A stretch of DNA of 35,028 bases from Verrucomicrobiota bacterium (GTDB lineage Bacteria > Verrucomicrobiota > Verrucomicrobiia > Opitutales > UBA953), in the NCBI GenBank assembly GCA_026397965.1, contig JAPLTU010000051.1, positions 12,077-47,104 on the forward strand. Direction: 5' to 3'. The position numbers were made by a program, and so were the translations under genes. The notes beneath the pieces are model-generated. The model saw only the letters and a list, made by a program, of their open reading frames with translations, had not been told where the DNA came from and searched no databases. The stretch's first letter is position 1. Every line of letters begins with the position of its first letter. Below are positions 1 to 35,028 of this stretch, piece after piece.

Positions 1-555
1 AATCAATTAAAGGCTCACCTAAATCCTGGGGGATTAATTCTGATCCTTGAGCCCGCACTCCGCGTCACCGCCCAGCGCCTGCAAAGATTAAGCGATGAGG
101 TAAGTGCCCAAGGTGTTCTCACGCGGATAGGGTCCGATCTCGACGATGACGTCTGCGCCCAGTTGCTTGGGGCGGAACATTGGAATCACGAAGCCCGTGC
201 CTGGAAGACCCCTGATTCGACAGATTTCGTCAATCGCCGGCTGCATCGCGATCTGCGCGAAATTAAATACGCTTTTGCGGTTTTCACTTCTGCGACGGTC
301 GCGCCACTGCCCGCGCAATGCGCGCGATTGGTCTCCGACGTTCAGATCATCAAAGGTCTCCTTCGTTTCATCACGGTTCGACAGGGTCTGATCGAAGCCG
401 TGGAAGTGCCGACCCGCGGTCTCTCAAAGCATGAAGTCAAGAAATTGGCAGCCCAGTTCGGACGGGGAGATGTCGTGCGTCACGACCAACCGCCGGCCGC
501 CAAGATACGTCTGGCCAAATCGGGTGATTTCGAGGTTTTTTGGGCACCCCGATGA
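1..555 (+). CDS. Rsm22-like SAM-dependent methyltransferase, C-terminal part (5' end outside window)
   Basis: The reading frame is open from base 1 to the TGA at 553-555 and has no start in the window, so the gene is truncated by the window edge; 184 codons are visible. Near its left end it reads LNPGGLILILEPA, the strand-loop-strand that follows the SAM fold core in class I methyltransferases. The rest aligns by eye with the C-terminal part of the Rsm22 (small ribosomal subunit assembly methyltransferase) family: a region corresponding to the DWCHF box, an LHRxLREIKYAF stretch resembling its RLHR/K segment, and a final beta-rich part ending in KLAAQFGRGDVV, like the family's RxxRKxxWGD ending. 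The cysteines typical of that family are mostly missing: one remains at codon 52, and the box reads HWNH. The family call comes from memory of the pattern and is moderate; a generic methyltransferase is the alternative. ppk1 follows 69 bases downstream in the same direction. Confidence 0.5.
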   Translation, partial: NQLKAHLNPGGLILILEPALRVTAQRLQRLSDEVSAQGVLTRIGSDLDDDVCAQLLGAEHWNHEARAWKTPDSTDFVNRRLHRDLREIKYAFAVFTSATVAPLPAQCARLVSDVQIIKGLLRFITVRQGLIEAVEVPTRGLSKHEVKKLAAQFGRGDVVRHDQPPAAKIRLAKSGDFEVFWAPR

Positions 556-590
556 TTTTTGCCGGAACGTAACACGTCGAATGCCCATAT

Positions 591-619
591 TTAACCATTT
601 CTGGGCAGTAATTTACGAT
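591..619 (+). promoter_or_regulatory. Candidate sigma70-type promoter of ppk1
   Basis: TTAACC (591-596) and TACGAT (614-619) are separated by 17 bases. The -10 box ends 5 bases before the ppk1 ATG at 625, so transcription would start at or next to the start codon and give a leaderless mRNA. Both boxes match the consensus at only 4 of 6 positions, so this is tentative. Confidence 0.35.
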
Positions 620-624
620 AAAAT

Positions 625-2760
625 ATGGATTATTCATCGCTCCCGGCTACAATTAACAGTTTGGCAACTTCATCCCCAACCGTCATGGACATGTTTAATC
701 GCGAGCTCAGTTGGCTCAGCTTTGACCGCCGCGTACTCGAATTGGCCGAAGACGTCTCCGTCCCTTTGCTCGAAAGAGTCCGGTTCCTTTCGATCGTCAG
801 TTCGAACCTCGACGAGTTTTTCGAGATTCGCATCGCCGGTATTATGCAACAGGAAGAGTCCGCAAGCCACCCGGCGACCCGCGACTTCCTTCTGGAGGTT
901 TTACAAAAGACCCGCGAACTTGTCGATGCCCAGCAGGATTGCTGGAAGGACCAATTATTACCCGCGTTGGTCGCACAAGGCATTCTGGTAAAGTCGCGCG
1001 CCGAGCTTGACTCGCAGGATCGACAGGTGCTTTCGACCTTGTTTGACCGGGAGATTTTTCCGGGTCTAACCCCGTTGGCAATCGATCCTTCCCACCCCTT
1101 TCCTGTTTTGACGAACAAGGGGCTTTACCTCTTGGTATTGCTGAAGGATCCGGTGAATGGCGAGGTACGACGTGCGGTTGTGCCCATCCCAAGGATGTTG
1201 CCACGGATCATCGCGATTAACCATGGTTCGCGAAAGCATTTCACCCTCTTAAGCCATGTCGTTCAGTCCTTCATCGACCGGCTGTTCCCAGGATTGGAGC
1301 TCCAAGGCTCTTGGGCTTTCCGGATCACGCGAAATAGCGATCTTTACGTGGACGAGGACGAAGCGGGAAATATTTTAGAAGCGATTGAGGAAGAAATTAG
1401 AAACCTACGCAAGGGTGCTCCGGTTAGGTTAGAAATCGAGAGCGAAGCTCCCGATGAGGAGATGGCATGGTTACTCAAATCAATCGGCTTATCCGCCGAT
1501 AATGCTTTCAAGATTCCAGGTCCGGTTAATATGCTGCGCTTAGCCAGTCTGATTGATCTCGTCGGCCGTCCCGACCTGCTCTACCCTAATTTTGCGGCGG
1601 TCGTGCAACCGGAACTAGCCGACGCATCCAAGCTTTTTCAACGCATCGCCAAGCAGGATTACCTGCTGCATCACCCTTATGAATCCTTTATGCCTGTCGT
1701 GGAATTTATCCGTCAGGCCGCCCGCGATGAAGCAGTCGTGGCGATCAAATTGACCCTCTATCGGACGAGTGGCGATTCGCCGGTCGTCGAAGCGCTCAAG
1801 GAGGCTGCCCGCAATGGCAAGCAAGTGACCGCTCTCGTCGAATTGCGTGCCCGCTTTGATGAACTGAATAACATCGAATGGGCCCGTCAGCTGGAGGAAG
1901 CTGGTGCGCATGTGGTTTACGGGCTCGCCGGACTTAAGACGCACTGCAAGGCCTGCTTGGTCGTGCGGCAGGAAAAGGGCGGATTGCGTCGGTATGCGCA
2001 CTTAGGGACGGGCAATTACAACCCCAAGACCGCCCGGATCTACACCGACTTCTCTTTGTTTACGGCGGATGAAGCCATCACCACCGAGGTCGGGTTATTA
2101 TTTAATGTGCTCACGGGCAACCTGGGTCGTCCAGTTTTTAAACACTTACTCATCGCGCCCTTTAACCTCGCGCTCCGGACGGTCGAGCTAATCAACGCCG
2201 AAACGGCGGCCGCCAAGTCCGGCCAGAAAGCTTCTATCTTCGCCAAGGTGAACAGTTTGGTCGACCCGGATGTGATCAACGCACTCTATCGGGCATCTCA
2301 GGCGGGAGTGAAAGTGGAGATTATCGTCCGCGGAATCTGTTGTTTGATTCCTGGGCTCCCGGGTAAAAGTGAAAACATCAGGGTTCGCAGCTTCCTGGGT
2401 CGCTTCCTCGAACATAGTCGAATGTTCCGTTACGAGAATACGGCGGGCGAACCCATCATCTTGATGGGTAGTGCCGATTGGATGCCGCGTAATTTCGAAC
2501 GCCGCGTAGAGTGCATCTTTCCGATTACTAATAAAATCTTACGTCGACGCTTGGAGCAGGAAATCATCCAGACCTACGCCACTCATTTCGGGGATGCGAA
2601 AAGCCTGCAACCTGATGGCAGTTATGTCGCGTGCGCGGCGGAAGGACGAGTCGCTCCGACCGCCCAGGATTTCTTCCTTCGTCTGGCCCGGAATCATCAA
2701 GCCGAAGTCGTTACCGCGCCGAAGAAGGACCGAAGCAAATCCGTTCCACGGCGGCGTTAA
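625..2760 (+). CDS. ppk1: Polyphosphate kinase 1
   Basis: Makes inorganic polyphosphate reversibly from ATP through a phosphohistidine intermediate; PPK1 is usually a membrane-associated homotetramer. The 711-residue product has the family's usual length and order: the N-terminal FNRELSWLSFDRRVLE segment (around residues 22-37), the head domain, and two phospholipase-D-like C-terminal domains. H459 in RYAHLGTGNYN matches the conserved histidine corresponding to E. coli His435, and H597 in FLEHSRMF matches the second conserved histidine (E. coli His592). The ATG at 625 is used; an in-frame ATG at 685 just before FNRELSW is possible. No Shine-Dalgarno sequence precedes 625, but a -10-like box lies 5 bases upstream. 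The last residues form a short basic tail (KSVPRRR). The 3' end overlaps the convergent lpxK gene by 50 bases. Confidence 0.96.
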   Translation: MDYSSLPATINSLATSSPTVMDMFNRELSWLSFDRRVLELAEDVSVPLLERVRFLSIVSSNLDEFFEIRIAGIMQQEESASHPATRDFLLEVLQKTRELVDAQQDCWKDQLLPALVAQGILVKSRAELDSQDRQVLSTLFDREIFPGLTPLAIDPSHPFPVLTNKGLYLLVLLKDPVNGEVRRAVVPIPRMLPRIIAINHGSRKHFTLLSHVVQSFIDRLFPGLELQGSWAFRITRNSDLYVDEDEAGNILEAIEEEIRNLRKGAPVRLEIESEAPDEEMAWLLKSIGLSADNAFKIPGPVNMLRLASLIDLVGRPDLLYPNFAAVVQPELADASKLFQRIAKQDYLLHHPYESFMPVVEFIRQAARDEAVVAIKLTLYRTSGDSPVVEALKEAARNGKQVTALVELRARFDELNNIEWARQLEEAGAHVVYGLAGLKTHCKACLVVRQEKGGLRRYAHLGTGNYNPKTARIYTDFSLFTADEAITTEVGLLFNVLTGNLGRPVFKHLLIAPFNLALRTVELINAETAAAKSGQKASIFAKVNSLVDPDVINALYRASQAGVKVEIIVRGICCLIPGLPGKSENIRVRSFLGRFLEHSRMFRYENTAGEPIILMGSADWMPRNFERRVECIFPITNKILRRRLEQEIIQTYATHFGDAKSLQPDGSYVACAAEGRVAPTAQDFFLRLARNHQAEVVTAPKKDRSKSVPRRR

Positions 2761-3913
2761 AGCCTTCGGGGTCGCCTAAGATTTCAACTTCCAGCCTGAC
2801 GTACATCAGCGGGATGGGTGGGTTAAAACGGCCTTGGAGGCGCACCGCATCTTTTTCGGTGGTGACAATCATCTCTGCCTTATAACGTAAGGCCTGCTCG
2901 AGCACCTCGTCTAAGTCTTCATCGTTGAAATCATGGTGGTCTAAGAAACGTCGCTTGGAAACGAGGACAGCCCCTTGGGCGATTAACGTTTCCTCAAAGC
3001 GCTCCGGGGTGGCGATACCGGAGAAAGCCATCACGCGGCGGCCCACTAGATGGGATAAGGGCGAGCTCTTCCCATGGTCGACCGCAATCAATTCTTGTGG
3101 GCTATGGGCGCAGGCGATGATTTCCACCTTGGGATTATGTTTCTTGATTAAAGCGATTAATTGAGGGTCAGGTCGGCCAGATGATTTGGTCAAGAAGATG
3201 TAAGAAGCCCGGCTGAGATTAGAAATCGGCTCTCGCAGAATGCCCCGCGGGAGCAACGAACCGTTGCCGAACGGATCGCGACTATCCACTAAGAGCAGGT
3301 TGATCTGACCCCGTAAGGGTAGGTATTGTAAGCCGTCATCAAGCAGGATCGTATCAACCCCGAATTGCCTCAGGGCAAAGCGCCCGCCCTCGACTCGGTC
3401 ACGATCGACAATCACCACGACCCCTTCGGCGGCTAAATTTCGGGCTAACATATAGGGCTCATCCCCGGCTTCATCTGGGCCCACTAAGACCGCTTTACCG
3501 TCAGAAACAACTAAGGGTGCCGGCCGGTTACCTTGCACGATCCAGCGCCAAAACCGTTTAAACATCGAATCTGAGGCTCCTTTATAACCGCGCGATAAAA
3601 TAGCGACCCTCCGCCCTCTTCGGGCAAGAACTTGAGCCATTTTAAGGACAACGGGGGTCTTGCCAGTGCCTCCTACGGTCAAATTCCCGACCACTACGAC
3701 CTTACAGCCCAGGGGGGTATCCCTAAAAAGGCGGTTACGATAGAGCCAGAGGCGCAGACGTACGATCACCTCAAAAACCCATGAAAGAACCCGTAGAAAG
3801 CCCCCTAATAGCCGTGCTCCCATACCCTGTTGGCGCTCGTAAACAACGTCCACGGCATAGCTCGCAATAGCCTCTCCTAGAGACGAAAAGAACCCTCGAT
3901 GTTTCGCGGACAT
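2711..3913 (-). CDS. lpxK: Tetraacyldisaccharide 4'-kinase (lipid A biosynthesis)
   Basis: Phosphorylates the 4' position of the tetraacyldisaccharide-1-phosphate lipid A precursor at the inner membrane, the sixth step of the Raetz pathway. The Walker A motif [12 protein letters not shown] (residues 76-87 from the chosen start) is characteristic of LpxK, and the conserved ILSRGYKG follows it. The hydrophobic helical N-terminus (around residues 15-60) fits membrane anchoring. The frame is open as far as an ATG at 3991, which would overlap panD at 3980. The ATG at 3913 is preferred because it avoids that overlap and gives 400 residues; upstream of it are TTGCCT and ATCAAT separated by 17 bases, with ATCAAT 6 bases from the ATG. 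The gene is divergent from panD and convergent with ppk1. Its presence implies an LPS-bearing outer membrane. Confidence 0.93.
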
Positions 3914-3979
3914 GGACGAATTGATGCAAAGTTGTTTGACGCAGGCAAGCATCCCGATTGAGAAGGACGACCCAGCGCC

Positions 3980-4381
3980 ATGCTTCTCCACCTGTTGCGC
4001 ACCAAATTACTTCGAGCCGAGGTCACCGGCGCCAGGCTCGATTATGAGGGCTCCCTAGCCATCGACCAAGAGCTGATGGCCCTGGTCGGTATGTTACCTT
4101 ATGAGAAGATTCTGGTGGGCAATTTGGCGAGTGGTGAACGTTTTGAGACCTACGCCATACCCGCCCCTGCCGGCACCCGGGAAGTCTGTCTAAATGGCGC
4201 CACCGCCCATCTCGGCCGCCCCGGCGACCTCCTGGTAGTGATGACCTTCGCCGAATTAAGTCCCGAAGAAGCCAAGGGCTGGAAGCCTAAGACGGCGACC
4301 CTGGCCGAGCACAACCGCAGAATTGTTCGTATCGACAACCCGGATGTCTCCGTCGAACTTTTAACTACCTTCCAACGATGA
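3980..4381 (+). CDS. panD: Aspartate 1-decarboxylase
   Basis: Converts L-aspartate to beta-alanine for pantothenate and coenzyme A synthesis. PanD is made as a proenzyme that cleaves itself between Gly24 and Ser25 to create the pyruvoyl cofactor. Here YEGSLAID places G24-S25 exactly at that position when translation starts at 3980, which fixes the start. Other conserved features are the TYAIPAPAG segment and VCLNGATAHLGRPGD near residues 73-87 (E. coli: VNGAAAH). At 133 residues the length is normal. The gene's last four bases (ATGA) overlap the start of the class V aminotransferase gene, so the two are probably translationally coupled. No clear Shine-Dalgarno sequence is seen; GAAGGA lies about 14 bases upstream. 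Confidence 0.96.
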   Translation: MLLHLLRTKLLRAEVTGARLDYEGSLAIDQELMALVGMLPYEKILVGNLASGERFETYAIPAPAGTREVCLNGATAHLGRPGDLLVVMTFAELSPEEAKGWKPKTATLAEHNRRIVRIDNPDVSVELLTTFQR

Positions 4382-5457
4382 GCTATCGTCTTTATATCCC
4401 TGGTCCTTTGACCGTCTCCGACTCGATCGTCCAAGCCATGGGCAAACCCATGATCGGACACCGTTCGGGCGATTTCGTAAAACTTTACAACGATATGCAG
4501 CCCCGGCTGCAGTCGATGTTCTATACCCAGGATCCCGTCTACCTGGCCACCAGCTCCGCCTGGGGCGTGATGGAAGGCGCCCTTCGCAACGTCTGCCGCA
4601 AGGGCGTGCTCAACTGCATGAATGGGGCTTTCTCCGACAAGTGGAACGACGTTGCCAAACGTTGCGGCAAGTACGCCGAAGCCCTCCAGTTCGAATGGGG
4701 CAAGCCCATCGACCCAGCCGCCGTCCGTCAGGCGCTTTCCACAGGTAAGTTCGACTGCATTACTTTTATCCATTCCGAAACCTCAACCGGTACGCTCTCC
4801 CCGATTGCCGATATCATGGCGGTCGTCCGCGAGTTTCCTGATGTCATTTCGATCGCGGACACGGTCAGCTCCTTCTCGACCATCCCGATCAAGAAAGACG
4901 AACTCGGCATCGATATCTTTCTTACCGGATCTCAGAAGGCCCTGGCCCTACCGCCTGGTCTGGCAATCTTCGCTGTCAGCGAACGCGCCCGCGCCCGCGC
5001 CAAACAATCGCCCGATCGCGGCTATTACTTCGATCTGATCGAATTCCACGACAATCACGTGAAGGGCATGACCCCTTCGACGCCCTGCATCTCCCTTTTT
5101 TATGGCTTGCAGCAGCGTCTCATCGAGATCGAAGCCGAGGGGCTGGAAAATCGCTTTGCCCGTCACCTGCGTTTGAACGAACGCATGCGCGCCTGGGGCT
5201 CGGCCAAAGGCTTCTCCCTCTTCCCAGAAGTCCAGTTCGGCACCCGTGGGCTTAATTGCTTTAAAAACGACCGGAACACCGACTTGGAACTGCTGAACAA
5301 GACGCTGAAAGCGAAACACAAACTCGTCATCGACGGGGGTTATGGAAAATTAAAAGGTAAGACTTTCCGGATCTCCAATATGGGCGACGAGACCGACGCG
5401 ACCATCACCACTTTAATCGCCGCTCTCGATGACTCCCTTGCCGAGCAAGGAATGTAA
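4378..5457 (+). CDS. PLP-dependent class V aminotransferase (alanine/serine-glyoxylate or aspartate aminotransferase group)
   Basis: A 359-residue fold-type I PLP enzyme of the COG0075 group, which includes serine/alanine-glyoxylate aminotransferases, PucG and archaeal-type aspartate aminotransferases. The N-terminal PGPLTVSDSIVQAM and GHRSGDF segments are typical of this group. K187 in GSQKALALPPGL is the expected Schiff-base lysine, and IADTVSSF contains the aspartate that contacts the pyridine nitrogen. The C-terminal FRISNMG is also family-typical. The amino donor and acceptor cannot be read from the sequence. The 4-base overlap with panD suggests a functional link: an enzyme making aspartate would supply PanD, but this is inference. 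A 31-base gap separates it from topB, which seems to have its own promoter. Confidence 0.85.
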   Translation: MSYRLYIPGPLTVSDSIVQAMGKPMIGHRSGDFVKLYNDMQPRLQSMFYTQDPVYLATSSAWGVMEGALRNVCRKGVLNCMNGAFSDKWNDVAKRCGKYAEALQFEWGKPIDPAAVRQALSTGKFDCITFIHSETSTGTLSPIADIMAVVREFPDVISIADTVSSFSTIPIKKDELGIDIFLTGSQKALALPPGLAIFAVSERARARAKQSPDRGYYFDLIEFHDNHVKGMTPSTPCISLFYGLQQRLIEIEAEGLENRFARHLRLNERMRAWGSAKGFSLFPEVQFGTRGLNCFKNDRNTDLELLNKTLKAKHKLVIDGGYGKLKGKTFRISNMGDETDATITTLIAALDDSLAEQGM

Positions 5458-5475
5458 CCGAATTTGACAATCGGT

Positions 5476-5481
5476 TATAAT
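5476..5481 (+). promoter_or_regulatory. Consensus -10 box (TATAAT) immediately upstream of topB
   Basis: A perfect TATAAT ends 7 bases before the topB ATG at 5489, so the transcript would start at or within a base or two of the start codon. At 17-base spacing the -35 position holds only TGTAAC. A perfect TTGACA occurs at 5464-5469, but it is 6 bases from the -10 box, too close to act as its -35 element. Confidence 0.45.
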
Positions 5482-5488
5482 CCCACGC

Positions 5489-8236
5489 ATGCGCAAGAAA
5501 TCCCCGCAGTCTAAAAACGCCTCTAACGCCCTTACCGGTTCGAAAATCTTGGTCATCGCCGAGAAGCCTTCCGTCGCCGGCGATCTTGCCAAGGTGCTGA
5601 AGGTGCCAAAGTCAGGCGAAATCTTTGAGAACGAAAAGTGGGTGATTAGTTCCTCCATCGGCCACGTGGTGCGCTTGAAGGATCCGCAGGACTTAGATGA
5701 GAAGCTCAAGCGGTGGACTCTGAAAGACCTGCCAATCTTGCCGGAAGGCTTTGATGGTTCCGCCAGTCCTGATATTCTGAAAGCTGTCATTGGCGAACGG
5801 AACAACGGCGATCGGTTTAAACTTCTGAAGAAATTGCTCTCACGTGACGACGTCGGCGAAGTGGTGAATGCCTGCGACGCCGGTCGCGAAGGCGAACTGA
5901 TCTTGCACTACGTCTATCAACTCGCGAAATGCCACCTGCCCTTGAAAAGACTTTGGCTGACGAGCATGACCAATGCGGCGATTGCCGATGGATTTGAACA
6001 TTTGCTGCCTGAATCAGCCAAGGCCGGCTTGTTAGGTTCTGCGATTGGGCGCTCCCAAGCCGATTGGCTGGTGGGCATGAATGGCAGTCGCTTTGCCACC
6101 ATTCGTATCGGCGGTGCCAAACGTGACGTTTTTTCCGTGGGCCGCGTCCAGACCCCCACCCTGATGCTCATCGTGAAGCGCGAACTGGAAATCCGCGGAT
6201 TCGTGCCCAAGACATTTTGGAAGATCGAGGCCGACTTCGGCGTGTCCGCCGGAAATTATCGAGGTGCCGCCCAAGTCCCAGGAGTTGCCGATCGCAAAGA
6301 AGCCGAGCGCTTCTATGATGAAGCCCAGGCGAAGCAGGTCGCCGAGGAAGCCCTCAAGCGGGGTCAGGGTATTGCCACCGACGAACGTAAGCCCAAGAAG
6401 GAAAGCGCCCCGCGTCTTTTCGACCTGACGACTCTTCAGCGTGAAGGTAATCGCCGGTTTGGTTTCTCTGCCAAGACGACACTGGGGGTTGCGCAGGCTC
6501 TTTACGAAAAACATAAAGCCCTCACCTACCCTCGGACCGATTCGCAGTACTTGCCTGAGGATTACGTGCCTAATGCCAAGTCCGTCTTACAGTCGCTGGA
6601 TGGCGCCCACGCTTCCGGTATCTATGCCAAGGAGGCCTTAAGGAACGGTTGGGTGGATTCCGCGGGACGGCGCGTTTTTGATAATAAGAAAGTCAGCGAT
6701 CACTTTGCCATCATTCCCACCGGCACGGTCCCTCACGGTCTGACTGAGGTCGAACAAAAGATCTACGATTTGGTCGTGCGGCGTTTCGTGGGGGTCTTTT
6801 TCCCGATGGCTGAGTTTGAGGAGACGGTCCGGACTACGATGGTCGGCTCCCACGCTTTCCGCACGACCGGAAAGGTTCTGGTGATCGCGGGTTGGCGTGC
6901 AGTCTGGGGTCAAGAAGCCGAAGCCGAAGAAGATAAGGACAAAGAAGGTGCAGCCAGTTTGCCAGCCCTCACCGCTCCTGACGGCACTCCCGCCAAGGCC
7001 AAGGTGCACGAAGTGAACGTCAAGGAAGACGCCACGAAGCCGCCGGCCCGTTATAATGAAGCCTCTTTGCTCGGTGCGATGGAGAATGCCGGTAAGCTCG
7101 TCGACGACGAGGCTTTGGCCGAAGCCATGAAAGAGCGCGGTCTCGGCACCCCGGCGACCCGGGCTGCCACGATCGAACAGCTCCTCACCCAGATTTATAT
7201 CGAGCGCCAGGGCAAGGAACTCGTGCCCTTATCCAAGGCATTTCAGCTGCATCAGTTCTTACACGCCAAGGGCATGGCCTTCCTCACCGAACCCCAGCTC
7301 ACCGGCGAATGGGAATACAAGCTCAAGCAAATTGAACACGGTAAACTTACCGCCAAGGAATTCATCGCCGAGATCAAGGAACAGGTTAAGGTTATGGTAG
7401 CCGCTGGGGCCGAAGAATTACCTTCCGCCGCGCTCGAGCCGGAAGTCCTTTCACCCACTGACGGAAAGCCTCTCTTGACCAACGGTGAGAAATATTTCTC
7501 CCAAGACGCCACGGGCGCCACTCATCGGCCTAAGCTCACCATCTATGTGGCGATGAATGGGCACACGATTACCCCGGCGGAAGTCGCGGAACTCGTCGAC
7601 CAACGTCGCATCGGTCCTTTCAGCGACTTTAAGTCGATGAAATCAGGTAAGAATTTCACCGGCTTCATCGACCTGGTAGACGAAGATATCATTAAGGCGA
7701 ACAAGGCTGCCGAGGCAAAGGCGGCCCAAACTCCTGCTGAAACCAAGCCGGAAGGCGCTGAAGACGAGACGAAGCCGGCCAAAGCACCTCGTAAGACCAA
7801 GCCCAAGGCTTTGAGTGGTAAGTTGAAGGCCATCCTCTACTTCCCGCCGCGCGAGGGCGCTGACGGCAATCCTGATGCCTTTGAGACCGCTTGGCCGGTG
7901 CTCGGTATCTGCCCAGTCAGCGGATTGCAGGTTCAGCAGACGCCCACTGCCGGGTATCGGGTTTGCCCCCAGAAAGCCAAAGAGGCGGGAGCGAAGAAAA
8001 CTTTCAGCCTGAACCAGGAGATGCTTAAATGCCCGATCTCGCCCGAAGATATCTCGCGTTTATTAAACGAGGGAAAGACGGGGCTGAAGAAATTTGTTTC
8101 CAACCGAACCAGAAGGACCTTTGAAGCGTTCCTGATCGCCGATAAATCCAAAGGCTGGTGGTTCGAATTCCCTCCTCGTAAGCCGCGGGTTCCCAAGGGG
8201 GAGAAAAAGACCGAAAGTAGCAACGAGCCGTTCTGA
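5489..8236 (+). CDS. topB: DNA topoisomerase III (type IA)
   Basis: Relaxes and decatenates DNA through a transient 5'-phosphotyrosine break in one strand. The 915-residue protein has an N-terminal Toprim domain (VIAEKPSVA near residue 24 and ACDAGREGELI near residue 130, with the metal-binding acidic residues). The catalytic Y347 lies in LTYPRTDSQYLP, the topoisomerase III form of the motif rather than the YMRTDS form of topoisomerase I. ERGLGTPATRAATIE marks the later core domain. Two acidic or Lys/Ala-rich insertions are seen, near residues 475-500 and 735-775. The C-terminus carries diverged repeats of the topoisomerase C-terminal type, with GPFSDFKSMKSGKNFTGFI and KKFVSNRTRRTFEAFL as related units, and few cysteines, so no clear zinc ribbons. 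The ATG at 5489 fits the adjacent -10 box. The stop codon abuts the stop of the convergent gene with no base between. Confidence 0.93.
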   Translation: MRKKSPQSKNASNALTGSKILVIAEKPSVAGDLAKVLKVPKSGEIFENEKWVISSSIGHVVRLKDPQDLDEKLKRWTLKDLPILPEGFDGSASPDILKAVIGERNNGDRFKLLKKLLSRDDVGEVVNACDAGREGELILHYVYQLAKCHLPLKRLWLTSMTNAAIADGFEHLLPESAKAGLLGSAIGRSQADWLVGMNGSRFATIRIGGAKRDVFSVGRVQTPTLMLIVKRELEIRGFVPKTFWKIEADFGVSAGNYRGAAQVPGVADRKEAERFYDEAQAKQVAEEALKRGQGIATDERKPKKESAPRLFDLTTLQREGNRRFGFSAKTTLGVAQALYEKHKALTYPRTDSQYLPEDYVPNAKSVLQSLDGAHASGIYAKEALRNGWVDSAGRRVFDNKKVSDHFAIIPTGTVPHGLTEVEQKIYDLVVRRFVGVFFPMAEFEETVRTTMVGSHAFRTTGKVLVIAGWRAVWGQEAEAEEDKDKEGAASLPALTAPDGTPAKAKVHEVNVKEDATKPPARYNEASLLGAMENAGKLVDDEALAEAMKERGLGTPATRAATIEQLLTQIYIERQGKELVPLSKAFQLHQFLHAKGMAFLTEPQLTGEWEYKLKQIEHGKLTAKEFIAEIKEQVKVMVAAGAEELPSAALEPEVLSPTDGKPLLTNGEKYFSQDATGATHRPKLTIYVAMNGHTITPAEVAELVDQRRIGPFSDFKSMKSGKNFTGFIDLVDEDIIKANKAAEAKAAQTPAETKPEGAEDETKPAKAPRKTKPKALSGKLKAILYFPPREGADGNPDAFETAWPVLGICPVSGLQVQQTPTAGYRVCPQKAKEAGAKKTFSLNQEMLKCPISPEDISRLLNEGKTGLKKFVSNRTRRTFEAFLIADKSKGWWFEFPPRKPRVPKGEKKTESSNEPF

Positions 8237-9007
8237 TTATTTCTCCCACGCCTGCCGGGGAATCCGTGAAAGAAGATTGATCTTCAAGTTCGTTTCCATG
8301 TCGCGGATCAGTTCCAGGTCATCAGGTGCGTGGTCTGAATCTTTGCTCAGTCGGTCTAGCCAGTAATTCTTGAACCAAATGTAGGCTTCCATCGGGTGGC
8401 CGGCATCCCATTCGTTGCGGGCGGAGAAACGTGCCGCATACCAAGGCGGGGAGGCTGTATTCGCCGCTTGTCGGTAATAATCGGCGGCCAGTTGTTTGTC
8501 GCCGAGTTTCATTTCGGCGAGCTGTCCGGCGAAGACCAAGAGGGCGGCCCGGGCTTTGGAAAGGCGGACGCCTTCGTCCAATACATCCAAGCCCTTCTGG
8601 GCATAGGATTTGAACAAGTAATCTTGGATTTCTTTCGGAACCTTGGCGTAGCCACCCCGCCGCCGAATTTCCCAATGCGCCATATCATAGCCCAGGGCAT
8701 AGCCAGTATTTTCCCAGAAATAACGTGCATGCGGATCGAGCGCACAGGCGGTGCGCATGAGGGTTTCGCAACCCGGCCGGTCTTTCCGTTCCCATAGCAC
8801 GTAACTACGGATCCAGGTCATATCGGCGATCACGGTACGAAACCCGCCTAATATTCCTAATAAGACCCCTTGGCCGATGGTCGGTTCGATTTGCTTGGGC
8901 CCGATTTCGGGAATGCAGGTGCGGACGCTGACCCAGGACCTTTCGCTCAACGCCCCGGCGGCCAACAGCAAGGCCAAGCAGGCGATCCATGTTCCTCGGA
9001 GGCGCAT
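8237..9007 (-). CDS. Membrane-anchored or secreted TPR-like protein, last gene of an ABC exporter operon
   Basis: A 256-residue protein starting at the ATG at 9005-9007, which gives a hydrophobic N-terminus (GTWIACLALLLAAGAL) suited to a signal peptide or uncleaved anchor. The start lies 2 bases after the permease stop codon. The frame is open further upstream, but that part lies inside the permease gene and is not protein-like. The body contains helical segments resembling tetratricopeptide units: CETLMRTACALDPHARYFWEN, a segment ending SKARAALLVFAGQLAEM, and DYYRQAANTASPPWYAA, with spacing typical of paired helices. No catalytic motif is visible. It is co-transcribed with an ABC-2 exporter, so a periplasmic or membrane accessory role is likely, but its specific function is unknown. 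It ends directly against the topB stop codon. Confidence 0.75.
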   Translation of the reverse strand: MRLRGTWIACLALLLAAGALSERSWVSVRTCIPEIGPKQIEPTIGQGVLLGILGGFRTVIADMTWIRSYVLWERKDRPGCETLMRTACALDPHARYFWENTGYALGYDMAHWEIRRRGGYAKVPKEIQDYLFKSYAQKGLDVLDEGVRLSKARAALLVFAGQLAEMKLGDKQLAADYYRQAANTASPPWYAARFSARNEWDAGHPMEAYIWFKNYWLDRLSKDSDHAPDDLELIRDMETNLKINLLSRIPRQAWEK

Positions 9008-9009
9008 GA

Positions 9010-9843
9010 CTAGATTTCGCGGCGACGGAAAACGAGGGCACCCAGCAACAGGTAAGCCGTCGTGTAAAGAAGCCCTGAAAGGACAACCCAGCCGATTGAA
9101 GTCACCGCCACGGTTCCGGAGTCCAGAACCAGCGCATCCCCAATGTTGAATTGCTGGAGGTTGGGCAGAATCCGCGAGGTGAGCCAAAGGATGCTTTTAT
9201 AAAGCATCGACTCGGTCGGCTTCAATAAGACGTCTTGGGCAATCCATTGGAGCTGCCCAGCGACCACCGTCAACGCCCCCAGGATGACGGCGAAAAGAAA
9301 CGTGCGAGCCGCCGCGGCAATGGCTAAGACAATGGCGGCCACGACGCTGAGCCGCAGCCATTGTAATACCGCGAAGATACCCAAGCCTCTGAAGCTGAAG
9401 TCCGGGGCCACCCGTCCAGATTGTTCGGCCAGAAGGCTTAATTCTTGGGCCCTTCCCCAAAGGACTAACCCAAGCAGGGCCGAGAGGATGATGACAAATA
9501 AGCCTAAGATCATCCAGACGCCAAAGAATTTCCCGATCAAGAATTCCGCTCGGCTCAGGGGTTTCGCTAAGAGAGTCAGCGCCGTCCGGTTATCCATTTC
9601 CGCAAAAAAGAGCTGAGCGGTCATGACGACGGCTAAGATGGATCCAAAAAGGAACATGCCACCGAAGCCAAAATCGGCGATAAATTTGAGCTCACCGTGC
9701 CCAAAATCAAGGAAACGGAAAGCCACCGATGAAAGGACCATGGCGGCGCCGAGGACGATTAAGAAAGCGAAAAACTTTTGCCGAACGGCTTCGAGGAAAG
9801 TCATACGGGCAATCCATCCGCAACGAAGTAAGCTAGGTTTCAT
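9010..9843 (-). CDS. ABC-2 type transporter permease
   Basis: The membrane subunit of an ABC exporter. The protein is strongly hydrophobic with about six predicted transmembrane segments: FFAFLIVLGAAMVLSSVAF, MFLFGSILAVVMTAQLFF, the ILGLFVIILSALLGLVLW segment, LSVVAAIVLAIAAAA, FLFAVILGALTVVAG and the C-terminal GWVVLSGLLYTTAYLLLGA. NRTALTLLAKPLSRAEFLIGK after the second segment is the hallmark loop of ABC-2 permeases of the NosY/YhfS-like kind, between the second and third helices. The ATG at 9843 lies 4 bases after the ATPase stop; a GTG at 9858 would add five residues and overlap the ATPase gene. The substrate cannot be deduced. It pairs with the ATPase encoded just upstream. Confidence 0.88.
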   Translation of the reverse strand: MKPSLLRCGWIARMTFLEAVRQKFFAFLIVLGAAMVLSSVAFRFLDFGHGELKFIADFGFGGMFLFGSILAVVMTAQLFFAEMDNRTALTLLAKPLSRAEFLIGKFFGVWMILGLFVIILSALLGLVLWGRAQELSLLAEQSGRVAPDFSFRGLGIFAVLQWLRLSVVAAIVLAIAAAARTFLFAVILGALTVVAGQLQWIAQDVLLKPTESMLYKSILWLTSRILPNLQQFNIGDALVLDSGTVAVTSIGWVVLSGLLYTTAYLLLGALVFRRREI

Positions 9844-9847
9844 GAGG

Positions 9848-10699
9848 TTAAGCGTCACGGCTTCCAGTCACCAGTTCACGAAAGAGTTCTTCTAACGAAC
9901 GACGTGGATGGGTGACGGACCGCACTCTGGCGCCGTGGGCCGCCAGGGCACTTTCGGCGGCTACACGTGCATCGGGGGTGAGCGCTTCGATGGTCATCAG
10001 GTGCCGGTCACGTTGTGCCAAGACGTCATCTACCCTGCCCTCTAGGACTAATCGTCCGTGGTCCATGATGGCGACGCGATCGCACACTTGTTCGACTTGG
10101 CCTAAAAGGTGCGAACAAAGGACGACGGTTTTTCCTTGATCGCGCATCGTTCGGATCATGCGTCCGATCGCCGCCGCGCCGACCGGATCGACGCCGGCGG
10201 TCGGCTCGTCCAAGATGACCAGTTCGGGGTCATGGACGATGGCTTGGGCTAAGCCGATCCGTTGGAGCATGCCTTTGGAATAAGTGCCAATCGGCCGGCT
10301 GGCCGCTTCCGTCATTGCGGCAAGCTCGAGGGCCGCTTCGACGGCGGACTCCATCTTGATTGCCGAAACTCCGCTCAGTTGCGCGCAGTACCGGACCAGT
10401 TCGCGTCCCGTAAGAAATTTATGAAAATAAGGAGCTTCGGGCAGGAAGCCAGTCCGACGCCGAGCCTCCGCCGTGGCGGAAGGAAATCCGAGAATATTGA
10501 TTTCGCCGCTCGTGCCAGCGACCAGCCCGAGGACGATTTTAAGCGTCGTACTTTTTCCGCAACCATTCGGACCTAGCAGGCCGTAGACTTGTCCGCGCGG
10601 GATCTCCAAACTAAGACTATCCACCGCCCTTAATTTAAGCCCCCGTAAACCCATTTTAAAGTCTTTGGTTAGGTGCCGGACTGAGATGGCGGAGGTCAT
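9848..10699 (-). CDS. ABC transporter ATP-binding protein (ABC-2 exporter family)
   Basis: The energising subunit of the exporter whose permease follows. The 283-residue protein has Walker A GPNGCGKST (residues 43-51), a signature motif reading SKGMLQRIGLAQA (from 141), Walker B VILDEP (161-166) followed by the D-loop, and the switch histidine in VVLCSHLL. SKGM in place of LSGGQ is common in exporters of the NatA/CcmA/NosF branch. A C-terminal region of about 70 residues beyond the nucleotide-binding domain also fits that branch. The start codon overlaps the acylphosphatase stop by 4 bases (ATGA arrangement), implying coupled translation. Substrate unknown. Confidence 0.92.
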   Translation of the reverse strand: MTSAISVRHLTKDFKMGLRGLKLRAVDSLSLEIPRGQVYGLLGPNGCGKSTTLKIVLGLVAGTSGEINILGFPSATAEARRRTGFLPEAPYFHKFLTGRELVRYCAQLSGVSAIKMESAVEAALELAAMTEAASRPIGTYSKGMLQRIGLAQAIVHDPELVILDEPTAGVDPVGAAAIGRMIRTMRDQGKTVVLCSHLLGQVEQVCDRVAIMDHGRLVLEGRVDDVLAQRDRHLMTIEALTPDARVAAESALAAHGARVRSVTHPRRSLEELFRELVTGSRDA

Positions 10700-10977
10700 G
10701 GTTTAATGCTAAAATCGCGACAGGTTCTGACGCCGGAAAACCCCCGTATTTCTTCAGACTTTATATGGCCATCGAGCGTGACGGCGATTTGATCGGTGAA
10801 TTTTTCAATCTCTTTACCTGCTCCTTCCGCATGCAGGTAAACTCTGCCGTCCAATAGGTTTTGGATGTATCCAGTGACGTCAAACCCCCTGGCCACGGTC
10901 ATGACCTGAGCCCTAAAGCCTACGCCTTGGACGTGGCCGGTATACCAGACATCGCGATGAGAGACATGGGTTGACAT
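10696..10977 (-). CDS. acyP: Acylphosphatase
   Basis: A small enzyme that hydrolyses acyl phosphates such as acetyl phosphate or 1,3-bisphosphoglycerate. The 93-residue product has the family signature GHVQGVGFR with catalytic R22 and the second catalytic residue N40 in [11 protein letters not shown]; both positions match the family. The ATG at 10977 is chosen; one at 10992 would add five residues but overlaps the region upstream of divergent tatA. It is the first gene of an operon with an ABC-2 ATPase, its permease and an anchored TPR-like protein, overlapping the ATPase start by 4 bases. No functional connection between acylphosphatase and this exporter type is known to me. Confidence 0.92.
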
Positions 10978-11032
10978 AGGGGCAACTTGCATGAATGTTT
11001 ACCACTCAGACTATCCCAGCAACCGCAAACCT

Positions 11033-11329
11033 ATGCACCTCTCACTCGCCATGTTGGATGGCCCAGTATTCTGGGCCATTCTCGCCGTAGCCCTCCTTCT
11101 CTTCGGCGGATCTAAGATTCCCGAGCTTGCTCGTGGCCTCGGCAAAGCTAAGCGCGAATTTAAAAAGGCATCGGAAGAGGTCGAATCCGAAGTACGTAAC
11201 GCCGTTGAAGAAGACGAGCGCCGCAAGGTACGTCTTCAGCAAATCGAAGAGGAAGAGCGTGCCGCCGTTAGGGCTAAGATCGAAGCCGAAGAAAAGGCCA
11301 AGCGAGCTCAAGAAGGTAAACAAAACTAA
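11033..11329 (+). CDS. tatA: Sec-independent protein translocase TatA/TatE-type subunit
   Basis: Forms the pore-lining component of the twin-arginine translocation system, which exports folded proteins across the inner membrane. A short transmembrane helix ([14 protein letters not shown]) is followed by the hinge glycine, an amphipathic helix ([20 protein letters not shown]) and a highly charged tail rich in Glu, Lys and Arg. This is the TatA/E rather than the TatB layout, judging by length (about 98 residues). Three in-frame ATGs are possible: 10991, 11033 and 11051. The first overlaps the divergent acylphosphatase frame and adds a hydrophilic segment unusual for TatA, so 11033 or 11051 is preferred. 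No tatC or tatB is in the window. A clear intrinsic terminator lies 7 bases after the stop codon. Confidence 0.88.
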
Positions 11330-11336
11330 CCACTTG

Positions 11337-11360
11337 GGGCCGTCAAGCGGCCCTTTTTTT
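11337..11360 (+). terminator. Intrinsic (Rho-independent) terminator between tatA and ribE
   Basis: A perfect 6-bp stem, GGGCCG (11337-11342) with CGGCCC (11348-11353), encloses a 5-base loop and is followed directly by seven T (11354-11360). It should end the tatA transcript. The ribE start codon begins at 11364, only 3 bases after the T run, so the element could also act as an attenuator of ribE. Confidence 0.85.
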
Positions 11361-11363
11361 GGT

Positions 11364-11954
11364 ATGTTCACCGGCTTAGTTCAAGGCACTGGTAAGGTTG
11401 TCTCCCTTATTTCCCGAGGTGCAGTAGGTGCTCGTTTGACGCTGAGACACCCTCTTTTCCGTTATGCCCGCTCGGGTGACAGTATCGCCATCAATGGTTG
11501 CTGCCTCACGGTGACGGACCCCGCGGATGATAATGCCTCATTCGATATCCTCGCGGAGACTCTGCGGCTCACGAACCTCGGAGATTTGGATGCCCAATCC
11601 GTTGTCAATCTGGAGCCCAGTCTTCTTCCGACGGATCGCATGGGTGGACATTTTGTCACGGGTCATATCGATGCGATGGCTGCGATAACTTTCTGGGGGC
11701 AAGTGGGCCCAGATTGGAGATTAGATTTAAGCATTCCAGAGTTGCATTTGGCATATATTGCCAAAAAAGGCTGCCTTTCTATCGATGGCATGTCCTTGAC
11801 GGTCGCGGAAATGATTCCAGGCGGATGCAGCCTCTGGATCATTCCTCATACCCTGACGGTAACCCATTTAGCCCAGAAGAAAGTCGGAGATAAGATGAAT
11901 ATCGAAACCGATTTACTCGCCAAATATTCTGCCCGCCTGCTTGGGCGGGCTTAA
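11364..11954 (+). CDS. ribE: Riboflavin synthase, alpha subunit
   Basis: Catalyses dismutation of two 6,7-dimethyl-8-ribityllumazine molecules to riboflavin. The N-terminus MFTGLVQGTGKV is the canonical start of this family, so the ATG at 11364 is chosen although the frame stays open upstream to 11127 across the tatA tail. The 196-residue protein shows the family's internal duplication: GDSIAINGCCLTVTD in the first barrel and KKGCLSIDGMSLTVAE in the second, each followed by a segment ending in an LxxTNLG- or HTLTVTHL-like motif. HFVTGHIDA joins the halves. The gene is unlinked to other rib genes here. A terminator hairpin sits immediately upstream and a GC-rich hairpin overlaps its 3' end; the stop codon is 1 base from that of the convergent acyltransferase gene. 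Confidence 0.95.
   Translation: MFTGLVQGTGKVVSLISRGAVGARLTLRHPLFRYARSGDSIAINGCCLTVTDPADDNASFDILAETLRLTNLGDLDAQSVVNLEPSLLPTDRMGGHFVTGHIDAMAAITFWGQVGPDWRLDLSIPELHLAYIAKKGCLSIDGMSLTVAEMIPGGCSLWIIPHTLTVTHLAQKKVGDKMNIETDLLAKYSARLLGRA
11931..11950. terminator. GC-rich hairpin at the convergent ribE / LPLAT 3' ends
   Basis: GCCCGCC (11931-11937) and GGCGGGC (11944-11950) form a perfect 7-bp stem with a 6-base loop, inside the last codons of ribE. It is followed by only two T on the plus strand and lacks a T run on the minus strand. It may be a weak or bidirectional terminator for the two convergent genes, whose stop codons are 1 base apart. Confidence 0.45.
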
Positions 11955-11955
11955 A

Positions 11956-12603
11956 TCACTTGCCCGACAAAGCGGTGAGGCGATGACTGATGCGTCGAGC
12001 AGCATCTTCATCGGTTTCTTCTCCCGGACTTACGCCGATGGTTTCCAGCGTGACTTCCACTTGGGAGAAGGGCCACGGAAGTGCGAAGGCATCCCAGCTT
12101 TTCAGATGCCATGCACGGGTGTAGTTAATGCCCATGAGGGCGAAAGGCCGGCGGGTTAATTTGGCTAAAGCGATGGCGCCCAGTTTGAATTCTCGGCGCG
12201 GACCTTTCGGCCCATCAGGAGTGACGCCCGCATGATTCCCCTGCCTCATTTCACGGGTGAGCGCAATGAGGGCGGCGGCACCGCGGCGGTTGGAGGATCC
12301 GCGTACAGCCCGTAGTCCCATGAGCCGGTAAAATGCCACCAACCACGACCCGTCTTTACTGGTGCTGATCAAAGCGGTCACGGGTCGACTAAAGAATCGG
12401 TTCGCGATTAAAGCGGAAACGAAGAGGCGATCGTGCCACAAGATGATGATCGACGCGCCGTTGGAATCATCAAAACGAGGGATGTTGCAACGGATTCTTA
12501 AGGTCGACAGCCAGAGGCGCAGGAAGACGGCTAAGGGGCCCACCCATAGCCAATGGTACCATGGGACGGTTACAGGCTTATCGGCGGCGTCGAGAGTGCT
12601 CAC
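11956..12603 (-). CDS. Lysophospholipid acyltransferase superfamily protein (DUF374)
   Basis: A 215-residue inner-membrane-associated acyltransferase-like protein. The WHDRLF motif (H57, D58) corresponds to the catalytic HX4D-type block as seen in DUF374 proteins, and TPDGPKGP (residues 128-135) is the second hallmark of that subfamily. The N-terminal WYHWLWVGPLAVFLRLWLSTL can form a membrane helix. The natural acyl acceptor is not established for DUF374; a role in lipid A or phospholipid modification is plausible. Translation is taken from a GTG at 12603, the first plausible start, 44 bases after the Nudix gene. It is the last gene of the mazG / YgjP-like / Nudix group. Confidence 0.82.
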   Translation of the reverse strand: MSTLDAADKPVTVPWYHWLWVGPLAVFLRLWLSTLRIRCNIPRFDDSNGASIIILWHDRLFVSALIANRFFSRPVTALISTSKDGSWLVAFYRLMGLRAVRGSSNRRGAAALIALTREMRQGNHAGVTPDGPKGPRREFKLGAIALAKLTRRPFALMGINYTRAWHLKSWDAFALPWPFSQVEVTLETIGVSPGEETDEDAARRISHRLTALSGK

Positions 12604-12647
12604 GGGGCTTGAATCTTATCTTCCAGTATGGGGTCGAACTCAAACAC

Positions 12648-13193
12648 TTATCCGCGAAGGGATAATTTATTTCGGATAGCTGGCCGCGCGAGCAGATGGA
12701 CCAAAGGGGGTGCGAACCAGTCGGCAGCTGAATTAATCCATTCGTCGATTTCTTGCGGGTAACGCCACAAGATCGCATCGACCTCCGCCTCTGCCAAGGT
12801 AGTCGTGAAATCGCCCTCCATGAAATAGGAGCGGACGAACTCGTTGCCTAAAGTCGGATGACTGGGTGCATAGTCGATTTCATGAAGCGAGGATGCGGGT
12901 AAGATCACCCCAAGCTCTTCGCGTAATTCACGAACGGCGGCGTCTTGGTAGGTTTCGCCGGCATCGACATGCCCCGCACAGGATGAACTCAGCAAGCCAG
13001 GGCAATGATCTTTTGCGAAAGATCTGCGCTGCAAGCAGATGCGACCGTCCGTCCGACGCCAAAAAATATGAATCGCCCGATGTCTTAGGCCAAGCCGATG
13101 AATTTCACCGCGATGATTCGAACTGATCACCCGATCCTCCGCATCGACGACGTCAAAAACCTCATCGAGCGATTGGCCGATCTCGTTACTCAT
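12648..13193 (-). CDS. Nudix hydrolase (YfcD / isopentenyl-diphosphate isomerase-like subgroup)
   Basis: A 181-residue Nudix protein, which probably cleaves a nucleoside diphosphate linked to another group. The full Nudix box GX5EX7REUXEEXGU is present at residues 74-96, beginning GHVDAGE and ending RELREELGV. The N-terminal EVFDVVDAEDRVI followed by RGEIHRLGLRHRA is typical of the subgroup that includes E. coli YfcD, which is related in sequence to type 1 IPP isomerase. The true substrate is unknown. The ATG at 13193 is chosen over one ten codons earlier because it makes a 4-base ATGA overlap with the upstream metallopeptidase gene, indicating coupled translation. Confidence 0.88.
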   Translation of the reverse strand: MSNEIGQSLDEVFDVVDAEDRVISSNHRGEIHRLGLRHRAIHIFWRRTDGRICLQRRSFAKDHCPGLLSSSCAGHVDAGETYQDAAVRELREELGVILPASSLHEIDYAPSHPTLGNEFVRSYFMEGDFTTTLAEAEVDAILWRYPQEIDEWINSAADWFAPPLVHLLARPAIRNKLSLRG

Positions 13194-13912
13194 GCGCGGC
13201 CGAGATCCATGATAACATTCCACCGACGCGTGAGTGCTTGGTCATGCTTTTCCCATTCGGGGTCCCACGCTGCCAACTGATTCCAAAAGCGGGGCGAATG
13301 ATCCATATGCTTGCGGTGAGATAGTTCGTGTAAAATGACGTGATCGTGCAGCATCGGTGGAAGAAGGATCAGCCGCCAATTCAATGAAAGCGTGCCGCTG
13401 GACGAGCAAGAGCCCCAGCGGGTAGTTTGATCACGGACGCTGACTTGCGAGACGGTGACCCCCACGCGGGCGCTGAGGCGGGCAACGGCGAGGCTTAAGC
13501 CGGTTTCGGCCAGACGACGCAGCGCCCTGACGGCACACGCCTCTCGATTTTCTTGAGGAATGAGTAATTTTACGACCTCCTCTTCTTTCGAGATTCTGAG
13601 CGAGGTTCGCGGTCCCGTTGCTATTTCTACCGCAAGGTGTCTTTCATCTAAAGTTAACCACGAAAACTTCGTCAGATGGTCGACGAGTGAGGCCTGGACG
13701 GGTCGGACGCGCGCGACGACTTTTTCAAGCCAAGGTAAATTATCCTTCAGAAATGCCTTGGCTGAAGCCAGGGAAGCATGGGGTGGAAAAGATAAGATGA
13801 TTTTTGGGCCAGGTTTGACAGCCAAGCGGACGCGATTGGAGCGGGGGGAAACTTTAGGCCAAACCTCGACCTCCTTGCCAGCGACTTTCACTAAGATTGG
13901 GTCAATTTCCAT
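13190..13912 (-). CDS. YgjP-like zinc metallopeptidase (DUF45, M48 superfamily)
   Basis: A 240-residue predicted zinc protease of the YgjP/DUF45 family. HELSH (residues 195-199) supplies two zinc-binding histidines and the catalytic glutamate, and H205 in DHSPRFW supplies the third ligand. The preceding TTRWGSCSSSGTLSLNWRL is the other strong family hallmark. There is no signal peptide, so it is probably cytoplasmic. Its substrate is not known. It lies 8 bases after mazG and overlaps the Nudix gene by 4 bases, so it belongs to one operon with these likely housekeeping enzymes. Confidence 0.88.
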   Translation of the reverse strand: MEIDPILVKVAGKEVEVWPKVSPRSNRVRLAVKPGPKIILSFPPHASLASAKAFLKDNLPWLEKVVARVRPVQASLVDHLTKFSWLTLDERHLAVEIATGPRTSLRISKEEEVVKLLIPQENREACAVRALRRLAETGLSLAVARLSARVGVTVSQVSVRDQTTRWGSCSSSGTLSLNWRLILLPPMLHDHVILHELSHRKHMDHSPRFWNQLAAWDPEWEKHDQALTRRWNVIMDLGRA

Positions 13913-13920
13913 GAGCCAAC

Positions 13921-14580
13921 TCAGGAGGAATGGACATTGGTCTCGGCCGTCTCGACAACTTTAGCGGTGTGGCGGCGAAGGGCGGAATCAGGGTCGATTC
14001 CCGCATCTCGACAAGCGGCGATAATCTCAAAGAGTTTCTGTCCGGCCAGGTCTTCCGTTAGATTTTCTTTAAGGGATGCGATGGTCGGTACATCGACCGT
14101 TTGCCCGGCATCGTAGCCCTTTTTTTGGATTTGCTTCCAAACTTCCCGCGCGGTGAGCACGGTGTTGAGGGAAGGGGGAAGCTCTTTAAAGAGGGTCGGC
14201 TTCTTCGGTCCTTTTTCCGTGAGCTTAATTTCCTCCCATTGCTTAATCACGGCTTCAGCGTTGCCTAACTTGACGCCTTCGCCAAACACATGCGGGTGTC
14301 GTCTAATCATCTTATCGTTTACTTCTTTCGCCACGTCATCGAAATTAAAATGCCCTTTTTCGGCGGCCATCTGAGCGTGCATGACAATGTGAAAAAGCAG
14401 ATCACCTAGTTCCTCGCGCAGGTTCGCCAGGTCGTTCCGGTCGATGGCTTGGACAAGTTCGGCGACTTCTTCGATGAGGCAATCGCAGAGGGTCTGATGG
14501 TTTTGCTCTTTGTCCCAAGGGCATCCATCTGGGGCACGTAATCGGGCGGTGGTTGCTATCAGAAGGTCGATGCCAGGCAT
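13921..14580 (-). CDS. mazG: MazG-type nucleoside triphosphate pyrophosphohydrolase
   Basis: Hydrolyses NTPs or non-canonical NTPs to the monophosphate and pyrophosphate. The N-terminal DGCPWDKEQNHQTL is the MazG signature, followed by the metal-binding helices EEVAE (residues 37-41) and EELGD (56-60). RRHPHVFG near residue 94 and VWKQIQKKGYD further on are also family-typical. At 219 residues it is a little shorter than E. coli MazG (263), mainly in the second half, but the N-terminal catalytic module looks complete. The ATG at 14580 is the first gene start of a minus-strand operon and is divergent from trpC, with 75 bases between; TTGACT lies in this gap at about -35 distance, but the -10 region is weak. 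Confidence 0.93.
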   Translation of the reverse strand: MPGIDLLIATTARLRAPDGCPWDKEQNHQTLCDCLIEEVAELVQAIDRNDLANLREELGDLLFHIVMHAQMAAEKGHFNFDDVAKEVNDKMIRRHPHVFGEGVKLGNAEAVIKQWEEIKLTEKGPKKPTLFKELPPSLNTVLTAREVWKQIQKKGYDAGQTVDVPTIASLKENLTEDLAGQKLFEIIAACRDAGIDPDSALRRHTAKVVETAETNVHSS

Positions 14581-14655
14581 ATGTTCATCGAGACGACTTG
14601 CCGGCCGGGAGTCAAAACGATTGCCAGCCGCCCTTAGAGTCTTTCGTTATGCTTC

Positions 14656-15447
14656 GTGGATAAATTAACAGAAATCATGCAAGCGAAGCGAAAGGAAATC
14701 GCCCACATGCTGCGACCCGTCGCTGACGCCGAGCTCATGGCTTTTGCCAGTATCCACACCACCCCTAGTTTTCGACAGTCTTTAGTGTCTCCTGGTCACT
14801 TGACTGTTATCGCCGAGGTCAAACGGGCTTCCCCGAGCGTCGGCACAATCCGCATGAATGTGGATGCCGTCGCGCAGGCCGAAACTTATGCCGAAGCGGG
14901 CGCCGACTGTCTCTCCGTTTTGACGGAAACGACTTATTTCAAAGGCGAGCTGAAAGACCTCACGGAAGTAACATTTGCACAAGCTCGCCGTCCCCTTCCC
15001 CTTCCCTGCCTTCGTAAGGATTTCCTGTTCCATCCTTACCAAGTCCTTGAAGCGGCGCAGAACGGTGCACGGTGCATATTGATTATCGTTCGAGCCCTCT
15101 CTGATGAGGAGATCCGTCCTTTGCATCGGGCGGCCAAGCTTGCCGGGTTAGATGTCCTCTTTGAGGTTCATGATGAGGATGAGCTTATCCGTGCGTTGTC
15201 GCATCAACCGGACATGGTCGGGGTCAATAATCGTAATCTTTCCACTTTCGCAATCGATCTCGCTTTTGCAGAACGCGTGATTCCCCACATGCCTTCGCAC
15301 GTCCTCAAGGTAGCCGAAAGCGGTATCAAGAACTTAAATGATGCGGCCAGGATGCGCGCGGCAGGCGCTAACGCTTTGTTGGTCGGCGAGTCTCTGATGC
15401 GCGAAGCTAACCCCGCTGCCCTTCTCCGAGCTTTTAAAAGCGTATGA
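14656..15447 (+). CDS. trpC: Indole-3-glycerol phosphate synthase
   Basis: Performs the ring-closing decarboxylation that gives indole-3-glycerol phosphate in tryptophan synthesis. The (beta/alpha)8 barrel protein of 263 residues carries AEVKRASPS (E54, K56), the LRKDFLF segment with the second conserved lysine, VGVNNRNL and VAESGI, all characteristic. The start is a GTG at 14656, which gives the normal N-terminus DKLTEIMQAKRKEI; a later ATG at 14677 would remove the first helix. CGTTAT, a weak -10-like box, ends 5 bases before the GTG, with TTGCCA 18 bases upstream of it. No other trp gene is present. The last 4 bases overlap the rsmA start (ATGA). Confidence 0.95.
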   Translation: MDKLTEIMQAKRKEIAHMLRPVADAELMAFASIHTTPSFRQSLVSPGHLTVIAEVKRASPSVGTIRMNVDAVAQAETYAEAGADCLSVLTETTYFKGELKDLTEVTFAQARRPLPLPCLRKDFLFHPYQVLEAAQNGARCILIIVRALSDEEIRPLHRAAKLAGLDVLFEVHDEDELIRALSHQPDMVGVNNRNLSTFAIDLAFAERVIPHMPSHVLKVAESGIKNLNDAARMRAAGANALLVGESLMREANPAALLRAFKSV

Positions 15448-16277
15448 ACGAGGGTCCGCTTTCGCTTTCCGAAACCCGTGATTTGCTGGCCAGGCTGGCG
15501 CATATGCCACGTAAATGGCTGGGCCAGAATTTCTTGGTCGATGGTAATATTGTCCGTAAATCCCTAGAACTCGGTGAAATCGTCTCAGGCGATACGGTCG
15601 TTGAGGTTGGTCCGGGTCTCGGGACTTTGACGCGGACATTACTCGGGGCCGGGGTTGAGCTCTTCGCCGTTGAAGCCGATCGGACGATGTTGTTTCATCT
15701 CGAAGAATCTCTCCTGCCGCAGTTTCCAAAAACCTTCCATTTGACCGAAGGGGATGCCGTCAAAATGCCTCGGGCCGGATTGAAAGATCCACTCGACGGC
15801 TCCTTTAAGGTCATTGCTAATCTGCCCTACGCCATCTCGACGCCATGGATGGATGCGATTTGCGCGGGTCCTCACCCTTCCCTGATGGTCTTGATGCTGC
15901 AACGGGAAGCTGCGGAGCGATTGACCGCCGATGTCGGGACGAGCCATTGGTCCGCCGTCACCGCACAGGTGCATCTGGCCTTCGAAAAGATTAAAGTTCA
16001 TCCGGTACCAGCCCAATCATTTAACCCGCCCCCTAAGGTCGACTCATGCCTGCTGGTGCTTCGTCGTCGTACCGATGCCAAACGCCTGAGTAAACGCGCC
16101 CGTGAGGTTGCGCGAAATTTCTTCACCCAACGCCGTAAGCAGGTGGGGTCCTCTGCTAAGAATCTATTTAAGGGCGAGGCGGATGTGGCTGCTTGGCTCG
16201 CAGCCTTACCTAACTTTGGCTTAACGCCGCTCTGCCGACCCGAAGATGTCCCGGCTGAGGCTTGGTTGACGTTGTAG
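15444..16277 (+). CDS. rsmA: 16S rRNA (adenine1518-N6/adenine1519-N6)-dimethyltransferase
   Basis: Dimethylates two adjacent adenosines in the 3'-terminal hairpin of 16S rRNA during late 30S assembly (also called KsgA). The 277-residue protein has KWLGQNFLVD, the SAM-binding motif VVEVGPGLGTLT, and the catalytic motif NLPY at residues 126-129. FNPPPKVDSCLL in the C-terminal domain is also typical. The ATG lies in the ATGA overlap with trpC, so translation is probably coupled. Nothing unusual is seen in the catalytic residues. Confidence 0.95.
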   Translation: MNEGPLSLSETRDLLARLAHMPRKWLGQNFLVDGNIVRKSLELGEIVSGDTVVEVGPGLGTLTRTLLGAGVELFAVEADRTMLFHLEESLLPQFPKTFHLTEGDAVKMPRAGLKDPLDGSFKVIANLPYAISTPWMDAICAGPHPSLMVLMLQREAAERLTADVGTSHWSAVTAQVHLAFEKIKVHPVPAQSFNPPPKVDSCLLVLRRRTDAKRLSKRAREVARNFFTQRRKQVGSSAKNLFKGEADVAAWLAALPNFGLTPLCRPEDVPAEAWLTL

Positions 16278-16333
16278 GGCTGGAATTGTGACCCGGGGTT
16301 GCTTTTCGGCAAATTAGTGCTCCTATCCAACCC

Positions 16334-17713
16334 ATGTCCGTAAAAGTAGGCCTCGTCTCCCTTGGTTGCGCCAAGAACCTGATTGATTCTGAAATCATGA
16401 TTGGCCACCTCGCGAAGGCTGGCATGTCGATGACCGCTGACGCCGCCGAAGCCGATGTCGTCATTGTGAATACTTGTTCGTTCATCGACGCATCGAAGCA
16501 TGAAGCCCTCGAGGCCATTTACGAGATGAGCGACGGAAAGGCGACGGCTCGTCGCCCGGGCCAGAAGCTCATCGTAGCAGGCTGTATGGCCCAGCGCTAC
16601 CAAGGTACCCTGCCCGTGGTCGAAGGAGCCAAAGGTCACGTCGAATTGCCGAAAGTGGACGCTTACATCGGTCTCGACCAAGTGACTAATATTGTCCCGG
16701 TCATCCACAAGGTCATGGGCGGCGAGGCTGGTATGACGGAGTTCTTGTCCAAGACGACCACTTTCATCCCAGACTTTGACACGCCCCGCTTTCGTCTGAC
16801 GCCCAAGCATTCGGCCTATATCAAGATCGCCGAAGGCTGTAACCACCCCTGCACGTTCTGCATCATTCCCCGGATCCGTGGCCGGCATCGCAGTCGCACG
16901 GTCGAGTCAGTCGTCAAGGAGGCCCGTCAATTGGTGGCCGAAGGCGTCAAAGAAATTAACCTCATCTCGCAGGACACCACTTATTTCGGAATGGATCGCT
17001 GGACGGACGCGCGTCCTAATCCCCGCAGCAAAGTCGACTCAACCAAAGGTGAATCCTTGGCTTCGCTTTTACGTGAGCTGGATACGATCGATGGAGATTT
17101 CTGGATTAGGCTCCTTTACACGCACCCCGCCCATTGGAGCGACGAGTTGATCGAAACTATCGCCCAATCGAAGCATGTTGCGCGTTATGTCGACATACCT
17201 CTGCAGCACATTTCGGATCGGATGTTGAGCGCTATGCAACGCGAGACTGATGGCGCCTATATTCGCGACCTCATCAAACGTATGCGCGCCGGTATCCCGA
17301 ATATCGTCATCCGCACGACCTTTATCGCCGGCTTCCCGGGTGAGACCGAAGCAGATTTCAGTGAGTTGCTCGATTTCCTTACGGATACCCGCTTTGATCG
17401 CGTCGGCGTCTTTAAGTATTCCAAAGAGGAAGGGACGCGCGGGGCTAAGATGGAAGGCCATCTCGACGCGGAAGTGAAAACCGAACGTCACGCCCGTGCA
17501 ATGCTTCTGCTTCAAGGTCTTTCCAAGCAACGTGGAGAAGAATTCATCGGACGTAAATTGCGAGTTTTGGTGGAACGTCCGGGTATCGCGCGAAGCCAAG
17601 GTGATGCCATAGATATCGACGGTATCGTCCAAGTCCCCAAGAAGTTGCCGGTCGGCGAATTTGCCGAAGTCACCGTCACGGGCGCTTCGGAGTACGATTT
17701 GATCGCGAAGTAG
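16334..17713 (+). CDS. rimO: Ribosomal protein S12 methylthiotransferase
   Basis: A radical-SAM enzyme that adds a methylthio group to an aspartate of ribosomal protein uS12. The order of domains is complete in 459 residues. The N-terminal MTTase domain has cysteines C12 (SLGCAKN), C48 (NTCSF) and C84 (AGCMAQ) for one iron-sulfur cluster. The radical-SAM domain has C169, C173 and C176 in EGCNHPCTFCIIP, and a C-terminal TRAM domain follows. SLGCAKNLIDSE and RIRGRHRSR favour RimO over MiaB. There are 56 bases between rsmA and this gene; CTATCC, a weak -10-like element, lies 5 bases before the ATG. The stop codon is separated by a single base from that of the convergent helicase gene. Confidence 0.95.
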   Translation: MSVKVGLVSLGCAKNLIDSEIMIGHLAKAGMSMTADAAEADVVIVNTCSFIDASKHEALEAIYEMSDGKATARRPGQKLIVAGCMAQRYQGTLPVVEGAKGHVELPKVDAYIGLDQVTNIVPVIHKVMGGEAGMTEFLSKTTTFIPDFDTPRFRLTPKHSAYIKIAEGCNHPCTFCIIPRIRGRHRSRTVESVVKEARQLVAEGVKEINLISQDTTYFGMDRWTDARPNPRSKVDSTKGESLASLLRELDTIDGDFWIRLLYTHPAHWSDELIETIAQSKHVARYVDIPLQHISDRMLSAMQRETDGAYIRDLIKRMRAGIPNIVIRTTFIAGFPGETEADFSELLDFLTDTRFDRVGVFKYSKEEGTRGAKMEGHLDAEVKTERHARAMLLLQGLSKQRGEEFIGRKLRVLVERPGIARSQGDAIDIDGIVQVPKKLPVGEFAEVTVTGASEYDLIAK

Positions 17714-17714
17714 G

Positions 17715-20228
17715 TCAGCCTTCGTGCTCTCGCTCGGGTGCAATTTCGGCCGAGGCTGCGGCCGCCGGCGAATCGCTCAGACGAATAAGGGCGTCTAATG
17801 AGGTGAAGTGTCGGGTCCAGTCCGTCATGTCCGGGATATCTCCGACAACCGTCGAGAAGAGTTCACGTTTTTCTTGTTTCAGTTCCTCGATCCGCTCTTC
17901 AACGGTGCCAGGTGCAATCATCCGATAAATCAAGACTGGATTCTTTTGACCAATCCGATGGACTCGATCGACGGCTTGCGCTTCCACCGCCGGATTCCAC
18001 CAAGGGTCCATTAAGAAGACATACTCTGCGGTATTCAAAGTGATACCCGTTCCGCCCGCTTTAAGCGAAGCCAAGAAAAGAGCCGGCCCCTTGGTTTCTT
18101 TGAAATTTTCGACCGGGGCGGAGCGATCTTTGGTTTCACCGGTTAACTCAAAGATGGGAAGGTTAGGTAGGTCTCGAGCCAAGGCGGTTTTGACGCGCTC
18201 AATCAAGGAGACAAACTGGGAGAAGACGACGGCCTTAGATCCATTGGCGGCGATTTCAGTCAGCTTAGAGATGAGCAAAGTAATCTTGCCCGAATGCGCG
18301 CTCGGGCAACCCGAGTTGTCTGGCAGGAGTCCGGGGTCACAACAAACTTGGCGAAGGCGCATCAACAATGTGAGCACGGATGTCGCGTCCTTAGAGAGCA
18401 ATCCGGCGAGTTCTCCGGAAAGGCCGCTTCCCTGGGTCAGGTGTTGATATAAGGCTCTTTGCTCGTGAGTCAGCGGACAAGGAAGTACGACTTCCATCTT
18501 AGGCGGAATATCAGACGCGACGTGACGTTTTAGACGTCGGAGGATGAAGGGAGAAACCTGTCGGCGCACCTTACCTAAGGCTACCGAGGGGTCGCGTAAC
18601 ATCATGCGCTCGAAATTAGCACGCTTCCCGAGCAAGCCCGGCATGAGGAAGCGGAAGATAGTCCAAAGGTCTGTCGGACGATTTTCTAACGGCGTGCCGG
18701 TGATGGCGATACGGTGATGAGCTTGAATCGCGATACAGGTCTGCGTCGTTTTTGATTCGGGATTCTTGATGGCTTGAGCTTCATCGAGCACCGCATAGCC
18801 GAAGGTTATTTTGGGTAACAAATCAGCGTGACGACGTAGTTGCGTGTAGCTTGAAATCCAAATCTTGGCGTGAGGATTCTTCTCAAAGTCATCGTCAGCG
18901 GTCAGGACTGAAGCAACAAGTTCGGGGTGAAAGCGTTTGATTTCCCCCAACCAGACGGGAATGACGCTGGCCGGACAGACGATGAGCAACCGTTCGCCGA
19001 TCGGCCGGGTAGATAGAAGGGCCAGTACTTGGACCGTTTTACCCAAGCCCATTTCATCGGCCAGCAATGGGTGGGAGCCTAGGTCGCAAAGTCGGCCGAG
19101 CCAGGCCACGCCTTTGGCTTGGTAAGGTCGCAGGTGTGCCGGAAGATTATCCGGTGGCGTCGGCTCCTGTAAGAGTTGGTCTTTCCAGACCTTTAGATCG
19201 TCGTTTAATTTTAGCGCGCCGACGGCGGCATGGTCGAAAAGCGAAAGTAACAGGTAGCGTGGCACTTCACCGTCTTTCGTTCGCCAATCTTCGGAAAAAT
19301 CTGCGACCGCCGCATTATAGGCCACCACCCCTTTGCCTGGCAGGATTACGGGGCGCCCGCCGGCTTTGAGGAGGAGTTTCTGCTCGTCGGCCAAGAGACG
19401 GTGACTGCCGGCTTTAAGTCGCCAGTTTAGCCGGAAAGATTTGCCGTCGCCGGTAGATTCCGCTTCCGCATCCACGGCGACTTGTAATTGCTCGTTGCGG
19501 AATATGTTCAAAGCCTCCTCGCCCAAGAGTTTGAAGCGCTTGCGCCACTCGCTTAATTCTTCCCGGACGAACCTTTCGATTCGCCCAATATTATCCATTG
19601 CCCAGGTGCCGGCCGTCTTGCTGTAACTGAAGCCCGCGCGGTGTGCCACAGTGGAGAACCGGAAAAGGGTCTGGCGCTGTTCGTCCGAAAGCTCGTCGCC
19701 TGGGATGGCCCCGGGGCCGAAGCAATTCCAAGCGTGTCCACCCTTCCCTCCCCACGAAGCGGAAGTTGTCAGGCCTTCCGAAGTGAGATCAAAGGAGACC
19801 TGAAGTTTTAGGGCTGAACGCAGATTAGTATCTTTCGGCTGGGGCTCGATGATGGCTGCGGGTTCGATCGCAGCGGCGGCCTCGTCGATCGGAGTGATTT
19901 CATCTGCCAGTAATTCTTCGACCTCGTAGAGAGCGGCCACGACGTAAGGGGCACCGTTTTCCTCCTCGGGCAGCGACGTGCGCCATTCCAATTGGTTCTC
20001 CCCAAGTTCGATGACGGCCCTAACGGTTTGATCTTCCATGCGGGTAACCGCCTCCGCCGAATCGATTTTTAATTCAAGCGAGCGGACGAGACCTTCCGTG
20101 TAGATTCTTCGTCCTTCTTCCAGGTCCGCCGCTTCAAATGACGCCTCCCATTCTTCGGGAATCGACGCAAACCACCTTTCCAAGGCTTCCGTGGAATAGG
20201 AGCGATTAGCCGGTCTTGGGGAGGACAT
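17715..20228 (-). CDS. SNF2-family DNA-dependent ATPase/helicase with degenerate SWIM-like N-terminus
   Basis: An 837-residue Swi2/Snf2 protein of the bacterial RapA/HepA-like group, probably a DNA translocase acting in transcription or repair. Motif I LADEMGLGKT is near residue 390, motif II reads DEAQ (near 480), motif III is ITGTPLENRP, and motif VI is VDRVHRIGQ. The two RecA-like domains appear complete. The N-terminal 380 residues hold a region resembling a SWIM domain (GRRIYTEGLVRSLELKI and following strands), but the expected Cys-X-Cys and Cys-X-His zinc ligands are absent. The ATG at 20228 is preferred over one at 20276 because a good promoter (TTGAAA-17-TTTAAT) ends 12 bases upstream of it and would otherwise lie inside the gene. 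It stands alone on the minus strand. Confidence 0.9.
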   Translation of the reverse strand: MSSPRPANRSYSTEALERWFASIPEEWEASFEAADLEEGRRIYTEGLVRSLELKIDSAEAVTRMEDQTVRAVIELGENQLEWRTSLPEEENGAPYVVAALYEVEELLADEITPIDEAAAAIEPAAIIEPQPKDTNLRSALKLQVSFDLTSEGLTTSASWGGKGGHAWNCFGPGAIPGDELSDEQRQTLFRFSTVAHRAGFSYSKTAGTWAMDNIGRIERFVREELSEWRKRFKLLGEEALNIFRNEQLQVAVDAEAESTGDGKSFRLNWRLKAGSHRLLADEQKLLLKAGGRPVILPGKGVVAYNAAVADFSEDWRTKDGEVPRYLLLSLFDHAAVGALKLNDDLKVWKDQLLQEPTPPDNLPAHLRPYQAKGVAWLGRLCDLGSHPLLADEMGLGKTVQVLALLSTRPIGERLLIVCPASVIPVWLGEIKRFHPELVASVLTADDDFEKNPHAKIWISSYTQLRRHADLLPKITFGYAVLDEAQAIKNPESKTTQTCIAIQAHHRIAITGTPLENRPTDLWTIFRFLMPGLLGKRANFERMMLRDPSVALGKVRRQVSPFILRRLKRHVASDIPPKMEVVLPCPLTHEQRALYQHLTQGSGLSGELAGLLSKDATSVLTLLMRLRQVCCDPGLLPDNSGCPSAHSGKITLLISKLTEIAANGSKAVVFSQFVSLIERVKTALARDLPNLPIFELTGETKDRSAPVENFKETKGPALFLASLKAGGTGITLNTAEYVFLMDPWWNPAVEAQAVDRVHRIGQKNPVLIYRMIAPGTVEERIEELKQEKRELFSTVVGDIPDMTDWTRHFTSLDALIRLSDSPAAAASAEIAPEREHEG

Positions 20229-20240
20229 CGACGAAAGTGA

Positions 20241-20269
20241 ATTAAACCTCCATATTAATGTGGTTTCAA
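20241..20269 (-). promoter_or_regulatory. Likely sigma70-type promoter of the SNF2 helicase gene
   Basis: On the minus strand, TTGAAA (20269-20264) and TTTAAT (20246-20241) are separated by 17 bases, each matching the consensus at 5 of 6 positions. The -10 box ends 12 bases before the ATG at 20228, giving a leader of only about 5 bases and supporting that start choice. Confidence 0.55.
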
Positions 20270-20360
20270 CCCTCAAAGTCTGGCTTTTTTTGTCCAGCGT
20301 CTGGGCTTGTTAATAAAAGACATAATGGCTAAGTTTCTTACTCCTTTATTCGTCACTTAA

Positions 20361-23087
20361 ATGAAACATCTTAGTGTAGGAACCCGTTGGAATGCCGACC
20401 TCGTCGCCACTTATCATGAGCGCTGGACGGCTGACCCGGCCTCCGTCGATGCCGAATGGCGCACTTTCTTCGAAGGTTTTGAATTAGGCCTAAGCCTACC
20501 ACCGAAAGTTTCGGCGAAAGGCAGCAGCTCGGTAAGCTCCCCCATCGATGCCGCGGCGCAGTGGAAAGTCTTAGCGGCGATTAATGCCTATAGGCTGCTC
20601 GGGCATCTTCAAGCCCGGCTTAATCCGCTCTTCGATCCTACGCCTCACTTCGAGCTCACCGAAAAGGCGCTGGGTCTAGACAGTGTCGCTCCCGATAAGG
20701 TTTTTAATACCGGGGATTTCTTGGGCGGTAAATTGTTACCCTTTTCCGAGATTCTTGCCAAACTAAAATCCATTTACTGCGGACCCATCGGCGTCGAATA
20801 CACCCACATTCAAGACGGCGAGCGTCGTCGGTGGCTTCAGGAGCGTATCGAGTCGTCCGGTCTGCGGCCGGCATACGATGCGGATGCCCGGAAGCGTTTC
20901 CTGCACGCCATCGTCCAAGCCGAACAATTCGAGCGTTTCTTGCATCGGACTTTCGTCGGTGCGAAACGTTTTTCGGTGGAGGGTGGCGAAGTCATCATGG
21001 CCACCTTGGAGCAACTTTTACTTCGCGCACCTGGGCTTAAGATCACGGATATCGTATTGGGCATGGCCCATCGCGGTCGGCTAAATATTATGGTCAACTT
21101 CTGCGGTAAGAAGCCCGAGCAACTCTTCGCGGCTTTCTCTGAGTACCATCTTCCCGATACCTCCACCGGCGACGGCGATGTCAAATATCACTTGGGTTAT
21201 GAAGGTGAAAGAACCGTCAGTGGTAAAAAAATCGCCATCACGTTGGCCTTTAATCCGAGTCACCTTGAAGCCGTTAATCCCGTCGCCCTTGGACGCACCC
21301 GCGCCCGCATCGACTTGCAAGTGGGTGCCAGCAGGGCTGATGCCCTCCCCATCTTGATTCACGGTGACGCTGCTTTTGCTGGCCAAGGCGTGGTGATGGA
21401 AACTTTAAATCTCGCCGGCCTGAAGGGTTACTCGGTCGGCGGCACCCTTCACCTGGTAAGTAATAATCAGGTCGGCTTCACCACGAATCCTGATGAAGCT
21501 CGCACCGGACGTCATTGTACCGAAATCGCCAAATTCACCGAGTCGCCCATTCTTCACGCCAATGGAGACGATCCCGATGCCGTTGTCTTGGCTTCCGAAA
21601 TCGCTTTGGAGTATCGGCAGAAATTTGGCGCTGATGCCGTCGTTGATATCGTTTGCTACCGCCGTTACGGACATAACGAAACCGATGAGCCTGCTTTTAC
21701 GCAGCCCGTTCTCTACCGCAATATTACTTCTCACCCTTCGGTCGCCGAACTGTATGCTTCCCGGCTGACCGAGTCCGGCACGACTGCTGACGGACTATTG
21801 GTGGCCCTCCGCACGGAATGCGAAGTGTTGCTGAACGCCGCCCAAGACCGGGCCCAGGCCGCTTTGGCGGTCGAAGTCGAGGCGCGGAAGAATCAACCCG
21901 CGGAACTGCGCCCGTTCAAATCACCTTACGATTTTAAAACCGATACTTCCGTAGCTGCTTCGCTGCTCGACCAGGTTGCCCCTGCTCTATGGCAGATGCC
22001 CCCAGATTTCAGCCCCAACCCGAAGTTAAAACGTTTGCTGGATATCAAAGCAGAGGCTTTTAAGTCCGGCATTAATTTCGACTGGAGTCTGGGCGAAGCG
22101 CTTGCCTTCGCCACTTTACTGGCCGAAGGACATCCGATTCGTCTTTCCGGTCAAGATTGCGAGCGCGGTACTTTTTCGCATCGTCATGCCGTTTTGCACG
22201 ACCCTTCCAATGATGCGGAGTATTGTCCGTTATCCTCCATTGGCAGTGCCAAGATCGAGTTGGTTAATTCTTCGCTTTCGGAATATGCCGTCCTCGGGTT
22301 CGACTATGGTTATTCGCTGGAGGCACCTAACGCGCTAGTCATTTGGGAGGCTCAATTCGGCGATTTCGCCAATGGCGCCCAGATCATTATCGATCAATTC
22401 CTGGCCTCGGCTGAATCCAAATGGGGTCAGACCAGCGGGCTTACCCTTCTTTTACCTCACGGGTACGAAGGACAAGGTCCCGAACACTCTTCAGCTCGCC
22501 TCGAACGTTTCCTCCAGTTGTGCGCCGAAAATAACCTTCAGGTTATACAGCCCACCACCCCTGCCCAAATTTTCCACGCCTTACGTCGGCAGGTTAAAGC
22601 TGAACTACGCAAGCCCCTGGTCGTCTTAACTCCCAAAAGCTTGTTGCGACACAAGGCCTGCGTCAGCGTTCTGGCTGACTTTAGCTCTGGAGAATTCCAC
22701 ACGGTGATGACCGACGCGACGCCCGCCTCCAAGACGACGAGTTTGATTATTTGCTCTGGAAAAATCTTCTATGAACTCGATGCCGAACGTCTGGCAAAGA
22801 AGGATGCAGATACGAGCATCCTGCGTCTTGAGCAATTCTACCCTTTTGATGCGGCGACTCTTAAGAAGCTCTATCGGCAACTCGGTTCGCCAAGTAAAAT
22901 TATTTGGGCTCAAGATGAGCCCAAGAATATGGGCGGCTGGTCTTTCGTCGCTCCGCTGATCGAGGAATGCACAGGTATTCGCCCGCTCTATGCCGGTCGC
23001 GACGCCGCTGCCTCCCCTGCGGTTGGTTCGCTTGCAGTTCATAAGATTGAGCAAGCGGATGTCATCCGGCAGGCTTTCAGTCGCTAA
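20361..23087 (+). CDS. sucA: 2-oxoglutarate dehydrogenase E1 component
   Basis: The thiamine diphosphate-dependent decarboxylase of the 2-oxoglutarate dehydrogenase complex in the TCA cycle. The 908-residue protein is close to E. coli SucA in length (933). WNADLVATYHERW followed by DAEWRTFFEGF is the N-terminal segment involved in E2 contact. Active-site histidines H237 (GMAHRGRLN) and H277 (DVKYHLGY) match E. coli His260 and His298. IHGDAAFAGQGVVMETLNL and YRRYGHNETDEPAFTQP are further hallmarks. The C-terminus includes the LRLEQFYPFD segment. The 132-base gap from the divergent helicase gene contains CATAAT at 20321-20326, a possible -10 box. sucB and lpdA follow, so all three subunits of the complex are encoded together. 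Confidence 0.97.
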   Translation: MKHLSVGTRWNADLVATYHERWTADPASVDAEWRTFFEGFELGLSLPPKVSAKGSSSVSSPIDAAAQWKVLAAINAYRLLGHLQARLNPLFDPTPHFELTEKALGLDSVAPDKVFNTGDFLGGKLLPFSEILAKLKSIYCGPIGVEYTHIQDGERRRWLQERIESSGLRPAYDADARKRFLHAIVQAEQFERFLHRTFVGAKRFSVEGGEVIMATLEQLLLRAPGLKITDIVLGMAHRGRLNIMVNFCGKKPEQLFAAFSEYHLPDTSTGDGDVKYHLGYEGERTVSGKKIAITLAFNPSHLEAVNPVALGRTRARIDLQVGASRADALPILIHGDAAFAGQGVVMETLNLAGLKGYSVGGTLHLVSNNQVGFTTNPDEARTGRHCTEIAKFTESPILHANGDDPDAVVLASEIALEYRQKFGADAVVDIVCYRRYGHNETDEPAFTQPVLYRNITSHPSVAELYASRLTESGTTADGLLVALRTECEVLLNAAQDRAQAALAVEVEARKNQPAELRPFKSPYDFKTDTSVAASLLDQVAPALWQMPPDFSPNPKLKRLLDIKAEAFKSGINFDWSLGEALAFATLLAEGHPIRLSGQDCERGTFSHRHAVLHDPSNDAEYCPLSSIGSAKIELVNSSLSEYAVLGFDYGYSLEAPNALVIWEAQFGDFANGAQIIIDQFLASAESKWGQTSGLTLLLPHGYEGQGPEHSSARLERFLQLCAENNLQVIQPTTPAQIFHALRRQVKAELRKPLVVLTPKSLLRHKACVSVLADFSSGEFHTVMTDATPASKTTSLIICSGKIFYELDAERLAKKDADTSILRLEQFYPFDAATLKKLYRQLGSPSKIIWAQDEPKNMGGWSFVAPLIEECTGIRPLYAGRDAAASPAVGSLAVHKIEQADVIRQAFSR

Positions 23088-23223
23088 TCAGGCTTAGTAG
23101 ATTTCCTTGCTGGGTCACTATGTCACGCTACTACCCCGAAAACAGGCTTCTTGTGTCAATTATACGGCGATTTCCCCGTTGAAACAGTCCGCAAGGAGTT
23201 CCAAGGTTACCTACTTACTTTAC

Positions 23224-24516
23224 ATGGCTGTCGACGTCAAAATCCCTCCCATGGGAGAATCTATCACCGGTGGGCTCTTAGCCGCTTGGTTGGTTAAATC
23301 TGGGGATTCGGTCCGCAAGGGCCAACCCCTCTTCTCTTACGAAACCGATAAGGTTACCTCCGAAGGTACGGCCGAGATCGACGGTCAGCTAACCATCTCC
23401 GTCCCGGCTGGAACGGAAGTTATTGTCGGGCAGATCGTCGCCAGCATTGCAGCTGGCATCGCGGGTTTGGTTTCCGTTCCAACGTCCGCCCCGGTGGCAC
23501 AGGTGAATCGGCTCCTCGTCGCGCGAGTTGCCCAGCCCGAGGCTATTATTTTAAATAAATCGGGTGCGGCTGCCGAGATTTCTCCAGCCGTCCGTCGTCT
23601 CGCGGCTGAGACGGGATTGAATCCGGCCCACCTCGAAGGCAGCGGCAAGGCCGGACGGGTCACCAAGGGCGATATGTTGGAGGCGCTGGCCGGCCAGTCT
23701 CCTATTCTGGCAGTCGAGCCAACCTTAGTCCCTACGGCCAGCGCTGCTGTCCCTGTTAGCAACTCTGCGGCGGTTATTCCCGTTGCACCGGTTGTGGCTA
23801 TTATTCCTTCGCGCGATGGGCGGACTTCTCGCAAGAAAATGTCACCCCTGCGCCGAAAGATTGCGGAAAGACTCGTTCAAGCGAAGTCAGAGACGGCGAT
23901 GCTTACGACTTTCAATGAGGTCAACATGGCTCCGGTGATGGAATTGCGTAAGCGTCATGGTGAGGAATTCCTTAAGAAATACGGCGTTAAACTCGGCTTT
24001 ATGTCCTTCTTCGTCAAGGCTGCGGTTCAGGCCATGAAAGAAGTGCCCGCCATCAACGCCCAACTTGATGGCGAAGAAATTGTGGAAAATCACTTCTATG
24101 ATATTGGCGTCGCCGTCGGCACCGACAAGGGCCTGATGGTCCCCGTGGTCCGGGAGTGCGATCTGCTTTCTTTTGCGGCGATCGAGAAAAATATTGGCGA
24201 TTACGGTAAACGCGCGCGGGACGGTAAGATTCAATTAGCCGAATTACAGGGCGGTATTTTTACCATTTCCAATGGCGGTATCTACGGCTCGATGCTTTCG
24301 ACCCCAATCCTTAACCACCCACAGGCGGCGATCATGGGCTTGCATAATATCGTCGAGCGTCCCGTCGCCGAGAACGGCCAGGTGGTCATCCGGCCTGTTA
24401 TGTATCTGGCCCTTTCGTACGATCACCGCATCATTGACGGCAAGGAGGCCGTGACTTTCCTGGTCAAGGTGCGCCAATTGGTCGAAGACCCGCAGCGACT
24501 CCTCTTCGGCGTCTAA
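23224..24516 (+). CDS. sucB: Dihydrolipoyllysine succinyltransferase (2-oxoglutarate dehydrogenase E2)
   Basis: Transfers the succinyl group from E1 to CoA via a swinging lipoyl arm and forms the core of the complex. The 430-residue protein has one lipoyl domain with the lipoylated lysine K43 in ETDKVTSE, an Ala/Pro/Val-rich linker, a peripheral subunit-binding domain ([14 protein letters not shown] with KAGRVTKGD), and a C-terminal catalytic domain ending in [10 protein letters not shown] with H401 and D405 as the acyltransferase pair. The ATG at 23224 is chosen because [13 protein letters not shown] is the standard E2 N-terminus. The frame is open to 23107, but the extra 39 residues look non-coding. 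The 136 bases after sucA hold no recognisable gene. Confidence 0.96.
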
Positions 24517-24537
24517 TCACTCCCTTTTATTACCTCA

Positions 24538-25938
24538 ATGTCTCAACTCGATCTCGTCATCATCGGCTCCGGTCCTGGCGGTTATGTGGCTGCCATCAAG
24601 GCGGCCCAATTAGGCCTCAAGGTCGCGCTGGTTGAAAAAGACCAAAGCTTAGGCGGCACCTGCCTGAACATCGGCTGCATTCCCTCCAAGGCTTTGCTTC
24701 ACTCCACGGAAGTCTGGCATCACGCACGTGACGGCAAAAAGCATGGCATCGTCGGCGCCGATAAGCTGACTTTTGATGTTTCTGCCATGATGGCCAACAA
24801 GGATAAGGTGGTTGGTCAGCTCAATAAAGGGGTGGAATTTCTGGTCACCAAGCGCGGCGTCGAAGTCGTGCGTGGTCTTGGTCGCTTGGGCAAGCCCGGC
24901 GAAGTCTTGGTCCGCAGTTCCGCTGGCGAGCGCATCCTAACCACTAAGAATATCCTAATCGCGACCGGGTCAGTTCCAGTCGAATTACCCTTCATGAAAT
25001 TTGACGGTGAAGCCGTCATCTCATCGGACCATGGGATCGCCTTAAAGAGCGTCCCAGAAAAGATGGTCGTCGTGGGTGCAGGTGCGATCGGTTTGGAACT
25101 CGGTTCGGTTTGGTCGCGTCTCGGCTCACAAGTTACGGTGGTGGAAATGCTCACTACCATCGGCGGATCTTCCTACGACGTGGATATCGCCAAATCCGCC
25201 CAGACCGCCTTTGAAAAACAAGGTATTAAATTTGAATTAGGTACCAAGGTGACTGGCGTGAAAAAGAGCCCCACTGGTTTTGCCCTTACGGCTGAGCGGG
25301 ATGGCAAGGTGCTGGAATTCCCCGCAGATAAGATCTTGGTCGCCGTTGGTCGGAAGGCCAATACGACGGGTCTTGGAGCCGTCGAAGCGGGTCTGAAGCT
25401 CGATGAGCGAGGTCGCGTCATCATCGATGGGCATTTCCTCACTAATCTTCCCGGAGTGTACGCCATCGGCGACGTCGTCGCCGGCCCTATGCTCGCGCAC
25501 AAAGCCGAAGAGGAAGGCGTCGCGGTTGCGGAGAATCTCGCAGGTATGCATGGCCATGTAAATTATGCACTCATTCCCGGTGTGATTTATACCGACCCCG
25601 AGGTTGCTTCCGTCGGACTTTCCGAAGCCGATGCCAAAGCGAAGAATATCGAAATTAAAATCGGTAAATTCCAGCTGACCGGTAACGGGCGGGCCATCGC
25701 CAGCGATGGTACCGCGGGCATGATCAAAGTCATCGCCTGCGCGAAATCCGATAAAGTCCTGGGCGTGCAGATGGTGGCCAAAGGTGCTTCGGAGATGATT
25801 GCCGCTGCTTGCGCCCACATGGAATACGGCGGCAGCGCCGAAGATGTCGCCCGGACGTGCTTCGCCCATCCTACCGTCAGCGAGTCTTTTAAGGAGGCTG
25901 CCATGGCCGTAAGCAAGATGAGCATCCACTCTCTTTGA
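24538..25938 (+). CDS. lpdA: Dihydrolipoyl dehydrogenase (E3)
   Basis: A flavoprotein that reoxidises dihydrolipoamide on E2 with NAD+ as acceptor. The FAD-binding GSGPGG is at residues 10-15, and the redox-active disulfide is formed by C42 and C47 in GGTCLNIGCIPSK. The NAD-binding VVVGAGAIGLELGSVW follows at about residue 180. The C-terminal interface motif HPTVSE has the base H444 and its partner E449. At 466 residues it is full length. It lies 21 bases after sucB in the same operon; as the only E3 gene in the window, it may also serve other 2-oxoacid dehydrogenases. A cysteine-rich unknown gene begins 3 bases after its stop codon. Confidence 0.97.
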   Translation: MSQLDLVIIGSGPGGYVAAIKAAQLGLKVALVEKDQSLGGTCLNIGCIPSKALLHSTEVWHHARDGKKHGIVGADKLTFDVSAMMANKDKVVGQLNKGVEFLVTKRGVEVVRGLGRLGKPGEVLVRSSAGERILTTKNILIATGSVPVELPFMKFDGEAVISSDHGIALKSVPEKMVVVGAGAIGLELGSVWSRLGSQVTVVEMLTTIGGSSYDVDIAKSAQTAFEKQGIKFELGTKVTGVKKSPTGFALTAERDGKVLEFPADKILVAVGRKANTTGLGAVEAGLKLDERGRVIIDGHFLTNLPGVYAIGDVVAGPMLAHKAEEEGVAVAENLAGMHGHVNYALIPGVIYTDPEVASVGLSEADAKAKNIEIKIGKFQLTGNGRAIASDGTAGMIKVIACAKSDKVLGVQMVAKGASEMIAAACAHMEYGGSAEDVARTCFAHPTVSESFKEAAMAVSKMSIHSL

Positions 25939-25941
25939 GGC

Positions 25942-26433
25942 ATGCCGAACGGAGGGCCCGATTACTGCGGTAATTGCTCTCACAATAGGGCCGTGCAAGA
26001 GATGGCACACCCCCACCCTTCCGACCGCGAAAAGTTCCGACTTATATCTTTTTGCACGTTACGTCAGGTCGCCCTTTCCCACCCTTTCTGGACCTATTGC
26101 GAAAATTTCAGTTACGGCAAAAATCCTGAGACCCGCAAAGTTGACGAAGCTGTCGTCGGGTCGATTACCAGCAGCGGCCTTTACGAAGGTTATGTTCGTA
26201 TTCCTTGGCACGATGCGGTCGAACCACACGTGTCCGTCCCAGCCGAGTGTATAATCTGCCAACGCCAGACCGATGTCGGTATCACTATTCTTCACGACAG
26301 TCGAAATCTTGGGTTTTGCACCAACCAACATTACGTGCGCTGGTGGTTGACTCACCATGTAGATGACTCCTTTAACGCTGAACATTACGTGTCGCCCGAA
26401 GAACGTTTCAAAGAGCCAGATGGTCTGAGGTAA
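25942..26433 (+). CDS. Conserved-type cysteine-rich small protein of unknown function
   Basis: A 163-residue soluble protein with seven cysteines, C9, C12, C38, C53, C103, C106 and C126, several as CxxC pairs, and many His and Trp residues. The N-terminus MPNGGPDYCGNC and the later CTLRQ...HPFWTYCENF resemble, from memory, a family of small uncharacterised proteins found in several bacterial phyla (N-terminal NGGxDxCGxC, then PFWTYCxN); no function is known to me. The spacing suggests a metal site or iron-sulfur centre, but no catalytic motif is recognised. It starts 3 bases after the lpdA stop codon, so it is probably co-transcribed with sucA-sucB-lpdA. The last gene in its direction, it ends before the oppositely oriented SRP RNA. 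Confidence 0.75.
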   Translation: MPNGGPDYCGNCSHNRAVQEMAHPHPSDREKFRLISFCTLRQVALSHPFWTYCENFSYGKNPETRKVDEAVVGSITSSGLYEGYVRIPWHDAVEPHVSVPAECIICQRQTDVGITILHDSRNLGFCTNQHYVRWWLTHHVDDSFNAEHYVSPEERFKEPDGLR

Positions 26434-26450
26434 CGCCCGAAAACACCCAT

Positions 26451-26478
26451 TTAAACTCCAGTAAGTACTGGAGAAAAA
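26451..26478 (-). terminator. Hairpin terminator downstream of the SRP RNA
   Basis: CTCCAGTA (26456-26463) and TACTGGAG (26466-26473) form a perfect inverted repeat separated by 2 bases. Read on the minus strand it is preceded by TTTTT (26478-26474) and followed by TTTAA (26455-26451), as expected for a Rho-independent terminator of ffs. On the plus strand it is followed by A residues and so is not a good terminator for the upstream gene. Confidence 0.6.
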
Positions 26479-26485
26479 GGCATAA

Positions 26486-26584
26486 GGGGCCAGGCTTGCC
26501 ACGGCACACGAGTAAACTGACTGCCGTTGCTTCCTTCCGGACCTGGCGGGATTCGTCGGCTACCCGTTGCATGGGGCCTGGCTT
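26486..26584 (-). ncRNA. ffs: Signal recognition particle RNA, small bacterial type (4.5S)
   Basis: The RNA scaffold that binds Ffh (SRP54) and targets nascent membrane proteins to the Sec translocon. The minus strand contains CCAGGTCCGGAAGGAAGCA, the near-invariant bacterial SRP core with the GGAA tetraloop, followed by the matching CGTGTGCCG side of the domain IV internal loops. The ends pair: GCCAGGC (minus strand, 26582-26576) with GCCTGGC (26495-26489), closing a hairpin of about 100 nt. The length fits the 4.5S type without an Alu domain. The exact 5' and 3' ends are estimated from pairing. Its promoter lies between ffs and valS, divergent from valS, and a terminator-like hairpin follows downstream. 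Confidence 0.93.
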
Positions 26585-26590
26585 ACCTAT

Positions 26591-26620
26591 ATTTATGGGG
26601 GGGCAATCCGCTCTTTTCAA
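26591..26620 (-). promoter_or_regulatory. Candidate promoter of ffs
   Basis: Minus strand: TTGAAA (26620-26615) and ATAAAT (26596-26591) with 18 bases between them; CATAAA one base earlier gives 17-base spacing. Transcription would start near 26584, which matches the 5' end predicted from the paired stem of the SRP RNA. Confidence 0.5.
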
Positions 26621-26654
26621 TCTCCAACTTAACCCCTAATTATTAAATTTCCCG

Positions 26655-29381
26655 ATGGCTGAAATCCCCAAATCTTATGACCCACAAGGCGTCGAATCCT
26701 TATGGTATGACCGTTGGTTAGCTGCCGGTTGCTTTAAGGGTAAGGTAGACTCCAAGCGCGAATCTTTCGCCGTCATGATTCCGCCTCCGAACGTCACGGG
26801 CGTGCTACATATGGGACACCTGCTCAATAACACCCTCCAAGATATTATGGTGCGTCGGGCCCGTCAGGAAGGAAAGTCCGCTTTATGGTTAGCGGGTACC
26901 GATCACGCTGGTATTGCCACGCAATCGCGGGTTGAAAAAGAGTTACGTCAAAAACAGGGTAAGACCCGTCACGATTTAGGTCGCGAAAAATTTATTGAAA
27001 CGGCTTCCGAGTGGCGAGACAAGCATGGCGGCATCATCTTAGGCCAGTTACGCAAGTTAGGCGCCTCGTGTGATTGGGATCGAACGGTGCACACGCTCGA
27101 CGACGGTTATTCGCAAGCGGTCCTGCAAGCCTTCGTCACCCTCTATGAACGTGGTTACGTCTACCGCGGAAAACGCATGGTCAATTGGTGCCCCGTTTCC
27201 CAGACCGGACTTTCAGATGAAGAAGTAATCATGAAGCCCTCGAAGGGTTCGCTCTTCCGTATGCGGTATGAAGTCGTGGAACTGCCCGGTACTTTTTTGG
27301 AAATTTCCACGACCCGTCCCGAGACCATTCCCGGAGACATGGCCATCGCCGTCCATCCGGGAGATGAACGTTATCAGCATCTGATCGGTAAGCACGTTTG
27401 GCGCCCGTTCCCTCGTGCCCCGATACCTATCGTGGGCGATAGCGCGGTCGACCCAGTCTTCGGTACCGGTGTGCTGAAGGTCACTCCCGCGCACGACCGG
27501 ACAGACTTTGATATTGGCAAACGCCACGGCCTCACCGTCCTCGATGTCATGAATCCTGACGGCACCATGAGTGCCGATGCCGGTCCGCTTGCCGGGCTCG
27601 AGCGCTTTAAGGCACGCGACGCCGCTGCAAAACTTTTAGACGAATTAGGCGCCTTGGTTAAGGTCGAGCCTTACGAAAATACCGTCGGTTATTCCGAGCG
27701 TGCAGATGTTCCAATCGAGCCCCGCTTAAGCGAACAATGGTTCATACGCTACCCGAAGATCGAAGAAGCCAAGCGGGCCGTGACGAGCGGTATCATTCGC
27801 TTCCACCCCGAACGCTGGACCAAGACCTACCTCCATTGGCTGGATAATATCCAAGACTGGTGCGTTAGCAGGCAGCTCTGGTGGGGACATCGCATCCCGG
27901 TTTGGTATCGGAAAAATTCCGACCGTAACGAGTCAATCAACCGGCACGTTTCCCTGACCCCTCCGACCGATCCGCAAAATTGGGAACAAGATGTCGACGT
28001 GCTGGATACCTGGGCATCTTCATGGCTTTGGTGTCTGGCCACGCTGGGCTGGCGCAAGCCCGGCGAGACGACCGATGAGCTGAAACATTGGTATCCGACG
28101 GGTGCCCTCGCGACGGGACCAGATATCATTTTCCTTTGGGTTGCCCGCATGATCATTGCAGGACTTGAGTTGCACGGGCCCGAAAAGAAAACGCTCACCG
28201 ACGACGACATCCGGGCCCGCATTCCTTTTAAGCGGGTTTATTTCAACGGTATCATCCGCGATAAACAGGGAAGAAAAATGTCCAAGAGCCTAGGCAACTC
28301 CCCGGAACCTCTGGATTTAATCGCGAAGTTCGGAGCCGATGGCCTGCGCTTCGGCCTCCTTTCCATCGCGCCCAAAGGGCAAGACATCCTCTTTGACGAA
28401 GATCGCGTCTCTCAAGGACGTAACTTTTGCAACAAGCTCTGGAATGCCTCCCGCTTCCGGCAGATGTCCGGTCCGATGTTCGATAACTCGTCGCTGCCTA
28501 GTATCATCACCCGGATCAAAGCGGAACATCTGGACGATGATGATTTTGCCATCTTACAAGGTTTGGCGGAACTCACGGATACGACCTCCAAGCACCTTGA
28601 AGAGCACGAGTTCACCGCTTACGCTCAAGGTCTCTACACGTTCTTCTGGGGCGACTTCTGTGATTGGTATGTCGAGGCCTCCAAGGCCCGGCTCGCGGAT
28701 CCACTCCTACGTGACACCTGCTTGGCGGTGCAAGACTTGGTGTTACGTCAATTCCTGCTCCTGCTGCATCCCGTTGCGCCTTTCATCACTGAAGAGCTCT
28801 GGCATTTACTAGGATACGGAGCCGAGAACGACTTCATCCAGCATCACCATACCGCTACGGGGGGCGACCTCTTGCGTGCGTTGCGCGATCATGCCATCAA
28901 GTTGGTGGCTTCGAAAGTTTCCGATGTCGCTCAATTACGCGAATTCGTGGCGACCATCCGCGCTCTGAAATCACAAACCAACCAAGCCACTCGCCGCGAT
29001 ACCGTGGTGACCGTGATCGCGAAAGATTCGGCCGCGCGGACGCTTATCGAAAATAATCGCGATAAGCTATACCGGATGGCTGGTTTAGCGGCTTTGGATT
29101 TTGCAACCGATGCCGGCAATCGACCTGGTATGCTTTCGGTCCTCGGTACCGTCGTACTGGAACAAAGCGGGGTGGTCGACGTCGCCGCCGAAATGCAGCG
29201 CCTCACCAAAGAATTGGAAAAAGTCGATAAAGTCGTCGCCGCTGGCGAGGCCAAGCTGACGAATGAAACCTTTGTTTCCAAGGCCCCGCCGCAGATTCTT
29301 GAAGGTGCACGCAAACAATTAGAGGAAGCCAAAGCTAAACGAGACGAGCTGTCTCGGATGTTGAAAACTATCGGCTCATAA
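26655..29381 (+). CDS. valS: Valyl-tRNA synthetase
   Basis: Charges tRNA-Val and edits mischarged threonine. The 908-residue class I synthetase has the HIGH-type motif HMGH at residues 52-55 in NVTGVLHMGH and KMSKS at 541-545 (GRKMSKSLGN). The CP1 editing domain lies between them, with STTRPETIPGD being characteristic. The tRNA anticodon-binding helical domain and the C-terminal coiled coil are present; the coiled coil runs from about residue 850 and is rich in Lys and Glu. No Shine-Dalgarno sequence precedes the ATG; TATTAA ends 8 bases upstream and may be a -10 box. The stop codon shares one base with the nagB start (TAATG), so the amino-sugar genes may be co-transcribed with it. Confidence 0.97.
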   Translation: MAEIPKSYDPQGVESLWYDRWLAAGCFKGKVDSKRESFAVMIPPPNVTGVLHMGHLLNNTLQDIMVRRARQEGKSALWLAGTDHAGIATQSRVEKELRQKQGKTRHDLGREKFIETASEWRDKHGGIILGQLRKLGASCDWDRTVHTLDDGYSQAVLQAFVTLYERGYVYRGKRMVNWCPVSQTGLSDEEVIMKPSKGSLFRMRYEVVELPGTFLEISTTRPETIPGDMAIAVHPGDERYQHLIGKHVWRPFPRAPIPIVGDSAVDPVFGTGVLKVTPAHDRTDFDIGKRHGLTVLDVMNPDGTMSADAGPLAGLERFKARDAAAKLLDELGALVKVEPYENTVGYSERADVPIEPRLSEQWFIRYPKIEEAKRAVTSGIIRFHPERWTKTYLHWLDNIQDWCVSRQLWWGHRIPVWYRKNSDRNESINRHVSLTPPTDPQNWEQDVDVLDTWASSWLWCLATLGWRKPGETTDELKHWYPTGALATGPDIIFLWVARMIIAGLELHGPEKKTLTDDDIRARIPFKRVYFNGIIRDKQGRKMSKSLGNSPEPLDLIAKFGADGLRFGLLSIAPKGQDILFDEDRVSQGRNFCNKLWNASRFRQMSGPMFDNSSLPSIITRIKAEHLDDDDFAILQGLAELTDTTSKHLEEHEFTAYAQGLYTFFWGDFCDWYVEASKARLADPLLRDTCLAVQDLVLRQFLLLLHPVAPFITEELWHLLGYGAENDFIQHHHTATGGDLLRALRDHAIKLVASKVSDVAQLREFVATIRALKSQTNQATRRDTVVTVIAKDSAARTLIENNRDKLYRMAGLAALDFATDAGNRPGMLSVLGTVVLEQSGVVDVAAEMQRLTKELEKVDKVVAAGEAKLTNETFVSKAPPQILEGARKQLEEAKAKRDELSRMLKTIGS

Positions 29382-30121
29382 TGCCTCTTATCCGTCAGCA
29401 CTCCGATAAAAAATCTGCGGCTAAAGCCGTCGCCCAAGAGATTGCTGAGTTGATTGGTTTACGCACGCTATCGGGCAAGAAAACCGTGCTCGGACTTGCG
29501 ACCGGCTCGTCGCCTTTAGCGCTTTACGCCGAGCTTATCCGGCTGCATCGCGATGAAGGTTTGAGTTTCAAGGATGTCATATCCTTCAACCTGGATGAAT
29601 ATGTCGGACTGGGCGCCGCGCATCCGCATTCTTACCGCCATTTTATGGAGCAGAACCTCTTCCGCTCGATTGATCTGCCGAAAGCGTCCACGCATATCCC
29701 TGATGGATTGAGTAAGGATTTCTCGTCCGAATGTCAGGCTTATGAGGATCGGATTAAATCGGTCGGCGGGATAGACCTCCAAATTCTGGGTATCGGCCGC
29801 ACGGGGCATATTGGTTTTAATGAGCCAACATCGGCTGAGATTTGTCGTACCCGTCACGTCACGCTTAATGCGATTACCCGGGTGGATAACGCAGGTTTCT
29901 TCGGAAGTCCGGAGTTAGTGCCAAAGGAAGCTCTCACCATGGGTGTCGGCACCATCCTCGAGGCCCGAAAAATTGCTCTGCTGGCTTTTGGTGCCGGTAA
30001 GGCGGAGATTGTCCGTCGGGCTTTCCGCGAAAAACCTAACGGCAACTGCCCCGCAACGTGGTTGCAGCTTCACCCTGATTGCACGTTCCATCTGGATGCC
30101 GCCGCCCAAAGCACACTCTAA
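29381..30121 (+). CDS. nagB: Glucosamine-6-phosphate deaminase/isomerase
   Basis: Converts glucosamine-6-phosphate to fructose-6-phosphate and ammonia, the last step of amino-sugar breakdown. The 246-residue protein is of the short, Bacillus-like type. LGLATGSSP is the phosphate-binding loop; D72 in FNLDEYVG is the conserved catalytic aspartate. GIGRTGHIGFNEP contains H143 and E148 at the E. coli positions, but residue 141, an Asp in E. coli, is Thr here. In Bacillus-type enzymes this position is also not Asp (Asn, from memory), so it is probably a natural variant and not a loss of function. VPKEALTMGVGTIL and WLQLHPD are also typical. The start overlaps the valS stop by 1 base; the next gene overlaps its 3' end by 26 bases. 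Confidence 0.95.
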   Translation: MPLIRQHSDKKSAAKAVAQEIAELIGLRTLSGKKTVLGLATGSSPLALYAELIRLHRDEGLSFKDVISFNLDEYVGLGAAHPHSYRHFMEQNLFRSIDLPKASTHIPDGLSKDFSSECQAYEDRIKSVGGIDLQILGIGRTGHIGFNEPTSAEICRTRHVTLNAITRVDNAGFFGSPELVPKEALTMGVGTILEARKIALLAFGAGKAEIVRRAFREKPNGNCPATWLQLHPDCTFHLDAAAQSTL

Positions 30122-31291
30122 GGTCAGGCTTTTGCGCCCTCCTTTGCACGTTTCGGAAATCGATCCGGAGCAGGTTCCGGCCGCATTGTGGACCCGCGAA
30201 TTCATTGCCCGATGTCAGGCGAACGCAGGTAGCTCTTCGCTGACGCTGACTTTAGCAAGGGCCGATGGCACCGCAGCGACTTTCCGCACCCTCGTCTTAC
30301 CGCTCTGCGTCGATGATTTTCAGAACTTCCTACACGTCGAAAGAACTTTTAAATTCCTGTTATGGTCCCGGGGTGGCAACCAGGTGAAAGTGGCCGGAGT
30401 TCTGGCAGATTATTTTGTCGGGAAACTTCGGGAGACCTACCGACTGGGGGGCGCGCGGTCATTTGACTGGGAGTTTCATCAAAAAATATTCGAAACGCCC
30501 ATCGCCCTCGATGCGGTCGATGAATCTGTGCTTCCTCAACCGGTCACTTCGGCTCTGACCCTAGGCCGCCATCTTGACGGCTGTCGCATTGGTTTTGATC
30601 TTGGGGGCTCTGACCGGAACTGTGCCGCCCTGATCGACGGCCAGGTCGTGTTTTTCTCGATCTCGCGGCAGAATGGAAAGTTCCTTTTGAAGTCTTGAAC
30701 GACGGTGACGTGACGGCGCTTGCCGCCTCCATGAGCTTGGGTCGTAATGCCGTCCTGGGTGTTGCCATGGGAACCAGTGTCGCCGCAGGCTACGTCGATT
30801 CGGAGGGGAAGCTGACCCATTGGTTAAGCGAACTTGCTTTTGTCCCGGTTGATTACCGGGCTGGCGGCCCTCTGGATGAGTGGTCAGGTGACCAAGGGTG
30901 CGCCGTGCAATACTTCAGCCAACAAGCCGTCGGCCGGCTGTTGCCCTTGGCCGGCATCCACCTGCCTGCCACCCTGCCTTTGCCCGAGAAGCTGGAAGAA
31001 CTCCAGTGCCTCATGGCCCAAGGCGATTTACGGGCTCATAAGGTTTATAAGACCATCGGGATCGCCCTCGGCTATACCGTCGCCCATTTCGCGAGTTTTT
31101 ACCCCATCAGCGCCCTCCTGATCATGGGACGAGTCACCACAGGTGCAGGGGGTGATCTTATCATCGCGCAAGCTCAGGGCGTACTTCGGGATGAGTTCCC
31201 AGAACTTCGTATCGACCTTATGGCACCGAATGAGAAAGATAAACGGCACGCTCAGGCTATCGCCGCTGCTTCGCTTCCACTCCTCGTATAA
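30096..31291 (+). pseudogene. ROK-family sugar kinase/regulator, broken by internal deletion and frameshift
   Basis: Two pieces of one ROK gene lie in different frames. The first (ATG 30096, stop at 30696-30698) carries a long N-terminal extension and then the ROK phosphate-1 motif GFDLGGSDRNCAALIDG before running into an abnormal tail. The second continues in the -1 frame, recognisable from about 30650 (LDLAAEWKVPFEVLNDGDVTALA), through GVAMGTSVAAGYV, DEWSGDQGCAVQYFSQQ and a typical C-terminus ending at 31291. Even if the frames were joined near 30650, only about 40 residues would separate the DLGGS and NDGD motifs; in ROK kinases such as NagK this distance is about 100. About 60 residues of the nucleotide- and sugar-binding core are therefore missing in addition to the frameshift. 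The intact form would probably phosphorylate GlcNAc or glucosamine. An assembly or read error is possible. Confidence 0.85.
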
Positions 31292-31297
31292 TTTGGA

Positions 31298-32143
31298 ATG
31301 AAACTTTCCTCACAGGCCGACGTTTTTATCCCTGATGCCCACGTCGGCCCGGAAGCCTATTCTAGAACGACCCATTTAGGTATTGGCGCCCATCAGGATG
31401 ACCTCGAGTTCATGGCATTCCACGGGATCCTCGCCTGTTATGATCAAACCGACCGATGGTTCGGGGGTGTGATCATGACGGATGGGCGCGGAAGTTCCCG
31501 TCTGGGAAAGTATCGCGATTGGACGGATGCGCAGATGGCAGCCGAGCGGATTCAGGAACAACGACGGGCGGCTACGCTCGGTCAGTATGGGTTCGTCGCT
31601 CAGCTCGGTTATGCGAGTCAAGATGTCCGGCAGTCGCAAGGGGCGGCGACCCGAGGGGACATCCTGACTATCCTGCAGGCCACTCGGCCCAAGGTGGTCT
31701 ACCTCCATAATCTTGCCGATAAGCATGATACCCATGTGGGCTGCGCCCTGCGTTGCCTCGAAGCCCTTCGTCTCCTCCCCGCCGATCAGAGACCCGTAAA
31801 AGTCTACGGCTGCGAAGTTTGGCGTGATTTGGATTGGCTGGTGGACGAGGAAAAGACCCCGATGCCCATTTCGGAGCGTCCTGAGCTCGCTCAAAAACTT
31901 AATGCGATCTTTGCCACCCAAATCGATGGAGGTAAACGCTACGACCTGGCGGTGCTTGGACGCCGTACGGCTAACGCAACTTTTAGTAACGCCCATAGTT
32001 CCGACCGCGAAACGTCAATGCAATGGGCCATGGATCTGACCCCGCTCATCAAGGACGATACTCTCGATCCACTTGCTTATGTCATTGGCTTCGTCGATCG
32101 TCTTAAGTCAGATATCGCCGCACGCATCCACCGCTCACTCTGA
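31298..32143 (+). CDS. PIG-L/LmbE-family N-acetyl sugar deacetylase
   Basis: A 281-residue zinc-dependent deacetylase of the PIG-L family, which removes acetyl groups from N-acetylglucosaminyl substrates. The metal motif AHQDDLE has H32 and D35, in the position of the usual (P/A)HPDD. H137 and H146 in HNLADKHDTHV fit the second metal-binding motif. VIMTDGRGSSR is the conserved strand-loop of the family. There is no signal peptide, so it is likely cytoplasmic. It lies 6 bases after the ROK remnant and 6 bases before the nucleotidyltransferase gene. Next to nagB it could replace NagA by deacetylating GlcNAc or GlcNAc-6-phosphate; in Bacteroidetes a PIG-L domain is fused to NagB, which supports this link. 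Confidence 0.88.
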   Translation: MKLSSQADVFIPDAHVGPEAYSRTTHLGIGAHQDDLEFMAFHGILACYDQTDRWFGGVIMTDGRGSSRLGKYRDWTDAQMAAERIQEQRRAATLGQYGFVAQLGYASQDVRQSQGAATRGDILTILQATRPKVVYLHNLADKHDTHVGCALRCLEALRLLPADQRPVKVYGCEVWRDLDWLVDEEKTPMPISERPELAQKLNAIFATQIDGGKRYDLAVLGRRTANATFSNAHSSDRETSMQWAMDLTPLIKDDTLDPLAYVIGFVDRLKSDIAARIHRSL

Positions 32144-32149
32144 AAATAT

Positions 32150-33055
32150 ATGAAACCCACCCTCCTTGTTCTCGCTGCCGGTATGGGAAGTCGCTACGGC
32201 GGCCTTAAACAGATCGACCCCATGGGCCCTTCGGGCGAGACTATCCTGGACTATTCGGTCTATGATGCCATTCGTGCCGGCTTCGGTAAGGTCGTGTTCA
32301 TCATCCGACCCGACTTTGAGAAAGACTTCCAAGAGCGCATCGTCCAGAAGTTTGCCGACAAGATTGAGGTCGGTTTCGCTTTCCAAACCTTAGATTGTTT
32401 ACCCGCCGATTTTAAGATTCCTGAGGGCCGAGAGAAACCGTGGGGTACGACCCATGCGATTTTGTGTGCGCGTGCTAACGTTCAGACCCCCTTCGCCGTG
32501 ATCAACGCTGACGATTTTTATGGCCGAGACTCTTACGCCGTATTGAGCGAACAACTCAAAAATCTGAGCAACGAGTCCACCGCCTATTGCATGGTCGGCT
32601 TTACCTTGAAGAACACCCTTTCCGAGCATGGGACGGTAGCGCGCGGCGTCTGCAAGGCGGATGCGCAAGGCCTGCTCACGGATATCGACGAGATGACCAA
32701 GATCGCCAAGACCCCGCTGGGCGGCACAAATACTGCGGCGGACGGCAAGGTGACGGAGTTATCTGGCAACGAACCCGTTTCGATGAATATGTGGGGCTTC
32801 ACCCCGCACATCTTTAAACAACTTGAGGTACTCTTTGACGAATTCCTTGCGACTAAAGGGCAAGAGTTGAAGAGCGAATGTTATATCCCGCTTTCGGTCG
32901 GCAGCTTGGTCAGATCTGGCCAAGCGACCTGTCTGGTCCTGCGGACGGATTCCACCTGGTTCGGCGTGACTTATCGCGAAGATAAAGCCGTCGTTCAGGC
33001 GAGTATTATTGAAGAGGTTAAGCGCGGCGCTTACCCGGAGAATCTCTGGGCGTAG
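32150..33055 (+). CDS. Sugar-1-phosphate nucleotidyltransferase (NTP_transferase family)
   Basis: A 301-residue nucleotidyltransferase that would couple a sugar-1-phosphate to an NTP. The signature LAAGMGSRYGGLKQ (residues 8-21) matches the GXGXR...K pattern of the fold, with PMGPSGETILDY following. NADD (119-122) supplies the metal-binding aspartate. WGTTHAILCARA, before it, is the base-recognition segment. The sugar and nucleotide cannot be read directly. The adjacent NahK-like kinase and NAD-dependent epimerase suggest a hexosamine-1-phosphate and UTP, by analogy only. It is 6 bases after the PIG-L gene and 13 bases before the kinase gene. No hexapeptide-repeat acetyltransferase domain, as in GlmU, is attached. 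Confidence 0.87.
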   Translation: MKPTLLVLAAGMGSRYGGLKQIDPMGPSGETILDYSVYDAIRAGFGKVVFIIRPDFEKDFQERIVQKFADKIEVGFAFQTLDCLPADFKIPEGREKPWGTTHAILCARANVQTPFAVINADDFYGRDSYAVLSEQLKNLSNESTAYCMVGFTLKNTLSEHGTVARGVCKADAQGLLTDIDEMTKIAKTPLGGTNTAADGKVTELSGNEPVSMNMWGFTPHIFKQLEVLFDEFLATKGQELKSECYIPLSVGSLVRSGQATCLVLRTDSTWFGVTYREDKAVVQASIIEEVKRGAYPENLWA

Positions 33056-33068
33056 AGCTTTCCATGCC

Positions 33069-34184
33069 GTGACCAACCATCCTCACACCACGGCAGCACA
33101 GGCCTTTAAACTTCCCGGGGGGTTGATTTCGGCCGTGCCCTACGGCAGTGGGCATATTAATGATACCTATGCGCTGGAAGTCGCCGTTTCTGGTAAAGTC
33201 GTGCGGTATATCCTCCAGCGGATTAATCAGCAGGTTTTCAAAGCTCCGGATGCCTTGATGGAGAACGTGGAGCGGGTCTGTTACCACACGCAGCAGAAAC
33301 TGGCCTCACAAGGCGTGCCAGATGCTTTTCGCCGGGCCCTTCGGCTCGTCCCGACCCGGCAAGGACGGAACTGGCATACCGATGACGTCGGCCATCGTTG
33401 GCGCTGTTATAACTTTATCGAAAATGCGACCGGTCACGACGTCGTCAGCTCCCCGCGCCAAGCTTATGCCGCGGCGCGTGCCTTTGGCTCGTTCCAAGCC
33501 CTCTTGGCTGACTTACCGGGAAAAAGGCTCCATGAAACCATCCCCTATTTCCATCACACCCCGACGCGTTTGGCCAACTTCAAATTGGCCCTGAAGAGCG
33601 ACCCCCATGGCCGGGCGAAGTCTGCTGAAAAAGAAATCCAGTTCGCCCTGCAAAACGCACACCTCGCTTCCGTGATCACCGGGGCGCTCGCCCGCCACGA
33701 AATCCCCGAGCGCGTGACGCACAATGATACTAAGCTTAATAATGTCCTGCTCGACAACGTTTCCCAGGAAGGGATTTGCGTCATTGATCTGGATACGGTG
33801 ATGCCCGGCTCGGTCCTCTACGATTTCGGCGACCTTGTGCGCACGTCGACCTCGCCGGCAGCCGAAGACGAGGTCGACCTGAATAAAATTGTCATGCAAC
33901 TCCCCCTGTTCACCGCACTGATCGAGGGTTACCTTTCCTCGGCTAAGGGGTTCCTGACACCGCGGGAGCTCGCGCTCCTCCCGGAGGCTGGCCAGGTCAT
34001 CACTTATGAGATTGGGTTACGTTTTCTGACCGACTGGCTCGAGGGTGATGTGTATTTTAAATGCAAGCGTCCGACCCATAATCTGGATAGAGCCCGGGCG
34101 CAGTTCAAACTCGTGGCATCAATCACGGCGCAGTTGCCTGCGATGCACCCAATCCTAAACCAACTCTCTTCATGCGCGTTTTGA
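33069..34184 (+). CDS. NahK-like N-acetylhexosamine 1-kinase (APH-fold)
   Basis: A 371-residue kinase of the aminoglycoside phosphotransferase/choline kinase fold, most like the Bifidobacterium N-acetylhexosamine 1-kinase NahK (LnpB), which makes GlcNAc-1-P or GalNAc-1-P. The catalytic loop reads THNDTKLNNVLLD with D220 as the likely base and N225 downstream; the metal-binding part is VIDLDTVMPG with D240 and D242, both very close to NahK. The N-terminal YGSGHINDTYAL segment forms the glycine-rich strand region, followed by YILQRINQQVF. The GTG at 33069 is chosen; an upstream ATG at 33009 would place the start inside the nucleotidyltransferase gene and add a basic, non-homologous segment. The epimerase gene overlaps its end by 13 bases. 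Alternative: another sugar-1-kinase of this fold. Confidence 0.85.
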   Translation: MTNHPHTTAAQAFKLPGGLISAVPYGSGHINDTYALEVAVSGKVVRYILQRINQQVFKAPDALMENVERVCYHTQQKLASQGVPDAFRRALRLVPTRQGRNWHTDDVGHRWRCYNFIENATGHDVVSSPRQAYAAARAFGSFQALLADLPGKRLHETIPYFHHTPTRLANFKLALKSDPHGRAKSAEKEIQFALQNAHLASVITGALARHEIPERVTHNDTKLNNVLLDNVSQEGICVIDLDTVMPGSVLYDFGDLVRTSTSPAAEDEVDLNKIVMQLPLFTALIEGYLSSAKGFLTPRELALLPEAGQVITYEIGLRFLTDWLEGDVYFKCKRPTHNLDRARAQFKLVASITAQLPAMHPILNQLSSCAF

Positions 34185-35028
34185 TTACCGGCGGAGCGGG
34201 TTTTATCGGCTCACATCTGGCCCGACATTTTCAAGGCAAGGCTGAGGTGGTCGTCCTCGATAATTTCCGGACTGGCCACGTCAGAAACCTGGACGGTATC
34301 GATTGTAACTTGATCGAAGGATCAATCCTTGACCACGTACGTGTCGCGGAGGCTATGCGGGGCGTGGATCAAGTCTTCCACCTGGCCGCCTTGGTCTCAG
34401 TCCCTGAATCAGTCTGCAATCCCGCTGAGACCGAACAGCTCAACGTGCAAGGAACGTTGAATATTCTGGAAGCCGCTACACGTAACGGGGTCAAGAAAGT
34501 CGTCTTAGCCTCTTCGGCGGCTATCTATGGCAACAACCCAATTGTTCCTAAGCTCGAAACGATGACGCCAGAGCCACAGTCGCCTTATGCCTTTACGAAG
34601 TTATCCGGTGAACACCTGTTGGAGACTTTCCATCAAAGCCATGGACTTTCGACGACGAGCCTCCGATTTTTCAATGTTTTTGGACCGCGACAAAATCCCC
34701 AATCGGCCTATGCGGCAGCCGTCCCCATTTTCATCACCCAAGCCCTGCGGGGTGAACCGCTGATCATTTTTGGAGACGGTCAGCAAACCCGTGATTTCAT
34801 CTACGTCCAAGACATCGCCCAGGCTCTGGCTTATGTCGCTCATCGGGAAGCTGTCACCGGGACCTATAATGTGGGATATGGCCAGGGGTTGAGTGTCTTG
34901 AGCCTGGCGACAAAAATAATCGCCCTAACGAAATCTAAATCCACCATCGAATATCGCCCGGGGCGGGCGGGTGACGTGAAGGCTTCGGTAGCCTCCACGG
35001 AGAAACTTCAATCTGCCGGGTGGAAGGC
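34172..35028 (+). CDS. NAD-dependent sugar-nucleotide epimerase (SDR/GalE-like), 3' end outside window
   Basis: The frame is open from the ATG at 34172 to the window end (285 complete codons), so the C-terminus is missing. GGAGFIG (residues 7-13) is the extended-SDR NAD-binding motif, SSAAIYG (114-120) provides the catalytic serine region, and Y139 and K143 in SPYAFTK are the catalytic pair. RFFNVFGPRQNP and GDGQQTRDFIYVQD are typical of UDP-glucose or UDP-N-acetylglucosamine 4-epimerases of the WbpP/Gne type. Its overlap with the NahK-like gene by 13 bases and the adjacent nucleotidyltransferase suggest it interconverts UDP-GlcNAc and UDP-GalNAc, or a related pair; a dehydratase or UDP-glucuronate epimerase cannot be fully excluded. 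Confidence 0.9.
   Translation, partial: MRVLITGGAGFIGSHLARHFQGKAEVVVLDNFRTGHVRNLDGIDCNLIEGSILDHVRVAEAMRGVDQVFHLAALVSVPESVCNPAETEQLNVQGTLNILEAATRNGVKKVVLASSAAIYGNNPIVPKLETMTPEPQSPYAFTKLSGEHLLETFHQSHGLSTTSLRFFNVFGPRQNPQSAYAAAVPIFITQALRGEPLIIFGDGQQTRDFIYVQDIAQALAYVAHREAVTGTYNVGYGQGLSVLSLATKIIALTKSKSTIEYRPGRAGDVKASVASTEKLQSAGWK

What the first reader, a model, noticed from the sequence alone, without database searches (positions are those of the whole stretch)
32150..35028. Possible non-homologous variant of the lacto-N-biose-type salvage pathway
In Bifidobacterium the lnp operon uses NahK, a GalT-like uridylyltransferase (LnpC) and a UDP-hexose 4-epimerase (LnpD). Here a NahK-like kinase and a GalE/WbpP-like epimerase gene flank each other, but the middle step would be done by an NTP_transferase-fold enzyme, a different family from GalT. 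This would be a functional replacement that makes UDP-hexosamine directly from the 1-phosphate.
Basis: inference. Interest (0 to 1): 0.55.

Follow-up and report, generated by a model that had tools for sequence, protein, structure and literature searches.

The report
Amino-sugar salvage operon making UDP-HexNAc
A conserved set of bacterial genes that probably turns free GlcNAc or GalNAc straight into the activated sugar used for cell walls, and that also gives named, testable candidate genes for the unexplained amino-sugar shortcut of the gut bacterium Akkermansia.

Summary
The three genes are real: a 3pnn-family nucleotidyltransferase (NTP, 32150-33055), a NahK-like kinase (about 33069-34184) and an epimerase (34172 to the contig end), closing an operon with nagB, a ROK-like gene and a PIG-L deacetylase. 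NahK follows NTP in 32 of 35 NTP-bearing genomes of this verrucomicrobial genus and in 17 of 80 named loci from four phyla. The 16 close epimerases aligned have the pocket residues of UDP-GlcNAc/GalNAc-specific enzymes; in 12 of 12 other loci without NahK, NTP sits beside a galactose-type GalE instead. So here NTP most likely uridylylates HexNAc-1-P, and the family's substrate may differ by lineage. The lacto-N-biose reading fails: no GH112 LBP_M match. The genus lacks GlmU over cut-off and UAP1 (0 of 37; 19 of 20 other genera match) yet needs UDP-GlcNAc; NTP and a MurU-AmgK-like fusion are the candidates. The triad also sits in a genome the size of A. muciniphila BAA-835 where Amuc_0031 is expected; that gene was predicted in 2017 as 'galY' for galactose. 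Specificity is inferred, not shown.

The parts
26655..29381 (+). valS, upstream neighbour; its stop codon overlaps the nagB start by one base
   Evidence: ORF and synteny in 10 of 10 genus loci
29381..30121 (+). nagB, glucosamine-6-phosphate deaminase
   Evidence: TIGR00502 250.2 bits, over cut-off 236.9
30122..31291 (+). ROK-like sugar kinase gene, broken in this genome by an internal deletion of about 220 bases with frameshift near 30652; one open frame in 9 of 10 genus loci read
   Evidence: Alignment with G028 and G024; ORFs; the G156 copy has only a sub-threshold ROK match (E 0.0039) and no PDB match at E 0.1
31298..32143 (+). PIG-L/LmbE family deacetylase
   Evidence: PF02585, 46.8 bits; no PDB sequence match at E 0.1
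32150..33055 (+). 3pnn-family sugar-1-phosphate nucleotidyltransferase, probable HexNAc-1-P uridylyltransferase (same family as 'GalY')
33069..34184 (+). NahK-like N-acetylhexosamine 1-kinase (APH fold)
34172..35028 (+). UDP-HexNAc 4-epimerase (SDR; group 3-like pocket), cut by the contig end
   Evidence: (G156 orthologue)

Best explanation
The NTP-NahK-epimerase triad is an amino-sugar activation module: NahK phosphorylates GlcNAc or GalNAc at C1, the 3pnn-family NTP couples the 1-phosphate to UTP giving UDP-HexNAc and pyrophosphate, and the epimerase interconverts UDP-GlcNAc and UDP-GalNAc. The upstream genes (PIG-L deacetylase, ROK-like kinase, NagB) plausibly form the breakdown branch to fructose-6-phosphate, so the operon sits at a junction between building and burning amino sugars. 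The genus has GlmS, GlmM and a split GlcN-1-P acetyltransferase (read in three genomes) but no recognised GlmU uridylyltransferase domain and no UAP1-type enzyme, so the same NTP may also close the de novo route to UDP-GlcNAc. Shown: presence, conservation, adjacency, absence of known enzymes at the thresholds used, pocket residues. Inferred: every substrate and direction.
For: Kinase closest to NahK in the PDB; nine motif positions (numbers recalled) all kept in the window protein. Epimerase: Ser at the E. coli Tyr299 column and Ala at the Asn199 column in 16 of 16 close homologues aligned, the combination PMC6668579 gives for group 3, UDP-GlcNAc/GalNAc-specific WbpP. NahK immediately 3' of NTP in 32 of 35 genus genomes with NTP and in 17 of 80 named loci titled or classed as Verrucomicrobia, Lentisphaerae, Acidobacteria or Bacteroidetes. 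That label needs 11 changes on a 103-row tree, at least 5 forced by well-supported branches, and still 11 without 4 doubtful loci. Pathway gap: GlmU over cut-off 0 of 57, alt-GlmU 0 of 57, PF01704 0 of 37 genus genomes against 19 of 20 other genera of the order, 17 with long matches, the one tested being AGX1-like (E 3.5e-77). Demand: MurA over cut-off 11 of 11 genus genomes tested, LpxA and LpxC over cut-off in G000. Supply: glmM - split acetyltransferase - glmS in G000, G018 and G156.
Against: By sequence NTP is nearest to GalU, not GlmU (13 GalU chains after 3pnn; hhalign 90% to E. coli GalU, 12% to GlmU). In 12 of 12 loci without NahK where a more distant SDR lies beside NTP, that SDR has Asn and Val/Ile in the two pockets, the UDP-Glc/Gal type; the one scanned exceeds the galE cut-off. 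So NTP elsewhere may well serve galactose. In Petrimonas (L117) the ORFs 3' of NTP look like galM and a sugar transporter (by eye). In the other genera of the order NTP is present in 18 of 20 but NahK is beside it in none. 61 of 80 named loci have no NahK in the stretch read. A MurU-AmgK-like fusion in the genus could make UDP-GlcNAc. G017 and G030 have NTP but no NahK orthologue. One NTP-linked kinase (L113) lacks the conserved His.
Confidence: 0.6

Rival explanations
1. NTP is a broad, or lineage-tuned, UDP-sugar pyrophosphorylase: Gal/Glc-1-P beside GalE in Bacteroidota-type loci, HexNAc-1-P beside NahK and a group 3 epimerase here. This overlaps the best explanation.
For: The neighbouring epimerase type follows the context: 16 of 16 close homologues HexNAc-type, 12 of 12 distant ones beside NTP without NahK Glc/Gal-type. 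No GalU recognised among the PF00483 proteins named in the genus (GlgC, RmlA, glucose-1-P cytidylyltransferase, MurU-like; members in several genomes were placed by length and match only). GalU-like sequence.
Against: No substrate breadth is shown; the fold comparison ties GalU, RmlA and GlmU at Z about 21-22.
Confidence: 0.38
2. NTP is GalY in the published sense here too: it acts on Gal-1-P (or Glc-1-P) only, and the NahK-like kinase and epimerase serve galactose.
For: PMC5583593 section 14: phyletic pattern against galT, clustering with galE in 15 genomes and with galMP in two; GalE-type neighbours in 12 loci; galM-like ORF near NTP in Petrimonas.
Against: In this operon and in the Akkermansia-size genome the kinase is NahK-like, not GalK, and the epimerase has the group 3 pocket.
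Confidence: 0.16
3. UDP-GlcNAc in this genus is made by the MurU-AmgK-like fusion protein; the operon in the window is an accessory salvage or decoration route.
For: Fusion in 9 of 9 genus genomes searched; both pieces also lie in open frames of one length (627-730 aa) in 5 of 11 other genomes without PF01704 (G063, G110, G113, G119, G125), against 0 of 18 other order members, 17 of which have PF01704. NTP and APH domains; MurU-like 103 bits.
Against: The comparison is not controlled for kinship: class and phylum genomes with PF01704 were not searched for the fusion. Separate MurU-like and AmgK-like pieces lie near each other in G037, G040 and G054, which have PF01704, as expected for MurNAc recycling. 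All named family scores are far under cut-off.
Confidence: 0.28
4. Lacto-N-biose/galacto-N-biose salvage as in Bifidobacterium, with a non-homologous uridylyltransferase.
For: NahK-type kinase and HexNAc-competent epimerase as in the lnp operon (PMC8106489 passages).
Against: No LBP_M (GH112) match in the genome; by eye, no phosphorylase at the operon end in relatives.
Confidence: 0.04

Closest known systems
Bifidobacterium lnp/LNB-GNB pathway (NahK, GalT class II, GalE, GH112)
   Same: NahK-type kinase and a UDP-HexNAc-competent 4-epimerase
   Different: Uridylyl step by an NTP_transferase-fold enzyme using UTP (inferred) instead of GalT; no GH112 LBP_M match; epimerase is group 3-like rather than group 2
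GalY (Amuc_0031), predicted GalT replacement, Ravcheev and Thiele 2017 (PMC5583593)
   Same: Very probably the same family: the Akkermansia-size genome G167 has a PF00483 protein, 54% identical to the window NTP, beside a GalE-superfamily gene, 31st ORF from the contig start by a rough count (29th counting dnaA as first)
   Different: Published prediction is Gal-1-P; the NahK neighbour and the epimerase pocket point to HexNAc in this operon and in G167
PDB 3pnn (Porphyromonas gingivalis, structural genomics, 'conserved domain protein' / 'glycosyltransferase')
   Same: Same family over the whole length
   Different: No function assigned in the entry names seen; the 5 papers holding '3PNN' are, by title, not about a protein structure
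AmgK-MurU (MurNAc/GlcNAc anomeric kinase plus MurNAc-1-P uridylyltransferase; recalled)
   Same: Works alike: APH-fold anomeric kinase plus NTP_transferase-fold uridylyltransferase
   Different: Window proteins are closest to other families (NahK, 3pnn); a separate MurU-AmgK-like fusion exists in the same genome
GlmU and UAP1/AGX1 UDP-GlcNAc pyrophosphorylases
   Same: Proposed reaction
   Different: Neither recognised in the genus at the thresholds used

Membership tests
NahK (N-acetylhexosamine 1-kinase) | Full-length similarity to characterised NahK | tested here: met
   E 3.3e-83 to 4wh1 over residues 13-358 of 374
NahK (N-acetylhexosamine 1-kinase) | Conserved catalytic and ligand positions (H31, D208, K210, N213, D228, D230, R306, Y317 and one further His; roles recalled) | tested here: met
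   All kept in the window protein; 6 of 40 rows have Asn at H31: three copies of the second genus paralogue, L062, L063 and L113
NahK (N-acetylhexosamine 1-kinase) | Kinase activity on GlcNAc/GalNAc | not testable with these tools
   -
3pnn/GalY nucleotidyltransferase family | Full-length sequence and structure match to 3pnn | tested here: met
   E 6.8e-103; Z 41.9
GalY as defined in print (acts on Gal-1-P) | Uridylyl transfer to Gal-1-P | not testable with these tools
   Prediction only in PMC5583593
GlmU | TIGR01173 over cut-off | tested here: not met
   0 of 57 genomes over cut-off; the window NTP has 15.2 bits at best to a GlmU model and 24 to Arch_glmU
UAP1/UDPGP | PF01704 match | tested here: not met
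   0 of 37 genus genomes; G156 also none
Group 3 UDP-HexNAc 4-epimerase (WbpP-like) | Small residues in both C2 and C5 pockets (Ala, Ser) and the SDR Ser-Tyr-Lys triad | tested here: met
   Ser/Ala and S124-Y149-K153 in the window protein and 15 close homologues, unlike 12 distant SDRs beside NTP (Asn, Val/Ile); interpreted by PMC6668579
Group 3 UDP-HexNAc 4-epimerase (WbpP-like) | Activity on UDP-GlcNAc/GalNAc | not testable with these tools
   -
LNB/GNB (lnp) pathway | GH112 phosphorylase | tested here: not met
   PF17385 0 matches in the 96.5% complete genome; other GH112 domain models not searched
LNB/GNB (lnp) pathway | GalT-family uridylyltransferase in the operon | tested here: not met
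   No such match among the ORFs scanned between nagB and the contig end; the rest of the genome was not searched for GalT

The most novel reading that the evidence does not exclude
A whole verrucomicrobial genus has lost both known kinds of UDP-GlcNAc pyrophosphorylase and makes its cell-wall and lipid A precursor with a third, uncharacterised kind (the 3pnn/GalY family) that is co-encoded with NahK. The same three-gene module is the genetic basis of the 'Akkermansia GlcNAc shortcut' and of GalNAc use by A. muciniphila, where 'galY' is really a HexNAc-1-P uridylyltransferase.
Probability: 0.3. Interest if true: 0.8.

Novelty: new variant of a known kind. Interest (0 to 1): 0.6.

Why it matters
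UDP-GlcNAc synthesis is needed by wall-making bacteria, and two enzyme kinds (GlmU and UAP1) are the known ways to close it; a third would be a core finding. A. muciniphila needs GlcNAc or GalNAc in defined medium. Van der Ark et al. 2018 proposed a direct GlcNAc shortcut but, in the passages read, named no kinase (the word 'kinase' does not occur in the main text) and assigned the GalNAc epimerase step to Amuc_1125. The present operon supplies kinase, uridylyltransferase and epimerase candidates side by side, which makes that open question directly testable, and gives a testable function to an unassigned crystal structure (3pnn). The contrast between HexNAc-type and galactose-type epimerase neighbours also makes a clean prediction about how the family's substrate differs between lineages.

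Tried and rejected
GH112 link: rejected. Fold as a guide to substrate: no use, because GalU, RmlA and GlmU tie. Profile comparison with E. coli GlmU: a 47-column match of 12% probability only; with GalU a 141-column match. NTP as a plain replacement for UAP1 across the order: rejected, since NTP coexists with a PF01704 gene in most other genera. 'NTP is a HexNAc enzyme in every lineage': rejected.

Literature searches and what came back: NahK with nucleotidyltransferase and Bacteroides (1 paper, not opened); N-acetylhexosamine 1-kinase with uridylyltransferase (15); 3PNN (5); Verrucomicrobia with UDP-GlcNAc pyrophosphorylase and GlmU (1); AmgK/MurU/Bacteroidetes/UDP-GlcNAc (1); GalY (1); Amuc_0031/0030/0029 (1); Akkermansia with GlmU and NagB (1); Akkermansia with NahK (11, 10 listed); GlcNAc kinase salvage (0). 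In these listings I saw no characterisation of this family; most listed papers were not opened. Papers opened: PMC5583593 (section 14 and passages), PMC8106489, PMC6668579 and PMC5902328 (passages only).

The 80 loci are the best-scoring ones of at least 585 relatives, not a random sample, and two loci without NahK end within 700 bases of NTP, so 17 of 80 is a lower bound for this set. UAP1 identity was tested on one order member only (L047). In one search a second table that grouped only the NahK and doubtful rows is not informative and was not used.
Full report
What is there. The window is the right end of a 47,104-base contig (C13) of a 2.18 Mb, 96.5% complete genome. At its right end lies a tightly packed + strand run: valS, nagB, a ROK-like gene, a PIG-L deacetylase, NTP (32150-33055), a NahK-like kinase (probable GTG start 33069, stop 34184) and an SDR epimerase from 34172 to the contig end. 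nagB overlaps the valS stop by one base and the epimerase overlaps the kinase by 13 bases. The same order was found in 10 of 10 same-genus loci read and in G156, a 99% complete genome in 8 contigs. A titled relative, Verrucomicrobia bacterium WB6_2B_028 (L072), carries ROK-PIG-L-NTP-NahK-epimerase at 64-74% identity. In the tree, rows classed as Opitutaceae and Puniceicoccaceae group with genomes of the window's order, so the order is probably Opitutales (inference).

The nucleotidyltransferase. NTP falls just under the PF00483 gathering score but is 55% identical to 3pnn, a Porphyromonas gingivalis structural-genomics entry. An AlphaFold2 model (mean pLDDT 90.9) superposes on 3pnn with Z 41.9; the other rows shown, GalU, RmlA and GlmU among them, lie at Z 20.9-22.7, so the fold does not tell the substrate. 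By sequence the nearest characterised family is GalU, not GlmU. NTP occurs in 53 of 57 genomes of the order, 29 of 29 of the near-complete ones.

The partners. The kinase matches B. longum NahK over its length and keeps all nine motif positions checked (roles recalled). It lies immediately 3' of NTP on the same contig and strand in 32 of the 35 genus genomes that have NTP; G017 and G030 lack an orthologue, and in G031 both are fragments on different contigs (read). In 80 named loci from one scan, NahK is immediately 3' of NTP in 17 and about 2.6 kb away in 2 more; 61 show none in the stretch held. The 17 are titled or classed as Verrucomicrobia, Lentisphaerae, Acidobacteria or Bacteroidetes; the weakest kinase match among them is 28% identical (L085). 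On a 103-row NTP tree the adjacency needs 11 changes, at least 5 forced by well-supported branches, and 11 again when 4 loci with short flanks or a distant NahK are set aside. So the coupling was gained or lost repeatedly.

The epimerase carries Ser at the E. coli GalE Tyr299 column and Ala at the Asn199 column in 16 of 16 close homologues aligned, one of which (G040) has no NahK neighbour. PMC6668579 (passages) states that groups 2 and 3 have Cys or Ser in the C5 pocket, and that group 3 WbpP, specific for UDP-GlcNAc/GalNAc, has Ala209 in the C2 pocket. The best PDB match of the G156 orthologue is 6wjb (recalled as a UDP-GlcNAc C4-epimerase). So where NahK is present and a close SDR follows, the epimerase is of HexNAc type, and in those 12 loci, titled as Bacteroidota members, NTP keeps company with a galactose-type GalE. 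This supports HexNAc for the operon at hand and galactose, as published, for the others.

The missing step in this genus. GlmU (TIGR01173) is over cut-off in 0 of 57 genomes and alt-GlmU (TIGR03991) in 0 of 57. PF01704 (UDPGP) matches in 0 of 37 genus genomes but in 19 of 20 other genera of the order, with long matches in 17; the one tested is AGX1/UAP1-like. In the phylum PF01704 matches 97 of 115 genomes; the two genus members there (G000, G156) are among the 18 without. Those 18, and a nineteenth genome with only a weak PF01704 match, gave GlmU over cut-off in 0 of 19 (E up to 1e-20), so lack of both at these thresholds is not unique to this genus; three of them (G096, G108, G126) have a separate GlmU N-domain-like ORF. 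Yet this genus needs UDP-GlcNAc: MurA is over cut-off in 11 of 11 genomes, and LpxA and LpxC are over cut-off in G000. GlmM, GlmS and between them a protein of about 300 residues were read in G000, G018 and G156; that protein matches only the acetyltransferase half of archaeal GlmU (from model position 195 in G000 and 212 in G018 to 393).

Uridylyltransferase candidates. PF00483 was listed for 11 genus genomes. Of five (G001, G010, G022, G033, G036) the lists hold only a GlgC-like gene, a MurU-AmgK-like fusion and NTP (in G010 NTP itself comes); GlgC was confirmed in G000, G010 and G156, RmlA in G156 and as a fragment in G000, and extra members of G018 and G032 are glucose-1-phosphate cytidylyltransferases and, in G018, a MurU-like protein under cut-off. 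No GalU was recognised. Hence NTP or the fusion is the likely GlcNAc-1-P uridylyltransferase, unless an unrecognised family or RmlA does it. Gene context favours NTP. For the fusion speaks that it is in 9 of 9 genus genomes searched, and that both its pieces lie in open frames of one length in 5 of 11 other genomes without PF01704 but in 0 of 18 order members, 17 of which have PF01704; this is not controlled for kinship. Against it speaks that separate MurU-like and AmgK-like pieces coexist with PF01704 in G037, G040 and G054.

Akkermansia. G167, a single contig of 2,664,102 bases (the size of A. muciniphila BAA-835 as I recall it), carries epimerase-NahK-NTP at 37,309-40,277, with 57%, 54% and 54% identity to the window's proteins. 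By a rough ORF count NTP is the 31st from the contig start, or the 29th if dnaA counts as first, and it exceeds the PF00483 gathering score. Ravcheev and Thiele 2017 named Amuc_0031, a PF00483 protein whose orthologues cluster with galE in 15 genomes, 'galY' and predicted it to replace GalT for galactose. That this ORF is Amuc_0031 is an inference from place and family. Its NahK neighbour and the group 3 pocket of the neighbouring epimerase suggest HexNAc here. Van der Ark et al. 2018 showed that A. muciniphila needs GlcNAc or GalNAc, lacks GlmS, and proposed a direct GlcNAc shortcut; the passages read name no kinase (0 occurrences in the main text) and propose Amuc_1125 as the epimerase. The operon fits that gap. 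Whether Akkermansia lacks GlmU or UAP1 was not tested.

Against the reading. NTP is GalU-like in sequence; in the other genera of the order it is present in 18 of 20 with NahK beside it in none; 12 loci pair it with galactose-type GalE; and in Petrimonas the ORFs 3' of it look like galM and a sugar transporter (by eye), in line with the galY paper's galMP clustering. A broad or lineage-tuned enzyme is therefore a live rival. The breakdown branch (PIG-L, ROK-like, NagB) is inference; the ROK-like gene is broken in this genome.

Verdict. Observation confirmed; interpretation partly supported: HexNAc activation yes (inferred), lacto-N-biose pathway no. New variant of a known kind (NahK-based HexNAc salvage with a UTP-dependent uridylyltransferase of an uncharacterised family), with a bolder reading, a third kind of UDP-GlcNAc pyrophosphorylase, that the evidence does not exclude.

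Noticed in passing
window 30122-31291: The ROK-like gene lacks about 220 bases against G028 and G024 and is frameshifted near 30652; a real break or an assembly fault. In G024 the same gene has runs of N.
   Followed up: partly
L053:2180-3703 (G000:C15:26679-28202): A fused MurU-like and AmgK-like gene, one ORF of 510-580 aa in all 9 genus genomes searched, and probable fused relatives in 5 other genomes without PF01704; a rival candidate for UDP-GlcNAc synthesis.
   Followed up: partly
L054:297-4414 (G000:C38): glmM - split GlmU-like acetyltransferase - glmS cluster; the first 92 residues of the acetyltransferase lie outside its best family match.
   Followed up: partly
L057:8549-9766 (G000:C39:50548-51630): A second NahK paralogue (about 36-39% identity) in 31 of 37 genus genomes (one a fragment), with Asn in place of the conserved His in the 3 copies read; substrate unknown.
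   Followed up: no
L105:8934-9956 and 11 like loci: In loci without NahK, NTP is paired with a galactose-type GalE (Asn and Val/Ile pockets, 12 of 12), a different epimerase subfamily from the one in the window.
   Followed up: partly
window 25942-26433: 163-aa ORF without Pfam or NCBIfam match between the lipoamide dehydrogenase gene and valS; found in the two closest relatives (91% and 85%) and not in the other 8 genus loci read.
   Followed up: no
L140:5229-7154: In Rhodocytophaga a 642-aa ORF with a NagB-like N-terminal part (perhaps the fused NagB/PIG-L-like protein of NF002557) lies just upstream of NTP, another link between NTP and amino-sugar genes.
   Followed up: no
order-level genomes G039, G054, G056: ORFs of 1,118-1,165 aa hold a short partial UDPGP match (positions about 160-288); nature unknown.
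   Followed up: no
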